Below, one piece after another: positions 1-64,000 of a stretch of 64,000 nt of DNA. The DNA lies in contig NZ_CANLTQ010000002.1 of assembly GCF_947494025.1 (NCBI RefSeq), positions 186,001 through 250,000 of the forward strand. Reading direction: 5' to 3'. The translations under genes and the position numbers were made by a program. Positions within the stretch are counted from its first letter, which is position 1. Each line of letters starts with the position of its first letter. Under the pieces are notes generated by a model, which did no database searches, was not told the DNA's origin, and worked only from the letters and a program-made list of their open reading frames with translations. Origin of the DNA: an uncultured Jannaschia sp. Its GTDB lineage: Bacteria; Pseudomonadota; Alphaproteobacteria; Rhodobacterales; Rhodobacteraceae.

Positions 1-20
1 CCACGGCGCCGCCCGGTCGG

Positions 21-1322
21 TCACGCGGTGGGCAGCCGCAGCCGGGCGACGGTGCCCTGGCCCACCTTGCTCTCGATCTCGAAGGTCCCGCCGGAGCGGT
101 TGGCGAAGTCCATTACCATGGCGAGGCCCAGCCCCGTTCCCTCGCCCGGGGGCTTGGTGGTCACGAAGGGCTCGGTCGCGCGGGCAAGGACCGACGGCTC
201 CATCCCCGGCCCGTCATCGGCCACGACGAGGAGAATCCAGGGCGACATGTCGGATGGCGCCGAGGGAGAGCTGATCATCTCGGCCGTCAGGGTGATGATC
301 CCGCCGCGCCTGCCCATCGCGTCGCGGGCGTTGACGACGAGGTTCAGCATCGCGGCCTCGCATTGCGACGGATCGGTATTCAGCCAAAGCGGCCCGCTGG
401 CCCCGATGACAAGCGTGATGTTGGCCGGCAGGATACGCCGGGCGAAGGTGCCGAATTCATCGAGAAAGGGCGCGAGGTCCAGAATCCGTGTATCGCTCGG
501 CGCGCGCCGGCTGGCGTCGAGCAGGCGCCCGACGAGGCGTCCTCCGCGTTCGGTCGCGTCGCCGATCTCCCGCAGCAGCGGGTCGCGTTCGGATTCCGGC
601 ACCTCGGACAGAAGGTCGATATTGCCGCGCATGACGGTCAGCAGGTTGTTGAAATCGTGTGCGATGCCGCTGGTCAGCCGTCCGACGGCCTCGCCCTTCT
701 GGGCATGGGCCAGCTCCTCCGTCCGCTCCGAAAGCCGCGCGCGCGTCCGGGCGGTGTTGAGCACCATCGCCGCGAAGTAGATCGTCACCAGGAAACTCGA
801 GACGTGGAGGAAAACCAAGTCGGATGCCGGGATGGTCTTGCTGTAGCCGAACCCCGCGATCGTGAGTTGGGCGCCGAGTCCGACGATCACGGCGCCGATC
901 CGCGCCGCGTCCTGCGACCGGGTGTCGTGACCGATGCAGTTCAGCGCCTGACCGAAGACGAGGAGGCCCGCGGACCACGCGGCGATGGCGGTGGGCCAGA
1001 ACGCGTTGACCACGGCGAACGCGCCGAAGGCGAGCACGGTGACGCCATGATGCGTGAGAAGGGCGAACAGCATCCGGCTCGTGACGCGGGCCGCCCGGTG
1101 AACGCGCGCGACGTGCCGGACATAGGTGAGGTCGGACAGGAAATAGATCGGGGCGATCAGCGCGACCCAAGGCGATCCGCCGAAATAGAGCATCAGCAAC
1201 ACGCCGGCTCCGATCAGTCCGAGGCGCAGCGGACGGACGGATGCCTGTTCCTGTTCGACGGCGAGGAAGTCCGCCACCCGACGGCGGAACTGCCTGTCCT
1301 TCAGCGTGGGTGCATGCAACAT
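21..1322 (-). CDS. Membrane-bound sensor histidine kinase
   Basis: A 433-residue transmembrane kinase. The first 190 residues hold about six hydrophobic segments and no recognisable extracytoplasmic sensor domain, so the membrane region itself may sense. A short coiled linker (about 191-210) leads to the H-box GIAHDFNNLL with the phosphorylatable His222. The N-box NLVVNARDAM (Asn331), G1 motif DDGPGM and G2 motif GTGLGLA complete the ATPase domain. The AHDFNNLL type of H-box is typical of hybrid and NtrB-like kinases, but no receiver domain is fused. No response regulator adjoins it inside the window; a partner could lie upstream of base 1. The signal is unknown. Clearly a kinase; its role is open. 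Confidence 0.9.
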   Translation of the reverse strand: MLHAPTLKDRQFRRRVADFLAVEQEQASVRPLRLGLIGAGVLLMLYFGGSPWVALIAPIYFLSDLTYVRHVARVHRAARVTSRMLFALLTHHGVTVLAFGAFAVVNAFWPTAIAAWSAGLLVFGQALNCIGHDTRSQDAARIGAVIVGLGAQLTIAGFGYSKTIPASDLVFLHVSSFLVTIYFAAMVLNTARTRARLSERTEELAHAQKGEAVGRLTSGIAHDFNNLLTVMRGNIDLLSEVPESERDPLLREIGDATERGGRLVGRLLDASRRAPSDTRILDLAPFLDEFGTFARRILPANITLVIGASGPLWLNTDPSQCEAAMLNLVVNARDAMGRRGGIITLTAEMISSPSAPSDMSPWILLVVADDGPGMEPSVLARATEPFVTTKPPGEGTGLGLAMVMDFANRSGGTFEIESKVGQGTVARLRLPTA

Positions 1323-1410
1323 CCGGCAGCTCCGATCACCCGGACGTTATCACGCGCCCGAGACCGCGCAAGCGCTCCGGCCCCGCGCGGCATGCGATTC
1401 CCGCCCGCAT

Positions 1411-2718
<1,308 letters not shown>

Positions 2719-2810
2719 TTACCCTTCGTCGGGCCGATTGGAAAGCCATGCCCGCGGACGGCGCCCGGGGTCGCGCCCTCGCCGCGCCACGCGCGAGGTC
2801 GCGCGACGCG

Positions 2811-3233
2811 TCAGCCGTCGTGCCTGCGACGGACGCCGAACAGCTCGAGCCGGTGGCCCTTCAGGTCGTAGCCCAGGCGCTGCGCGATCCGCTCCTGCAG
2901 GGCTTCGATCTCCGGGTCGACGAACTCGATTACCGCGCCCGTTTGCAGGTCGATGAGATGGTCGTGATGGTCGCGCTCGGCATCCTCGTAGCGGGCCCGG
3001 CCATCCCCGAACTCCCGCCGCTCGAGCAGGCCCGATTCCTCGAAGAGTTTCACCGTCCGATAGACCGTGGCGACCGAGATGTTCGGATCGAGCGCCGTGG
3101 CCCGGGCATGGATCGTCTCCACGTCCGGATGATCGTCGGACGCGTCCAGCACCTGCGCGACGGTGCGCCGCTGTCCGGTAAGGCGCAGATCCTGCGCTTC
3201 GCAACGGTCGAGGAGGGAGGGCAGGGCGCTCAT
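2811..3233 (-). CDS. fur: Fur/Mur-family metal-responsive regulator
   Basis: A 140-residue DNA-binding repressor of the Fur superfamily. The winged helix ends in NISVATVYRTVKLFEESGLL (about 51-70). The metal-site motif HHDH is at 89-92 and His35 is a likely second-site ligand. The C-terminus lacks the CxxC pairs of gammaproteobacterial Fur. The sequence after HHDH (LIDLQTGAVIEF) resembles the alphaproteobacterial Fur/Mur group, which in several relatives responds to manganese rather than iron. It lacks the His-rich haem features of Irr. Metal specificity cannot be read from the sequence. An iron-binding protein gene lies about 2.5 kb upstream on the same strand, but I see no convincing shared operator. 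Confidence 0.93.
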   Translation of the reverse strand: MSALPSLLDRCEAQDLRLTGQRRTVAQVLDASDDHPDVETIHARATALDPNISVATVYRTVKLFEESGLLERREFGDGRARYEDAERDHHDHLIDLQTGAVIEFVDPEIEALQERIAQRLGYDLKGHRLELFGVRRRHDG

Positions 3234-3268
3234 GGCCCCGTCCTAGCCGCCGACGCGGCGCCGGACAA

Positions 3269-4657
3269 TCATGTCCCGCAGAACGTGCGCGTCACCCGCT
3301 CCGCCTCCGTGGCGGGCTGCCGGTAGGGCGCGTTCGCCTCCGTCTCCCGCCAGGGATCGGCAAGCGCCGCGTTCAGGGCATGGAACGGCGCATGATCGCC
3401 CCGATAGGCCGCGGCGATGGCCTCCTCCACGCGGTGGTTGCGCGGAATGACCGCCGGATTGGCGCGAAGCATCGCGGCCCGGTCGGGGTCGCCCGACTGC
3501 CATTCCGTGTACCAGCTGTCGAAGCGCGTGGCGTTCACGAACTGATCCCGCGCCGTATCGGGCGCGGTCGCGAGCGCGCGGAACGTGTTGGTGAAGTCCG
3601 CCTGCCCCTCGCGCATGATGTCGAGTAGCTGCATGGCGAGCTCCATGTCGTCGACCCCGATCTTCGCGGCCATGACCTCCGTCCAGGCCTCCGCGTAGAG
3701 ATCGCGGAAGCCCTCCAGCACCTCCGTCGCCTCGGCCACGGCCGCCTTCCGCTCGCCCATCAGCGGCAGCAGCGCGGTGGCCAGCTGCGCGAGGTTCCAG
3801 AGCGCGATGTCGGGCTGCTTCGACCAGGCGTAGCGGCCGAACTGGTCGATGGAGGAGAACACCGTGTCGGGGTGGTAGGCCTCCATGAAGGCGCAGGGGC
3901 CGTAGTCGATGGTCTCGCCCGAGATGGTCATGTTGTCGGTGTTCATCACCCCGTGCACGAAGCCGAGCCCCATCCAGCGTGCCACGAGGCTGGCCTGCTT
4001 CGCCATGACGTGCCGCAGCAGGTCCATCGGCCCCTCCGCCTCTGGCGCGTGGCGGGCGATCGCATAGTCGAGCAGCGCGCGCAGGCCCTCCACATCCTCG
4101 CGCGCCGCGAAGACCTGGAACGTGCCCACGCGGATGTGGCTCGACGCGACGCGGGTCAGGACGCCGCCGGGCACGGATCCTTCCTGTCGCAGCACCTCTT
4201 CCCCCGTCGTCACGGCGGCGAGCGCCCGCGTCGTCGGCAGGCGCAGCGCGTGCATCGCCTCGCTGACCGCGTATTCCCGGATCACCGGTCCCAGCGCGGA
4301 GCGTCCGTCGCCCATGCGCGAATAGGGCGTGGGCCCCGAACCCTTGAGCTGCAGGTCGAAACGCCGTCCCTCGTGGACATGCTCGCCAAGCAGGATCGCC
4401 CGGCCATCACCGAGTTGCGGCGACCAGCCGCCGAACTGGTGCCCGGCATAGAGCTGCGCGAGCGGGTCGGCGCCCTCGGGCACGCGGTTGCCGGCAAAGA
4501 CGTCGATCGCGCCGCGCAGGGCCTCGGGGTCGAGGCCGAGATCACGCGCGAGCCCTTCGTTCAACGCGACCCAGCCGGGCGATTCGACCGGCGTCGGGTT
4601 CATCCTGGTATAGAAGCGGTCGGGCAGGCGCGCATAGGAATTGTCGAAGGCGAACAT
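3269..4657 (-). CDS. selO: SelO-family protein adenylyltransferase (YdiU/UPF0061)
   Basis: A 462-residue pseudokinase-fold enzyme. The SelO family transfers AMP from ATP to Ser/Thr/Tyr of target proteins and is linked to redox homeostasis. Visible motifs are the nucleotide-binding stretch [11 protein letters not shown], the strongly conserved [19 protein letters not shown], and [11 protein letters not shown], which supplies the metal-binding Asn/Asp pair. The ATG at 4657 is chosen because a strong ribosome site (AAAGGAGG) precedes it; a frame open to 4732 adds only poorly conserved residues. The protein ends RTFCGT, so the near-terminal cysteine that aligns with the family's Sec/Cys position is kept. 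Confidence 0.95.
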
Positions 4658-4766
4658 CGGGGCCTCCTTTCTGGATGGAGTGCCAACGCCGGGCGATGCG
4701 AGGTGGTTCGGCTGCATCTTTGCTTCTGACATATCCCGGAAAGCGCGAGAGGCTGGCCTCTCGCTC

Positions 4767-5708
4767 CTACAACCGCGACAGACGCTCGGTCAGAAGGCCG
4801 AAGAACCCGTCCGCATCGACGTCCCCGACGAAGAGCGCGTTCGCCGGCCGGTCCGTCACGCCCCACCAATCGGCGACGGTCATGCCGCGGGTGAGGGGCG
4901 AGTCCACCTCGATCTCCACATTGACCTCGCGCCCGGTGAAGAGGTCCGGCCGAAGAAGCCATGCGATCACCAGAGGATCGTGAAGCGGCGCGCCCTCCGA
5001 TCCGTACTTCTCCTTGTCGAACCGCTCGAAGAACCCGGTCCAACCGGCCACGATCTCTCCGATGCGTCCCGCCGCGCGGAAGGCCGCATTGCGGGCGCGC
5101 GTCGTCAGCGCCTTGTGCGTCGCGTCGAGCGGCAGGACGGTGATCGGCGCGCCGGAGGCGAAGACGGCGCGCGCCGCCTCGGGGTCGACATAGATGTTGA
5201 ACTCGGCGGCGGGGGTGACGTTGCCGACCTCGAAATAGGCTCCGCCCATCAGGACGATCCGCTCGATCCGTTCGGCGATGTCGGGGGCGCGTTCGAGGGC
5301 GGTGGCGATGTTGGTGAGCGGACCCAGAGGGCAGAGCGTGACCGTTCCGGCCTCCTCCCGCCGTAGCGTCTCGACGATGAAGTCGACCGCGTGCCCCTCG
5401 GCGAGCGGCATCGTGGGATCCGGCAGTTCGGCCCCGTCGAGGCCGGTCTTGCCGTGGACGTGCTCCGCCGTCACGAGGTCGCGCGCCATGGGACGGTCGC
5501 AGCCGGCATGGACGGGCATGTCGGCCCGGCCGGCGAGTTCGCAGACGATGCGCGCATTGCGGGACGTCAGCTCGAGCGGGACGTTCCCCGCCACCGTGGC
5601 GATGCCCAGAACCTCGAGTTCCGGGGATGCGAGCGCGAGCAGGATGGCGACGGCGTCGTCCTGTCCCGGATCGGTGTCGATGATGATCTTCCTGGTCATG
5701 ACCGACAC
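4767..5708 (-). CDS. Inosine/uridine-preferring nucleoside hydrolase
   Basis: A 313-residue enzyme that cleaves the N-glycosidic bond of ribonucleosides to ribose and a base. The hallmark Ca-binding motif DTDPGQDDA is at 11-19. The region [14 protein letters not shown] and the following [12 protein letters not shown] are typical of the IunH family. No signal peptide is visible, so it acts in the cytoplasm, presumably in nucleoside salvage. A second in-frame ATG three codons in (5699) could be the true start. It lies downstream of the Fe-binding protein gene on the same strand, with a GC-rich hairpin between them, so it is probably a separate unit. Substrate preference is not determinable. Confidence 0.93.
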
Positions 5709-5735
5709 AGAGACGCCGGCGCCCGGAATGTCCAG

Positions 5736-5762
5736 CCCCGCCCGGCACGCGGCCGGGCGGGG
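5736..5762 (-). terminator. GC-rich stem-loop after the Fe-binding protein gene
   Basis: Eleven perfectly paired bases (CCCCGCCCGGC / GCCGGGCGGGG) enclose the loop ACGCG, 13 bp after the stop codon of the Fe(III)-binding protein gene. There is no run of T afterwards, so it is not a textbook intrinsic terminator. It may terminate weakly or protect the 3' end of the upstream transcript. Confidence 0.6.
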
Positions 5763-5775
5763 ACCGGAAGCAGGC

Positions 5776-6792
5776 TCAGCTGCCGGCGTCGAAGTCGACT
5801 TCCTCCACGAGCTTCAACGCCTCGGCGCGGTGGCTCGCGATCGCGGTCAGCGGCGTGTCGTCGGGGTCGATCCGGCCCCAGCTCCGCACCAGCTCGGACG
5901 GCTCGGCGTCCGGCGAAACAGGGTATTCGTTGACGACGTCGGCATAGATCGCCTGCGCCTCGGGCGAGGTCAGGTATTCCATGAACTCGAGCGCCACGTC
6001 GCGGTTCGGGGCCCCCTTGGTCATCGCGACGCCGGAGACGTTCACATGCGTGCCGCTGCCGTCCTCGAAGGTCGGAAAGGCGATCCGCACCGCGTTGGCC
6101 CAGGCTTCCTGCTCCGGGTCCTGCAGCATCGCGCCCATGTAATAGGTGTTGCCGATCGAAATGTCGCATTCCCCGGCCCAGATCGACTTGACCTGCGCCC
6201 GGTCGTTGCCCTCGGGCGCCTTGGCGAGGTTCGACTTCACCCCTTCGAGCCAGTCGCGGGTCGCCTCGACGCCGTTATGCTCGATCAGCGCGGAGATCAG
6301 GCCGATCGTGTAGTCGTGCGTCCCCGAGCGGGTGCAGATGCGGCCCTCCCATTTCGGGTCGGCCAGATCCTCGTAGGTCGTGATCTCGCCGTCGGCCACG
6401 CGCTCCTTGCTGGCATAGACGATGCGGGCGCGGGTGGTGACGCCGTACCAGTGGCCGTCGGCATCCCGCATGGCCTCGGGGACGTGCTGCGTCAGATGCT
6501 CGCTCTCGACCGCCTGCGTCACGCCTGCGGCCTTGGCTTCCGACAGGCGGGAGATGTCGACGGTGAAGATGAGATCCGCCGGCGAGCGTTCGCCTTCCGC
6601 CACCAGCCGCTCGGTGATCCCCTGATCGATATAGACGACGTTCGCCGTATGGCTGGTCGTCGATTCGAAGCCGTCGATGAGCGGCTGGATCAGCTCGGGC
6701 TGGCGGTAGGAATAGACATTGACCTCGCCGGCAAGCACCGGGGTGGCGCAGGCCAGGGCCGTGCTGGACAGGATAAGTGCGCGGAGCGGCAT
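5776..6792 (-). CDS. Periplasmic Fe(III) ABC transporter substrate-binding protein (FbpA/FutA type)
   Basis: A 338-residue solute-binding protein with a Sec signal peptide (about residues 1-22, cleavage near VLAG/EVNVYS). The mature start EVNVYSYR and the adjacent tyrosines in NTYYMGAM (Tyr217, Tyr218) are iron-coordinating features of FbpA/FutA proteins. Its expected role is to capture Fe3+ in the periplasm and hand it to an FbpBC permease. ATG 6792 is chosen because AAGGAGG precedes it and the signal peptide starts there, although the frame stays open to 6897. No permease or ATPase gene is adjacent, so here it is an orphan binding protein that must use a remote transporter. Confidence 0.93.
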   Translation of the reverse strand: MPLRALILSSTALACATPVLAGEVNVYSYRQPELIQPLIDGFESTTSHTANVVYIDQGITERLVAEGERSPADLIFTVDISRLSEAKAAGVTQAVESEHLTQHVPEAMRDADGHWYGVTTRARIVYASKERVADGEITTYEDLADPKWEGRICTRSGTHDYTIGLISALIEHNGVEATRDWLEGVKSNLAKAPEGNDRAQVKSIWAGECDISIGNTYYMGAMLQDPEQEAWANAVRIAFPTFEDGSGTHVNVSGVAMTKGAPNRDVALEFMEYLTSPEAQAIYADVVNEYPVSPDAEPSELVRSWGRIDPDDTPLTAIASHRAEALKLVEEVDFDAGS

Positions 6793-6819
6793 GGAAACCT
6801 CCTTCTTCGGTTCGGGAGA

Positions 6820-6848
6820 CCTATTCCCGACCAAAGTTGTCAGGTCAA
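6820..6848 (-). promoter_or_regulatory. Possible promoter of the Fe-binding protein gene
   Basis: On the minus strand TTGACC (6848-6843) and AATAGG (6825-6820) are separated by 17 bases and lie 28 bp upstream of the chosen start. The -35 is good but the -10 is weak (3 of 6). It overlaps the last codons of mazG, so the gene could also be read through from mazG. Confidence 0.35.
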
Positions 6849-7688
6849 TCCCGATTCTTTCGATTGGTCTTTCTCGGCCGCCTTCGCCGCATCCCAAAGG
6901 GCGTCCATCTCCGCGAGGTCGGACTGCGCCGGCGATCGGCCCTGTTCGGCCAGCGCATCCTCGATCGCCTCGAAACGGCGGGCGAACTTGGCGTTCGCGG
7001 CCCGAAGAGCGTGTTCGGGATCGACGTCGAGATGCCGGGCGAGGTTCGCCAGCACGAAAAGAAGGTCGCCCATCTCCTCCGACACCGCCTCGGACGTGAG
7101 CTTGTCGCGCGCCTCGATGAGTTCCGCCGCCTCCTCCTGCAGCTTTGCCAGCACCGCGTCCGTTGCCGGCCAGTCGAAACCCACGCGGGCGGCACGGTTC
7201 TGTAGCTTGACCGCTCGCAGCAGCGCCGGCAGCCCCAGCGCCACCCCGTCAAGCGTGCGCCCCTCGCGCTTCGTCGCCCGCTCCCGCGCCTTCGCCGCCT
7301 CCCAGTCCGCGACCTGATCCGCGGCCGACTTGTCGCGCGAGGCGTCGCCCCAGATATGCGGGTGCCGGTCCACCATCTTCTGTGCCACGCGGTCGGCCAC
7401 GGATCCGAAGTCGAAGCGTCCTGCCTCCGCCCCCATCTGCGCGTGGTAGACAACCTGCAGCAGCAGGTCGCCCAACTCCCCCTCCAGCTCATCCCACGCC
7501 TCGCGCTCTATCGCGTCGGCGACCTCGTAGGCCTCCTCGATCGTGTAGGGCGCGATCGAAGCGAAGTCCTGCTCGATATCCCAGGGACAGCCGCGCGCGG
7601 GGTCGCGAAGGCGCGCCATGATCGCGAGAAGCCGCGGCATCCCGCCGCCCGGTTCGGTGCAGATGCGGTCTTCCGTCTCGTCGGCCAT
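6840..7688 (-). CDS. mazG: Nucleoside triphosphate pyrophosphohydrolase MazG
   Basis: A 282-residue house-cleaning enzyme that hydrolyses NTPs and dNTPs to the monophosphate and PPi. The conserved GCPWDIEQ motif lies at about 33-40. The all-alpha Mg site follows: EEAYEV at 51-56 and the ELGDLL block near 71-76. The family normally carries two MazG domains and the second half (about 150-270) repeats the pattern, including SEEMGDLLF. The start may be Met1 or the internal Met17; neither has a decisive ribosome site. It is transcribed divergently from the amidohydrolase gene with only 55 bp between starts. Confidence 0.93.
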   Translation of the reverse strand: MADETEDRICTEPGGGMPRLLAIMARLRDPARGCPWDIEQDFASIAPYTIEEAYEVADAIEREAWDELEGELGDLLLQVVYHAQMGAEAGRFDFGSVADRVAQKMVDRHPHIWGDASRDKSAADQVADWEAAKARERATKREGRTLDGVALGLPALLRAVKLQNRAARVGFDWPATDAVLAKLQEEAAELIEARDKLTSEAVSEEMGDLLFVLANLARHLDVDPEHALRAANAKFARRFEAIEDALAEQGRSPAQSDLAEMDALWDAAKAAEKDQSKESGLT

Positions 7689-7743
7689 TCACATTCCCCT
7701 TTCGCGGGTGTTCTCTACCGCCGCACCAGAAGGAGAGAAAGCC

Positions 7744-8904
7744 ATGCCCGTCCTCAACTCCATCGCCGCGATGGCGCCCGAAATGACGGAATGGCGGCAC
7801 TGGCTGCACCGCAACCCGGAGCTGCTTTTCGACCTGCCGAAGACCTCGGGTTTCGTCGCCGACAAGCTGCGCACCCTCGGGGTGGACGAGATCCACGAGG
7901 GGATCGCCACCTCCGGCATCGTCGCGATCATCGAGGGCCAGGGCGAGGGGCCGACGATCGGCCTGCGCGCCGACATGGACGCACTGCCGATCCGCGAGAC
8001 CTCGGGCGTCGCCCATGCCAGCGAGACGGAGGGCCGGATGCATGCCTGCGGGCATGACGGGCACACGACGATGCTGCTCGGCGCGGCGAAGTACCTCGCG
8101 GAGACGCGCCGCTTCCGCGGCCGTGTCGCGCTGATCTTCCAGCCGGCGGAGGAGGGCGGCGGCGGCGGCGAGGTCATGGTGCGGGACGGCGTGATGGACC
8201 GGTTCGGCATCACCCAGGTCTACGGCATCCACAATACGCCGAACGTCGAGGAGGGGGCGTTCTTCACCGCGCCCGGGCCGCTGATGGCCGCGGTCGACAC
8301 GTTCCATATCGACATCACCGGCAAGGGCGGTCACGGTGCCATGCCGCACGACACGCGCGACCCGATCGCCGCCGCGCTGGGCATCGGGCAGGCGATCCAG
8401 ACCATCGTCAGCCGCAACCACCGCGCCATCGACGACCTCGTCGTCTCGATCACGCAGATCCATGCGGGCTCCGCCGACAACATCATCCCCGGGCTCGCCT
8501 ATATGGGCGGCACGGTCCGCACCTTCGACCCCGGCGTGCAGGACATGGTGGAGCGGCGCCTCGCGGAAGTCGTCGCGGGGCAGGCGGCGGCCTACGGGGT
8601 CGAGGCGACCTGTCGCTACGAGCGGGGCTATCCGGCCACGATCAACGACGCCGAAAAGGCAGGCTTCGCCGCGGAGGTCGCGGCGGACGTGGTGGGCGCG
8701 GACCGTGTCACGGCCGATACCGACCGCGAGATGGGTGCGGAGGATTTCAGCTACATGCTGAACGCCCGGCCCGGCGCCTATCTGTTTCTCGGCACGGGGC
8801 CGGGGCCGGTGCTTCATCACGCCGATTACGATTTCAACGACCGCGTCGCTCCCATCGGCGCGAGCTTCTTCGCGCGCATGGTAGAGACCGCGCAGCCGCT
8901 TTGA
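7744..8904 (+). CDS. M20-family amidohydrolase (hippurate / N-acyl-amino-acid hydrolase type)
   Basis: A 386-residue cytoplasmic metallopeptidase-fold enzyme. The motif HACGHDGHTTML supplies the metal-binding Cys and His, and the catalytic glutamates follow in QPAEEGGGGGEVM. A C-terminal metal ligand sits in MGAEDFSYML. Relatives hydrolyse N-acyl amino acids, hippurate, indole-acetyl amino acids or N-acetyl-diaminopimelate; this sequence belongs to the broad HipO/AbgB-like group and I cannot assign the substrate. The ATG at 7744 follows the ribosome site AAGGAG. The frame is open upstream, but that part antisenses the start of mazG and is not coding. Confidence 0.92.
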   Translation: MPVLNSIAAMAPEMTEWRHWLHRNPELLFDLPKTSGFVADKLRTLGVDEIHEGIATSGIVAIIEGQGEGPTIGLRADMDALPIRETSGVAHASETEGRMHACGHDGHTTMLLGAAKYLAETRRFRGRVALIFQPAEEGGGGGEVMVRDGVMDRFGITQVYGIHNTPNVEEGAFFTAPGPLMAAVDTFHIDITGKGGHGAMPHDTRDPIAAALGIGQAIQTIVSRNHRAIDDLVVSITQIHAGSADNIIPGLAYMGGTVRTFDPGVQDMVERRLAEVVAGQAAAYGVEATCRYERGYPATINDAEKAGFAAEVAADVVGADRVTADTDREMGAEDFSYMLNARPGAYLFLGTGPGPVLHHADYDFNDRVAPIGASFFARMVETAQPL

Positions 8905-8914
8905 CGTCCATGGC

Positions 8915-9456
8915 CTGACCGGAACGAAAGGCGGCGCGCGGCGCGGGCGTGCGCCAGGCCGGGCTCGTCTCTTCCGTCGTGTCCTGCATGCTGAAGGCGC
9001 CGGACAATCCCGACGGCGTGGACGCCGCGGTGTTCAGGCAGATGGAAGGACGGGATCAAGGCCGACCGGCCGGGCTTCCTTCGGGACTTCCTCAGGCACC
9101 TCTAGGGCACCGGCTTCCGTTCGCATCCGGTCTCCGACGGTATTCTGCACTGGTCGTGGATGATGGCGATGATGGCGAGCCCGAAGGCCACGCCCGACTG
9201 CATCGACGCCTTCGGAAAGACCGGTTTCCGCCCCGACATGGCGGCCGTCACGATGTTCACGCCGGTCGTGCGCGGCACCGGCGACACGACCGCTCCGATC
9301 GACCCATAGGGTCGGGCGGCGACAAAGGCCGTCGCGCGGGTGGGGTTCAAGGAGTATGACGATGCGCCGCATGAACTGCCGGCCACGAATGCGGAGCAGC
9401 CGACGCAGGACATGCTCGCCTTTCTCGATGGCCAGGACATCGGCGCGCGTCTGGTC
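8915..9456 (+). pseudogene. Decayed alpha/beta-hydrolase (non-haem haloperoxidase-like), C-terminal part only
   Basis: Translation in two frames gives a recognisable C-terminal half of a chloroperoxidase-type alpha/beta hydrolase. Frame one from about 8949 reads RQAGLVSS..CMLKAPDNPDGVDAAVF. A +1 shift near 9049 leads to GIKADRPGFLRDFLRHL, stop TAG at 9103, then GTGFRSHPVSDGILHWSWMM, a VVRGTGDTTAPID segment that carries the acid-residue loop, stop TAG at 9307, and finally EYDDAPHELPATNAEQ with the catalytic-His region APH. The N-terminal half, including the serine nucleophile, is missing. One frameshift, two stops and a truncation make function very unlikely. Homology is inferred from remembered family patterns. 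Confidence 0.75.
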
Positions 9457-9485
9457 ATTCCGTGGCGCATGCTAGTTTCGGTCGC

Positions 9486-10871
9486 ATGAAACCAATTCTC
9501 CTCTGGCTGCGCCGCGATCTGCGCCTGACCGACAACCCCGCCCTGAGCGAAGCGGCGGAAACGGGGCGGCCGGTCGTGCCGGTCTTCATTCTCGACGAGG
9601 TGGTCGAGACCTGGGGCGCCGCGCCCTCCTGGCGGATCGGGCTGGGGCTCGAGGCCATGGCCGGACGACTGGAGGGGATCGGCGCGCGGCTGATCCTGCG
9701 GCGCGGCCGCGCGCTGGACGTGCTGCGCGCGCTGGTCGAGGAGACGGGCGCGGAAACCGTCTGCTGGAACCGGCTCTACGTCGCCGACGAGCGCGAGCGG
9801 GACACGGGGGTCAAGGCCGCGCTCGAGGCGGACGGGGTCGAGGCGCGGTCGCATCACGCGCATGTCCTGTTCGAGCCCTGGACCGTCGAGACGAAGACGG
9901 GCGGCTTCTACAAGGTCTACACCCCCTACTGGAAGAACGTCCGCGACCGCGCGCTGGAGAGACCGCTGGCGCCCGTGGAGGCGCTGACGGCGCCGGAGAA
10001 CTGGCCCGCTTCGGACGACCTGTCGGACTGGGGTCTCGGCGCGGGGATGGACCGGGGCGCGGCCGTCGTGGCGGGCCATGTTCATGTCGGCGAGCTCGCC
10101 GCCCGCGACCGGCTGGTCACGTTCGTGGAGCAGAAGCTCGACCGCTACGTCGCCGGGCGTGACGACCTCGCCGTCGACGGCGCGAGCGGGCTGTCGGAGA
10201 ACCTGACCTACGGCGAGATCAGCGCGCGGGAATGTTGGTTCGCGGGGCAGAAGGCGCTGCACGAGGGCGAAGGGCAGGCGGAGACCTTTCTGCAGGAGCT
10301 GGCCTGGCGCGACTTCGCCCACCACCTCGCCTTTCACACGCCCCGGCTGACGAAGTCGAACTGGCGGTCCGAGTTCGACGCTTTTCCCTGGGACCGGGAG
10401 AGCGAACGGGCCGAGGCCTGGCGGCGCGGCGTCACCGGGGTGGAGGTCGTCGACGCGGCGATGCGCGAACTCTACGTCACCGGCAGGATGCACAATCGCG
10501 CCCGCATGATCGCGGGATCGTACCTAACGAAGCATCTGATGACGCATTGGCGGCTGGGCTGCGACTGGTTCGCCGACACGCTGATCGACTGGGACCCGGC
10601 CTCGAACGCGCTCGGCTGGCAATGGGTGGCGGGGTCGGGACCGGATGCGAGCCCGTTCTTCCGCATCTTCAACCCCGACACGCAGGCGCGGAAGTTCGAC
10701 CGCCGCCGCCGCTACCGCGATCACTGGCTGAAGGACGACGACTTCTACGCCGCCATCCCGCGCCGCTGGAACATGTCTGCCGACGACACCTATCCCGACG
10801 CGCCGATCGTGGGTCTTGCGGAAGGCCGCACACGGGCGCTCGAGGCCTACAGGACACGCGACGACGCCTGA
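9486..10871 (+). CDS. phrB: Deoxyribodipyrimidine (CPD) photolyase, class I
   Basis: A 461-residue light-dependent DNA repair enzyme that splits cyclobutane pyrimidine dimers using FAD. The N-terminal antenna domain starts LWLRRDLRLTDNPAL. The FAD-binding C-terminal half has ELAWRDFAHHL, TGRMHNRARMI, TKHLMTHWRLG and WDPASNALGWQWVAGSG, and it ends with FNPDTQARKFD. The spacing and the NALGWQW block fit class I CPD photolyase rather than cryptochrome DASH. The antenna cofactor cannot be told. ATG 9486 was chosen over an upstream in-frame ATG at 9462 because alignment with the family begins at MKPILLWLRRD. Confidence 0.95.
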   Translation: MKPILLWLRRDLRLTDNPALSEAAETGRPVVPVFILDEVVETWGAAPSWRIGLGLEAMAGRLEGIGARLILRRGRALDVLRALVEETGAETVCWNRLYVADERERDTGVKAALEADGVEARSHHAHVLFEPWTVETKTGGFYKVYTPYWKNVRDRALERPLAPVEALTAPENWPASDDLSDWGLGAGMDRGAAVVAGHVHVGELAARDRLVTFVEQKLDRYVAGRDDLAVDGASGLSENLTYGEISARECWFAGQKALHEGEGQAETFLQELAWRDFAHHLAFHTPRLTKSNWRSEFDAFPWDRESERAEAWRRGVTGVEVVDAAMRELYVTGRMHNRARMIAGSYLTKHLMTHWRLGCDWFADTLIDWDPASNALGWQWVAGSGPDASPFFRIFNPDTQARKFDRRRRYRDHWLKDDDFYAAIPRRWNMSADDTYPDAPIVGLAEGRTRALEAYRTRDDA

Positions 10872-10946
10872 TCGGACCCCTGAGGCGTTCCGGACTTGCC
10901 CGTCCGGCCGCGCGGTGATGTGGTACGATTACGCGATGGGGGATCT

Positions 10947-12158
10947 ATGGACGCCTTGGCCACGACCGACGGTCAGACGGATCTGCCGCGCTATTTCCGG
11001 CAGGCCTTCCGGATGGCGCAGGCCGCGCGCTCCGGACGGATCGACGTGGTCCTCCCCGACGGGCGGCGCTTCCGGCACACCGGGCAGGCGCCGGGCCCTT
11101 CCGCCGAGATCCGGCTGCACCGGGGCGACGTGTTCGCCCGGCTGGTGCGCGAGGGCGACAACGGCTTCATGGAAAGCTACATGGACGGGTCCTGGACGAC
11201 GCCCGACCTGCAGGCCGTGTTCGACTACATCAACAAGGAAGGGGACGTGCTGATCCGGCGGTTTCCCGGCCTGCGTCTCTTTCACGCCTACGAGAAGGTG
11301 CGCCACTGGCTCAACCGGAACACGAAGGCACAGGCGCGACGAAACGTTTCGCGGCACTACGATCTCGGCAACGCCTTCTACGCGACCTGGCTCGACGACA
11401 CGATGACCTATTCCTCGGCGATCTACGAGACCGGACGGGAAAGCCTCGAGGCGGCGCAGACGGCTAAGTACAAGTCCATCGTCGACCGGATGGGGGTGCA
11501 TCCCGGCGACCATGTGCTCGAGATCGGTTGCGGCTGGGGCGGGTTCGCGGAATATGCGGCCGGCACGCGTGGCCTGCGCGTCACCGGCCTGACGCTGAGC
11601 CGGGAGCAGCTGAAATACGCGGTGGAGCGGATCGAGCGGGCGGGCCTTGCCGACCGGGTCGAGTTCAAGCTGCAGGATTACCGCGACGAGACGGGCAGCT
11701 ACGACGGCATCGCCTCCATCGAGATGTTCGAGGCCGTGGGCCGCGCTTACTGGCCGGTCTATTTCGACGTGCTGCGCGAGCGGCTGCGCCCGGGCCGCGC
11801 GGCGACGTTGCAAATCATCATCGTGCCCGACGAACGCTGGGCGATCTACACGCGCTCGGTCGACTTCATCCAGAAATACATCTTCCCCGGCGGCATGTTG
11901 CCTGCGCCGATGAAGCTCGCCGAGGAGGTCTCGCGCGCGGGACTGGAAGAGGACGGCTCCGTCAGCCTCGCGCGGAGCTACTCGATCACGCTGCGCCGCT
12001 GGTACGAGACGTTCAATGCCCGTTGGGACGAGATCGCGGCGCAGGGCTTCGACGAGCGCTTCCGCCGAATGTGGAACCTCTACCTCGCGGGCTGCGCCGG
12101 GGCGTTCGAATACGGGATGTGCGATGTCATCCAGATGACCGTGCGCAAGCCCGCCTGA
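10947..12158 (+). CDS. cfa: Cyclopropane-fatty-acyl-phospholipid synthase
   Basis: A 403-residue S-adenosylmethionine-dependent methyltransferase of the CFA synthase family. It converts unsaturated acyl chains of membrane phospholipids to cyclopropane chains. The SAM-binding motif VLEIGCGWGGFAEYAA is present. Upstream lies the lipid-domain signature RRNVSRHYDLGNAFYATWLD with TYSSAIYE, and downstream IEMFEAVGRAYWPVYF and QIIIVPDERW. The length is normal. Start ATG 10947 follows a G-rich ribosome site. It begins a chain of overlapping genes: its TGA shares bases with the ATG of the next small gene (TGATG), so the two are probably translated together. Confidence 0.94.
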   Translation: MDALATTDGQTDLPRYFRQAFRMAQAARSGRIDVVLPDGRRFRHTGQAPGPSAEIRLHRGDVFARLVREGDNGFMESYMDGSWTTPDLQAVFDYINKEGDVLIRRFPGLRLFHAYEKVRHWLNRNTKAQARRNVSRHYDLGNAFYATWLDDTMTYSSAIYETGRESLEAAQTAKYKSIVDRMGVHPGDHVLEIGCGWGGFAEYAAGTRGLRVTGLTLSREQLKYAVERIERAGLADRVEFKLQDYRDETGSYDGIASIEMFEAVGRAYWPVYFDVLRERLRPGRAATLQIIIVPDERWAIYTRSVDFIQKYIFPGGMLPAPMKLAEEVSRAGLEEDGSVSLARSYSITLRRWYETFNARWDEIAAQGFDERFRRMWNLYLAGCAGAFEYGMCDVIQMTVRKPA

Positions 12159-12460
12159 TGCCGAAGCCCGCCGAGTTCGTCGCAGCGATCCCATTCGCGG
12201 CGCTGGCATGGATCGTCGCCGATCGGGTTGTGCGGGTGGTCCTGCCGAAGGGCATGCGGAGCGGCCGGTTCCGGGAGACGCATCCCGCTGACGCGCTCCT
12301 CGTCGTCTGGCGCGTCGGCGGGCGGGCGGTGAGGACCTGGATGGACTTCCTGTGCCGCGACATCGCGACGATCGCCGATCCGCGGGTCTCCGGAACGCTC
12401 TCCGGCGACGGCGCGCGTGTCGGGCTGATCGCGGAAATCGTCGGTCGGGTGACGCGGTGA
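12158..12460 (+). CDS. Small protein of unknown function
   Basis: A 100-residue product that I do not recognise. It starts at ATG 12158, inside the stop codon of the CFA synthase gene (TGATG), and its TGA overlaps the GTG start of the next gene (GTGA). The N-terminus has one hydrophobic stretch (about residues 6-28) that could be a membrane anchor. The rest is basic and polar, with an RETHPADALLVVWRVG segment. Because both ends are coupled to neighbours and the codon use matches theirs, it is very probably a real gene in an operon with cfa and the Nudix gene. A link to the envelope or lipids is only a guess. Confidence 0.7.
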   Translation: MPKPAEFVAAIPFAALAWIVADRVVRVVLPKGMRSGRFRETHPADALLVVWRVGGRAVRTWMDFLCRDIATIADPRVSGTLSGDGARVGLIAEIVGRVTR

Positions 12461-13569
12461 GTCGGTACTTTCTTTTCGGGACGCTGATGCACGAGGCGCT
12501 CCTGACTGACGTTGCGGGCCGCGCCGTCGCCTGTCGACCGGCCGCGCTCGCGGGGTGGCATGTCGAACGCGCGGCCGCCGGCGACTGGCCCGTCCTCGTC
12601 CCGGATGGCCAGGCGGAGGGGCTTCTGACGGAGTCGATGGAAGCCGAGGGGCGGGCGCGGCTCGACTGGTACGAGAGCGCGTTCGGCTACCTGCCGGAGG
12701 CGGTGGAGGTCGACGGGCCCGAGGGTCCGGTGCCGGCGCTGGTCTATCGTGCGCCCGACGGTTGCGGTTCGGGAAAGGCCTGGTCGCTTGCGGAATGGGT
12801 CGCGGCGCATGGCGCACGGACGCGTCTTGCCGCGTCGGAGGTGATGCGCGGGCACGGCACCGTGCGCTTCGAGGAGATCGCCGCGCGGCGCGGCGTGATC
12901 CAGGCCCGCGCGCAGGGGATCCTCGCGGCGCGGGAATATCGGCGGCTCGTCACGGTCGGGCAGGACACGCCCGCCTCCGCCGTGAACGTGGCGGAGGTGC
13001 GTTATCCCTACGAGGGTTTCCACCGTGTCGAGGAGTGGATCATCGATCATCCGCGCTTCGACGGCAGCCGCTCGGACCGCATCCAGCGCGCCATCAGCCA
13101 CGTGACCGACGCGGTGACCGTGCTGCCCTACGATCCCGGCCGCGACCGCGTCCTGGTCGTCGAGCAACTCCGTATGGGCGCGCTCGCAAAGGGCGATCCG
13201 CAACCCTGGATGCTCGAACCGGTAGCCGGCCTGATCGATGCGGGCGAGACGCCGGTGCGCGCGGCCCTCCGCGAGGCGCAGGAGGAGGCGGGAATGGCGC
13301 TCCGTCCGGAGGATCTGCATCTCGTCGGACGCTACTACCCGAGCCCCGGGGGACTCGCGCAGGTGCTGCATTCCTACGTCGCGCTTGCCGATCTGCCAGA
13401 CGGATCCGGGGGGCTTCACGGGGTCGCTGCCGAGAGCGAGGACATCCGGGCGCATGTCCTTTCCGCGGCCGACCTGATCGCGATGGCCGGCACCGGCGAG
13501 GCGGCGAACGCGCCGCTCATGCTCACCGCGCTCTGGCTCGCGCTCAATCGGGATCGCCTGCGCGGTTGA
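12457..13569 (+). CDS. Fusion: gamma-glutamylcyclotransferase-like domain plus Nudix hydrolase
   Basis: A 370-residue two-domain protein. Residues 1 to about 120 start RYFLFGTLMH, the opening motif of AIG2/GGCT-like folds. Residues about 210-365 form a Nudix domain of the ADP-ribose pyrophosphatase type, with the Nudix box at 258-280 (key residues GLIDAGET, REAQEEAGM). The Nudix part should hydrolyse a nucleoside-diphosphate derivative, ADP-ribose or an ADP-sugar. The first domain may bind a small ligand, and its catalytic state is uncertain. Start GTG 12457 overlaps the preceding stop (GTGA). To my knowledge this arrangement is seen in Rhodobacterales, but its physiological substrate is not clear to me. 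Confidence 0.85.
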   Translation: MSRYFLFGTLMHEALLTDVAGRAVACRPAALAGWHVERAAAGDWPVLVPDGQAEGLLTESMEAEGRARLDWYESAFGYLPEAVEVDGPEGPVPALVYRAPDGCGSGKAWSLAEWVAAHGARTRLAASEVMRGHGTVRFEEIAARRGVIQARAQGILAAREYRRLVTVGQDTPASAVNVAEVRYPYEGFHRVEEWIIDHPRFDGSRSDRIQRAISHVTDAVTVLPYDPGRDRVLVVEQLRMGALAKGDPQPWMLEPVAGLIDAGETPVRAALREAQEEAGMALRPEDLHLVGRYYPSPGGLAQVLHSYVALADLPDGSGGLHGVAAESEDIRAHVLSAADLIAMAGTGEAANAPLMLTALWLALNRDRLRG

Positions 13570-13620
13570 AGCGGCCTCGCGCGGGGTCTAGATCGGGCGG
13601 ACCAAGCCGGAGGTCCCATC

Positions 13621-14649
13621 GTGCAGATCCACCGAAACCTTGCCGAAGCCGTCGGCAACACGCCCCTGATCCGGCTCAACCGCGTCTCCGACGCGACTGG
13701 ATGCGAGATCCTGGGCAAGGCGGAGTTCCTCAATCCGGGTCAGTCGGTGAAGGACCGCGCCGCGCTCTACATCATCCGCGACGCGGTGGCCTCCGGTCGT
13801 CTGAAGCCGGGGGGCACCATCGTCGAGGGCACGGCCGGCAATACCGGGATCGGGGTGTCGCTCGTCGGTGCGTCGATGGGCTTCAAGTCGGTGATCGTCA
13901 TTCCCGACAGTCAGAGCCAGGAAAAGAAGGACATGTTGCGTCTGGCCGGCGCCACGCTGGTCGAGGTGCCGCCCGCACCCTACAAGAACCCCAACAACTA
14001 CGTCCGCTATGCCCGCAGGCTCGCCGAGAAGCTCGCCGAGACGGAACCGAATGGCGCGATCTTCGCGGACCAGTTCGACAACACCGCGAACCGGCAGGCC
14101 CATATCGAGGGGACCGGACCCGAGATCTGGGCGCAGACGGAGGGCCGCATCGATGGCTTCATCTGCGCTGCCGGAACCGGCGGCACCGTTTCCGGCGTGG
14201 GCGCGGCCTTGCAGCCCAAGGGCGTGAAGGTCGGTTTGGCCGACCCGATGGCCTCGGCCCTCTACGAATACTACGCGAACGGCGAGCTCAAGTCCGAGGG
14301 CAGTTCGATCAGCGAGGGGATCGGGCAGGGGCGCGTCACCGGCAATCTCGAAGGCTTCGAGCCGGACTTCGTCTGCCAGGTGACCGATGAGGAAAGCCTG
14401 CCGCTGATCTTCGACCTGCTCGAGCACGAGGGCCTGTGCATGGGCGGGTCGACCGCGATCAACATGGGCGGCGCGGTCAAGATGGCCGAGCATCTCGGAC
14501 CCGGGCACACGATCGTGACGATCCTGTGCGATCACGGCTCGCGCTACCAGTCCAAGCTCTGGAATCCGGCCTTCCTGCGCGAAAAGGGCCTGCCGGTTCC
14601 GCGCTGGCTCGACGGGTCGGACCGCGAGGTGCCGTCGGCCTTCGAATGA
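13621..14649 (+). CDS. cysK: Cysteine synthase A (O-acetylserine sulfhydrylase)
   Basis: A 342-residue PLP enzyme that makes L-cysteine from O-acetylserine and sulfide. The PLP lysine is Lys44 in PGQSVKDRAA. The substrate loop EGTAGNTGIG and the phosphate-binding GTGGTVSG follow. The middle insert PPAPYKNPNNYVRYAR is a feature of longer alphaproteobacterial CysK-like proteins, so a role in a side reaction is possible. The start is GTG 13621, since the homologous sequence MQIHRNLAEAVGNTP begins there. Its TGA overlaps the ATG of the MscS-type channel gene (ATGA), implying translational coupling. Confidence 0.92.
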   Translation: MQIHRNLAEAVGNTPLIRLNRVSDATGCEILGKAEFLNPGQSVKDRAALYIIRDAVASGRLKPGGTIVEGTAGNTGIGVSLVGASMGFKSVIVIPDSQSQEKKDMLRLAGATLVEVPPAPYKNPNNYVRYARRLAEKLAETEPNGAIFADQFDNTANRQAHIEGTGPEIWAQTEGRIDGFICAAGTGGTVSGVGAALQPKGVKVGLADPMASALYEYYANGELKSEGSSISEGIGQGRVTGNLEGFEPDFVCQVTDEESLPLIFDLLEHEGLCMGGSTAINMGGAVKMAEHLGPGHTIVTILCDHGSRYQSKLWNPAFLREKGLPVPRWLDGSDREVPSAFE

Positions 14650-16991
14650 GGATCCTTCTGGTCCTGCTGGCGGCGGTCTGGCTCGCGCTCGCCGCGCCCC
14701 TCCTCGCGCAGGAGGCGGCCCTTGATCCGGAGGCCCACGCGTCCTGGCTCGAGACACGTGACTTTGCCAACGAGACCGTCGGGGATACCGAGGCGACGAT
14801 CGGGGCGCTGACGACGCTGCGCGAAACGCTCGTCGAATGGCGCAACCGCTTCGAGGCGGAGCTCGACCTGGATTCCGGCCGCATCGCGGCGCTACGCGCG
14901 CAGATCGAGGCGCTGGGTCCCGTGCCGCAGGAGGAGGGCGCGAGCGAGCCCGCCGCCATCGCCGCCGAACGCGCGGAACTGGAGGAGCGGCTCGAGGTGT
15001 TGCTGGCGCCGGTTCAGAAGGCGCAGGCGGCCTTCGCGGAGGCCGACGGCCTCGTCGGCGAGACCGACCGTCGCATCCAGGACGCCCGCGAAGAGGAGTT
15101 GCTCAGGAAATCGCCCGTTCCGCTCAACCCCTCGAACTGGCCGCCGGCGGTCGAGGCGATGAGCGCCTGGGCTCTGGCCTTCGGAAAAGAGCTTTGGGCG
15201 CCGTTTGCCACGCCCGAGGCCCGCGCGACCTGGATGAACAGGGGCGCGGAACTGGGGATCATGCTGTTCGCCGCGGTGATCCTGCTCTGGAGGTCCGGCG
15301 TGTGGCTGGGGCGGTTGCGCGAGCGCTTCGCGACGGCGGAGGCGGAAAGGGCGACGACCCGCCTTCTGCTGCTCGCGATCTCGCTCGCGCGCCTGATCCT
15401 GCCGGTGATCGGCCTCGTGATCGTCGTGCAGATGCTCACGATGATGGGAGCTACGGGCGATCGGATGCAGGCGGCGCGGACGCTCGTTCCGACCATGGGC
15501 CTCGTCATCATGGCGTCGCGCTGGCTCGCCCACCAGGCGCTGCCCGCGCGGGCGGACCTGCCGACCTTCGTGCCGGTCGCGCCGCCCCGGCGGGCGGAGG
15601 CGCGACTGCATTTCCTGACGCTCGGCGTGCTGGTGGCGCTCACCCTCGCGGGCGAGGTCCTCGCGCCGACATCCGTCGCGCCGGAACTCGGCCGCGCCAT
15701 CTCGCATTTCGTGCTTCTGACCGTGGCCGGGATCGACCTGTTCCGGCTGGGACAGCTCCTGCTCTCGGAAGGACGGGTCGGACCGTCCGACGCTCCCGAG
15801 GGGGATAGCGAGGAGGGGTTCTGGAGTCCCCTTCTGCGCAATGTCGGACGGGCGTTGATGGTGGTTGGCCTGGCGGCGCCCATCGTGGCGGCCTTCGGCT
15901 ACGTCAATCTCGGGCTCGCGGTTCTCTGGCCGTCGGTGATCTCGCTCGGGCTCGTGCTGCTGATCGGCACGCTGCAGAACTTCGTCTTCGACGCCTATGC
16001 CGCGATCCGCCGCCGACCGGATGCCGGGCGGGACCAGCTTCTGCCGACGCTTGTCGGTTTCACGTTGTGGGTCGCGTCGTTGCCGCTCTTCGCGCTGATC
16101 TGGGGCGTGCGCCCGACGACACTGGGCGAATGGTGGGCCGTGTTCCTGCGCGGCTTCACCCTCGGGGACACGCGCATTTCGCCGGTCAACTTCCTCTCCT
16201 TCATCCTGATCTTCGCGCTGGGCTATCTCGTCGTGGGTCTCGTGAAGAACGTGCTGCGCACATCGGTGCTCCCGAAGACGCAGCTCGACGCAGGCGGCAC
16301 GAACGCCATTCTTTCGGGCACGAGCTATGTCGGGATTACGCTGGCCGCGCTGATCGGGATCGTGGCAGCCGGCATCGACCTGTCGGCGCTGGCCGTCGTC
16401 GCCGGTGCGCTGTCGATCGGGATCGGTTTCGGCCTGCAGACGATCGTGCAGAATTTCGTTTCCGGGATCATCCTGCTCATCGAGCGGCCGATCAAGATCG
16501 GCGACTGGGTGCAGGCCGGCGCGACGGAGGGCTTCGTGCGCGAGATCTCCGTCCGGTCCACCCGGATCGAGACCTTCGACCGGCAGGACGTGATCGTGCC
16601 GAACGCCGACCTGATATCGGGCGTCGTGACGAACTACACGCTCAACAACGCGTCCGGCCGGGTCGTGCTGCAGGTCGGGGTGGCTTACGGGACGGATACC
16701 ATATGGGCGCAGTCGGTCCTGCAGGAGGTGGCCGAGGCGCATCCGATGGTCGTCCTGAACCCGCCCCCGCTCGTGACCTTCGACGCCTTCGGTGCGGACA
16801 GTCTGAACTTCACGATCCGTGTCGTCATCCGCGATATCCTTTTCAAGCCGATCGTCGCCTCCGAGCTCAACCATGCCTTGGCCAAACGCTTCCGCGAGGA
16901 GGGCATCGAGGTTCCCTTCGCGCAGCGCGACATCTGGCTTCGGAACCCGGAAGCGCTGCAGCCGCGCCAGACAGGAGCAGAGACCGAATGA
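14646..16991 (+). CDS. Large mechanosensitive channel of the MscS/MscK class (DUF3772 + MscS)
   Basis: A 781-residue inner-membrane channel. A Sec signal (residues 1-21, ending LLAQ) is followed by a periplasmic coiled domain of about 150 residues, like the DUF3772 region. About ten membrane segments follow, then the MscS pore and beta domain. The pore helix region reads ALSIGIGFGLQTIVQNFVSG, and the canonical RPIKIGDWV beta-domain entry follows. The C-terminus ends LRNPEALQPRQ. Its function should be release of solutes on membrane tension; some relatives export amino acids. It is coupled by ATGA overlaps to cysK before it and to the AlaX gene after it. Confidence 0.9.
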   Translation: MRILLVLLAAVWLALAAPLLAQEAALDPEAHASWLETRDFANETVGDTEATIGALTTLRETLVEWRNRFEAELDLDSGRIAALRAQIEALGPVPQEEGASEPAAIAAERAELEERLEVLLAPVQKAQAAFAEADGLVGETDRRIQDAREEELLRKSPVPLNPSNWPPAVEAMSAWALAFGKELWAPFATPEARATWMNRGAELGIMLFAAVILLWRSGVWLGRLRERFATAEAERATTRLLLLAISLARLILPVIGLVIVVQMLTMMGATGDRMQAARTLVPTMGLVIMASRWLAHQALPARADLPTFVPVAPPRRAEARLHFLTLGVLVALTLAGEVLAPTSVAPELGRAISHFVLLTVAGIDLFRLGQLLLSEGRVGPSDAPEGDSEEGFWSPLLRNVGRALMVVGLAAPIVAAFGYVNLGLAVLWPSVISLGLVLLIGTLQNFVFDAYAAIRRRPDAGRDQLLPTLVGFTLWVASLPLFALIWGVRPTTLGEWWAVFLRGFTLGDTRISPVNFLSFILIFALGYLVVGLVKNVLRTSVLPKTQLDAGGTNAILSGTSYVGITLAALIGIVAAGIDLSALAVVAGALSIGIGFGLQTIVQNFVSGIILLIERPIKIGDWVQAGATEGFVREISVRSTRIETFDRQDVIVPNADLISGVVTNYTLNNASGRVVLQVGVAYGTDTIWAQSVLQEVAEAHPMVVLNPPPLVTFDAFGADSLNFTIRVVIRDILFKPIVASELNHALAKRFREEGIEVPFAQRDIWLRNPEALQPRQTGAETE

Positions 16992-17716
16992 CCGAACCGC
17001 TTTTTCGCGAGGACGCGTATCTGAAGACCGCCACGGGGATCGTCCGCCGCCTGACGCCGGAGGGCGGCATCGTGCTGGATCGGACGATCTTCTATCCCAG
17101 GGGGGGCGGTCAGCCGGGCGACAGCGGACGACTGGTCTGGAACGGCGGGGAAAGCGGCATCGCCGGAACGGTCAAAGGCCCGGCCGAGGATCCCGATGCC
17201 ATCGTGCTCGTCCCCGACGGGGAGGAATCGCTGCCGCCCGAGGGGGCGGAGGTCGAGATGCGCCTCGACTGGGCGCGGCGGCACCGCTTCATGCGGATGC
17301 ACACGGCCCTCCACCTGCTTTCGGTCGCCGTTCCGCTGCCGGTGACGGGCGGGCAGATCGGGGCGGAGAAATCGCGTCTCGACTTCGACATGCCCGAGGT
17401 GATCCACGACCGCGACGTCATCCAGGCCCGGATGGGGCAGCTCGTGAGCGGCGACCACCCGGTCGGGGCGGACTGGATCAGCGAGGCGGAACTCGACGCG
17501 AACCCGGATCTCGTGAAGACGCTTTCGGTCCGGCCGCCGCGCGGGGCAGGGCCCATTCGCCTCGTGCGGATCGGGTCCGCGGAGGCGCCGGTCGATCTGC
17601 AGCCCTGCGGTGGGACGCATGTACGCTCCACCGCGGAGATCGGCCCTGTCGCGGTCGGCAAGATCGAGAACAAGGGCAAGGCGAACCGCCGGATTTCCAT
17701 TACCCTCGATACCTGA
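16988..17716 (+). CDS. Alanyl-tRNA editing protein, AlaX type
   Basis: A free-standing editing domain of 242 residues that deacylates Ser-tRNA(Ala), and possibly Gly-tRNA(Ala), to prevent mistranslation. The zinc/active-site motifs are HxxxH at His105-His109 (MHTALH) and CxxxH at Cys207-His211 (CGGTH). The N-terminal stretch FYPRGGGQPGDSG is the conserved glycine-rich AlaRS-editing motif. The length suits the AlaX-M class. ATG 16988 overlaps the stop of the channel gene (ATGA), so it is translated with cysK and the channel. Confidence 0.93.
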   Translation: MTEPLFREDAYLKTATGIVRRLTPEGGIVLDRTIFYPRGGGQPGDSGRLVWNGGESGIAGTVKGPAEDPDAIVLVPDGEESLPPEGAEVEMRLDWARRHRFMRMHTALHLLSVAVPLPVTGGQIGAEKSRLDFDMPEVIHDRDVIQARMGQLVSGDHPVGADWISEAELDANPDLVKTLSVRPPRGAGPIRLVRIGSAEAPVDLQPCGGTHVRSTAEIGPVAVGKIENKGKANRRISITLDT

Positions 17717-17862
17717 CGGCATCCCGGGCCTGCCGCGTCCTTCGGGGGACCGGACGTGCGGAGCCGTAGGCGTTCAACAGGGTCCTCACGCGCACCGCCC
17801 ATGATCGCGCCGGAATTCGACGCTGAGAGGCGCGTTAGCGGAAGGGCTGGGGGGTAGCGCTC

Positions 17863-18639
17863 ATGGGCGCGGGCGTAGCGACGCTTTGCGGAGCGGCGGT
17901 CTGGCCGGTCACCTCGTCGAACGCGCCGTGGCCTGCGACGCGGCCCGGCGGTCGGCCGAATGGGTCGAAAACGCCGCCGTGCGCCTGTTGCGGATCGCCG
18001 AACTGGCGCGAGACGCCCACGGATGCGGGCATACGGCGGATCGAGGAGATGGCGCGGTTCGGCGGCGTTTTCCGCTTCAAGGTCTTCGGTCCCGTCGGCT
18101 GGCTCCGCTTCGTGTCAGGCAAGGCGATCGTTCGTCACGCCGATCTGGCGACCCATAATTCCGTCGTCGTCCGAATTGTCGAGACCAAGCAACCTTTCAC
18201 CGCGCTCAGGATCGGACATGGCGAACCGGAGCCTCTGGACGTCTACATCGAGATCTATCTGCCGGTCTTCGGCATGGAGACCTATCCTGGTCAAACGGAA
18301 CACGCGGCACGGATCCGAGCGGATCATTCGCTGTTCTACTTCCCTGCAACGATCGGCCACGATCCCGGAACGCCGATGAACGGAATCGTCGAGGCCGTTC
18401 AGCTCCTCGATATGGCAAGCGCCTCCCCGAAGGACGGGCAGCTTCCCGAGTTTTGCGCAGCGGGCGGACGCTTGGATGAAAGGCGGGAGCCCTGGCTCCG
18501 CCATCGTCGATACCATCGGGCGCGATGGGCGGTCGGATCGCAGCCCACAGCGTTCCGGGTCGGCTCGAGCTTTCTCGTGACCATCCCCGTCGAGGCGCGG
18601 GTCGCCGGGATTGAGCCGGACATGCGGGCCGCGGCCTGA
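17863..18639 (+). pseudogene. Degenerate histidine-kinase fragment
   Basis: An open frame of 258 codons with a lower share of G/C at third positions than the neighbours. Around residues 160-184 it reads FPATIGHDPGTPMNGIVEAV, which aligns with the histidine-kinase H-box consensus (SHExRTPMNGIxG); the His is codon 166 (18358-18360). The conserved Arg is Gly. Near the end, GSSFLVTIPVE resembles the last strand of a HATPase domain, but N, G1, F and G2 boxes are absent between the two. That points to internal deletion and drift. A second frame at about 17886-18060 also looks coding, suggesting a frameshift near the 5' end. No ribosome site is evident. I read it as a relic; a diverged hypothetical gene is the alternative. 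Confidence 0.5.
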
Positions 18640-18973
18640 TCGTTCGATCCGAGCGCGCCGCACCCGTTCCGTCGATTGCTGCCGCCCATGCGTCGAGGCC
18701 GCGACGGAAGCCGGAAAGGGGGCTGCCGGACAGCAGCGGGCCATCGCGAGACGGCGACCGGTCGTCCACGGCGATTGAGGGCGTTCCGCCTTGGCCGGGT
18801 CGTCGTCCGCTTCCGACACGGACTCGTTCGGACGGATCGCGCGGTCCCATCCGAAGGCGCGTCTGCGGCATTTCCAGGTCCGGATGTCGTTCCGCCGCCG
18901 GGATTCACCTTCGTCTTCACGTTTCATTTTCACATCTATGGAAAGGGTTCCCGCGAAAGTTCGAGGACCGGTC
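18640..18973 (+). other. Gap before the chemotaxis operon
   Basis: A stretch of 334 bp with no gene I can support on either strand. It must contain the leader of the chemotaxis operon. A slightly AT-richer patch at about 18918-18950, 25-55 bp before the STAS gene, is the likeliest promoter area, but no convincing -35/-10 pair is visible. Confidence 0.5.
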
Positions 18974-19249
18974 ATGCCAGAGACAGACAACGAGATTCCT
19001 TCGTCGATCACGATACCGGCCGGTCTCGGCGTCGCCGGGGTGCCCGACGTCCACGCGCGGCTCGTCTCGGCAGTCAATGCGGCCGACCCGTCCGGCCACC
19101 TCGAAATCGACCTTGCGGACGGCCCGGTGGCGCCCCTCGCGCTTCAGCTCGTCGTCAGCGCGGTCCGCAGCGTCCCGGCGGATCGTCTGACCCTCGGCCC
19201 TCGCGCCGCCGCCGCCCTTACAACCCTCGAAACGTTTGAAGAGGACTGA
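18974..19249 (+). CDS. STAS-domain protein heading the chemotaxis operon
   Basis: A 91-residue product with a STAS-like alternation: SSITIPAGLGVAGVPDVHARLVSAV, a central LEIDLADGPVAPLALQLVVSA, and an alternating C-terminal strand/helix. STAS domains act as phospho-switch or protein-docking modules. Its place directly before cheY and cheA, 4 bp from the cheY start, suggests it works with the chemosensory complex. The canonical D-S-[ST]-G phospho-acceptor motif of anti-anti-sigma factors is replaced by LADGPVAPL, so classical Ser phosphorylation is unlikely. ATG 18974 is preferred because of a GAGG element about 8 bp upstream; an in-frame ATG at 18941 is the alternative. Confidence 0.7.
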   Translation: MPETDNEIPSSITIPAGLGVAGVPDVHARLVSAVNAADPSGHLEIDLADGPVAPLALQLVVSAVRSVPADRLTLGPRAAAALTTLETFEED

Positions 19250-19253
19250 ACCG

Positions 19254-19619
19254 ATGTCGAAGACCATCCTGAGCGTCGACGATTCCAAGAGCATCCGCGA
19301 CATGATCGGATTCACGATGACGCCCCGGGGCTACAACGTCATCGGCGCCGAAGACGGCGTGGAAGGGTTGTCGACCCTGGCCGCGAACGAGGTCGACCTC
19401 GTCGTCTGCGACCTGAACATGCCGAACATGAATGGCATCGAGATGATCCGGAAGGTCCGGGAGAACAGCGCGTATCATGGCCTGCCGATCGTGATGCTGA
19501 CGACCGAGGCGCAGAAGGAGAAGATGAAGGAGGCGAAGGAGGCCGGCGCGACCGGATGGATCGTGAAGCCGTTCGACGAGCAGAAGCTCGCCTCCGTGGT
19601 CTCCAAGCTGATCGGATGA
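19254..19619 (+). CDS. cheY: Chemotaxis response regulator CheY
   Basis: A 121-residue single receiver domain. The acidic pair Asp9/Asp10 and phospho-acceptor Asp53 (VVCDLNMPNMNG) are present, as are the switch Thr83 in MLTTEA and Lys105 in IVKPF. It should receive phosphate from the CheA encoded next and bind the flagellar switch or act as a phosphate sink. Start ATG 19254 follows GAAGAGGA. The stop lies 4 bp before the TTG start proposed for cheA. Confidence 0.95.
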   Translation: MSKTILSVDDSKSIRDMIGFTMTPRGYNVIGAEDGVEGLSTLAANEVDLVVCDLNMPNMNGIEMIRKVRENSAYHGLPIVMLTTEAQKEKMKEAKEAGATGWIVKPFDEQKLASVVSKLIG

Positions 19620-19623
19620 CGCT

Positions 19624-21573
19624 TTGACCAGTCCAGCCGATTCCTTCATTCAGGAAGCCACCGACATTCTAGAAGGCCTCGAGGCGATCTTGCTCGAACT
19701 CGAGGCCGAACCGGAATCCGCGGCCTCGGTCGATGCCGTCTTTCGCGCGCTCCACACCCTCAAGGGGTCGGGCGCGATGTTCGGCTTCGACGCGCTCGCG
19801 CGGTTCACGCACCACTTCGAGAATGCCTATGACCAGATCCGCGAGGGCAGGGCGCGGGTCACGCCCGAGCTGATCCAGCTTTCCCTTGCGTCGCGCGATC
19901 ACATCGAACGGATGATCGATGCCGGCCCCGGCGCCGGGGATGATCCGGCCTCGGCCGTGCTCGTGGCCGAGATCGAGAAACTGTCGGGCGAGGCCGAGCC
20001 GGCTGCCGCCTCCGCGCCTGTGACGCCGAAGACGACGCAGCGGTTCACCATCCGTCTCGTTCCCGATGCGCTTGCCCTGCGCAACGGGACGCGCCTGGAC
20101 CTACTGCTCGATGAGTTGTGCGAGCTTGGCGATGCCGTCGTGACCTGTCACGCCGACAGGGTGCCGAGGCTCGGCGAGATGGATCCCACCGTCTGCCACC
20201 TCTGGTGGACGATCGAGCTGGACACGTCGAAGGGGCGGGACGCGATCGACGAGGTGTTCATCTTCGCCAGCGATTGCGTGATCGAGATCGAAGAGTCGAC
20301 GCCGGACGCCACGTGCGAGCCCGTGCCTGCGGAGATAGGGTCGCAGATGGATGCGCCCGCAAGGGTCGAGGCGGCGAAAACGCCGGACGCGAAGACCGCC
20401 GCGCCGAAGCCGGATTCGGTCCGGGTGCAGTCGCAGCGCCTCGACGAACTGATGGATCAGCTCGGCGAGCTCGTCATCGCCCAGGCGCGTCTCAACCGCA
20501 TCGCGGGTGATCTGGATGACGTTGCGCTGGCCGGCACGGCGGAGGAGATCGGGAACCTGGTTTCAGGGTTGCGCGACTCCATCCTGTCGATCCGCATGCT
20601 CCCGATCGAGCCGGTCTTCACGAAGTTCCGGCGCGTCGTGCGCGATCTGTCGACGGAACTCGGCAAGGACGTTGCGCTCAGCACGCGCGGCGGGGAAACC
20701 GAGGTCGACAAGAACGTCATCGACAGCCTGACCGAACCGCTCGTCCACATCATCCGCAACTCGATCGACCACGGCATCGAGCTTCCCGAGGCGCGTCGGC
20801 AAGCCGGCAAGCCCGAGCAGGCCCGGGTCGATCTGCGTGCGCGGCAATCCGGCGGCAAGGTCCTGATCTCGATCACCGACGACGGCGCGGGGCTCGATGC
20901 CGAGGCGATCCGCGCGCGTGCCATCGAGCGCGGCCTGATCACGCCCGAGGTCGAGATGTCCGAGGAGCAGCTCTTCGGCCTGATCTTCGAGCCGGGATTC
21001 TCGACGGCCAAGACGCTGTCGAGCGTTTCGGGCCGAGGGGTCGGCATGGACGCCGTGCGGCGGGTGATCGAGGATCTGCGCGGCAGCGTCGATGTCCGCT
21101 CGCAGCGGGGCGTCGGCACCGAGGTCACGCTTTGCTTGCCCCTGACGCTCGCCATCATCGACGGTCTTCTCGTCAAGGTCGGCACGGAATCCTTCGTGAT
21201 CCCGCTCTCGTCGGTGGAGGAATGCGTGGAGCTGCCCCCGGACGACGACGTGCGCGCCAGCGGCCGGTCGATCCTGCACATCCGCAACGAGCTCGTCCCG
21301 TTCCTCAGTCTCGACCGGCTCTTCGGCTTCGAGCGCCTGCACTCGGACGATCGCCGGGTCGTCATTACCAGCGTGGACGGCCGCCGTACCGGGCTGGTCG
21401 TGGATGAGGTGATCGGCCAGCACCAGACCGTGATCAAGCCGCTCAGCATCTACCACCGCGGGATCGAGGGGCTCGCTGGCTCCACCATTCTCGGCGATGG
21501 CTCCGTGGCCCTGATCCTTGACGCCGCGGCCATCGTGAAACGCGCCCAGAGCGCCCTGAAGGTGGCGGCGTGA
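19624..21573 (+). CDS. cheA: Chemotaxis histidine kinase CheA
   Basis: A 649-residue kinase with the full class II architecture. The Hpt domain (about 1-110) has the phosphorylated His44 in ALHTLKGSGAMFGF. A P2-like region (about 140-230) follows, then the dimerisation helix beginning VQSQRLDELMDQLGELVIAQ. The ATPase domain carries the N-box HIIRNSIDHGIE, the G-boxes DDGAGLD and GRGVGMDAV, and a CheW-like regulatory domain ends the protein. It phosphorylates CheY and CheB under control of receptors and CheW. The start is an unusual TTG at 19624, needed to keep the N-terminal Hpt helix. The 3' end overlaps a possible GTG start for cheW. Confidence 0.95.
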   Translation: MTSPADSFIQEATDILEGLEAILLELEAEPESAASVDAVFRALHTLKGSGAMFGFDALARFTHHFENAYDQIREGRARVTPELIQLSLASRDHIERMIDAGPGAGDDPASAVLVAEIEKLSGEAEPAAASAPVTPKTTQRFTIRLVPDALALRNGTRLDLLLDELCELGDAVVTCHADRVPRLGEMDPTVCHLWWTIELDTSKGRDAIDEVFIFASDCVIEIEESTPDATCEPVPAEIGSQMDAPARVEAAKTPDAKTAAPKPDSVRVQSQRLDELMDQLGELVIAQARLNRIAGDLDDVALAGTAEEIGNLVSGLRDSILSIRMLPIEPVFTKFRRVVRDLSTELGKDVALSTRGGETEVDKNVIDSLTEPLVHIIRNSIDHGIELPEARRQAGKPEQARVDLRARQSGGKVLISITDDGAGLDAEAIRARAIERGLITPEVEMSEEQLFGLIFEPGFSTAKTLSSVSGRGVGMDAVRRVIEDLRGSVDVRSQRGVGTEVTLCLPLTLAIIDGLLVKVGTESFVIPLSSVEECVELPPDDDVRASGRSILHIRNELVPFLSLDRLFGFERLHSDDRRVVITSVDGRRTGLVVDEVIGQHQTVIKPLSIYHRGIEGLAGSTILGDGSVALILDAAAIVKRAQSALKVAA

Positions 21574-21587
21574 CCAAGGAGACGGCG

Positions 21588-22046
21588 ATGGCCGAGACGA
21601 CCGACGCCGCGATGGCGCTCACCTTCTCGCTCGACGGCGAGACGTTCGCCATCCCCGTGGAGCATGTGAGCGAGATCATCGACCCGCTGCCGGTAACCCG
21701 GGCGCCCAACGCGGACCCGTTCGCGCCGGGCCTGATCAATGTGCGGGGCGCCATCGCGCCCTTTGTCGACCTGCGTCACCGCCTCGGCATGGGGCCCGCC
21801 GCGATCAAGGACCAGAGCCGCGTCCTCGTCCTCGACCTCGCCGTCGCGGGCGAAGCGACCAAGGTGGCGATGCTCGCCGACAACGTCGACGACATCACGG
21901 AAACCGCCATGGCCGACATCGAGCCGGTGCCGGAGCTCGGCATCCGCTGGCCCACCGACCTGATCCGCGGCGTCGTCAAGAAGAACGGCGCGCTCGTCAT
22001 CCTGCTCGACGTCGGAGCGGCGTTCGCGCCGACACATGCCCACTGA
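21588..22046 (+). CDS. cheW: Chemotaxis coupling protein CheW (first copy)
   Basis: A scaffold protein of 152 residues that links CheA to receptors. It has the SH3-like double barrel: ALTFSLDGETFAIPVEHVSEI, then NVRGAIAPFVDLRHRLG (the conserved NxRG turn), and the closing VVKKNGALVILLDVG. ATG 21588 is favoured because AAGGAG lies 7 bp upstream. A GTG at 21570, overlapping the cheA stop as GTGA, would add six residues and is possible. It lies between cheA and the receptor gene. Confidence 0.93.
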   Translation: MAETTDAAMALTFSLDGETFAIPVEHVSEIIDPLPVTRAPNADPFAPGLINVRGAIAPFVDLRHRLGMGPAAIKDQSRVLVLDLAVAGEATKVAMLADNVDDITETAMADIEPVPELGIRWPTDLIRGVVKKNGALVILLDVGAAFAPTHAH

Positions 22047-22079
22047 CAGCTTCATACCTCGAAGAAAGATCCCGAGACC

Positions 22080-24260
22080 ATGCGTATAACGATCAAGACC
22101 AAGCTGATCGCCGTCTTTGCGGTGCTGATCGCGCTCCTCGGCGCATCCAGCTACATGGCCCTGCAGAAGGCCTCGCAGCTTCAGGCGCAGTTCGACGACC
22201 TGGCGGACCAGACCGCGTTCCAGCTCGACCAGAGCCTGTCGATGCAAGCCGCCGCAGCGCGCTCCATGAGCCTCATCAAGAGTTATCTCGTACAGGACGA
22301 CATCGAAGCGGCGCAGCAGATCGCGCAGCAGGTCGACGAGCAATTCGTCAAGGTCGAGGCCGCCGTCGCCAATGTGAGCGGTGTCCTGCATACCGACACG
22401 TCCAAGCAGATGCTCGCCCGTTTCCGGGCCGAATGGGACGAGTACCTCGCGACCGAGGCCGAGCTTCGCGAGCCGGGACTGGCCAACTCCAACGTCCGGG
22501 CGGTCGACCTCTATCATGCCGAAAGTGTGCCGGCCTACGCGGCACTCTATGCGCAAACCGAGGCGTTCATCGCCGATGTCCGTGGAAGGATCGCGGATTC
22601 GGCATTGCGCGACAGCCGCTTGGTCGCTCTCGAAGCAAACATCGACACGCTGACCGACAACGTGAGGGCCCTGCAGAGTGCCGAGCGCGACATGTTGATC
22701 CTCTCCGATGCGGACCTTCTGGCCCGGAACGCGGCCGCCATCGTCGCCGAAGAGCAGATGCTCGAGGAGAACCTGGCCGCCGCCGAACGCAATGCCTCCG
22801 GATCGGATCGCGAGGCACTCGAGTCGATCCGCGAGGCTTGGCTCGGGTGGTACGCGCTGCTCGATCAGACCGTCGCGCTCTCGTTGGCGAACACCAACAC
22901 CGTTGCAAGGGAGATTCTGAACACGCGCCTCGAACCCGCGTTCAAGGAAAGCTTCGCCGCCGCCGACGTCCTGGCCGAGCGCTCCCGCGAGGTGATGGAA
23001 ATTGCGCAGGTCGAAGCTTACGCGGCCTACCGGAACTCGCGCAACCTGCTCCTGGCACTGGGCGTCTTCGCCGCCGCCATCGCCATCGGTTCCGCATTCT
23101 GGCTTTCGACCACGATCAGCCGCGGTCTGAGCCGTGCCGGCCACGTCGCCAGGGAGGTCGCGCGCGGCAACCTCGAGGTCGATGCGAAGACCAGGAGCCG
23201 CGATGAGATCGGCCTGCTGCTGAACGAGATGGACGGCATGGTCGTCGACCTGAAGGGTATGAGCCGTGCCGCCGAGGCCATCGCCAAGGGTGACCTGACC
23301 GCCGACGTCACGCCGCGCTCGGACGAGGACCGTCTCGGCATCTCGCTGCGCGACATGACCTTGAAGCTGCGCGAGGTGATCTCGAACGCGAGCGTGAGCG
23401 CGACCTACGTCTCCGAAGGTGCGGCGAACATGTCGTCCACGGCCGAGCAGCTTTCCGGCGGTTCGAGCCAGCAGGCCGCGGCGGCGCAGGAGGCCTCGGC
23501 CTCGATCGAGGAGATGACGGCCAACATCCGCCAGAACGCCGACAACGCCAGCCAGACCGAGAAGATCGCCAACCAGTCCGCCGCCGATGCCAAGGCCTCG
23601 GGCGCGGCGGTGTCGAACGCGGTTCGCGCGATGAAGACCATCGCCGACAAGATCAACATCATCCAGGAGATCGCCCGCCAGACCGACCTGCTCGCGCTCA
23701 ACGCCGCTGTCGAGGCCGCCCGCGCCGGCAGCCACGGCAAGGGCTTCGCGGTGGTGGCCTCCGAGGTGCGCAAGCTCGCCGAGCGCTCCCAGCAGGCCGC
23801 GGCCGAGATCAGCCAGCTTTCCGTGGAGACGGTCGACGTCTCGGGCGAGGCCGGGCGGATGCTGGAGACGCTGGTGCCCAACATCCAGCGCACGGCCGAT
23901 CTGGTGGCCGAGATCTCGGCCTCGACGCGCGAGCAGAACGTGGGCGCCGAGCAGATCAACCAGGCGATCCGGGATCTCGACCAGGTGATCCAGCAGAACG
24001 CCAACACGGCCGAGGCCGCGGCGGCGACCAGCCAGCAGCTGGCCAGCCAGTCCCGACAGCTGAGCGCGGTGATCTCCTATTTCGAGATCGAGGCCGCAGC
24101 GCCGAACGCGCCCGCCGCGCCGGCGAAACCGCGGGTGGTCGCGATCCGAGACGCCGCCCCGAAGACCCGCCCCGGCCGCAACGCCCGCGACGTCGAGGCC
24201 TTCGAGCTCGACCTTTCCAACGACGTCTCCGACGCCGACTTCCAGCGATATGCAGGGTAA
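22080..24260 (+). CDS. Methyl-accepting chemotaxis receptor
   Basis: A 726-residue transmembrane receptor. TM1 is at about 8-27 and TM2 at about 322-344. They enclose a helical, Ala/Glu/Leu-rich periplasmic domain of roughly 290 residues, long enough for two four-helix bundles. One or two HAMP modules follow (345-445; note [13 protein letters not shown]). The signalling hairpin tip lies at about 530-570 ([20 protein letters not shown]), and the coiled methylation helices flank it. The ligand is unknown. It is encoded inside the chemotaxis operon between two cheW genes, so it is likely the main partner of this CheA. The C-terminus (DFQRYAG) is not a canonical CheR-docking pentapeptide. Confidence 0.95.
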
Positions 24261-24263
24261 TCC

Positions 24264-24782
24264 ATGATCGACAGCAATCAGACCGACCTCGAGGGAGACG
24301 AGGAGGAGCATGCGTCCACGTACCTGACCTTCGATCTTGGAAAGCAGACCCTCGGCCTCGAGGTCAGCAACGTCCGCGAGATCCTCGACATGCGGAAGAT
24401 CACGCCGCTGCCGAACGCCCCCCACGAGGTCCAGGGCGTGGTCGATGTCCGCGGCGCCAGCGTGCCGGTGATCGATCTGAAGGCCCGGCTCGGCATTCCC
24501 TCGATCGAGGGCGGCGAGGATACGCGGATCGTCGTGATCGAAGTCGTGGAAGGCGAAACGCGCAAGCCGCTGGGCATCCTCGCCGACCGGGTCCGCAACG
24601 TCCATCAGATCCCGGCCGCCGAGATCGAGCCCTGCCCCAATCTCGGCAGCGATCATTGGGACAGCCGCATCCTGCAGGGGATCACCCGTTCGGGGTCCGA
24701 CCTGATCGTCCTGATCCGGCTCGACCAGCTCTTCGGTCATGCCGGCCCGGTCGATCTGACGGGAGCCATGCAGCACGTCTGA
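24264..24782 (+). CDS. cheW: Chemotaxis coupling protein CheW (second copy)
   Basis: A second CheW of 172 residues, starting 4 bp after the receptor gene. The core is typical: YLTFDLGKQTLGLEVSNVREI, the VDVRGASVPVIDLKARLG turn and the final SDLIVLIRLDQLF. It has an acidic N-terminal extension (residues 1-15, EGDEEE) that the first copy lacks. Two CheW paralogues may favour different receptors or array positions. Confidence 0.93.
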   Translation: MIDSNQTDLEGDEEEHASTYLTFDLGKQTLGLEVSNVREILDMRKITPLPNAPHEVQGVVDVRGASVPVIDLKARLGIPSIEGGEDTRIVVIEVVEGETRKPLGILADRVRNVHQIPAAEIEPCPNLGSDHWDSRILQGITRSGSDLIVLIRLDQLFGHAGPVDLTGAMQHV

Positions 24783-24807
24783 GCGCGACCGGCACGCAAG
24801 AGGACGC

Positions 24808-25710
24808 GTGTCGGCCCTTCCACCCGATCGTCCCCCGGCACGGGGCCGTCCAGACATGTTGAGCGACATGACACAGCTACAGATCGCACCCTCCCTCCGT
24901 CTCGACGACATCCGGCACCTCGTCGTCATGGCCAAATCCGTCACCGGGATCAGCCTCGACGAGACGCGCACCGATTTCATCGCGGGACGTCTCGGTCGCC
25001 GTCTCGCGGCCAACGGGCTGACCGACTACGCCGAATACTGCCGTCTTCTGAAGTCCGACATGGCCGAACGCGTGGCCTTCGGCGAGGCGCTGACGACGCA
25101 TACGACCAGCTTCTTCCGCGAGAAGGCGCAGTACGACTGGCTCCTCGACGAGGGGCTCGCGGAGCTGCAGGATGGCGGGCGCACGAAGGGCCGCGAGACG
25201 GTCTTCTGGAGCGCCGCGTGCTCCACGGGGCAGGAGGGCTATTCGGCCCTGATGACGGCGCATGCGGCGCGCGACGGCGGCCTTCGCTCTTTCGAGCCGC
25301 GCCTCGTCGGCACCGACCTGTCGCGGCCGGTCGTTCGCCGGGCGGAGCAGGCGGTCTACGCGCGCGGCGAGACGGACGGTATTCCCGCCGAACTGCGCCC
25401 GCGTTTCCTTCTGTCCTCGAAGAAGTCCACGGGCATCTACCGCATCGTGCCGGAGTTGCGGACGCAGTCGACATGGCGCAACGCCAACCTCGTCACCGGC
25501 CACGGGCTCGACGGCATCGCGGCGGACGTCGTCTTTCTGCGGAACGTGCTGATCTATTTCGACGCCGAGATCCGCCAGCGCGTCATCGACAACGTCTACC
25601 GCCGCCTGCGCATCGGCGGTTTTCTGATGACCGGCCACACGGAAGCCTCTCACGCCCGGCGGGCCGGTCTCGAACTCGTGCGGCCCTCGATCTACCGGAA
25701 GGTCGCCTGA
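24808..25710 (+). CDS. cheR: Chemotaxis receptor methyltransferase CheR
   Basis: A SAM-dependent enzyme of up to 300 residues that methylates glutamates in the receptor signalling domain. The N-terminal helical domain includes [10 protein letters not shown]. The SAM motif reads [13 protein letters not shown], and [11 protein letters not shown] and [10 protein letters not shown] mark the Rossmann core. The start is ambiguous. GTG 24808 has the best ribosome site (AAGAGGA) but adds a proline-rich leader. ATG 24856 and ATG 24868 would begin nearer the conserved region. The stop overlaps the cheB start (TGATG). Confidence 0.92.
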
Positions 25711-26801
25711 TGGCCCCGAACACGAAGCGCGTCCTGATCGTCGACGACAGCGCCGTGGTGCGTCAGGCCATCAGCGAGATCATCTCCGCGCATCCGCAGC
25801 TCGAGGTCATGGCCACCGCCAACGACCCGTTCCAGGCGGCCGAGCGGCTCAAACGCGAATGGCCCGACGTGATCGTGCTCGACGTCGAGATGCCGCGCAT
25901 GGACGGGATCACCTTTCTGCGGCGTTTGATGGCCCAGAAGCCCGTGCCGGTGGTGATCTGTTCCACGCTCGTCGGAGAGGGCAGCAAGACCTATCTCGCC
26001 GCGCTGGAGGCGGGCGCGGTGGATCTCATCGAGAAGCCGAACCTTTCGACGCGGCAATTTCTGAAGGAATCGTCGATCCGCCTGCAGGACGCCGTTCTGG
26101 GCGCCGCGCATGCCCGGGTGAACCGGCGGGAGACGGTCGCGCCGCAGGTGAGGCACTCCGCCGATGTCATGCTCGCGCCCGCCGGACACCGGGCGATGGC
26201 GCAGACCACGAACAAGGTGGTGGCCATCGGCGCCTCGACCGGCGGCACGGAGGCGCTGCGCGTCGTGCTCCAGTCGCTCCCCCACAACGCGCCGCCGATC
26301 GTGGTCGTGCAGCACATGCCCGAGGCCTTCACCAAGGGTTTCGCGAAACGTCTCGACGAGCTCTGCCAGATCACCGTGAAGGAGGCCGCATCGGGCGACA
26401 GCGTGCTGCCGGGGCAGGCCCTGATCGCGCCGGGGGCGAAGCACATGATGCTGGTCCGCAGCGGCGCGAACTACCGGGTCGAGGTAAAGGACGGCCCCCT
26501 CGTCAACCGTCACCGGCCTTCGGTCGACGTGCTGTTCCGTTCCGTCGCCCGCGTGGCGGGCGCCAACGCCGTCGGCGTCATCATGACCGGGATGGGGGAC
26601 GACGGTGCGTGCGGCCTTCGCGAAATGCGCGACGTCGGCGCCCGCACCATCGGGCAGAACGAGGCCACGTGCGTAGTCTACGGCATGCCGGCGGAAGCGA
26701 TGAAGGCGGGCGGTGTGGAGCAGGAGGTCGACCTCGACAATATCGCCCGCCTGATCGAGCGGCTGGGCCATCAGGAGGGCGAACGGCAGCTTCGCGCGTG
26801 A
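25710..26801 (+). CDS. cheB: Chemotaxis methylesterase / glutamine deamidase CheB
   Basis: A 363-residue protein with an N-terminal receiver (Asp58 phospho-acceptor in [13 protein letters not shown]) and a C-terminal esterase domain. The catalytic triad is Ser176 (GASTGG), His202 (VVQHMP) and Asp298 (MGDDGA). The linker (about 130-165) is of ordinary length. It removes methyl groups added by CheR and so resets the receptors when phosphorylated by CheA. ATG 25710 overlaps the cheR stop. Confidence 0.95.
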
Positions 26802-27529
26802 CCGTTTTCCCGCCCTGACGCACGGCTTCGGGGGGCGGCTCTGGCTTGCCGCCCTGTTCGTGCCACGGCCGCGGTCGCGGCCGGTCCGGAGCTTCGCACC
26901 TCCCTACGAAAGGCGCCGCATGATGCCTACGGCACATCTAGACGTGGCAGGCCTGCGGCAGGACGAGGGAACGCAAGTCACGCCTATCGAGGGGGCGCGC
27001 ACCCTGCGGAGCGAGGGGTCGGAGCGCGTCTCGCCGATTGCATCAGTGGTCACGCACGGCGCCTCCGCACGGGACGATACAGACCGGCTCTGCGCGGCCG
27101 TGCGCGGCGGCGGCGGCCTCGGCGGCATGGGCCACGCGTTCCGCGACGCGCCGGTCTGCCGGATTGTGGTCGGAGGTCAGCGGATCTCCATCCCGGCTAG
27201 ACCATCGACGACCGCGTCGCCGTCACGCGCTCCGGTCCTCCGATCACCGGCGGGATCGAACGCCTCGATTGCCGCTCCAGGCCGTGTTCTCTTCGGACCG
27301 ATCCGCGGCTCGACGTGCCTGTTACGATGACTTCGTCCGGTGAGCATGCCCCGGAGACCGCCGGCGCCGAGATGCCCATCGTCTGAACCGGCTCCTGCGG
27401 CGCCGAGCGGGTGTGCTATTCGGGCCTGGACCACGAGGCCGAAGCGCTTGCGCATTCGGCCGCGCGTGAGATCCTGCGTCGTGGCCGCCTTTGGGCCGCG
27501 AGATCATCCCGAGCCGAACGAGGACCGCA
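26802..27529 (+). other. Gene-poor gap after cheB, with a possible cheD relic
   Basis: A stretch of 728 bp without a gene I can defend. A frame at 26920-27205 reads unremarkably except for LCAAVRGGGGLGGMGHAF at about 27090-27143. That is reminiscent of the CheD active-site region (AACLRDP..GGMNHF), but the flanking CheD blocks are not recognisable. Nearer xylA, the segment [20 protein letters not shown] (about 27414-27473) looks coding-like but is closed upstream by a stop. Best described as decayed sequence plus the xylA leader. Confidence 0.4.
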
Positions 27530-28834
27530 ATGCGCAGCTACTTCTCCGAAATCGAACCCCTCCGCTACGACCCCGAAGCGGACGACCTGTCGTTCCGGCA
27601 CTACGACCCCGACCGCGAAGTCGCCGGCAAGCGGCTGCAGGATCAGCTGCGATTCGCGGTGGCGTACTGGCACAGCCTCGTCTGGGACGGCTCCGACCCG
27701 TTCGGCGGCGGCACGTTCCAGCGCCCGTGGTTCCCGCACGACACGATGGAGCATGCGAGGGCCAAGGCGGACGCGGCCTTCGAGATGTTCCGCATCCTCC
27801 GCGTGCCGTTCTTCGCCTTCCATGACCACGACGTGCGCCCCGAGGGGGGCAGCCTGCAGGAAAACCACCGCCGTCTGAACGAGATCGCCGACGTGTTCGA
27901 GGCGAAGATGGCTGAGACGGGCGTGGGCCTGCTTTGGGGAACGGCCAACCTCTTCACGCATCGCCGCTTCATGTCGGGCGCCGCGACCAACCCGGACCCG
28001 GACGTCTTCGCCTGGTCGGCCTCGTCCGTGCGGGCCTGCCTCGAGGTAACGCACCGCCTCGGAGGTCGGAACTACGTGCTCTGGGGCGGGCGCGAGGGCT
28101 ACGAGACGCTGCTCAACACCGACCTGAACCGCGAGCTCGAGCAGATGGGCCGGTTCCTGTCGATGGTGGTCGAGCACAAGCACAAGATCGGGTTCGAGGG
28201 TCAGATCCTGATCGAGCCGAAGCCGCAGGAGCCGACGAAGCATCAGTACGACTACGACGTCGCCACGGTCTACGGCTTCCTCCGGCGCTTCGGGCTCGAG
28301 AACGAGGTGAAGCTCAACATCGAGCAGGGCCACGCGATCCTCGCCGGCCACAGCTTCGAGCACGAGATCGCGCTCGCGCAGACGCTGGGCGTGTTCGGCT
28401 CCATCGACATGAACCGCAACGATTACCAGTCCGGCTGGGACACCGACCAGTTCCCCAACAACGTCGCCGAGGTTGCGCTGGCCTATTACGAGATCCTGCG
28501 CGGCGGCGGGTTCGGCCAGGGCGGCACGAACTTCGATGCCAAGCTGCGGCGGCAATCGCTCGACCCCGTGGATCTGATCGCGGCGCATGCCGGGGCGATG
28601 GATGTCTGCGCTCGCGGGCTCGAGGCGGCGGCGCGGATGATCGCGGACGACGCGCTCGAGGGGCCGCGCCGGGACCGCTACGCCGGTTGGGAGACGGAGA
28701 CAGCCCGCGCCATGCTCGCCCCGGGCGCGAGTCTCGCCGATATCGCCGACCGGGCCGAGACTTCCGGCCTCGATCCCGCACCGCGGTCGGGCCGCCAGGA
28801 GATCCTGGAGAACGTCGTCAACCGCTACGTCTGA
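27530..28834 (+). CDS. xylA: Xylose isomerase
   Basis: A 434-residue TIM-barrel enzyme that converts D-xylose to D-xylulose. Family marks are the metal/catalytic regions [25 protein letters not shown], the metal-ligand stretch [24 protein letters not shown] and DTDQFP. The residues [21 protein letters not shown] close the C-terminus. The start at ATG 27530 has GAGGA nearby. No xylulokinase gene, xylose transporter or xylose regulator adjoins it, so it is either a solitary gene or serves a pathway encoded elsewhere. The last 10 bp overlap the convergent receiver gene. Confidence 0.96.
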
Positions 28835-29304
28835 GCCCGCGCGGCCGGGCTTTCGCAGCCCAGCCGCGTCGCGAGGTCGGACCGCATGAAGAAGCCGTTC
28901 GGCGCGGCGAGAACCGGCGGCGGCGTCCTGATCCCGCCGTGCAGAAAGGCCAGCACGGCCTCGATCACGCCGCTCGAGAAGGGCTTGGGCACCACGCCGT
29001 CGCCCCGCTCGATCTCCGGCAGGAGCAGCCGGGGGTTGGCGGTCACGAACACGATCAGCGCCTCGGGCCAGGTCGCGCGGATATAGTCCGCAGCGTCGAG
29101 CCCGCAGGACTTCTCCGCGAGTTGCAGGTCGACGAAGGCCAGATCGACATGGAGGTCGGTATCGATGGCGCAAAGCGTGCGGACGCTCGAGGCATCGGCG
29201 ACCATCCGGTGCCCCTCCGCCTCGATCATCAGCTCCAGATCCATCATGATGAGGGTCTCGTCCTCGACGACGACGATCTGCAGGCCCGTTTCATCCTGCG
29301 TCAT
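28825..29304 (-). CDS. Single-domain response regulator paired with the LOV kinase
   Basis: A 159-residue receiver with no output domain. Glu14/Asp15 form the acidic pocket, Asp59 (FVDLQL) is the likely phospho-acceptor and Lys107 (VPKPFS) the conserved lysine. About 40 residues after the receiver are of no known domain. Two starts are possible: ATG 29304 (used here; GAGGGG upstream) and ATG 29322, which overlaps the kinase stop as ATGA. The tight coupling to the LOV kinase suggests a LovK/LovR-like pair, in which the single-domain regulator acts as target or phosphate sink. Confidence 0.88.
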
Positions 29305-29318
29305 CGAAGCTGTGCCCC

Positions 29319-30443
29319 TCATTCTGCCGGTTCGGACCGAAACCGGGTTCTGCTCATGGTCCCGTCCGCAGAACTAGTCCATTCCGTCGTCCCGTCGAGC
29401 TGACGCGACAGCCGATTGACGAGGACGAGGCCGAGCGACCGGCCGCAGGGACGCGGGTCGAAACCCGGTCCGTCGTCCGTCAGTTCCACCACGACCGCGC
29501 CGCCTGTGCGTTTCGCGGTGATCGTGAGCCGCCCGGAGCGGCCGTCCGCGAAGGCGTGCTTGACGACGTTGGTCAGGAGTTCGTTGACGAGGAGGCCGAG
29601 CGCGGTGGCCTTCGCCGCCTCGATATCCACCGCCTCGATACGGTCGACGACCTCGATATCGTGCCGGCCCGAAACCGCGAGGACGTCGGAGACGAGGCCT
29701 CGCAGGAAAATGCCGACGTCGAAGCGGCGGATATCCGGCGTCTGGTGCAGCGTCCGGTGGACGGTGGCGAGCGCGTCGACCCGCTCGAGCATCGTTCCGA
29801 GCGTGCGCGCGAGCTCCGGTTCCCCGACCGAATTCGCCTGCAATCGCAGGAGCGAGCCGATCATGGTGAGGTTGTTCTTCACCCGGTGATCGACCTCGTC
29901 GAGCAGGATCGTCTTCTCCTCGAGGGCGCGTTTGTTCTCCGCGAGGGCATCCTTGAGCTCCCGCGTGCGCGCCTCGACCTCCGCCTCCACGAGCGCTTTC
30001 TGCCGCGCGACCTTCTCCTGCGCCTCGACCCGGTCGGTCACGTCGATCTGCGAGGCAAAGAAGAACTGCACCTCTCCGTCGTCGTTGTGGACCGGCCCGA
30101 CGAAGAGCGCGTTCCAGAACGGCGTTCCGTCCTTGCGGTAGTTCAGAAGGTCGACCTGGATCGCCTCCTCCCGCGCGATCGCCTCCCGCAGCTTGCGCAC
30201 CTTCTCGGGATCGGTGTCGGGACCCTGCAGGAAGCGGCAGTTGCGGCCCATCACCTCCTCACGGTCGTAGCCGGTCAGGGTGAGGAAGGCGTCGTTCGCG
30301 AAGACGATCGGAATGTCGTCCTGGCGCGGGTCGGAGACGAGCATCGGCATGCGCGTCGATCGCACCGCCGCCGCGAACGGATCGCCGCGGCCCTGCGCAT
30401 GGGGCACGTCGTCGGTCTGGTGCCAGTCATCGTCCGTCGTCAT
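29319..30443 (-). CDS. LOV-domain blue-light sensor histidine kinase (HisKA_2 type)
   Basis: A soluble 374-residue kinase. The N-terminal PAS/LOV domain (about 22-140) carries GRNCRFLQG, where Cys69 is the residue that forms the flavin adduct under blue light. The adjacent YRKDGTPFWN and the closing FFFASQIDVTDR fit FMN-binding LOV domains. A coiled linker leads to the phospho-acceptor His186 in LLDEVDHRVKNNL, a HisKA_2 signature. The ATPase core has LLVNELLTNVVKHAF and DDGPGFDP. ATG 30443 is chosen since the residues encoded upstream are not LOV-like. It should switch with light and control its neighbouring receiver, and possibly a general-stress partner elsewhere. Confidence 0.92.
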   Translation of the reverse strand: MTTDDDWHQTDDVPHAQGRGDPFAAAVRSTRMPMLVSDPRQDDIPIVFANDAFLTLTGYDREEVMGRNCRFLQGPDTDPEKVRKLREAIAREEAIQVDLLNYRKDGTPFWNALFVGPVHNDDGEVQFFFASQIDVTDRVEAQEKVARQKALVEAEVEARTRELKDALAENKRALEEKTILLDEVDHRVKNNLTMIGSLLRLQANSVGEPELARTLGTMLERVDALATVHRTLHQTPDIRRFDVGIFLRGLVSDVLAVSGRHDIEVVDRIEAVDIEAAKATALGLLVNELLTNVVKHAFADGRSGRLTITAKRTGGAVVVELTDDGPGFDPRPCGRSLGLVLVNRLSRQLDGTTEWTSSADGTMSRTRFRSEPAE

Positions 30444-30566
30444 TCGCGAATTGCCCCGTTCGTTCCGGCATTTACCTATCGAAGACCGGCCGCGCGCCGC
30501 AACGCGCATGCGGCCCCGGCCGCCGGTCGAACGGAAGATTAGCGTTCCGCGTCACGGTTTCGACCG

Positions 30567-31469
30567 CTACCGTGGCCGGAACATCGGTGTCGCCCTCGCC
30601 AGCCTTTCGAGCGCGTCGAGCCGCGCGGCGCTCGGCCCCGGTGCGAAGCGCTGCACCTCGGCCACCAGCGCCTCCACCAGAACGAGCAGCGCCACCGTCG
30701 AATCCCAGCTCGACTGCGTCTCGATCGACGCGCGCAGCGAGTGCGCGGCGTATCGCTCCACGGGGGAGCCCCAGATGTCCGTGAGCAACATGATCCGCGC
30801 CGACCGGCCGGCCGCATGACGGGCCAGCGTCTCGATCTCGCGGTCGTAGCGGCGGATGTCGAACAGGACGAGCGTGCTCGCGGGCCCCGTGTCGATCACG
30901 GTCTGCGGCCAGAGCGCTGGCGAGGATTCGAGGATGCGCACATCGGCGCGGATCAGGCGCAGGTGATCGGCCAGATACTGCGCCAGCGACCGTGTGATGC
31001 GGCCGCCGGCGATATGCACCGTCCGTTCGGGGGCCGCCAGGTCACGGGCGATGGCGTCGAAGGCCGCGACGTCGAGCCGCCGGAGCGTCCGGTCGATGTT
31101 GCGCGCCGCCCGCTGCGCGAAACGGGTGACGACATGGGCGTCGGGCGCGACCGGCGGCGCCGCCTCGAGCTTGGCGAGCGGCTGCTGCATGCGGGCGGCG
31201 AGATCGGCGCGGATCGCGTCCTGCAACGCGGGAAAGCCGTCGAAGCCCAGCTTGCGGGCGAGGCGGATCACCGTCGGCGTGGAGACCGCGGCGATCTCCG
31301 CCAGGCGCGTGATGGATTGCAGGCCCGAAAGGAGCGAGTCCTCCTTGAGCACTTCCGCCAGCTTGCGTTCCGCGGCGGTCAGCACACCGCGGCGTTCGTC
31401 CAGAAGGTCGCGGACGAGTGGACGGTCGGCGGGCAGGCCGTCGGGCGGGTCGTCGCGGCGATCGGTCAA
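30567..31469 (-). CDS. RpiR/MurR-family transcriptional regulator with SIS domain
   Basis: A 300-residue regulator. The N-terminal HTH_6 domain (about 10-85) contains STPTVIRLARKLGFDGFP as recognition region. The C-terminal SIS domain (about 125-260) starts VHIAGGRITRSLAQYLADHL and would bind a phosphosugar or similar effector in canonical relatives. The start is TTG 31469: a strong GGGAGGGA ribosome site sits just upstream, while the frame open to 31742 runs through the divergent gene. It is divergent from the TRAP/GS/dehydrogenase operon, and the 18-bp palindrome in the shared gap is its likely operator. Confidence 0.9.
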   Translation of the reverse strand: MTDRRDDPPDGLPADRPLVRDLLDERRGVLTAAERKLAEVLKEDSLLSGLQSITRLAEIAAVSTPTVIRLARKLGFDGFPALQDAIRADLAARMQQPLAKLEAAPPVAPDAHVVTRFAQRAARNIDRTLRRLDVAAFDAIARDLAAPERTVHIAGGRITRSLAQYLADHLRLIRADVRILESSPALWPQTVIDTGPASTLVLFDIRRYDREIETLARHAAGRSARIMLLTDIWGSPVERYAAHSLRASIETQSSWDSTVALLVLVEALVAEVQRFAPGPSAARLDALERLARATPMFRPR

Positions 31470-31506
31470 GGCGTCCCTCCCTCCCGACGGGCCGCCCGGT
31501 CGGATC

Positions 31507-31534
31507 TTGACACGCGGGGAAGCCCTGTAATGAT
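31507..31534 (+). promoter_or_regulatory. Promoter of the TRAP/GS-like operon
   Basis: A perfect -35 box TTGACA (31507-31512) is followed after 16 bases by AATGAT (31529-31534). The first coding gene begins 34 bp downstream. The -10 lies inside the 18-bp palindrome, so a bound repressor would block polymerase. Confidence 0.6.
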
Positions 31535-31542
31535 GATTACAG
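31525..31542. promoter_or_regulatory. 18-bp palindromic operator, likely for the RpiR regulator
   Basis: CTGTAAT-GATG-ATTACAG is a perfect 7+4+7 inverted repeat in the gap between the divergent RpiR gene and the operon it faces. It covers the -10 region of the operon promoter. TGTAAT/ATTACA half-sites are a common form for RpiR/GntR-size dimeric regulators; assignment to this RpiR is by position. Confidence 0.7.
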
Positions 31543-31567
31543 AACAGGGACGGAGCGGGCAACGCGA

Positions 31568-32314
31568 ATGAGGGACGAATGGACCGCCGTCGAGGTGATC
31601 CGGCCGAAAGGGGCGGGTCCGGCCGTGCTCGTCTGCGAGCACGCCTCCGCCCGGATTCCGTCCGAACTCGGCGATCTGGGTCTCTCGGCGGCGTCGCGCC
31701 ATTCGCACGCGGCCTGGGACATCGGCGCGCGCGACGTGGCACTGACGATGTCGGCGCTTCTCGACGCCCCGCTGGTGGCCGGCGCCATCTCGCGCCTGGT
31801 CTACGATTGCAACCGTCCCGAAACCGCGCCCGATGCGATCCCGTCGCTGAGCGAGCGCCATCCCGTTCCCGGCAACGGGAGCCTCGACGCAGGGGGCCGC
31901 CGGGACCGTCGCCTGCGCGTCCACGACCCGTTCCACGCGGCGCTCGATGCCGTTCTCGACGCGCGCACCGACGGACCGGCGCTGGTGACGGTCCATTCCT
32001 TCACGCCGGTCTTCCACGGCCTGCCGCGCGACGTGGAGCTGGGCTTCCTGTCGCATTCCGACGCCTCCCTGGCGCGCGCCGCCTTGGCCAAGGTCGGTCC
32101 CCGGCATCGCTCGGCGCTCGACGCGCCCTACGGGCCGGGCGACGGCGTGACCTACACGCTCGCCCGCCACGGCGAGGCGCGCGGCCTGCCGGCGCTGATG
32201 ATCGAGATTCGCAACGACCTGATCGACCGGCCCGAGACGGCCGCGCAGATGGGCGCGCATCTGGCCGGGATGCTGCTCCGCTCGCTCGATGCGCTCGACG
32301 AGGCGGCCGCGTGA
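31568..32314 (+). CDS. N-formylglutamate amidohydrolase-family hydrolase
   Basis: A 248-residue metal-dependent hydrolase of the FGase family. Conserved marks are VLVCEHASARIP near the N-terminus, HSHAAWDIGARDVA, SRLVYDCNRP, VTVHSFTPVFHG and LMIEIRNDLI. Classical members release formate from N-formylglutamate in histidine breakdown, but no hut genes are here. The gene is first in an operon with a TRAP transporter, a GS-like ligase and two dehydrogenases. I therefore infer it cleaves a gamma-glutamyl amide or a related N-acylglutamate intermediate and returns glutamate. That substrate is inference; family membership is clear. Its stop overlaps the next GTG start (GTGA). Confidence 0.88.
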   Translation: MRDEWTAVEVIRPKGAGPAVLVCEHASARIPSELGDLGLSAASRHSHAAWDIGARDVALTMSALLDAPLVAGAISRLVYDCNRPETAPDAIPSLSERHPVPGNGSLDAGGRRDRRLRVHDPFHAALDAVLDARTDGPALVTVHSFTPVFHGLPRDVELGFLSHSDASLARAALAKVGPRHRSALDAPYGPGDGVTYTLARHGEARGLPALMIEIRNDLIDRPETAAQMGAHLAGMLLRSLDALDEAAA

Positions 32315-32856
32315 TCCGGGCCGCCCGAGCCTATGTCGCGGTCATGGACCGCGTCAGCCTCGGGCTCGGGCGCGTGATGATGTGGGGCATCTTCGCGCTC
32401 ATGGGCGTGCTTCTGTGGTCCACCGCGTCGAAGGCCCTCGGCGCGCCGTCCCTCTGGACGCTCGAGACTGCGCAGTTCGCGATGATGGCATACTTCATGC
32501 TGGGCGGGCCCTACGCGCTTCTGATCGGCGCGAATGTCCGGATGGACCTGTTCTACGGAGAGCTCTCGCCCCGGCGCAAGGCGGCGACCGATTGCGTGAC
32601 CGTGATCTTCCTGCTGGTCTATCTCGGCACCCTGATGTGGGGCGGGGTCGAGTCCACCATCTACGCCTTCCAGTACGGCGGCGAGCGCAGCCCGTCGGCC
32701 TGGCGCCCCTACATGTGGCCGATAAAGGTGGTGATGTGCACGGGCATCGCGCTGATGCTGCTGCAGGCGTTGAGCGAACTCGCCAAGGACGTCCTGTTCC
32801 TCGCGACGGGCCGTCCCGACCGCACCGCCACCGAAGGGCCTGCCGATGCCCTATGA
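32311..32856 (+). CDS. dctQ: TRAP transporter small permease (DctQ family)
   Basis: A 181-residue membrane protein with about four hydrophobic segments (near 15-40, 47-68, 90-110 and 135-155), as expected for DctQ. The region TLETAQFAMMAYFMLGGPYALLIG and the following VRMDLFYGELSPRRKA match the conserved small-subunit pattern. It pairs with the large permease encoded next. Start GTG 32311 overlaps the preceding stop as GTGA, and its own end overlaps dctM by 11 bp. Confidence 0.92.
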   Translation: MIRAARAYVAVMDRVSLGLGRVMMWGIFALMGVLLWSTASKALGAPSLWTLETAQFAMMAYFMLGGPYALLIGANVRMDLFYGELSPRRKAATDCVTVIFLLVYLGTLMWGGVESTIYAFQYGGERSPSAWRPYMWPIKVVMCTGIALMLLQALSELAKDVLFLATGRPDRTATEGPADAL

Positions 32857-34174
32857 GATGATCGCCGCGCTGATGTTCGCGAGCATGATGCTGCTGCTTC
32901 TAACGGGGCAGCGCGTCTTCGGCGCGATCGGCTTCGTCGCGGTCGTGTCGGCGGTCCTCCTTTGGGGCGACCGGGGCGGCTACGACATCGGCTTCGCGGC
33001 GGCAATCAAGGTGATGCGGTGGTATCCGCTGCTGACGCTGCCGATGTTCGTGTTCATGGGCTACGTGCTCTCGGAATCGAAGATCGCCGACGACCTCTAC
33101 CGCATGTTCCACGTCTGGATGGGCGGCATTTCCGGCGGGCTCGCCATCGGGACGATCGGGCTGATGGTGCTGGTCTCGGCGATGAACGGGCTGTCGGTTG
33201 CGGGCATGGCGATCGGGGCGACCATCGCGCTGCCGGAGCTGCTCAAGCGGAACTACGACAAGCTGATGGTGACGGGGGTGATCCAGGCCGGTTCCTCCCT
33301 CGGCATCCTTGTGCCGCCTTCGGTCGTGCTCGTTCTTTACGCGATGATCGCGCGGCAGCCGGTGGGACAGCTCTGGCTCGCCGGCGCGGTGCCGGGACTG
33401 ATGATGGCGGGGCTCTTCATCGCCTACATCGCGCTGCGCTGCCGGCTGAACCCGTCGCTCGGACCCGTGCTGGACCCGGCCGAGCGGGCGGCGATCCCCA
33501 TGGCGGAAAAGCTGCGCCTGCTGCGCTCGGGCCTGCTGCCGGTGGGCATCTTCGCGGTGATGATGGTGCCCTTCGTCAACGGCTGGACCTCGCTCGTCGA
33601 GAGCTCCGCCATCGGCGCGCTCGCCGCGCTCCTCGCGGCCTTCGCCAAGCGGCGCATGACCTGGCCGGTCTTCGAGACCTGCCTGCGCCAGACGCTCGGC
33701 ATCACCTGCATGTTCATGTGGATCATCCTCGCCGCGCTGGCCTTCGGGGCCGTCTTCGACGGGCTCGGCGCGGTGAAGGCGATCGAGGATCTTTTCACCG
33801 ATCAGTGGGGCCTGTCGCCCTGGGTCATCCTGATCCTGATGCAGCTGAGCTTCATCCTGATGGGGACGTTCCTCGACGATACGGCGATGCTGGTGATCGT
33901 CGCGCCGCTCTACGTGCCGCTGGTGGGGGAGCTCGGCTTCGACCTGATCTGGTACGGCGTGCTCTACACGATCACCTGCCAGATCGCGTACATGACGCCG
34001 CCCTTCGGCTACAACCTGTTCCTGATGCGCGCGATGGCCCCGCCCGAGATCGGCATCCGCGACATCTACCGTTCCATCGTGCCCTTCGTCGCCGTGATGA
34101 TCCTCGCGCTCGCGCTGGTGATGATCTTTCCCCAAATCGCGCTCTGGCTGCCGAACCGGGTCTACGGCGGATGA
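32846..34174 (+). CDS. dctM: TRAP transporter large permease (DctM family)
   Basis: A 442-residue membrane protein with about twelve hydrophobic segments that forms the sodium-coupled translocation path. Typical DctM stretches are LLTLPMFVFMGYVL, the NGLSVAGMAIGATIALPELLK block, GVIQAGSSLGILVPPSVVLVLY and the C-terminal YMTPPFGYNLFLM. It begins inside the dctQ gene and is followed after 70 bp by the binding-protein gene. Confidence 0.95.
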   Translation: MPYEMIAALMFASMMLLLLTGQRVFGAIGFVAVVSAVLLWGDRGGYDIGFAAAIKVMRWYPLLTLPMFVFMGYVLSESKIADDLYRMFHVWMGGISGGLAIGTIGLMVLVSAMNGLSVAGMAIGATIALPELLKRNYDKLMVTGVIQAGSSLGILVPPSVVLVLYAMIARQPVGQLWLAGAVPGLMMAGLFIAYIALRCRLNPSLGPVLDPAERAAIPMAEKLRLLRSGLLPVGIFAVMMVPFVNGWTSLVESSAIGALAALLAAFAKRRMTWPVFETCLRQTLGITCMFMWIILAALAFGAVFDGLGAVKAIEDLFTDQWGLSPWVILILMQLSFILMGTFLDDTAMLVIVAPLYVPLVGELGFDLIWYGVLYTITCQIAYMTPPFGYNLFLMRAMAPPEIGIRDIYRSIVPFVAVMILALALVMIFPQIALWLPNRVYGG

Positions 34175-34244
34175 GCGGCCGCACATTAACCAGCGGCCGG
34201 ACGAACCGGCCCGTCCCAACCCAGTCCAGACAGAGGAGACGACC

Positions 34245-35282
34245 ATGACCTCAAGACGCAAGTTCCTGCGTGGCGCCGCGCTCGCCGCGCCCGCGACCCT
34301 CGCCACGCCCGCGCTCGTGCGCGCGCAGGAGGCGATCCAGTGGCGGTTCCAGACCTATGCCGGCGCCGCCCTGGGCGAGCAGGTGACCAAGCCCGTCATC
34401 GACTACATCAACGCCAATTCGAACGGCGAGCTGCAGGTGGAGCTGTTCTACGCCGACCAGATCGTGCCCACGGGCGAGCTGTTCCAGGCGCTCCAGCGCG
34501 GCACCATCGACGGGGTGCATTCCGACGACGACTCGATGGCCTCGCCCACGCCCACCCGGCAATTCGGCGGCTACTTCCCCTTCGCCACGAAGCACATCCT
34601 CGACGTGCCGGTGCTCTTCAACCAGTACGGGCTCGCCGATATCTGGCGCGAGGAATACGGCAAGGTCGGGGTCCAGTGGCTTTCGGCGGCGGGGCAGGAC
34701 CCGTGCAACTTCAACACCACGCGCGAAATCACCAGCGTGTCGGATCTCGACGGGCTCAAGCTCTACACCTTCCCGACGGCCGGCCGCTTCCTGTCGCAGT
34801 TCGGCGTGGTGCCGGTGAACATCCCCTACGAGGATGCCGAAGTGGCGGTGCAGACGGGTGAGCTCGACGGCATGGCCTGGTCGGGCATCACCGAGGACTA
34901 CACCGTGGGCTGGGCCGACGTGACCGACTACTTCCTCACGAACAACATCTCCGGCGCCTGGATCGGGTCGTTCTTCGTCAACCAGGAGCGTTGGAACGAG
35001 CTGCCTGAGCACCTGAAATCGGTCGTCATGGCCGGGATCGAGGCGGGCCACACCTATCGCAACCAGTGGTATTGGGGCGGCGAGGCGCGGCTCCGCGCGC
35101 AGGGCGACAAGCTGGAGCTGCGTTCCGTGCCCGCGGAGGAGTGGATGCAGGTGGAGGAAGCCGCAAAGAAATTCTGGGACGAGGTCGCGCAGGAGGGCGA
35201 GGTGCAGCAGCGCATCGTCTCGATCTTCCGCGACTACAACCAGGTCATCAACCAGGCCGGCGCGCCCTACACCAACGGCTGA
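34245..35282 (+). CDS. dctP: TRAP transporter substrate-binding protein (DctP family)
   Basis: A 345-residue periplasmic protein. The N-terminus SRRKFLRGAALAAPA is a twin-arginine signal with cleavage near VRAQ/EAIQWRF. The body has family features such as GELQVELFYADQIVPTGELFQ and a mostly aromatic pocket. In most TRAP binding proteins a conserved arginine in the strand after DLKGLK salt-bridges a substrate carboxylate. Here the aligned segment is DLDGLKLYTFP, with Tyr174 at that place. The ligand may therefore lack a carboxylate or be held differently. The context points to an amine or amino alcohol (inference). A start at ATG 34245 follows AGGAGA. Confidence 0.92.
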   Translation: MTSRRKFLRGAALAAPATLATPALVRAQEAIQWRFQTYAGAALGEQVTKPVIDYINANSNGELQVELFYADQIVPTGELFQALQRGTIDGVHSDDDSMASPTPTRQFGGYFPFATKHILDVPVLFNQYGLADIWREEYGKVGVQWLSAAGQDPCNFNTTREITSVSDLDGLKLYTFPTAGRFLSQFGVVPVNIPYEDAEVAVQTGELDGMAWSGITEDYTVGWADVTDYFLTNNISGAWIGSFFVNQERWNELPEHLKSVVMAGIEAGHTYRNQWYWGGEARLRAQGDKLELRSVPAEEWMQVEEAAKKFWDEVAQEGEVQQRIVSIFRDYNQVINQAGAPYTNG

Positions 35283-35289
35283 AGCCACC

Positions 35290-35317
35290 GGGGGCGGCCC
35301 CGCCGCGGGTCGCCCCC
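35290..35317 (+). terminator. Hairpin between the binding-protein and GS-like genes
   Basis: GGGGGCGGCCC and GGGTCGCCCCC pair over 11 positions (one G-U) around a 6-base loop, 7 bp after the TRAP binding-protein stop. The tail is only GTTTC. It likely attenuates readthrough or protects the upstream mRNA, giving more binding protein than downstream enzymes. Confidence 0.6.
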
Positions 35318-35340
35318 GTTTCAAACTCAAGGAACATTCC

Positions 35341-36705
35341 ATGCCCGGCACCCTGACCCTCGACGGCCTCCGCAAGCTGGCCGATTCCGGGGAGATCGAT
35401 ACCGTTCTCGTCGCGCTCGTGGACATGCAGGGGCGGCTCATGGGCAAGCGCTTCCATGTCACGAACTTCCTCGAGCACGGCGTCGAGGAAAGTCATTGCT
35501 GCAACTACCTCCTCGCCACGGATCTGATGATGGCGACGCCCGAGGGTTACGCTGCGACAAGCTGGCGGCAGGGTTACGGCGACTACCTGCTGCGGCCCGA
35601 CCTCGACACGCTGCGTCCGGTGCCGTGGCTTCCCGGCACCGCGCTGGTCCTTTGCGACGTGCTCGATCACCACGACCATTCGCCCATCGCTCACTCGCCG
35701 CGGCAGATGCTGAAGGCGCAGGTCGCCCGGCTCGCGGAGATGGGCTATTCCGCGACCATGGCGACCGAGCTCGAGTTCTTCCTGTTCGAGGGGGATTACC
35801 GCAGCCTGCAGAAGGGCGGCTACCGCAACCTCGTCCCGCTCTGCGGCTTCAACGAGGATTACAACCTCTTCCAGACAACCAAGGAGGAGCCGATCCTCCG
35901 GCCGCTGCGCAACAATCTCGTCGCCGCCGGCATTCCGGTGGAAACAACCAAGGGCGAGGCGGAGCGCGGCCAGCACGAGCTCAACATCCGCCACGCCCCC
36001 GCGCTCGACTGCGCCGACAACCACACGATCGCGAAGCAGGCGATCAAGGAGAGCGCCTGGGCGGCGGGCTGCTCGGCCTCCTTCCTGCCGAAATGGGCGT
36101 CCGACAAGGTGGGTTCGGCGGGGCACGTCCACATGTCGCTCCTGAAAGACGGCGCGTCGGCCTTCTACGAGGAGGGCGCGGATTACGGCATGTCGCCCCT
36201 GATGCGGCATTTCATGGCGGGCGTCCTCGAATACGCGCCGGACCTGACCTTTTTCCTGGCCCCCTACGTCAACAGCTACAAGCGCTTCGCCTCGGGCACC
36301 TTCGCGCCCACGCGCACCGTTTGGTCGGTGGATAACCGCACTGCCGGATTCCGGCTGTGCGGGGCGGGCACGAAGGGCGTGCGGGTGGAGTGCCGGGTGC
36401 CCGGGTCCGACATGAATCCCTATCTCGCACAGGCCGCGCTCCTCGCCGCGGGCATCGCGGGCATCGAGGCGGAGCTGCCGCTACCCGATCCGACGAAGGG
36501 CGATGCCTACGAGACGAAGGGCGAGGCCGAGATTCCGCGCACGTTGCGCGCGGCGACGGAGACCCTGCGCGGCTCGAAGATGCTGCGGGCGGCGATGGGC
36601 GACGCGGTGGTGGACCACTATACCCGCGCCGCCGAATGGGAACAGGAAGAGTTCGACCGCGCCGTCACCGACTGGGAGATCGCGCGCGGCTTCGAGCAAG
36701 CTTGA
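35341..36705 (+). CDS. Glutamine-synthetase-family ligase (gamma-glutamyl-amine synthetase type)
   Basis: A 454-residue member of the GS superfamily (GlnT/PuuA/IpuC-like) rather than housekeeping GlnA. Motifs include ATELEFFLF (metal-binding Glu), KGEAERGQHELNIRHA, GSAGHVHMSL, VNSYKRFASG and RVECRVPGSDMNPYL. The N-terminal DMQGRLMGKRF is characteristic of GS-like amine ligases. The tyrosine adenylylation loop of GlnA is not evident. Such enzymes use ATP to join glutamate through its gamma-carboxyl to putrescine, ethanolamine, isopropylamine or similar amines. The neighbours, an alcohol and an aldehyde dehydrogenase, favour an amino alcohol. Confidence 0.9.
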   Translation: MPGTLTLDGLRKLADSGEIDTVLVALVDMQGRLMGKRFHVTNFLEHGVEESHCCNYLLATDLMMATPEGYAATSWRQGYGDYLLRPDLDTLRPVPWLPGTALVLCDVLDHHDHSPIAHSPRQMLKAQVARLAEMGYSATMATELEFFLFEGDYRSLQKGGYRNLVPLCGFNEDYNLFQTTKEEPILRPLRNNLVAAGIPVETTKGEAERGQHELNIRHAPALDCADNHTIAKQAIKESAWAAGCSASFLPKWASDKVGSAGHVHMSLLKDGASAFYEEGADYGMSPLMRHFMAGVLEYAPDLTFFLAPYVNSYKRFASGTFAPTRTVWSVDNRTAGFRLCGAGTKGVRVECRVPGSDMNPYLAQAALLAAGIAGIEAELPLPDPTKGDAYETKGEAEIPRTLRAATETLRGSKMLRAAMGDAVVDHYTRAAEWEQEEFDRAVTDWEIARGFEQA

Positions 36706-36715
36706 GGGAATGACC

Positions 36716-38086
36716 ATGTTGCAATGCATCTCGCCGGTCGACGGATCGGTTTACGCGGAGCGTCCAGCACTGAGCTTCGACGCGGCCCGCGCGGCCGTGG
36801 ACGAAACCCGGCGCGCGCAGGCGGACTGGGCCGCACGGCCCCTCGACGAACGCGTCCGGCTCGTCCTCGCGGGGATCGAGGCGGTGGGCGCGATGAACGA
36901 CGAGATCGTGCCGGAGCTCGCCTGGCAGATGGGCCGCCCGGTCCGCTTCGGCGGCGAGTTCGCGGGCTTCGCCGAGCGCGGCCGCTACATGGCCGACATC
37001 GCCGCCACGGCGCTTGCCGATATCGAGGTCGGCTCGGACAACAAGTTCCACCGCTACATCCGGCGCCTGCCCTGGGGCGTGGTCCTTGTCGTGGCGCCCT
37101 GGAACTACCCCTACATGACCGCGATCAACACCGTCGCGCCGGCGCTCATCGCGGGCAATGCCGTGATCCTGAAGCACGCCACGCAGACGCTTCTCGTGGG
37201 CGAGCGCATGGCGCGGGCCTTCCACGCGGCGGGCGTGCCGGAAGCGGTGTTCCGCAACGTCTTCCTCGACCACGACACGACCGATGCGCTCCTGCGTGCG
37301 CGGACCTTCGACGCGGTGAACTTCACCGGCTCCGTCGCGGGCGGGCAAGCGATGGAGCGCGCGGCGGCGGGCACCTTCGTCCCCGTCGCGACCGAGCTTG
37401 GCGGCAAGGATCCGGGCTACGTGATGGAGGACGCGGACGTCGCCGCGGCCGTGGACACGCTGATGGACGGGGCGATGTTCAATTCCGGGCAATGCTGCTG
37501 CGGAATCGAGCGCATTTACGTCCATGCCCGGCATTACGACGAGTTCGTCGAGCGCGCCGTGGCCTGGGCGCGGGCCCAGAAGCTGGGCGACCCGCTCGAC
37601 CCCGAAACGACGATCGGGCCGATGGCCCATGCCCGCTTCGCCGCGCATGTCCGCGCGCAAACCGAGGCGGCGGTCGCCGCCGGTGCGACGGCGCATCTGG
37701 AGCCCGATCCGGCCGATGACGGCGGCGCGTATCTGGGCCCGCAGGTGCTGACCGGCGTGACCCACGACATGGACGTCATGCGGGAGGAGAGCTTCGGCCC
37801 CGTCGTCGGCATCATGCGGGTCGCGGACGACGACGAGGCGGTGCGCCTGATGAACGACTCCCGCTACGGCCTGACGGCGAGCCTCTGGTCGGCGGACGAG
37901 GCGCGCGCCGCCGCGCTCGGCGACCGGATCGAGACGGGCACCGTGTTCCTCAACCGCGCCGACTACCTCGACCCCGGCCTCTGCTGGACCGGCTGCAAGG
38001 ATACCGGCCGGGGCGGGGGGCTCTCGGTGATCGGCTATCACAACCTCACCCGACCGAAATCCTACCATCTGAAGGTCTCCGCATGA
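36716..38086 (+). CDS. NAD(P)-dependent aldehyde dehydrogenase
   Basis: A 456-residue enzyme of the ALDH superfamily. Visible are the cofactor motif VVAPWNYP (about 125-132), FTGSVAGG (203-210), Glu227 in ELGGKDP as the general base, and the nucleophile region NSGQCCCG with catalytic Cys261 by the GQxC pattern. The ending ESFGPVVGIM is regular. It is probably the second oxidation step of the pathway, converting an omega-aldehyde made by the neighbouring Fe-ADH to the acid. ATG 36716 has GAGGG 7-8 bp upstream; ATG 36710 is an alternative. It overlaps the next gene (ATGA). Confidence 0.92.
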   Translation: MLQCISPVDGSVYAERPALSFDAARAAVDETRRAQADWAARPLDERVRLVLAGIEAVGAMNDEIVPELAWQMGRPVRFGGEFAGFAERGRYMADIAATALADIEVGSDNKFHRYIRRLPWGVVLVVAPWNYPYMTAINTVAPALIAGNAVILKHATQTLLVGERMARAFHAAGVPEAVFRNVFLDHDTTDALLRARTFDAVNFTGSVAGGQAMERAAAGTFVPVATELGGKDPGYVMEDADVAAAVDTLMDGAMFNSGQCCCGIERIYVHARHYDEFVERAVAWARAQKLGDPLDPETTIGPMAHARFAAHVRAQTEAAVAAGATAHLEPDPADDGGAYLGPQVLTGVTHDMDVMREESFGPVVGIMRVADDDEAVRLMNDSRYGLTASLWSADEARAAALGDRIETGTVFLNRADYLDPGLCWTGCKDTGRGGGLSVIGYHNLTRPKSYHLKVSA

Positions 38087-39228
38087 CGCTCTCCGGCCGC
38101 TGGTCCTATCCCAACGCCATCCGCTTCGGCGCCGGCCGCATCGCGGAGCTGCCGCAGGCCTGCATCGAGGCGGGCATGCAGCGCCCGCTTCTCGTGACCG
38201 ACCGGGGCCTCGCGAAGCTCGACGTGACGGCGCGCGCGCTCACGATCCTGGAGGAGGCGGGTTTCGCGCCCGCGCTCTTCGCCGAGGTCGATCCGAACCC
38301 GAACGAGGTGAACCTCGCCGAGGGCGTCGCGGCCTATCGTGCGGGAGAGCATGACGGGGTGATCGCCTTCGGTGGCGGTTCGGGCCTCGACCTGGGCAAG
38401 ATGGTCGCCTTCATGGCGGGCCAGATCCGTCCGGTCTGGGATTTCGAGGACGTGGCCGACTGGTGGACGCGCGCCGACAGCGACGCGATCGCGCCCATCG
38501 TGGCCGTGCCGACCACGGCGGGCACCGGTTCGGAGGTGGGCCGCGCGAGCGTCATCACGAATTCGCGGACGCACGAGAAGAAAATCATCTTCCACCCGAA
38601 AATCCTGCCGGCCATCGTGCTGGCCGACCCGGAGCTGACGGTGGGGATGCCGCCGCACATCACCGCGGGAACGGGGCTCGACGCCTTCGCGCATTGCGTC
38701 GAGGCCTTCTCCTCGCCGCATTACCACCCGATGAGCCAGGGCATCGCGCTCGAAGGGATGCGGCTGGTAATCGAACATCTGCCGCGCGCCTATGCCGAAC
38801 CGGACGATCTGGAAGCGCGCACCCACATGATGTCGGCCGCCTCCATGGGCGCGGTCGGGTTCCAGAAGGGGCTGGGCGCGATCCATGCGCTGAGCCATCC
38901 GATCGGGGCCGTCTTCAACACCCATCACGGCACCACCAACGCCGTCTGCATGCCTGTCGTGCTGGACTTCAACGCGGACGCGATCAGCGACCGCTTCGAT
39001 CGTGCCGCCCCCTATCTCGGCATCGAAGGCGGGTTCGACGGGTTCCGCGCCTTCGTGGACAGGTTCAACGACGGCTTCGGAGTGCCGAAGCGCCTGCGCG
39101 ATCTCGGGGCGGATCCTGCGCGGATCGACGAGCTCGTGCCGATGGCGTTGCGCGATCCGTCCTGCGGTGGCAACCCGGTCGAGCTGACCGAGGCGGGGCT
39201 GCGCGATCTCTTTGAAAGGGTGATCTGA
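38083..39228 (+). CDS. Iron-containing (group III) alcohol dehydrogenase
   Basis: A 381-residue NAD(P)-dependent dehydrogenase. The dinucleotide motif is GGGSGLDLGK (97-106). Metal ligands by the FucO pattern are Asp200, His204, His268 and His282, in TAGTGLDAFAHCVEA and IHALSHPIGAVFNTHHG, with spacings identical to FucO. All four are kept, so it should be active. It is last in the operon and shares ATGA with the ALDH gene. The expected job is oxidation of a primary alcohol, perhaps of a gamma-glutamylated amino alcohol, to the aldehyde used by the ALDH. Confidence 0.93.
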   Translation: MTLSGRWSYPNAIRFGAGRIAELPQACIEAGMQRPLLVTDRGLAKLDVTARALTILEEAGFAPALFAEVDPNPNEVNLAEGVAAYRAGEHDGVIAFGGGSGLDLGKMVAFMAGQIRPVWDFEDVADWWTRADSDAIAPIVAVPTTAGTGSEVGRASVITNSRTHEKKIIFHPKILPAIVLADPELTVGMPPHITAGTGLDAFAHCVEAFSSPHYHPMSQGIALEGMRLVIEHLPRAYAEPDDLEARTHMMSAASMGAVGFQKGLGAIHALSHPIGAVFNTHHGTTNAVCMPVVLDFNADAISDRFDRAAPYLGIEGGFDGFRAFVDRFNDGFGVPKRLRDLGADPARIDELVPMALRDPSCGGNPVELTEAGLRDLFERVI

Positions 39229-39284
39229 GGGTTCGGGCGAAACCATCCCGGCGGATGGGTCGTTGGGCGCGAACGGAGGTGCCC

Positions 39285-39803
39285 ATGAACTGGTCCGAGA
39301 TGTTCTTTCAAAGCTGGAGCGGGATCGTGCGAACGGTCATCGTGGGCACGCTCGCCTATGCGTTCCTCGTTTTCTCGCTCCGGGTCTCGGGCAAGCGGAC
39401 GCTCGCGAAGCTGAACGCCTTCGACCTCGTCGTGACGGTCGCCTTCGGCTCCACGCTGGCCTCCATCCTGCTGAGCGAGAGCGTCGCGCTGGCCGAGGGG
39501 GTGACCGCGCTCGTCCTTTTGATCGTGCTGCAATATGCGGTGACCACGCTTTCGGTGCGCTCCGAGCGCTTCGCTCGCGCCGTCCGCTCCGAGCCGACGC
39601 TGCTGCTGCGGGACGGTGTGCCGCTGCCCGACGCGATGCGCCACGCCCGGGTCACGAAGGCAGAGCTCGAAACGGTGGTGCGGACCGAGGGGCAGCGCGG
39701 GCTCGAGGATATTTCCGCGGTGATCCTCGAATCCGACGGCTCCTTCTCGGTGATCGACGGAGGGCAGTCGAAGCGAAGCCCCCATTCCGACGCCGGAACC
39801 TGA
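39285..39803 (+). CDS. DUF421 (YetF-like) membrane protein
   Basis: A 172-residue membrane protein. Three N-terminal hydrophobic segments (about 10-80) include LRVSGKRTLAKLNAFDLVVTVAFGS, the family hallmark. A small soluble domain of about 90 residues follows (ARAVRSEPTLLLRDGVPLPDAM, then the KAELETVVRTEG stretch). YetF-type proteins are widespread; in Bacillus some influence spore or membrane properties, but no general function is settled. A good ribosome site (GGAGG) precedes ATG 39285. It may be read with the operon upstream (56 bp gap) or independently. Confidence 0.9.
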   Translation: MNWSEMFFQSWSGIVRTVIVGTLAYAFLVFSLRVSGKRTLAKLNAFDLVVTVAFGSTLASILLSESVALAEGVTALVLLIVLQYAVTTLSVRSERFARAVRSEPTLLLRDGVPLPDAMRHARVTKAELETVVRTEGQRGLEDISAVILESDGSFSVIDGGQSKRSPHSDAGT

Positions 39804-39809
39804 CGACGC

Positions 39810-41246
39810 TCACCCCTCGTCGGGCAGCCGGACCGGCGCGAAGAAGGGTGCCGTGACGACGGTGAGAGCGACGAGGCAGGCATAGCCGATCGCGCCCAGC
39901 ATCGCCGCGCGGTAGGCCTCCTGGTCGCCCTGCGCCGCATCGCCCAGGATGGTGAAGAACACGCCTCCCATGATCGCCACGCCGAATGCGATGCCGACCT
40001 GCCGGATCGCCTGCACCGCGCCGGAGGCGGAGCCGGTATCGCTGTCGGACGCAGCGGCGAGGGCGACCTGATACAGCGGCGAGACGACGTTGCCGAGGCC
40101 GAGCCCGCCCAGAAAGAACCACGGCGCCATCCGGAGCCACGAGATCTCCGCGCCCATTCCCATCACGGCCCAGGCCTGCCCGATGAAACCCGCCGCGAAC
40201 AGAAGGCCGCCGCCCACGACGCGCGGACGCATCCAGCGCGAGCCGAGCCAGCCGCTCGTGGCAGAGGCGACGAGCACGCCGAGCGGGAACGGCGTCGTCG
40301 TCAGTCCCGATTGCAGGGGCGTGAGCCCGTAGCCGGATTGCAGGTACAGCGCCATCACGAAGAAATAGGCCGGCGCGGCCGAGAACAGCACGCCGCCCAG
40401 AAGCCCGCCGGCAAGAAACGGGCCGGAGCGGGTCAGCCGCATGGGCAGAAGCTGGGGCCGGTCGCGCGCCTCCTGCCGGCGCTGCCAGCGCAGGAACGCC
40501 CAGCCGAGCGGGAAGGCCGCCAGGACGGGCACGATCATCCAGCCCTGCCAGCCGAGCGCGGGCGCCTCGATCAGCGGGACCAGCACCGCGAGCATGGCCA
40601 GCGCCGCCAGAAGGATGCCGATCCCGTCCGTGCCGAGGCGCGCATTTCCCTCCGCGCGGGGCACCAGCAGCAAGGCGCCGACGAAGGCCGCGATCCCGAG
40701 GGGGATGTTGACGAGGAAGATCGGCCGCCAGGTCAGGTCGAACAGATCGGCGCCGATCAACAATCCGCCGACGATGGGGCCGGTCACGGAGGCGAGGCCC
40801 GCTGCCAGCGCGAAAAGACCGAAGGCCGCGCCCCGCTGCTCCGGCGGGAACAGCCGCGGGACCAGCGCCAGCGTCTGCGGCGTCATGATCGCCGCGCCCA
40901 TGCCCTGCACGACCCGCGCGCCGACCAGCGTGCCGATGCCCGGCGCAAGGCCGCAGACGAGCGAGGCCGCCGTGAAGACGACGATCCCGGCCATGAACAT
41001 GCGCCGGCGCCCGTAGAGGTCCCCCATGCGACCCGCCGGTAGGAGCAGCAGCGCGAAGGAGAAGGTGTAGCCCGCGACGATCCACTCGATCAGGTTGGGC
41101 GGCGCCGACAGTTCCTCCTGCATCGAGGGCAGAGCAACGTTCACGATGGTGATGTCGATCAGGTTCATGAAGTTCGCCAGCAGGAGCACGGCCACGGCCG
41201 CCCATTTGCGGCGCGAGGCGGAATCGGGGGAAGGGGCTCTGGGCAT
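39810..41246 (-). CDS. MFS efflux transporter, DHA2 (EmrB/QacA) family
   Basis: A 478-residue transporter with about 14 hydrophobic segments. The DHA2 motifs are clear: NFMNLIDITIVNVALPSMQ in TM1, GRMGDLYGRRRMF in loop 2-3, ARVVQGMGAAIMTPQTLAL, and the motif C stretch VTGPIVGGLLIG in TM5. These mark a proton-driven exporter of drugs or other amphiphiles. No membrane-fusion partner or regulator gene is adjacent. It ends 7 bp from the convergent DUF421 gene. Confidence 0.94.
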   Translation of the reverse strand: MPRAPSPDSASRRKWAAVAVLLLANFMNLIDITIVNVALPSMQEELSAPPNLIEWIVAGYTFSFALLLLPAGRMGDLYGRRRMFMAGIVVFTAASLVCGLAPGIGTLVGARVVQGMGAAIMTPQTLALVPRLFPPEQRGAAFGLFALAAGLASVTGPIVGGLLIGADLFDLTWRPIFLVNIPLGIAAFVGALLLVPRAEGNARLGTDGIGILLAALAMLAVLVPLIEAPALGWQGWMIVPVLAAFPLGWAFLRWQRRQEARDRPQLLPMRLTRSGPFLAGGLLGGVLFSAAPAYFFVMALYLQSGYGLTPLQSGLTTTPFPLGVLVASATSGWLGSRWMRPRVVGGGLLFAAGFIGQAWAVMGMGAEISWLRMAPWFFLGGLGLGNVVSPLYQVALAAASDSDTGSASGAVQAIRQVGIAFGVAIMGGVFFTILGDAAQGDQEAYRAAMLGAIGYACLVALTVVTAPFFAPVRLPDEG

Positions 41247-41414
41247 GGCGGATCCGGAGTTGAGACGATGCGCAACCTAATGGCCGGGGCGCCGGGGTCT
41301 ATGGTGACTGGCGCGACCGGTGCGGACCGTGTCCGGCGCGCACGACCGGACCCGGTCTCCGTCCGGCACCGGGGGCATTTCGCCGCGTCCCGCCCACGAG
41401 GGCCGCGTCGTTCT

Positions 41415-42800
41415 ATGTCCCGCGTGAGGATGCAGCGGGACGAGGCACGTGTGACGAACGAGGATACCGAAGACGCGCGCCGGGCAGGCGTGCCGGTCCC
41501 GTCGGGCAGGCTTGCGCGGCTCGCGCGGCTCGGCTCCACCGGGGCGGGCGTGGCCGGGCGCGTGGCGGCGGGTGGGCTGGCGGAACTCGGTCGCGGGCGG
41601 CGGCCGCAGCTGCGCGACCTCGTGCTCACGCCCGGCAACGTGCGCCGCGTGACCGATCAGCTTGCCGAGATGCGCGGCGCGGCGATGAAGTTGGGCCAGC
41701 TTCTTTCGATGGATGCGGGCGAGGTGCTGCCGCCGGAGCTCGCCGCGATCATGGCCCGCCTGCGCGCGGAGGCCGACGCGATGCCGCCCGCGCAGCTCCG
41801 CCGCGTGCTCGACCGCGAATGGCCGCGGGGCTGGCTTTCGACCTTCGCCCGGTTCGACGTCCACCCGGTCGCCGCAGCCTCCATCGGTCAGGTCCATCGC
41901 GCATGGCTGAAGGACGGGCGGGCGCTGGCGATCAAGGTCCAGTATCCGGGCGTCGCGGCCAGCATCGACAGCGACGTGGCGAATGTGGGTGCGCTGTTGC
42001 GGATCTCGGGCCTGCTCCCGCGCGGGTTCGACCTCGCGCCCTATCTGGCCGAGGCCCGCGCGCAGTTGCACGCGGAAACGGATTACATGGCCGAAGGCGC
42101 TCATCTCGCCCGGTTCGCCGACGTCCTCGCCGGGGACGACCGCTTCGCCGTGCCCGAATACGTTGCATCCTTTTCAACCGGGTCGGTGCTGTCGATGTCG
42201 TTCATGGAGGGCGCGCCGATCGAGAGCGTGGCGGAGGCGTCGCAGGCGGTCCGCGACCGCGTGGCCCGCGACCTGATCGACCTGACGCTGCGCGAGCTCT
42301 TCGTCTTCGGCTGGATGCAGACGGACCCGAACTTCGCGAACTACCGCTGGGACGCGGAGGCCGGGCGCATCGTCCTGCTCGATTTCGGCGCGACCCGGCG
42401 GATCGACCCCGCGACCGCCGATCTGCACCGCCGCCTTCTGATTGCCGCGCTCGACGGTGATCGGGACAGGCTGCGCGCGCTGGCCGGGGAGGTCGGCGTG
42501 ATCGGGCCCGACACGCCCGCCGGCCATGCCGACCGCATCCTCGACATGGCCGAGATCGCCTGCGCCGAGCTGCGCCGGACCGGCCCATTGGATATCGCGA
42601 CGCTGGACCTGCCACGCCGGCTGCAGGCGGAGGCGATCGCGCTGGCCGAGGACGGCCTGGTCCCGCCGCCGCTGCCGATGGAGGCGCTGCATGTCCAGCG
42701 CAAGATCGCGGGCATGTACCTGCTCGCCGCCCGGCTTCGCGCGCGCGTCCCGGTGCGGGAGATGGTGGAGGGCTATCTCGGACGGGCGGAGCCGGATTAG
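41415..42800 (+). CDS. ABC1/UbiB-family atypical kinase (AarF-like)
   Basis: Up to 461 residues. The ABC1 hallmark KxGQ occurs as MKLGQLLSMDAGEVLPPEL, and the A-rich nucleotide loop as AAASIGQVHRAWLKDGRALAIKVQYPGV. The metal and catalytic areas are MQTDPNFANYRW and LLDFGATR. The family includes ubiquinone-biosynthesis ATPases (UbiB) and other lipid-related proteins. This one lacks clear C-terminal membrane helices of UbiB, so it may be a second, non-Ubi paralogue. The start is uncertain: ATG 41415, ATG 41430 or GTG 41451 are all possible and none has an ideal ribosome site. The stop overlaps the convergent cupin gene. Confidence 0.85.
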   Translation: MSRVRMQRDEARVTNEDTEDARRAGVPVPSGRLARLARLGSTGAGVAGRVAAGGLAELGRGRRPQLRDLVLTPGNVRRVTDQLAEMRGAAMKLGQLLSMDAGEVLPPELAAIMARLRAEADAMPPAQLRRVLDREWPRGWLSTFARFDVHPVAAASIGQVHRAWLKDGRALAIKVQYPGVAASIDSDVANVGALLRISGLLPRGFDLAPYLAEARAQLHAETDYMAEGAHLARFADVLAGDDRFAVPEYVASFSTGSVLSMSFMEGAPIESVAEASQAVRDRVARDLIDLTLRELFVFGWMQTDPNFANYRWDAEAGRIVLLDFGATRRIDPATADLHRRLLIAALDGDRDRLRALAGEVGVIGPDTPAGHADRILDMAEIACAELRRTGPLDIATLDLPRRLQAEAIALAEDGLVPPPLPMEALHVQRKIAGMYLLAARLRARVPVREMVEGYLGRAEPD

Positions 42801-43357
42801 CCGTCCGTCGTCCCGGCCCAGACGGGGAGAAGCGGACCCCCGTCGCCCCAGACCGGATCGGTTCCGGGTCGAGGTACGGCCGCGATCCGATCGCGCATGG
42901 TGTCGTCGGCCGGCGCATCGGCCCGGACGGTCTCGTAATCTGATTGCCCGGGGGGATAGGCACCGCAGATCCGGAAGTTCCCGCTCGCCACGACCTGGCA
43001 ATGTCCGGTTCCCGGCGGCAACATGATCACGTCGCCGGCCGCGACCTCCACCCGTTCGCCCCCCGGACCGCCAAGCATCAGGGTGGCCTCGCCCGTCGCG
43101 ACGGCCAGCACCTCATGCGCGTTCGGATGGTAGTGGTGATAGGGAAAGACCTGCCAGACCCAGGTGCCGGTCCAGCCATTCGCCTCCAGAAGCGCGGTCA
43201 CCGCCTGCGGGTCGGCGCCTCCGCCCAACGCGCCCCGCATCAGGATCGCGGGCAGCGCGGGGTTGTTCGGAACCGTCCCGTCATCGACGAAGTGCAGCTT
43301 GCGGAACTCGACGTCGTCCGGCGGGGCGGGTTCTGCCATCCTGCTGCCCGATATCAT
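42797..43357 (-). CDS. YjlB-like cupin-domain protein
   Basis: A 186-residue single-cupin protein. It has the YjlB pattern: HFVDDGTVPNNPALPAILMRGA, then the first cupin motif FPYHHYHPNAHEVLAVATGEATLMLGG with several candidate metal-binding His, the second motif GDVIMLPPGTGHCQV, and the end TDPVWGDGGPLLPVW. The family's enzymatic role is unknown to me. ATG 43357 has AGGGGG upstream; ATG 43339 would also keep the domain. It overlaps the ABC1-kinase stop by 3 bp. Confidence 0.88.
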   Translation of the reverse strand: MISGSRMAEPAPPDDVEFRKLHFVDDGTVPNNPALPAILMRGALGGGADPQAVTALLEANGWTGTWVWQVFPYHHYHPNAHEVLAVATGEATLMLGGPGGERVEVAAGDVIMLPPGTGHCQVVASGNFRICGAYPPGQSDYETVRADAPADDTMRDRIAAVPRPGTDPVWGDGGPLLPVWAGTTDG

Positions 43358-43627
43358 GTCCGCCCCCTGACCTTTCGCACCCGGCGCCCACCGCACGGGA
43401 TACCGCATCCTTCGGGAAAAGCCATGAGCATGACCGCCATCGCCGAGGATCGGGATTTCAGGGTGCGGCACGGGAAGGCGCCGACGCGTCGAAATCTTTC
43501 GGAACGACGGTCATTCTCGGTACGCAGGGTCCGCCCGCGACCGCCGCGTCGGAGTCTACGCGCCGCCGGGGTGGACGGGCAGCGCCGCGCGCATGCCTTC
43601 GATCGTCCAGATTGCCGCTCCGTCCCC

Positions 43628-44986
43628 TCAGGACGCCACCCGGGCTCGCCATTCGTCCGCGTAGGCCCGAAGCGCGGGCGCGTTCGAGGGCGTGATCGTC
43701 GTCCCCCGCGCCATCCGGCGCCTTTGGGCGAGCAGGAGCGCGCTGCCGGCGGAGGTTCCGGTGGCAGAGGCGTTGGCTTCCACCTCGTCGCGCAGGGTGG
43801 CGAGCATGTCGAGGTAATCGGCATTCCGCGCGAACGGCCCCTCGACCACGACCGGCCCCTCCGCGCCCGCGAGAGCGAGGCAGGTGTCGGTCATCAATGC
43901 GAGGTACCACGAGATCGCGAGCATTCGCGCGCCCTCGGTCGCAGGCTCCGCCGTGAAGCCGCCCCCGCGCGCGGGAAACGGACCCGTGCCCCGCTCAACG
44001 GCCGGCAAGCACCAAGGCCCGGAGAGAGCCGCCGCGCGGTCCTCGGGACTCGGCACCGTCGCCGTGCCATCGCGCAGACGTTCGTATTCCCGCCCGCCCA
44101 TGAAGCGCGCGGAAGGGACGGGCTCGCCCCGGGCGGACACGTTGACCAGCGTGTCGCGCCCCGGATCGAGCGCCACCGTGCGGCCGCCGACCGCCATGAC
44201 GACGACCCAGGTGCCGGTCGAGACGATCGCGAAGGGCGCCTCCCGGCCGGTGAGGTGCGGATAAAGCGAGGCGTTGCTGTCGTGGATGCCGCAGGCGACC
44301 GGGGTGCCGGGGGCGAGCCCGGTCCGCGCCGCGACCTCCGTCGTGACGGTGCCGAGGATGTCGGAGGCGTGACGCGGCGGCGCGATCCTGTCTGCGAGGC
44401 CGAGCCGGGCGGGCAGCGAGGAGAACCGTCCCTCCCACGGGTTCCACAGATCGGTGTGGCAGCCGAGCGAGGTTACATCCGTGGCGTGCGCGCCGGTGAG
44501 GCGGTAGCCCCAGTATTGCGGGTAGGTCAGGACATGCGCGACGTGCTCCGCGAGGTCGGGATCCTCGCTCAGCATCCAGTGCAGCTGCGCCCCGAGGTTG
44601 AGCCCGTTCGGCAGGCGGGGGGAGCCTGTCTGCGCGAAGGGCGGGCGGATCGCGTCGTAGGCGTCGGCGCTGCGCGCGGGCCCGTCATGCTCGTAGTCGA
44701 GCATCGGCGCCGCGAGCCCGCCCTCCGCGTCGAGAAGCACGGCGGCGGCGCCGTGGGTCGTCACCGAGATCGCGTCGATCCCGTGGGTGGATTGCATCGC
44801 CGCCAGCCCGTCGAGCAGGAAATCCCAGTGCCCCTCGAGGTCGAAATGCGGCCAGGGCGGGCCGGGGCGGACCGTGTTCGGACGGGTGCGGACGTCGATC
44901 TCGGTCAGGCTCTCGCTCTCCACCAGCGCGAGCTTCGCGTTGGTCTTGCCGATGTCGATGACGGCGATGCGGCGCGGATCGCTCAT
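43628..44986 (-). CDS. rhaK: L-rhamnulose kinase of the FGGY family (RhaK type)
   Basis: A 452-residue sugar kinase. The N-terminal phosphate loop reads [16 protein letters not shown] and is of the FGGY type. The central [18 protein letters not shown] and [12 protein letters not shown] supply the sugar-binding and catalytic Asp, and [14 protein letters not shown] is the ADP-binding segment. As last gene of the rha import operon it matches RhaK of Rhizobium leguminosarum. There the kinase phosphorylates rhamnulose and is, unusually, required for uptake. The ATG at 44986 overlaps the mutarotase stop (ATGA). Confidence 0.9.
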
Positions 44987-45300
44987 CGCAGGTGGAACAC
45001 CGTCTCGAGATCGCGCGCGAGGGGGGAGCCGTCGAGGTTCGTCTCCATGATGTCGGCCATGTGGTCCCACCAACGCCGCATCACCGGATGGTCGGGCAGC
45101 GCGTCCATGCCGTGATCGTCGGTCCGCCAGAGCACCGCGAAGAGGGTCGAGGTCTCCCGGTCGAGATGGATGGAATAATCGCTGACCCCGGCGTCGCGCA
45201 GGAGTTCCACGAGTTCCGGCCAGATCGCGTCGTGGCGGCGCCGGTATTCCGCCTCCCGCCCCGGCAGGAGCTTCATCGCGAAGGCGTGTTTCCCGCTCAT
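44983..45300 (-). CDS. rhaU: L-rhamnose mutarotase
   Basis: A small enzyme of 105 residues that interconverts the alpha and beta anomers of L-rhamnose. Diagnostic stretches are [24 protein letters not shown] and the closing [12 protein letters not shown]. The family's conserved His (in [11 protein letters not shown]), Tyr and paired Trp residues are present. The order permease-mutarotase-kinase is that of the rhizobial rha operon. The gene is coupled to both neighbours by ATGA overlaps. Confidence 0.95.
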
Positions 45301-46298
45301 GCGGCCCTCCCGGTGCGGATCAGTCTGTAAAGGCGCGGCAGGGCGATCACCGCGATCAGGAGCGCGCCGGTGAAGATGGACATCACGATCCCCGGCACGT
45401 TGAGGAGGCCGAGCCCGAAGGTCGCCATCCCGATGATGAGCGCGGCCAGCACCACGCCCGGGATGGAACCCGCGCCGCCCAGGATCGACACGCCGCCGAG
45501 CACGACCATCGTCACCACCTCCAGCTCCCAGGCGAAGGCGATGGAGGGGCGGGTGGAGCCGAGCCGCGCGGTCAGGCAGATCGCCGCGATCCCCGACATC
45601 GCGCCGGTCAGCACGAAGAGGATCATCTTCACCCGCGCGACGCGGATGCCCGAGAAGGTCGCCGCCGTGGGGTTGTTGCCGATGGCGTAGACCTGCCGGC
45701 CGAAATTGGTGGCGTGCAGCACCACCGCGTAGAGGCCGGCGAGAAGCGCGAACAGTACGAGCTCGAACGAGACGACCCAGAACACGTAGCCGCGCCCGAG
45801 CCAGACGAAGCTCTCCGGGTAGCCGTTGAACGCCTGATCCCCCAGCACGATGTAGCTGATCCCCCGGAACAGGCTCATCGTTCCGATGGTGACGACGATG
45901 GAGGGCAGGCCCAGCCGGGTGACAAGCACGCCGTTGAAAAGCCCGCAGACCACGCCCACGCCGAGGCCGATCACCGCTAGCCCCGCCGCGCCCACGTCGA
46001 ATTGCAATGCCCAGCCCATCGCGGTGGAGGCGAGCGCGATGATGCCCGCGACGCTCAGGTCGATCTCCCCCGCGATGATGAGGAACGCCATGGCGAACGC
46101 GATCATCGCCTTCTCGGTGAAGTTGAACGTCGCGTCCGAAAGGTTCCAGGGATCGAGGAAGTACGGGCTGGCCTGCGTGTTGGCGATGAAGATGAGGATC
46201 GCGATCACGGCGAGCAACAGCTCCCAGCTCCGCAGGATGCGCGCTCCGCACCCCGTGCCGCGGTCGGGCAGGCGACGGGCCTCGGCGGTCGGACTCAT
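45297..46298 (-). CDS. rhaQ: Rhamnose ABC transporter permease RhaQ
   Basis: A 333-residue inner-membrane permease of the BPD_transp_2 (ribose/xylose type) family, with eight to ten hydrophobic segments. Conserved signatures are [55 protein letters not shown] and [14 protein letters not shown]. It should form the channel together with RhaP. The coding start at 46298 overlaps the rhaP stop (ATGA). Confidence 0.92.
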
Positions 46299-47269
46299 CG
46301 GGCGGCCTCCGGCTTCAGGATCACGCGGCCGGGCTGCCGGCGGGCGTGGAAGGCGACGGCGACGATGATCGCGGCGCCCGAGATCGCCATCTGCCAGAAG
46401 GGCGAGATGCCGGCGACGGGCAGGGCGTTCTTGATCGTGCCGAGGAACAGCGCGCCCAGCACCGCACCCGTCACCGTGCCGAGGCCCCCGGCGATGGAGA
46501 TGCCGCCGATCACGCAGGCCGCGACGATGTCGAGTTCGAACCCGCCGGCCACATCCGTGTAGGCCACCGCGTAGCGCGACACCCAGAGATACCCGCAGAG
46601 CCCGGCGAGCCCGCCGGCGATCACGAAGGCCTGGAACCGCGTCCGGCCCACCTCGATGCCCGTATAGATTGCCGCGCCCGGATTGCCGCCGACGGCGTAG
46701 AAGGCCCGGCCGAGCGCGGTGCGGTTCACCCCCACGGCGAAGGCCGCGACGACCGCCGCCCCGGTCCAGCCGAGGAGCGGCAGGCCGAGGATCTCCGTGC
46801 GCGGGAGCGCCTTGTAGGCCGCGCTCATCTCGTGGCTGTTCACCCACTCGCCGCCCGAGACGAGGAAGATCAGACCCCGGTAGATCGTCAGCGTGCCGAG
46901 GGTGACGACGATGGACGGAATCTCGAGCTTCCAGACCAGAAGTCCGTTGAACGCGCCCATCAGGAGCCCGAGTCCGATGGCGGCGGCGATGAGAACCCCC
47001 ATCGGCAGGTCCGGCATCGCGGCGTTCAGCATCGCCGTGACCATGCCCGTCAGCGCGAGGTTCGAGGCGAGCGACAGGTCGATGCAGCGCGTCAGGATCA
47101 CCAGCATCTGACCGAGAGCGAGGATCACGAGGATCGAAGTGTCGTTGAAGATCGCGGCGAGGTTGCTGGGCGCGGCGAAGCCCGCGAAGCGCGTTTCCAC
47201 GAGCAGGACGAGCGCGATCAGCGCGGCGAGAAGGATCGCCTCGCGGGAGCGCAGGAACGACCGGATCAT
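46295..47269 (-). CDS. rhaP: Rhamnose ABC transporter permease RhaP
   Basis: The second permease, 324 residues, same family as RhaQ. It has [55 protein letters not shown] and [15 protein letters not shown]. Two different permeases with one double-domain ATPase is the pattern of the rhizobial rhamnose importer. Its ATG shares four bases with the rhaT stop. Confidence 0.92.
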
Positions 47270-48783
47270 GCGGCTGTCTCGTAGCCCGCCGCCGCGCGGA
47301 CCAGCGCCTCGGGCGTGAGGCCCTCGCGGTCGAAACGCGCCGCGATGCGGCCGTCGCGCAGGACGATGACGCGGTCGGACATGCCGAGGATCTCGGGGAT
47401 TTCGGAGCTGACCATGACGATCGACAGGCCTTCCGCGGCGAGCTCGGCCATGAACTCGTGGACGGCGGCCTTGGAACCCACGTCGATCCCCTTCGTCGGC
47501 TCATCGAGGATGATGACCGCGGGCCTCGTGGCGAGCCACTTGGCGATCACCACCTTCTGCTGGTTGCCGCCCGACAGCGTGCCCACTTCCTGATCCAGCG
47601 CGGCGGCGCGCAGGTCGAGCCGCTCGGTGTAACGGCGCGCAAGGCGGAACTCCTCGGCCATGCGCACGAAGCCGTGGCGCGAGGTCTGCGCGAGCGAGGG
47701 CAGGGTGACGTTCTGGAAGATCGGCATCGCGGTGATCGCCCCCTGCCGCCCCCGATCCTCCGGCACGTAGACGATGCCGCTCGCGATGGCGTCGGCAGGC
47801 GAGCGGATGACGAGCGGCCGCCCGTCGAGCGTCACCGTTCCCGAGGAGGGGCGGGTCACGCCGAAAAGCGCCTGCATGAACTCGGACCGCCCCGCGCCGA
47901 CGAGGCCGTAGAACCCAAGGATCTCGCCCCGGCGCAGGGTGAAGGAGATGTCGGCGAACTCGGTTGGATGGCTCATCCCCTCGACCCGCAGAACCTCGCC
48001 GCCAGGGGTGGCCGTTCGGGCGGGAAAGATCGCGTCCATCGACCGGCCGACCATCCGCTCGACGAGCTGATCCTCGGTCACGTCGGCGATCAGGCCGGCA
48101 TCAACCATCTCGCCGTCGCGGAACACGGTGTAGCGGTCGGCGATGCGGAAGACCTCGTCGAACTTGTGGCTGATGAAGAGGATCGCCTTGCCCTCGGACT
48201 TGAGGCGCCCGACGAGCTCGTAGAGCTCCTCGATTTCGGCCTGGCTCAGCGAGGCGGTCGGCTCGTCCATCACCACCACGCGCGCGTCCACCGACAGGGC
48301 GCGGGCGATGGCGACGAGATGCTTCGACGCGATGCCCAGCTCGCGGAGCGGTGTGCGCGGGTCGATCCGGGCGCCGATGCGATCGAGGATGGCGGCGGCG
48401 TCCCCCCGCATGCGCGTCCAGTCGACGAGGCCGAAGCGGCCCCGCGGCGCATGGCCCAGGAAGATGTTCTCCGCCACGGTCAGCTCGTCGAAGAGCACCG
48501 TTTCCTGATGGATCGCGGTGATCCCGGCTTTCGTCGCGGCCCCGGCGGAGGGAAACCGCGTCTCCGCCCCGTCGACCCGGATCGTGCCGGCGTCGGGCTG
48601 ATGGATGCCGGTCAGCACCTTGACGAGCGTGGACTTGCCGGCACCGTTCTCGCCCACCAGCGCCGTGACCTGACCGGGATATAGCGCGAGCTCCACATCG
48701 GCGAGCGCGACCACGCCCGGAAACGTCTTGCATATCCCGTCGAGCCGCAGCACGGGATCGGCGTCGGTCTCTGTATCCTTCAT
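47266..48783 (-). CDS. rhaT: Rhamnose ABC transporter ATP-binding protein RhaT (two ATPase domains)
   Basis: A 505-residue sugar ABC ATPase with two fused domains. Domain 1 has an intact Walker A (GENGAGKS, 44-51) but its signature is LGIASKHLVAIARAL (149-163) instead of LSGGQ. Domain 2 has Walker A GLVGAGRS (293-300, Arg in place of Lys), usual in this class, and a proper LSGGNQQK (403-410). So only one composite ATP site looks canonical. The Walker B stretches are VVVMDEPTASLS and VIILDEPTKGID. ATG 48783 is preferred over ATG 48798 because GGGGG precedes it at a usable distance. Confidence 0.93.
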   Translation of the reverse strand: MKDTETDADPVLRLDGICKTFPGVVALADVELALYPGQVTALVGENGAGKSTLVKVLTGIHQPDAGTIRVDGAETRFPSAGAATKAGITAIHQETVLFDELTVAENIFLGHAPRGRFGLVDWTRMRGDAAAILDRIGARIDPRTPLRELGIASKHLVAIARALSVDARVVVMDEPTASLSQAEIEELYELVGRLKSEGKAILFISHKFDEVFRIADRYTVFRDGEMVDAGLIADVTEDQLVERMVGRSMDAIFPARTATPGGEVLRVEGMSHPTEFADISFTLRRGEILGFYGLVGAGRSEFMQALFGVTRPSSGTVTLDGRPLVIRSPADAIASGIVYVPEDRGRQGAITAMPIFQNVTLPSLAQTSRHGFVRMAEEFRLARRYTERLDLRAAALDQEVGTLSGGNQQKVVIAKWLATRPAVIILDEPTKGIDVGSKAAVHEFMAELAAEGLSIVMVSSEIPEILGMSDRVIVLRDGRIAARFDREGLTPEALVRAAAGYETAA

Positions 48784-48811
48784 ACCGGGCGCCCCCATCC
48801 GTCGGACGGAC

Positions 48812-48827
48812 CCGGCCTTTCGGCCGG
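48812..48827 (-). terminator. Short hairpin between rhaS and rhaT
   Basis: CCGGCC-TTTC-GGCCGG forms a perfect 6-bp stem with a 4-base loop, 15 bp after the rhaS stop. There is no T-run. In operons where the binding-protein gene is first, such hairpins usually protect its mRNA and lower downstream expression. Confidence 0.5.
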
Positions 48828-48841
48828 ACCCGCAGGCCGTC

Positions 48842-49837
48842 TCAGAAGACGCTCTTGAACTCGTCGATGTTCGACGCGTCGTAGGTGAAGGGTTCGCTCA
48901 TCGCGGCCTGGTTGTCCTCGTCGAGCGTGGCAGTGCCTATCCGGCCCATCGAGATCTCTGCGCCGGGCTCCGCCGTCGCCTCGTCGCTGGCGAGCGCGTG
49001 CGCGATCATCGCGGTCGCGTAGCCCAGATCGACCGGGTTCCAGATCGCGAAGGATTTCGACGCGCCCGACTCGATGGCGCCCGCCATTTCCGAGGGAAGG
49101 CCGAGACCGGTGACGTTCACCTCGCCCACCTTGCCCGCGTCCTGCACTGCCTGCGCGGCGGCGACGATGCCCACGGAGGTCGGCGCGATGATCGCGTCGA
49201 GATCCGGGTAGGATTGCAGCAGGCCCTGCGTTTCCCGGTAGGACTTGTCGGCGAGGTCGTCGCCGTAGACCGTCGCCACCACCTCGATGTCGGGATACTC
49301 GCCCATCACCTTTTCCATCTCCTCGATCCAGACGTTCTGGTTGGTCGATGTGGAGGTGGCCGAGAGCACCGCGACCTGTCCGCCCTCGGGCAGCTGATCG
49401 GCGGCGAGCTTGATGATGGTCTGTCCGATCAGCTCGTCGGAGGACGGGGCAAGGTGCATCTCGCGGCCCTCGGGTGCCACGCCCGAATCCCAGGAGATGA
49501 CGGTGATTCCCCGCTGCATCGCCTTCTGCAGCGCCGGCACAACCGCGTCGGGGTCGTTGGCGGAGATGGCGATGGCGTCGACCCGCTGCGCGATCAGGCT
49601 GTTGATGACCTCGATCTGGCCCTCCGCCGTGGTGGAGGTGGGGCCGGTATAGATGATCTCGACGCCGCCCAGTTCCTCGGCGGCCTCCTCGGCGCCGCGC
49701 GCGGCGGCCTCGAAGAAGCCGTTGCCGAGCGACTTGGCGACGAGCGCGATGCGCATGTCGTCCTGCGCCAGCGCGGTCGTGGACCAGAGCCCGGCCGCGA
49801 GGCCCGTGGCGATGGCGATCCGTCTGGTGATGCTCAT
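48842..49837 (-). CDS. rhaS: Rhamnose-binding periplasmic protein RhaS
   Basis: A 331-residue periplasmic solute-binding protein of the ribose-binding (Peripla_BP_4) family. The signal peptide covers residues 1-24 (cleavage near ALAQ/DDMRIAL). The mature part starts RIALVAKSLGNGFFEAAARGA, then DAIAISANDPDAVVPALQKA and ISWDSGVAPEG, all typical. As first gene after the regulator in a rha operon its ligand should be L-rhamnose. A strong ribosome site (GGGAGG) precedes ATG 49837. Confidence 0.93.
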   Translation of the reverse strand: MSITRRIAIATGLAAGLWSTTALAQDDMRIALVAKSLGNGFFEAAARGAEEAAEELGGVEIIYTGPTSTTAEGQIEVINSLIAQRVDAIAISANDPDAVVPALQKAMQRGITVISWDSGVAPEGREMHLAPSSDELIGQTIIKLAADQLPEGGQVAVLSATSTSTNQNVWIEEMEKVMGEYPDIEVVATVYGDDLADKSYRETQGLLQSYPDLDAIIAPTSVGIVAAAQAVQDAGKVGEVNVTGLGLPSEMAGAIESGASKSFAIWNPVDLGYATAMIAHALASDEATAEPGAEISMGRIGTATLDEDNQAAMSEPFTYDASNIDEFKSVF

Positions 49838-49867
49838 GTCGTTTCCTCCCTGAATGAGCGGTGTTCG

Positions 49868-50674
49868 TCAGCCGGCGGCCGGTATCTCTGCGCGTCCGCG
49901 CCGGGGGCTCGCCACGACGAGGCGCGGGCCGGCCGCCTCCACCATCGCGGCGTCGGCGTCGGTGATGCGGTCGTCGGTGATCAGCGTGCCGATGCGGTCG
50001 AGCGGGCACAGGATCAGGCTCGACCGGTTCCGGAACTTGGTCGAGTCGACCATGAGCACGACCTCGTCGGCCTGTCCGATGAGCTTGGTCTCGGCCTGGA
50101 TGATGAGCGGGTCCTGCTCCATCACGCCGAGCCGCGAGACGCCCTGCGCGCCGAGAAACATGCGGCGCGCCGCGAAATTCTTCGTCACGTCGTTCTCGAA
50201 GGGCGAAAGCACGATGTTCTGCTCCCGGTAGATCGTGCCCCCGGCGAGCATCACGGTGTTCTTCGACTGCTTGAGCAGGTGCTCGGCGATCGGAAAGGAG
50301 TTGGTGAAGACGAGGCAACGCCGGTTGGCGAGCGGATGGACCATCTGGAACGTCGTCGTCCCGCCGTTGATGATGATCGCGTCCCCGTCGGCGCAGAGCT
50401 CCACCGCCGCCTGCGCGATGGCCCGCTTCTCGGCGATCTGCCGGGTGGCGTTCATCTCGAAGGGACGCCCCGAAAGGCCCACGAATTGCGGCGGCGCGAG
50501 CGATTCCACGCCGCCCCGCACGCGGCGGACCTTCTTCTGCATGTGGAGCGTGGCGATGTCGCGGCGCACCGTGGCCTCCGACGCCTGGGTCAACTCGACG
50601 AGCTCGGCCACGGTCGCGACGGGTCTCGCCTGCACCGCGGACAGGATCGCCCTGTGACGTTCGCTTTCGATCAT
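49868..50674 (-). CDS. rhaR: DeoR-family repressor of the rhamnose genes
   Basis: A 268-residue DeoR regulator. The N-terminal HTH (ESERHRAILSAVQ, VAELVELTQASEATVRRDIATL, HMQKKVRRVRGGV) is standard. The C-terminal ISOCOT-type sensor domain (about 75-250) includes IIINGGTTTFQMV, DVTKNFAARRMFLGAQGV and the VDSTKFRNRS lysine motif that binds phosphosugar effectors. It is the promoter-proximal gene of the minus-strand rha operon, 31 bp before rhaS, and so is probably autoregulated through the repeats at 50708-50792. Confidence 0.92.
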   Translation of the reverse strand: MIESERHRAILSAVQARPVATVAELVELTQASEATVRRDIATLHMQKKVRRVRGGVESLAPPQFVGLSGRPFEMNATRQIAEKRAIAQAAVELCADGDAIIINGGTTTFQMVHPLANRRCLVFTNSFPIAEHLLKQSKNTVMLAGGTIYREQNIVLSPFENDVTKNFAARRMFLGAQGVSRLGVMEQDPLIIQAETKLIGQADEVVLMVDSTKFRNRSSLILCPLDRIGTLITDDRITDADAAMVEAAGPRLVVASPRRGRAEIPAAG

Positions 50675-50697
50675 TGACGACCTCCCCGATGGGGTCG

Positions 50698-50729
50698 AGA
50701 TTTCAGCTCAATCAGCTCACTGTCAATCA
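50698..50729 (-). promoter_or_regulatory. rhaR promoter with two TGATTGA operator-like repeats
   Basis: On the minus strand, TTGACA (50726-50721) and AAATCT (50703-50698) are 17 bp apart. The heptamer TGATTGA occurs twice (50729-50723 and 50714-50708), the first overlapping the -35. The same GATTGACA element overlaps the -35 of the divergent rhaD promoter, so one regulator probably controls both. Confidence 0.6.
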
Positions 50730-50765
50730 ATATCTGTCATCAGGCCGCATTTCTGCGGCGCAGAA

Positions 50766-50794
50766 TGATCGAAGGTGATCGAAAAAGATTGACA
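50766..50794 (+). promoter_or_regulatory. rhaD control region with three repeats at 10-bp spacing
   Basis: GATCGA at 50767, GATCGA at 50777 and GATTGA at 50787 recur exactly one helical turn apart on the same strand. The last copy runs into a perfect -35 box TTGACA (50789-50794); the -10 is weak. Tandem phased repeats are the usual operator form for DeoR-family proteins, here RhaR. Confidence 0.65.
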
Positions 50795-50845
50795 GAGCCG
50801 CGAACCCCGACGAGTTTGCGCGAAAATCGAGGCGGGGAGAGCACG

Positions 50846-52948
50846 ATGCCGGGAAATGCAGGCGACGGCCGGATCGCCGATATCTGGGACGACGCGACGG
50901 CTTCGGGCATGAGCGAGCCGGAATTGCTTCTGTACCGCTCGAACCTCCTCGGCTCCGACAAGCGGGTCACGAATTATGGCGGCGGCAATACGTCAGCCAA
51001 GGTCACGGAAACCGACCCGCTGACCGGCGCGGCGGTCGAGGTGCTCTGGGTAAAGGGATCGGGTGGCGATATCGGCTCGATCACGCTGGACGGCTTTGCC
51101 ACGCTCTACATGTCGAAGCTCGAAGCGCTGAAGGACCTCTACCGCGGCGTCGAATTCGAGGACGAGATGGTCGGCTACCTGCCGCATTGCACGTTCAACC
51201 TGAACACGCGCGCCGCCTCCATCGACACGCCGCTCCACGCCTACGTGCCGCACAGGCACGTGGACCACGTCCACCCCGACGCGGTGATCGCCATCGCGGC
51301 CTCCGAGAATTCCGAGGCGCTGACGAAGGAGATCTACGGCGACCAGATCGGCTGGCTGCCCTGGAAGCGGCCGGGCTACGAGCTCGGCCTCTGGCTCGAG
51401 GCTTTCTGCCGCCGGAACCCCAGGGCGAAGGGTGTCGTGTTGGAAAGCCACGGCCTGTTCACATGGGCCGACGACGCGCGGGAGTGCTACGAGCTGACGC
51501 TCCGCATCGTCAACCGCGCGATCGCGTGGTTCGAGGGGCGAACGGCGGACGGCCCCGCCTTCGGCGGCGAGATCCGAGCTGCGCTGCCCGAGGGTGAGCG
51601 TCGCCGCGTCGCGGCCGCGCTGATGCCGGCGATCCGCGGCATGATCTCGGGCGGAAGCCACAAGGTCGGGCATTTCGACGACGGGGACGCGGTACTCGAG
51701 TTCGTCGGTGGCCGCGACATGGAACGCCTGGCCGGACTCGGCACGTCCTGCCCGGACCATTTCCTGCGTACCAAGATCCGCCCGCTCGTCGTTGATTTCG
51801 ATCCGGCGGACCCGGATGTGGACGGCACGCTCGATGGCCTGCGCGGCATGGTGGAGGCCTACCGCGCGGACTATTCCGCATATTACGAGCGTTGCCGTCA
51901 CGACGACAGTCCGGCCATGCGCGACCCGAACGCGGTGGTCTATCTCGTGCCGGGTGTCGGCATGATCACCTTCGCCAAGGACAAGGCGACGGCGCGGATC
52001 TCGGGTGAGTTCTACGTGAACGCCATCAACGTGATGCGCAATTCCGACGCGGTAGGCGCCTATCGGGGCCTCCCAGAGCAGGAGGCGTTCGACATCGAGT
52101 ACTGGCGTCTCGAGGAGGCGAAGCTTCAGAGGATGCCCGCGCCGAAATCGCTGGCCGGCCGGGTCGCGATCGTCACCGGCGGGGCCGGTGGCATCGGCTC
52201 GGCCACGGCGGAGAAGTACCTTTCCGAAGGCGCCTGCGTCGTGCTGGCGGATATCGACGCGGACGCGCTCGCCGCGGCGGAGGCGAATCTTGCGGCGCGC
52301 TATTCCGGGGATGTTGTCCGCTCCGTGGTGATGGACGTCACTTCCGAGGCGGCGGTGGCGGAGGCCTATGTGGCGATGGCGGTAGAGTTCGGAGGCGTGG
52401 ATATCGTCGTCTCCAATGCCGGCATCGCCTCTTCGGCCAAGGTCGAGGACACGACGCTGGAGCTCTGGGACCGGAACATGTCGATCCTGTCCACGGGTTA
52501 CTTCCTGGTCTCCCGCGAGGCGTTCCGGATGCTCAAGCGACAGGGAATCGGTGGGTCCATCGTCTTCGTGGCATCGAAGAACGGGCTTGCCGCCTCGCCC
52601 GGTGCCTCGGCCTATTGCACCGCCAAGGCGTCGGAGATCCACCTCGCTCGCTGCCTCGCGCTCGAAGGGGCGCCGGAGGGCATCCGCGTCAACGTGGTGA
52701 ACCCCGACGCGGTGCTGAAGGGCTCCAAGATCTGGTCGGGCGAATGGCTTGACCAGCGCGCCTCGACCTACGGCACCGACAAGGAAGGGCTGGAGGAGAT
52801 GTACCGCGAGCGCAGCCTTCTGAAGCGGTCGGTCCTGCCCGAGGACATCGCGGCGGCCTGCTACTTCTTCGCTTCGGACCACAGCGCGAAATCGACGGGC
52901 AACATCGTGAATGTCGATGCCGGCAACGTGCAGGCGTTCACGCGCTGA
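50846..52948 (+). CDS. rhaD: Bifunctional rhamnulose-1-phosphate aldolase / lactaldehyde dehydrogenase
   Basis: A 700-residue fusion. The N-terminal class II aldolase domain (about 1-420) has TNYGGGNTSAK and the zinc-binding HRHVDHVHPDA (136-146). It cleaves rhamnulose-1-phosphate to dihydroxyacetone phosphate and L-lactaldehyde. The C-terminal short-chain dehydrogenase domain (from about 432) has the NAD motif TGGAGGIG (442-449) and the catalytic Tyr590/Lys594 in AYCTAKAS; it should oxidise lactaldehyde. The fusion is as in rhizobial RhaD. ATG 50846 follows GGGGAGA, although the frame opens upstream. Confidence 0.93.
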   Translation: MPGNAGDGRIADIWDDATASGMSEPELLLYRSNLLGSDKRVTNYGGGNTSAKVTETDPLTGAAVEVLWVKGSGGDIGSITLDGFATLYMSKLEALKDLYRGVEFEDEMVGYLPHCTFNLNTRAASIDTPLHAYVPHRHVDHVHPDAVIAIAASENSEALTKEIYGDQIGWLPWKRPGYELGLWLEAFCRRNPRAKGVVLESHGLFTWADDARECYELTLRIVNRAIAWFEGRTADGPAFGGEIRAALPEGERRRVAAALMPAIRGMISGGSHKVGHFDDGDAVLEFVGGRDMERLAGLGTSCPDHFLRTKIRPLVVDFDPADPDVDGTLDGLRGMVEAYRADYSAYYERCRHDDSPAMRDPNAVVYLVPGVGMITFAKDKATARISGEFYVNAINVMRNSDAVGAYRGLPEQEAFDIEYWRLEEAKLQRMPAPKSLAGRVAIVTGGAGGIGSATAEKYLSEGACVVLADIDADALAAAEANLAARYSGDVVRSVVMDVTSEAAVAEAYVAMAVEFGGVDIVVSNAGIASSAKVEDTTLELWDRNMSILSTGYFLVSREAFRMLKRQGIGGSIVFVASKNGLAASPGASAYCTAKASEIHLARCLALEGAPEGIRVNVVNPDAVLKGSKIWSGEWLDQRASTYGTDKEGLEEMYRERSLLKRSVLPEDIAAACYFFASDHSAKSTGNIVNVDAGNVQAFTR

Positions 52949-52991
52949 CGACACGCCTTCGGCCAAGCACCGGGGCACGGGGAGGGACGAC

Positions 52992-54266
52992 ATGATCGAC
53001 AACAACACGATCGCCGCCGCCAACGCGGACGGCGAGGGATCGCTCCGCGCCGAATACGACGCGCTCGGGGAGACGCTCGATCGGCGGGGCGTCGACATCG
53101 CCGCCATCCGCGACAAGGTCGCGGCCTGCGGCGTCGCGATCCCGTCCTGGGGCGTTGGCACCGGCGGCACGCGCTTCGCCCGCTTCCCCGGCGCGGGGGA
53201 GCCAGCAACGATCTTCGACAAGCTCGACGATTGCGGCGTGGTCCATCGTCTGACCAACGCGACGCCCCGGGTCTCGCTGCATATCCCGTGGGACGCGGCG
53301 GAGCCGGCCGACCTGCGCGCCAAGGCCGAAGAGGTGGGCCTCGGCTTCGATGCAATGAACTCGAACACCTTTCAGGACCAGGCGGGCCAAGCCCGCAGCT
53401 ACAAGTTCGGCTCGCTCAGCCACACCGACGCCGGCACGCGGGCGCAGGCGGTGGAGCACAACCTGCGCTGCATCGAGATCGGAGACGCCATCGGCTCGAA
53501 GGCCCTGACGATCTGGGTGGGCGATGGCTCCAACTTTCCGGGGCAGGCGCATTTCGCGCGGCAGCTCGACCGCTACCTAGGCAGCGCGCGGGAGATCTAC
53601 GCGGGCCTCCCCGCGGACTGGCGGCTCTTCACCGAGCACAAGATGTACGAGCCGGCCTTCTATTCGACGATCGTACAGGATTGGGGAACCAACTACCTGA
53701 TCGCGCAGGAGCTGGGCGAACGGGCGTTCTGCCTCGTCGATCTGGGCCACCATGCCCCGAACGTGAACATCGAGATGATCGTGTCCCGGCTGATCCGCTA
53801 CGGCAAGCTGGGTGGGTTCCACTTCAACGATTCCAAGTACGGCGACGACGACCTCGATACCGGTGCCATCGACCCCTACCGGCTGTTTCTCGTCTTCAAC
53901 GAACTCATCGATGCGGCGGACATGCCGGGCTTCGACCCGGCGCACATGCTCGACCAGAGCCACAACGTGACCGACCCGATCGAGAGCCTGATGAGCTCCG
54001 CCATGGAGGTGCAGCGCGCCTATGCGCAGGCGCTCCTCGTGGACCGGGCCGCACTGGCGGATCATCAGGAGGCGAACGACGCGATCATGGCGTCGGAAAC
54101 GCTGAAGCGCGCCTTCCGCACCGATGTGTCGCCGATCCTCGCCATGGCGCGGCTGGAGGCCGGCGCGGCGATCGATCCACTCGCGGCCTACCGCCGGTCG
54201 GGCTACCGCGCCCGGGTCGCGGAGATACGTCCCTCGGCGAGCGGGGCCGGCGGGGGCATCGTCTGA
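52992..54266 (+). CDS. rhaI: L-rhamnose isomerase (rhizobial RhaI type)
   Basis: A 424-residue TIM-barrel sugar isomerase that converts L-rhamnose to L-rhamnulose. Family stretches are VAIPSWGVGTGGTRFARFPG, NSNTFQDQ, the metal site FTEHKMYEPAFYST, CLVDLGHHAPN and KLGGFHFNDSKYGDDDLD. It belongs to the RhaI class common in alphaproteobacteria, not to the E. coli RhaA family. ATG 52992 has GGGAGG upstream. It follows rhaD after 43 bp and is the last gene on this arm. Confidence 0.94.
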   Translation: MIDNNTIAAANADGEGSLRAEYDALGETLDRRGVDIAAIRDKVAACGVAIPSWGVGTGGTRFARFPGAGEPATIFDKLDDCGVVHRLTNATPRVSLHIPWDAAEPADLRAKAEEVGLGFDAMNSNTFQDQAGQARSYKFGSLSHTDAGTRAQAVEHNLRCIEIGDAIGSKALTIWVGDGSNFPGQAHFARQLDRYLGSAREIYAGLPADWRLFTEHKMYEPAFYSTIVQDWGTNYLIAQELGERAFCLVDLGHHAPNVNIEMIVSRLIRYGKLGGFHFNDSKYGDDDLDTGAIDPYRLFLVFNELIDAADMPGFDPAHMLDQSHNVTDPIESLMSSAMEVQRAYAQALLVDRAALADHQEANDAIMASETLKRAFRTDVSPILAMARLEAGAAIDPLAAYRRSGYRARVAEIRPSASGAGGGIV

Positions 54267-54733
54267 ATGAATCGTTAGACTCCGTCTTGGGACTTCCTTG
54301 ATGAAGGTTGCCGGATTTGCGGTGCGTTCGCCCATGCGCGATCATTTGAACTGGCATGCCCTCGATCATTACCTGCGGTCTTCATGCCTGATCGAGTCTC
54401 GCCGCTCCTTGCGTCCTGTATCACGCGCGGCTGTCCCGGATCATTGCGCACCTGCCGGGAGCAATCCTCGTCGAGCGGTCGAAGCCGACGGATGCCGAAA
54501 CGCCGACCGTTCTCGAACCTTCACTCCCTCGGCGGCGGACCGCGAAGGCGGGTCGGCCGACGACCGGCCTATGAGAATTCGAAGCGTTGCGGAGCAATTC
54601 CCACGCTGGTCGCTGTCCGCACATGGGAGTCGTCTGGGACATTGTTCGAGGGCCCGACGAACCCGCGCGCCTGTCGATCCTGCTCCAGGACGTCGCGCGC
54701 CGCCTCGACCTCGCCGCGCGGTTCATCCGTGGG
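54267..54733 (+). other. Unexplained gap between rhaI and icd
   Basis: About 470 bp with no gene I can support. One plus-strand frame is open over about 54410-54570, ends at a TGA near 54571, and continues open with strong G/C third positions to the hairpin. It includes segments such as RLSRIIAHLPGAILVERS and ARLSILLQDVARRLDLAARF. The opposite strand is about as coding-like. No ribosome site or known domain is visible, so it may be a decayed gene. Confidence 0.4.
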
Positions 54734-54734
54734 C

Positions 54735-54779
54735 GACACCACCTTGGGACCCGTCGGCGACGGGTCCCGAGGTGGTGTC
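54735..54779. terminator. Large 20-bp stem-loop downstream of icd
   Basis: GACACCACCTTGGGACCCGT (54735-54754) pairs with 54760-54779 over 20 positions with a single G-U-type mismatch, around the 5-base loop CGGCG. It lies 8 bp beyond the icd stop. No T-run on either side. It probably ends or stabilises the icd transcript and may also block readthrough from rhaI. Confidence 0.7.
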
Positions 54780-54786
54780 CCGCGTG

Positions 54787-57018
<2,232 letters not shown>

Positions 57019-57159
57019 GGTCCAGTCCTCCTGCGTTGTCGACCGTCTGACCGGAGGCACGGCCGGGGTCAACGAGGAACGGCCCCGGAATGCCTCGCCC
57101 GGAACGTCACGCCTGCTCCGCCACGAGATGGCGGGCACAGCGACCTCGGAGTGATCGTT

Positions 57160-57966
57160 TCAGGCGGGGTTGGCCAAGGCTTCGGGGGCATCCGACTCAT
57201 CCGTCTTCGCGCCGATGGCCACGCGGGTATGCCAGTCGCGGCAGCGCGCTTCGAGATCGTCGGGCGGGGGGCGGTCGGTGAAGAAGGTGTCGATCTCCGC
57301 GAGCCCCGCGATCCGGGCGGGCGCGGAGCGCTGGAACTTGGAATGGTCGGCCACGAGGAACCGGCGGCGCGACTGCTGGAGGATCGCCTGACTCACGCCG
57401 ACCTCCTGGAGGTCGTAGTCGAGGATGTCCCCATCGATATCGAGCGCGGAGCAGCCGATCACGCCGATATCGACCTTGAACTGCCGGATGGTGGAGATCG
57501 CCACGTCCCCCACCAGCCCGCCATCCGAGCGTCGCAGCACGCCGCCCGTCACGATCACCCGGAATTCGGCGTTCTGACCGAGGATGTTGGCCACGTTCAT
57601 ATTGTTCGTCACCACAAGAAGGTTCTTGTGATCGAGCAGCTCGGTCGCGACCGTCTCGGTACTGGTGCCGATATTGAGGAAGATGGAGCAGTCGTTCGGG
57701 ATCTCCGCTGCGCAGGCCCGGGCGATCGCGGCCTTCGCCTCCGGATTCAACTCGCGGCGGTCTTCGTAGCCGATGTTGATCACCCGAGAGGGCAGGACGG
57801 CGCCACCATGAACGCGCTCGAGTTTCCCCGCCTCGGCAAGCTCGGAGAGGTCGCGCCGGATCGTCTGCAACGCGACCCCGAAATGCGTCGCGAGGCCCTC
57901 GACCGTGACCATCCTGTCGCGTCGGGCGATCTCCACGATCTCGGGCTGGCGAAACGATAGCGACAT
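57160..57966 (-). CDS. glpR: DeoR-family glycerol-3-phosphate regulon repressor
   Basis: A 268-residue DeoR protein. The HTH is REPEIVEIARRDRMVTVEGLATHFGV-like, with QTIRRDLSELAEAGKLERVHGGA as recognition part. The sensor domain has FLNIGTSTETVATELL, VTGGVLRRSDGGLVG, and VADHSKFQRSAPARI with the effector-binding Lys. Placement divergent from glpD makes glycerol-3-phosphate the likely inducer. ATG 57966 has GGGAGG upstream. Confidence 0.92.
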   Translation of the reverse strand: MSLSFRQPEIVEIARRDRMVTVEGLATHFGVALQTIRRDLSELAEAGKLERVHGGAVLPSRVINIGYEDRRELNPEAKAAIARACAAEIPNDCSIFLNIGTSTETVATELLDHKNLLVVTNNMNVANILGQNAEFRVIVTGGVLRRSDGGLVGDVAISTIRQFKVDIGVIGCSALDIDGDILDYDLQEVGVSQAILQQSRRRFLVADHSKFQRSAPARIAGLAEIDTFFTDRPPPDDLEARCRDWHTRVAIGAKTDESDAPEALANPA

Positions 57967-58008
57967 GGGTGGCCTCCCTGCGCGAAAATGTGCGGATCGA
58001 CGCGCTTC

Positions 58009-58150
58009 TGTCAATCGGGCGCAGACGGTCGGTATCATGCGCGCGTGCTCGGATCGGAATATTCCGTCGTACCGGGCCCTGGATGGGACGGGGCCTCTTG
58101 CCCGAAGAAAGGGAGCAAAAACGCGCACAAAATGCTTTCGTTTTTGTTCG
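58009..58150. promoter_or_regulatory. glpR/glpD divergent control region
   Basis: The 229-bp gap holds a perfect minus-strand TTGACA (58014-58009) 43 bp before glpR. On the plus side, TTTCG repeats exactly 10 bp apart (TTCG at 58137 and 58147) within an AT-richer patch 50 bp before glpD. Phased direct repeats suit DeoR-type GlpR binding. The -10 boxes are not clear. Confidence 0.45.
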
Positions 58151-58195
58151 GCCGGCGCTATCACGGCGGTGTGAGCATCAGGCGGGGAGGGCCGT

Positions 58196-59794
58196 GTGTT
58201 CGATAGCGGGGACATTCAGGATCTCGTCATCGTCGGCGGCGGCATCAACGGCTGCGGCATCGCGCGCGATGCGGCCGGCCGGGGACTGACGGTCACGCTG
58301 GCGGAGATGAACGATCTCGCCTCGGCCACCTCTTCGGCCTCGACCAAGCTGTTTCACGGGGGGCTGCGCTACCTCGAATACTTCGAGGTGCGACTGGTGC
58401 GGGAGGCGCTGATCGAAAGGGAGACGCTGCTGCGCGCGATGCCGCACATCTCCTGGCCCATGCGCTTCGTGCTGCCCTATCACAAAGATATGCGGTTCGA
58501 GGGGGAAACGCCGACCTCGCGCATCCTCAACGTCGTCATGCCCTGGACGAAGGGGCGACGTCCGGCCTGGATCATCCGGCTTGGCCTGTTCCTTTACGAC
58601 AACCTCGGTGGGCGGAAGATCCTGCCCGGGACGGAGACGATCCGCCTGCGGGGCACGCCCGAAGGGGCGCCGCTCGAGGATCGGTTCGAAACCGCCTACG
58701 AGTACAGCGATTGCTGGATCGAGGATTCCCGTCTGGTCGTGCTGAACGCGCGCGACGCCGAAGCGCGGGGCGCGACGATCCTCACGCGGACGAAGGTCAC
58801 GGCGGCGCGGCGCGACGGTGACCTCTGGGTCGTCACGCTTGCGGATCGGGACAACGGCGAAGTGCGGGACGTTCGGGCCCGAATGCTGGTGAATGCGGGC
58901 GGGCCGTGGGTCGGCGACATCATCCGCAGCAAAGTCCGCTCGAACAGCCGCGAGGGCGTGCGCCTCGTGCGCGGCTCCCACATCGTCACGCGGCGGCTGT
59001 TCGATCACGACAAGTGCTACTTTTTCCAGGGGACCGACGGACGCATCATGTTCGCGATCCCCTACGAGGAGGACTTCACCCTGATCGGCACCACCGATCA
59101 GGAGCACGCGGATCCCGATGCGAAGCCGGTCTGCACCCCCGAGGAGCGGCGCTACATGCTCGACTTCGTGAACGCTTACCTCAAGCGGGACGTGACCGAG
59201 GCGGACGTGGTGTGGTCCTATTCGGGGGTGCGGCCGCTCTACGACGACGGCGCGCAATCCGCCTCGGCGGCCACGCGGGACTACACGCTGCGGGTCGATG
59301 CGGAGGGCGGCGCGCCCCTCCTCAACGTGTTCGGCGGCAAGATCACGACTTACCGCCGTCTGGCCGAAAGCGCGCTGGAGCGGATCGGCGCGCATCTCGA
59401 GGTGCGGAACGGATCATGGACGGCGGGGGCGCCCCTGCCGGGCGGGGATTTCGACGTGACCGCGGTCGACGACCTGACCCGGCGACTGAAGGCCGAACAT
59501 CCGTTCCTGGGCGATTATGCCTGCCGCCGGATGATCCGCGCCTACGGAACCGAGGCGTGGGAGATACTCGACGGGGCGCATGAAGCGGCGGATCTGGGTG
59601 AGGATTTCGGCGCAACGTTGACAGCGCGCGAGGTCGAGTGGCTGATGTTGCGGGAATGGGCGCACAACGCGGAGGACGTCGTCTGGCGCCGCTCGAAGCT
59701 GGGCTTGCGTCTCGACGCGGCACAGATCGCCCGCCTCGACGAATGGATGGACGAGGCGCGGGCGCGGATCGTGCGTCGAGCAGCCGCGGAATAG
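58196..59794 (+). CDS. glpD: Glycerol-3-phosphate dehydrogenase (aerobic, FAD)
   Basis: A 532-residue flavoenzyme at the inner membrane that oxidises glycerol-3-phosphate to dihydroxyacetone phosphate and passes electrons to quinone. The FAD-binding motif is VIVGGGINGCGIARDAAGRG near the N-terminus. SSASTKLFHGGLRYLE and the C-terminal NVFGGKITTYRRLAE are diagnostic for GlpD. Start GTG 58196 follows GGGGAGGG. It heads a seven-gene-type glycerol operon that continues to the window end. Confidence 0.96.
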   Translation: MFDSGDIQDLVIVGGGINGCGIARDAAGRGLTVTLAEMNDLASATSSASTKLFHGGLRYLEYFEVRLVREALIERETLLRAMPHISWPMRFVLPYHKDMRFEGETPTSRILNVVMPWTKGRRPAWIIRLGLFLYDNLGGRKILPGTETIRLRGTPEGAPLEDRFETAYEYSDCWIEDSRLVVLNARDAEARGATILTRTKVTAARRDGDLWVVTLADRDNGEVRDVRARMLVNAGGPWVGDIIRSKVRSNSREGVRLVRGSHIVTRRLFDHDKCYFFQGTDGRIMFAIPYEEDFTLIGTTDQEHADPDAKPVCTPEERRYMLDFVNAYLKRDVTEADVVWSYSGVRPLYDDGAQSASAATRDYTLRVDAEGGAPLLNVFGGKITTYRRLAESALERIGAHLEVRNGSWTAGAPLPGGDFDVTAVDDLTRRLKAEHPFLGDYACRRMIRAYGTEAWEILDGAHEAADLGEDFGATLTAREVEWLMLREWAHNAEDVVWRRSKLGLRLDAAQIARLDEWMDEARARIVRRAAAE

Positions 59795-59813
59795 CGGCGG
59801 GAGGAGGACCGAG

Positions 59814-60902
59814 ATGACCCTGACCCTCGACAACGTCTCCAAGGTGGTGGGCGCGCAGACCTATATCCACCCGACGGACCTGACGCTCGAGAAGGGCACG
59901 ATGAACGTGCTCCTCGGACCGACGCTCGCGGGGAAGACCTCGCTGATGCGCCTCATGGCCGGGCTCGACGCACCGACGACGGGGCGGATACTGTGGCAGG
60001 GACAGGACGTGACGGGTCAGCGGGTGCAGGACCGGCGGGTCGCGATGGTCTACCAGCAATTCATCAACTACCCGTCGATGAGCGTGCGCGACAACATCGC
60101 CTCGCCGATGAAGCTGATGGGTATGGACCGGGCCGAGATCGACCGGAGGGTGGACGAGGTGGCCGATATGATGCGCCTGACTCCCATGCTCGACCGCAAG
60201 CCGCTGGAACTCTCGGGCGGGCAACAGCAGCGCTGCGCGCTGGCCCGGGCATTGGTCAAGAATGCGGGCCTCGTGCTCCTCGACGAGCCGCTCGCCAATC
60301 TCGACTACAAGCTGCGCGAGGAACTGCGGGCCGAGATCCCGCGGATCTTCGAGGAATCCGGCGCGATCTTCGTCTATGCCACGACGGAGCCGGAGGAAGC
60401 GCTGCTTCTGAGTGGCAACACGGCCACGCTCTGGGAGGGGCGGGTGACGCAGTTCGGGTCCACGCCCGCCGTTTATCGCCGGCCTGTCGACGCGACGACG
60501 GCGCGGGTCTTCTCCGACCCGCCGATGAACTTTCTGCGCGTCCGCAAGTCGGGCGAAACGCTGTCCTTCGGCGACGGTCAGTCCGCGCCGGTCCCGGCGG
60601 CGGCGGCGAGCCTTTCGGACGGGAGCTACCTCGCGGGGTTCCGTCCGAACCACGTCGTACTCGACACGCCGTTCACGGGCGCGATGAGCTTCCGCACGAA
60701 GCTTGCCGTGACCGAGATCACGGGCTCGGAGACTTTCGTCCATCTCGACCATCACGGCGAACGCTGGGTCGGGCTCGTCCACGGCATCCGCGACCTGCGC
60801 CCGGGGCAGGAGCTGGTGATCCATCTCGACCCCGCGCATGTCTACGTCTTTGCCGAGGACGGCGCCCTCGTCTCGCCCGCATCCTACGCGGAGGCCGCCT
60901 GA
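59814..60902 (+). CDS. glpS: Glycerol ABC transporter ATP-binding protein GlpS
   Basis: A 362-residue ABC ATPase with a C-terminal TOBE/MalK-like domain. Walker A is GPTLAGKT (35-42), the Q-loop is around Gln81/Gln82, the signature LSGGQQQR is canonical (133-140), and Walker B is LVLLDEP (153-159). The switch histidine is missing: the segment that should read YVTHDQ is YATTEP, with Thr191 at the His place. With GlpT this predicts an asymmetric ATPase pair. The gene order glpD-S-T-P-Q-U matches the Rhizobium leguminosarum glycerol importer. Confidence 0.92.
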   Translation: MTLTLDNVSKVVGAQTYIHPTDLTLEKGTMNVLLGPTLAGKTSLMRLMAGLDAPTTGRILWQGQDVTGQRVQDRRVAMVYQQFINYPSMSVRDNIASPMKLMGMDRAEIDRRVDEVADMMRLTPMLDRKPLELSGGQQQRCALARALVKNAGLVLLDEPLANLDYKLREELRAEIPRIFEESGAIFVYATTEPEEALLLSGNTATLWEGRVTQFGSTPAVYRRPVDATTARVFSDPPMNFLRVRKSGETLSFGDGQSAPVPAAAASLSDGSYLAGFRPNHVVLDTPFTGAMSFRTKLAVTEITGSETFVHLDHHGERWVGLVHGIRDLRPGQELVIHLDPAHVYVFAEDGALVSPASYAEAA

Positions 60903-60903
60903 C

Positions 60904-61997
60904 ATGGCCAAGATCACCCTCGATAACCTCGCGCATTCCTACGTGCCGCAGCCGCAGGGCGAGGACGACTACGCTCTGAAAGAGCTGAACCACGACTGGA
61001 ACGACGGTGAGGCCTATGCCCTCCTTGGCGCGTCCGGCTGCGGGAAATCGACGCTTCTCAACATCATCTCGGGACTTCTTCACCCCAGCCACGGACGCAT
61101 CCTGTTCGACGGGCAGGACGTGACCCAGGCACCGACGGCGGAGCGCAACATCGCGCAGGTGTTCCAGTTCCCGGTGGTCTACGACACCATGACCGTACGC
61201 GACAATCTCGCCTTCCCGCTGCGCAACCGGGGCCGGGACGAGAGCTACGTTGCCGAACGCGTGCAGGAGATCGCGCGGATGATCGGCATGGAGGCGGAGC
61301 TCGATCGCAAGGCGCGCGGCCTCACGGCGGATGCGAAGCAGAAGATCTCGCTTGGCCGCGGCATGGTCCGCAAGGACGTCAACGCGCTTCTCTTCGACGA
61401 GCCGCTGACCGTGATCGACCCGCACATGAAGTGGGAGCTACGCACGCAGCTCAAGCAGTTGCACCACGATTTCGGGCACACGATGATCTACGTGACCCAC
61501 GATCAGACCGAGGCGCTGACCTTCGCCGACAAGGTGGTCGTCATGTATGACGGGCGGGTGGTGCAGATCGGCACGCCGCAGGAGCTGTTCGAGCGTCCGG
61601 CGCATACCTTCGTGGGCTATTTCATCGGCTCGCCCGGCATGAACCTCTTCGATGCGGAGGTGGACGGACGGACCGGGCGCATCGGCGGGGCGGAGGTCGA
61701 TCTCGGCGCGGTCCACGAGACGGGGCGGGGCCGTTTGCAGATCGGCGTGCGACCCGAATTCGTCGCGCTGCGTGCCGGCGGCGCGGGCGTGCCGGCGCGC
61801 GTGCGCCGGGTCGAAGACGTGGGCCGTCACAAGATCGTCCGGCTCGACGTCGGCGGCACGCCGGCGAGCGCGATCCTGCCCGAGCACGAGACCGTCCCTG
61901 CCGGAGTCGACCGCGTCGTCTTCGATCCGGCCGGGATCAATGTCTACGAGAATGACTGGCGCGTGGAACCGGCGCGCCGGGGCAGGGAGGCCGCGTA

Positions 61998-61998
<1 letters not shown>
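60904..61998 (+). CDS. glpT: Glycerol ABC transporter ATP-binding protein GlpT
   Basis: The second ATPase, 364 residues. Walker A is GASGCGKS (42-49), Walker B ALLFDEP (161-167) and the switch His199 (YVTHDQTEAL) is intact. The signature is LTADAKQKISLGRG (140-153) instead of LSGGQ. This is the complementary defect to GlpS, so the GlpT Walker motifs with the GlpS signature form the only canonical site. A TOBE-like domain follows. Not to be confused with the E. coli glycerol-3-phosphate antiporter of the same name. ATG 60904 is 1 bp past the glpS stop. Confidence 0.92.
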
Positions 61999-62866
<868 letters not shown>

Positions 62867-62870
<4 letters not shown>

Positions 62871-63760
62871 CCGACGCGACCGCCTCCGCCCCCGGCGCAT
62901 CCTCGATCCCCGGCCGCGTCACCGACAGCCATGCCGCCACCCGCACGCGCCGCCGCTTCCGCCCGAACGGCTCGGCGATCGTGATGGGGCTCTACCTGCT
63001 GTTCCTCATGCTGCCGATCTATTGGCTGCTGAACATGAGCCTGAAGACGAACAACGAAATTCTCTCGACGTTCTCGCTCTGGCCGCAAAACCTTACCTTC
63101 GCGAATTACGCGACGATCCTGAGCGACGCGTCGTGGTACATGGGCTACGTCAATTCGCTTATCTACGTGGTAATGAACACGGCGATCAGCCTCGCTGTCG
63201 CGCTGCCTGCGGCCTATGCCTTCTCTCGCTATTCCTTTATCGGCGACAAGCATCTGTTCTTCTGGCTGCTGACGAACCGCATGGCGCCGCCGGCTGTCTT
63301 CGCGCTGCCGTTCTTTCAGCTCTATTCCTCGGTCGGACTCTTCGACACGCATATCGCCGTGGCGCTCGCGCATTGTCTGTTCAACGTGCCGCTCGCGGTG
63401 TGGATCCTCGAGGGCTTCATGCGGGGCGTGCCGCGCGAGATCGACGAGACGGCCTATATCGACGGCTATTCCTTTCCACGCTTCTTCCTGCGGATCTTCA
63501 TGCCGCTCATCGCCTCCGGCATCGGCGTGGCCGCGTTCTTCTGCTTCATGTTCTCGTGGGTGGAGCTTCTGCTGTCGCGCACGCTCACCTCCGTCGACGC
63601 GAAGCCCATCGCCGCCACCATGACCCGTACCGTGGGCGCCGCGGGTGTCGACTGGGGCGTACTCGCCGCGGCGGGCGTGCTCACCATCATTCCGGGCGCG
63701 CTCGTGATCTGGTTCGTCCGCAACTACATCGCCAAGGGCTTCGCCCTCGGCCGCGTTTGA
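62867..63760 (+). CDS. glpQ: Glycerol ABC transporter permease GlpQ
   Basis: A 297-residue permease of the MalG type, with a polar N-terminal 35 residues followed by six membrane segments. The EAA loop is EIDETAYIDGYSFPRFFLRI. The symbol follows the rhizobial operon; it is not the glycerophosphodiesterase GlpQ of E. coli. The ATG overlaps the glpP stop (ATGA), and the next gene follows after 12 bp. Confidence 0.93.
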
Positions 63761-63772
63761 GGAGGTTTCGTC

Positions 63773-64000
63773 ATGGGTTGGATGGCATGGACCTGGCCGA
63801 CGGCGGCCTTCTTCGCCACGATCGCGGCGCTGCTCGTGGTCTTCACGTTTCTCGCGATCCGCTACCCTGAAACGCCGCGCGCGGGCGTGCTCCGGATCGA
63901 GACGACCCGGGGTGACCGGCTCTTCATCACGCTCCTCGGATCGGCCTTCATCAACCTGATCTGGCTCGGCCTCGAACTCGCGCCGCAACCCTGGGCGATG
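63773..64000 (+). CDS. glpU: DUF2160 small membrane protein GlpU (partial, runs off the window)
   Basis: The first 76 codons of a small integral membrane protein: MGWMAWTWPTAAFFATIAAL, then a second hydrophobic segment around ITLLGSAFINLIWLGLEL. It matches the DUF2160 protein encoded after glpQ in rhizobial glycerol operons. A strong ribosome site (GAGGAGG) precedes ATG 63773. The 3' end, and presumably the binding-protein gene glpV, lie beyond the window. Confidence 0.88.
   Translation, partial: MGWMAWTWPTAAFFATIAALLVVFTFLAIRYPETPRAGVLRIETTRGDRLFITLLGSAFINLIWLGLELAPQPWAM

Follow-up and report, generated by a model that had tools for sequence, protein, structure and literature searches.

A predicted eto operon for ethanolamine import and gamma-glutamyl breakdown in an uncultured Jannaschia sp., with a candidate operator for its RpiR regulator

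Open reading frames and Pfam matches delimited eight genes at positions 30567-39228 of the window, by which we mean the whole 64,000 nt stretch of Jannaschia sp. DNA analysed: an rpiR gene lies divergent from a block of seven structural genes (Table 1). The start codons of all eight genes were chosen by hand. For rpiR the TTG start was taken because the longer GTG start in the list of open reading frames would overlap the divergent gene; the start of the TRAP Q gene overlaps the stop of the FGase-like gene. All eight proteins gave Pfam matches over the curated cut-off (HTH_6 plus SIS, FGase, DctQ, DctM, DctP, Gln-synt_C, Aldedh and Fe-ADH), confirming every gene of the set facing RpiR that a first-pass annotation had described from the DNA letters.

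Table 1. Genes and predicted regulatory elements of the locus, in window coordinates.
Feature	Position	Strand	Remarks
rpiR	31469-30567	-	TTG start, 300 aa; RpiR/MurR family; HTH_6 + SIS; positional counterpart of MED193_10021
Promoter-like site TTGACA-16-AATGAT, for structural genes	31507-31534	+	10/12 matches
Perfect dyad CTGTAATgatgATTACAG, candidate RpiR operator	31525-31542	.	Covers -10 hexamer
FGase-family hydrolase	31568-32314	+	Pfam PF05013 FGase; predicted gamma-glutamylglycine amidohydrolase (GGAH)
TRAP Q small permease (EtoV)	32311-32856	+	DctQ; GTG start; gene order as published
TRAP M large permease (EtoW)	32846-34174	+	DctM; gene order as published
TRAP P solute-binding protein (EtoX)	34245-35282	+	DctP; predicted ethanolamine receptor
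GS-like ligase	35341-36705	+	Gln-synt_C; predicted ethanolamine gamma-glutamylase (ETAGA)
Aldehyde dehydrogenase	36710-38086	+	Aldedh; predicted to convert gamma-glutamyl-aminoacetaldehyde to gamma-glutamylglycine (GAADDH)
Iron-containing alcohol dehydrogenase	38083-39228	+	Fe-ADH; predicted gamma-glutamylethanolamide dehydrogenase (GETADH)

Using the TRAP P protein alone as query, 286 stretches were recovered, and in 58 of the best 80 that were inspected the eight genes occur in identical order and orientation. Because these loci were found via TRAP P alone and still keep all eight genes, the block arrangement is not due to chance. Of 20 stretches drawn from genomes within the same family, 13 likewise had the complete series; in this set at least L099 appears to repeat L007 from the 80, and L088 and L089 derive from a single contig and have equal values. 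Twelve stretches of both sets together contain the TRAP genes but not the three enzymes downstream of them (L013, L017, L025, L027, L057 and L060 among the 80; L092, L093, L096, L097, L102 and L103 among the 20). While L060 is cut by a contig end and L093 stops 1.8 kb past TRAP P, the other ten cases have no such explanation, implying that transporter and enzymes are not inseparable. The aldehyde dehydrogenase is missing in L010 and L014 of the 80 loci.

Taken alone, the Pfam names would permit an ordinary glutamine synthetase, a formylglutamate deformylase and a carboxylate TRAP transporter that merely lie side by side with no joint function. Apart from the gene order kept in 58 of the 80 loci, the results with the GlnA and HutG models argue against this. 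The GS-like ligase reached the cut-off of neither the GlnA nor the type III GS nor the gamma-glutamylputrescine synthetase model, and the FGase-like protein scored 18.6 bits on the HutG N-formylglutamate deformylase model TIGR02017 (cut-off 278.75). The aldehyde dehydrogenase reached the cut-off of none of the NCBIfam families listed, 25 of 45, and the Fe-ADH that of none of 15. The nearest solved structure to the ligase is 5dm3 (E 1e-198), which we take to be the neighbouring Chromohalobacter protein, and the only solved relative found for the FGase-like hydrolase was 2odf, Atu2144.

A diamine or monoamine gamma-glutamyl route of the Puu or Ipu type would be consistent with the score of the ligase on the gamma-glutamylputrescine synthetase model NF045547 (E 1.9e-63). 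However, the 214.7 bits obtained there lie under the cut-off of 650, and among its Pfam matches the operon has no flavin (FAD) oxidase or amine dehydrogenase between the ligase and aldehyde dehydrogenase steps; the Fe-ADH is present instead.

The TRAP receptor also speaks against both readings. Its best solved match was Csal_0678 (4uab/4xf5) with an E value of 5e-142, the next best TRAP receptor reaching only 6e-16, and the identity to Csal_0678 in the structure-search alignment is about 55%. In the printed alignments the equivalent of Arg-147 is missing from the window's receptor: Tyr174 aligns with the carboxylate-binding Arg that two other TRAP receptors have there, and with a Phe of Csal_0678. 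At this position the TRAP P alignment has Tyr in all 84 relatives of at least 75% identity and Phe in all 10 relatives of 55-75% identity. The structure model of the receptor was poor (mean pLDDT 55.4), probably owing to an alignment limited to close relatives; Foldseek and VIA run with this model ranked 4uab and 4xf5 first, and from this result the entry name and the identity were used, not the fold. With these results taken together, a Puu or Ipu route is highly improbable, the receptor being of the ethanolamine type, and the assumption of no joint function has hardly any credibility, the receptor having no carboxylate-binding Arg.

From its sequence, EtoX of the window is predicted to be an ethanolamine receptor that could also accept other small amino alcohols. 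The gamma-glutamyl mechanism might accordingly be kept with alaninol, serinol or 3-aminopropanol as main substrate and ethanolamine as a secondary one. Such a preference would agree with a receptor lacking the carboxylate-binding Arg and with the second structure of the Chromohalobacter receptor, 4xf5, which presumably holds an alaninol ligand. Oxidation of alaninol to gamma-glutamylalanine is possible, but without support here. Moreover, for EtoX of Phaeobacter sp. MED193, the counterpart encoded in an operon of identical gene order, ethanolamine is the ligand that was measured, with a Kd of 7.9 uM; in the available part of that report the analogues that were not bound are phosphorylethanolamine, phosphocholine and two glycerol phosphates, and include no other amino alcohols (PMC10132767). 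Csal_0678 is likewise described, in a passage of one paper, as binding ethanolamine without an Arg-147 equivalent. We therefore regard another main substrate as unlikely, and ethanolamine, first named in the first-pass annotation, as the best-supported substrate in view of the published relatives and the sequence.

The first-pass annotation had held that this set with a TRAP importer was not described. This does not stand, since the same gene order is found in the accessible part of a study of the MED193 eto operon, MED193_10021-10056, five proteins of which were raised on phosphorylethanolamine (Westermann et al. 2023, PMC10132767). By its locus tags, that operon has the identical eight genes in the identical order RpiR, GGAH, EtoV, EtoW, EtoX, ligase, ALDH and alcohol dehydrogenase; it belongs to another species and is likened to the window by gene order. 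The eto enzyme names given there are predictions, the figure being titled 'Predicted', and the excerpts consulted on this type of operon report no enzyme assay. The Chromohalobacter Csal_0678 system, from a gammaproteobacterium unlike the window, resembles it in receptor and presumably in ligase, the receptor, as far as the consulted excerpts show, likewise having no carboxylate Arg. Citing papers, in the portions available, credit the ethanolamine pathway of Chromohalobacter and Agrobacterium to Vetting et al. 2015 (PMC10132767, PMC4646407, PMC5812351), and ethanolamine breakdown by way of glutamylation had previously been put forward both in Chromohalobacter salexigens and in Streptomyces (PMC6529630, in part). 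The GlnA4 pathway of Streptomyces coelicolor shares with the pathway predicted for the window a gamma-glutamylethanolamide ligase, two dehydrogenases and a formylglutamate-amidohydrolase-family protein proposed for the final step; in the sections at hand, however, the legend names a short-chain dehydrogenase where the window has an Fe-ADH. The 'putative ethanolamine transporter' listed there is not termed TRAP, unlike that of the window (Krysenko et al. 2019, PMC6529630). Thus, gene set and pathway are already known, and the window operon is a further member of the published eto system, adding one more genome to the carriers of this published route for ethanolamine from phospholipids.

Altogether, we are highly confident that the window contains an eto operon for ethanolamine import and gamma-glutamyl breakdown under control of RpiR. 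Inferring that the window proteins act as their relatives do, we envisage the individual enzyme steps, the operator site and the direction of control as follows. EtoVWX would import ethanolamine, which the GS-like ligase would join with glutamate, at the expense of ATP, to gamma-glutamylethanolamide. The Fe-alcohol dehydrogenase would oxidize this product to the aldehyde and the aldehyde dehydrogenase would convert the aldehyde to gamma-glutamylglycine, from which the FGase-family hydrolase would release glycine and recycle glutamate. Glycine probably enters the glycine cleavage system; the GcvP glycine decarboxylase was found in the genome. RpiR most likely represses the operon via the dyad lying over the -10 of the structural promoter, from which ethanolamine or an intermediate of the pathway would release it. 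The Eut route (EutBC ammonia lyase, microcompartment) shares its substrate with the window operon, but differs from the gamma-glutamyl route in its chemistry; a search of the own genome (215 contigs, completeness 100) gave no match to EutB, with the E. coli control positive. The earlier reading as a gamma-glutamyl amino-alcohol pathway composed of ligase, alcohol and aldehyde dehydrogenases, FGase-family amidase, TRAP importer and RpiR is backed by published relatives and sequence, so that a reader with the sequence only had arrived at the right pathway.

The promoter-like site for the structural genes was found once, compared to a mean of 0.0 in 50 shuffles. TTGAC is present on the structural-gene strand in all 68 rpiR-FGase gaps, including that of the window, which is 98 bases long. 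A dyad TGTA-N8-TACA, which overlaps the -10 of this promoter, is found again where relatives have a similar RpiR, its distance from the -35 box taking three fixed values (+19, -25 and -54). These offsets and the 45% identity line for RpiR were set after inspection of the data, and the loci are related, so that the shuffle counts do not represent independent trials. The stricter form TGTAAT-N4-ATTACA occurs in 1 of the 68 gaps, namely the window's own, and only the shorter form is common to relatives. The motif is a candidate RpiR operator. The available portions of the published accounts of the eto operon and related pathways contain no TGTA-N8-TACA operator, and literature searches combining RpiR with ethanolamine listed no further paper about this operon, judged by title. 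We propose tentatively, and at somewhat less than even likelihood, that the eto RpiR acts as a repressor and that its SIS domain responds to ethanolamine or a gamma-glutamyl intermediate, not a phosphosugar. With the dyad at these three offsets, blocking of the promoter and binding upstream of it would then have evolved on a shared frame. The predicted operator provides a simple, testable handle on the switching of the eto operon. Its scope is limited to one RpiR group, since exact TGTA-N8-TACA was present in only 1 of 35 gaps where RpiR is less than 45% identical; the best dyad in a scan of these gaps was TGTGA-N8-TCACA (8 of 35).

The eight genes and the layout proposed by the first-pass annotation proved real, with only small corrections of start codons, that of TRAP Q lying so that the gene overlaps the stop of the hydrolase gene. 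Genes within the block overlap or lie close together, the widest spacings, of 70 and 58 bases, being on either side of TRAP P. All eight proteins matched Pfam above cut-off, and among the NCBIfam matches listed a single cut-off was passed, that of the general TRAP receptor model TRAP_S1 (56.8 versus 50 bits). The ligase matched the GlnA, type III GS and gamma-glutamylputrescine synthetase models below their cut-offs, as did the FGase-family hydrolase with HutG; no NCBIfam cut-off was reached by the aldehyde dehydrogenase among the matches listed (25 of 45 families) or by the alcohol dehydrogenase (15 of 15 families). This is as expected for enzymes specialised away from the functions that these models name. 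Immediately 3' of the operon lies a gene for a YetF/DUF421 membrane protein. A PAS-HisKA_2/HWE sensor kinase gene adjoins a small response-regulator-like ORF; the kinase contains GRNCRFLQG, which we take to be the LOV blue-light motif.

The operon, real and read correctly, is already known, and the small testable addition made here is a prediction on its regulation. It had been claimed that such a set with a TRAP importer is not described. This does not hold, as excerpts of Westermann et al. 2023 (PMC10132767) present the same genes in the same order as the eto operon of Phaeobacter sp. MED193: RpiR, gamma-glutamylglycine amidohydrolase, EtoV, EtoW and EtoX (TRAP Q, M and P), ethanolamine gamma-glutamylase, aldehyde dehydrogenase and alcohol dehydrogenase. 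According to these excerpts, five of the proteins of this set were raised on phosphorylethanolamine, the Kd of EtoX for ethanolamine is 7.9 uM, and work in C. salexigens and A. tumefaciens C58 is credited to Vetting et al. The Streptomyces ligase GlnA4 was shown to make gamma-glutamylethanolamide, as stated in excerpts of Krysenko et al. 2019 (PMC6529630), which propose matching later steps, give the last one to a formylglutamate-amidohydrolase-family protein and refer to the Chromohalobacter route as an in silico prediction. Between them, these excerpts (PMC10132767, PMC6529630) hold every part of the earlier hypothesis, down to the TRAP importer and an FGase-like amidase for the last reaction, and both accounts give the enzyme steps beyond the ligase as predicted.

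The best solved relative of the window's TRAP receptor (4uab/4xf5, E 5e-142; runner-up E 6e-16) is Csal_0678 of Chromohalobacter salexigens, with 54-55% identity (Foldseek). Excerpts of PMC4646407 describe Csal_0678 with an ethanolamine ligand and without an equivalent of Arg-147, and ethanolamine is called a surprising TRAP ligand, owing to its positive charge, in an excerpt of PMC5812351. In the alignments, two other TRAP receptors have the arginine where the window receptor has Tyr174 and Csal_0678 a Phe. In an alignment of 101 rows, Tyr occupies position 174 of the window receptor and of 84 of 84 relatives with at least 75% identity, and Phe that of 10 of 10 relatives with 55-75% identity; for the six relatives below 55%, the five rows listed all have Phe, the sixth, L094, not being among the rows listed. 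Other gene content agrees with this pathway: EutB gave no match in the window's own genome (E. coli control positive). Glycine decarboxylase GcvP is present there, and we infer that operon-derived glycine passes to the GcvP route.

In the comparative-genomics check proposed with the hypothesis, the gene set was mostly kept together. Relatives of the TRAP P protein, searched alone, are encoded in 286 stretches of the genome collection, and 58 of the best 80 loci carry all eight genes in the window's order and orientation (tblastn, E 1e-10). In 10 of the 22 incomplete loci the block is cut or bordered by a contig end (L008, L012, L023, L036, L037, L038, L045, L060, L067, L080). By tblastn, the two Sulfitobacter operons L010 and L014 are complete except for an aldehyde dehydrogenase match between ligase and alcohol dehydrogenase, in place of which an enzyme coded elsewhere may act; missing are the three downstream enzymes in L013 and L025, regulator and hydrolase in L048, L049 and L062, the alcohol dehydrogenase in L054 and the regulator in L058. 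Only the transporter was found in L017, L027 (which begins close to a contig end) and L057. In L057, from Ruegeria atlantica, TRAP M and P share 86-87% identity with those of the window, and there is no enzyme match within 10 kb.

A TRAP P relative at E 1e-60 or better is encoded by 108 of the 198 genomes of the family to which the window belongs, the window's genome among them. Among 20 of those places in 19 genomes, hand-picked to spread over identity and not wholly independent of the best 80 (identities of L099 equal those of L007), 13 have the eight genes in order, one the transporter and three enzymes, and six the transporter only. Nor are two copies in one genome (L088 and L089, G184:C1) clearly separate: they lie on a single 4.0 Mb contig, about 17 kb after its start and 6 kb before its end, agree in identities and positions, and may be one stretch that was duplicated in assembly where a circle closes.

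Coordinates of features in the window and in related loci
Feature	Position	Strand	Remarks
Sensor kinase gene	28825-30509	-	
rpiR start	31469		TTG, most likely
Promoter-like site	31507-31534		TTGACA-16-AATGAT with 10 of 12 matches (50 shuffles: mean 0.0); lies in the 98 bases that separate rpiR from the hydrolase gene
Dyad, candidate operator	31525-31542		CTGTAATgatgATTACAG; covers the -10 of the promoter-like site
TRAP Q start	32311		GTG
YetF/DUF421 gene	39285-39803	+	
TRAP M and P of L057	8048-11038		
TRAP receptor of L093, L096, L097, L102	near 8000-9040 in each		about 53% identity to the window's

With at most one mismatch, the pattern TGTARTGATNNYTACA has a single place in the window's genome, the operon gap. 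We compared 68 such gaps, from the window and the 67 of the 80 loci having both rpiR and the hydrolase gene, each taken as the interval between the two tblastn matches and thus possibly including a few coding bases. TGTA-N8-TACA occurs in 24 of the 68 (100 shuffles: mean 0.07, maximum 1), while the same arms at any other spacing from 0 to 19 occur in at most one gap each. The dyad tracks the regulator, being found in 23 of 33 gaps with an RpiR at least 45% identical (window included) versus 1 of 35 others. TTGAC is present on the coding strand of all 68 gaps, and TTGACA in 61. When one mismatch was allowed, a site lay +19, -25 or -54 from a TTGAC in 32 of the 33 gaps of the first group (exception L006) and in 1 of the 35 of the second, the 45% cut and the three offsets having been set post hoc, after the data were seen, and the sequences being related. 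Sites at +19 coincide with the -10, and so would fit a repressor. From these sequence patterns, we propose TGTA-N8-TACA as a candidate operator for the RpiR proteins of the first group.

Six receptors are 52-54% identical to the window's (L093, L094, L095, L096, L097, L102). Those of L094 (G003), inside a full eight-gene operon, and L095 (G141), with ligase and both dehydrogenases, are equally distant (53-54%) yet accompanied by operon enzymes, which implies that identity alone is no substrate marker. At positions that hold one residue in 95% or more of the 95 rows with identity above 55%, the other four carry substitutions, including Asp95Glu, Asp96Ala and Asp218Ala. L097 and L102, the loci run against NCBIfam, reached no equivalog cut-off among the matches listed. 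An FAD oxidoreductase adjoins the receptor in L093, L097 and L102, its best NCBIfam match in the latter two being a glycerol-3-phosphate oxidase model; these two also have a glycerol-kinase-like gene, and a DeoR-type regulator adjoins in L096 and L102. The TRAP importers of these four loci may carry glycerol or another neutral polyol.
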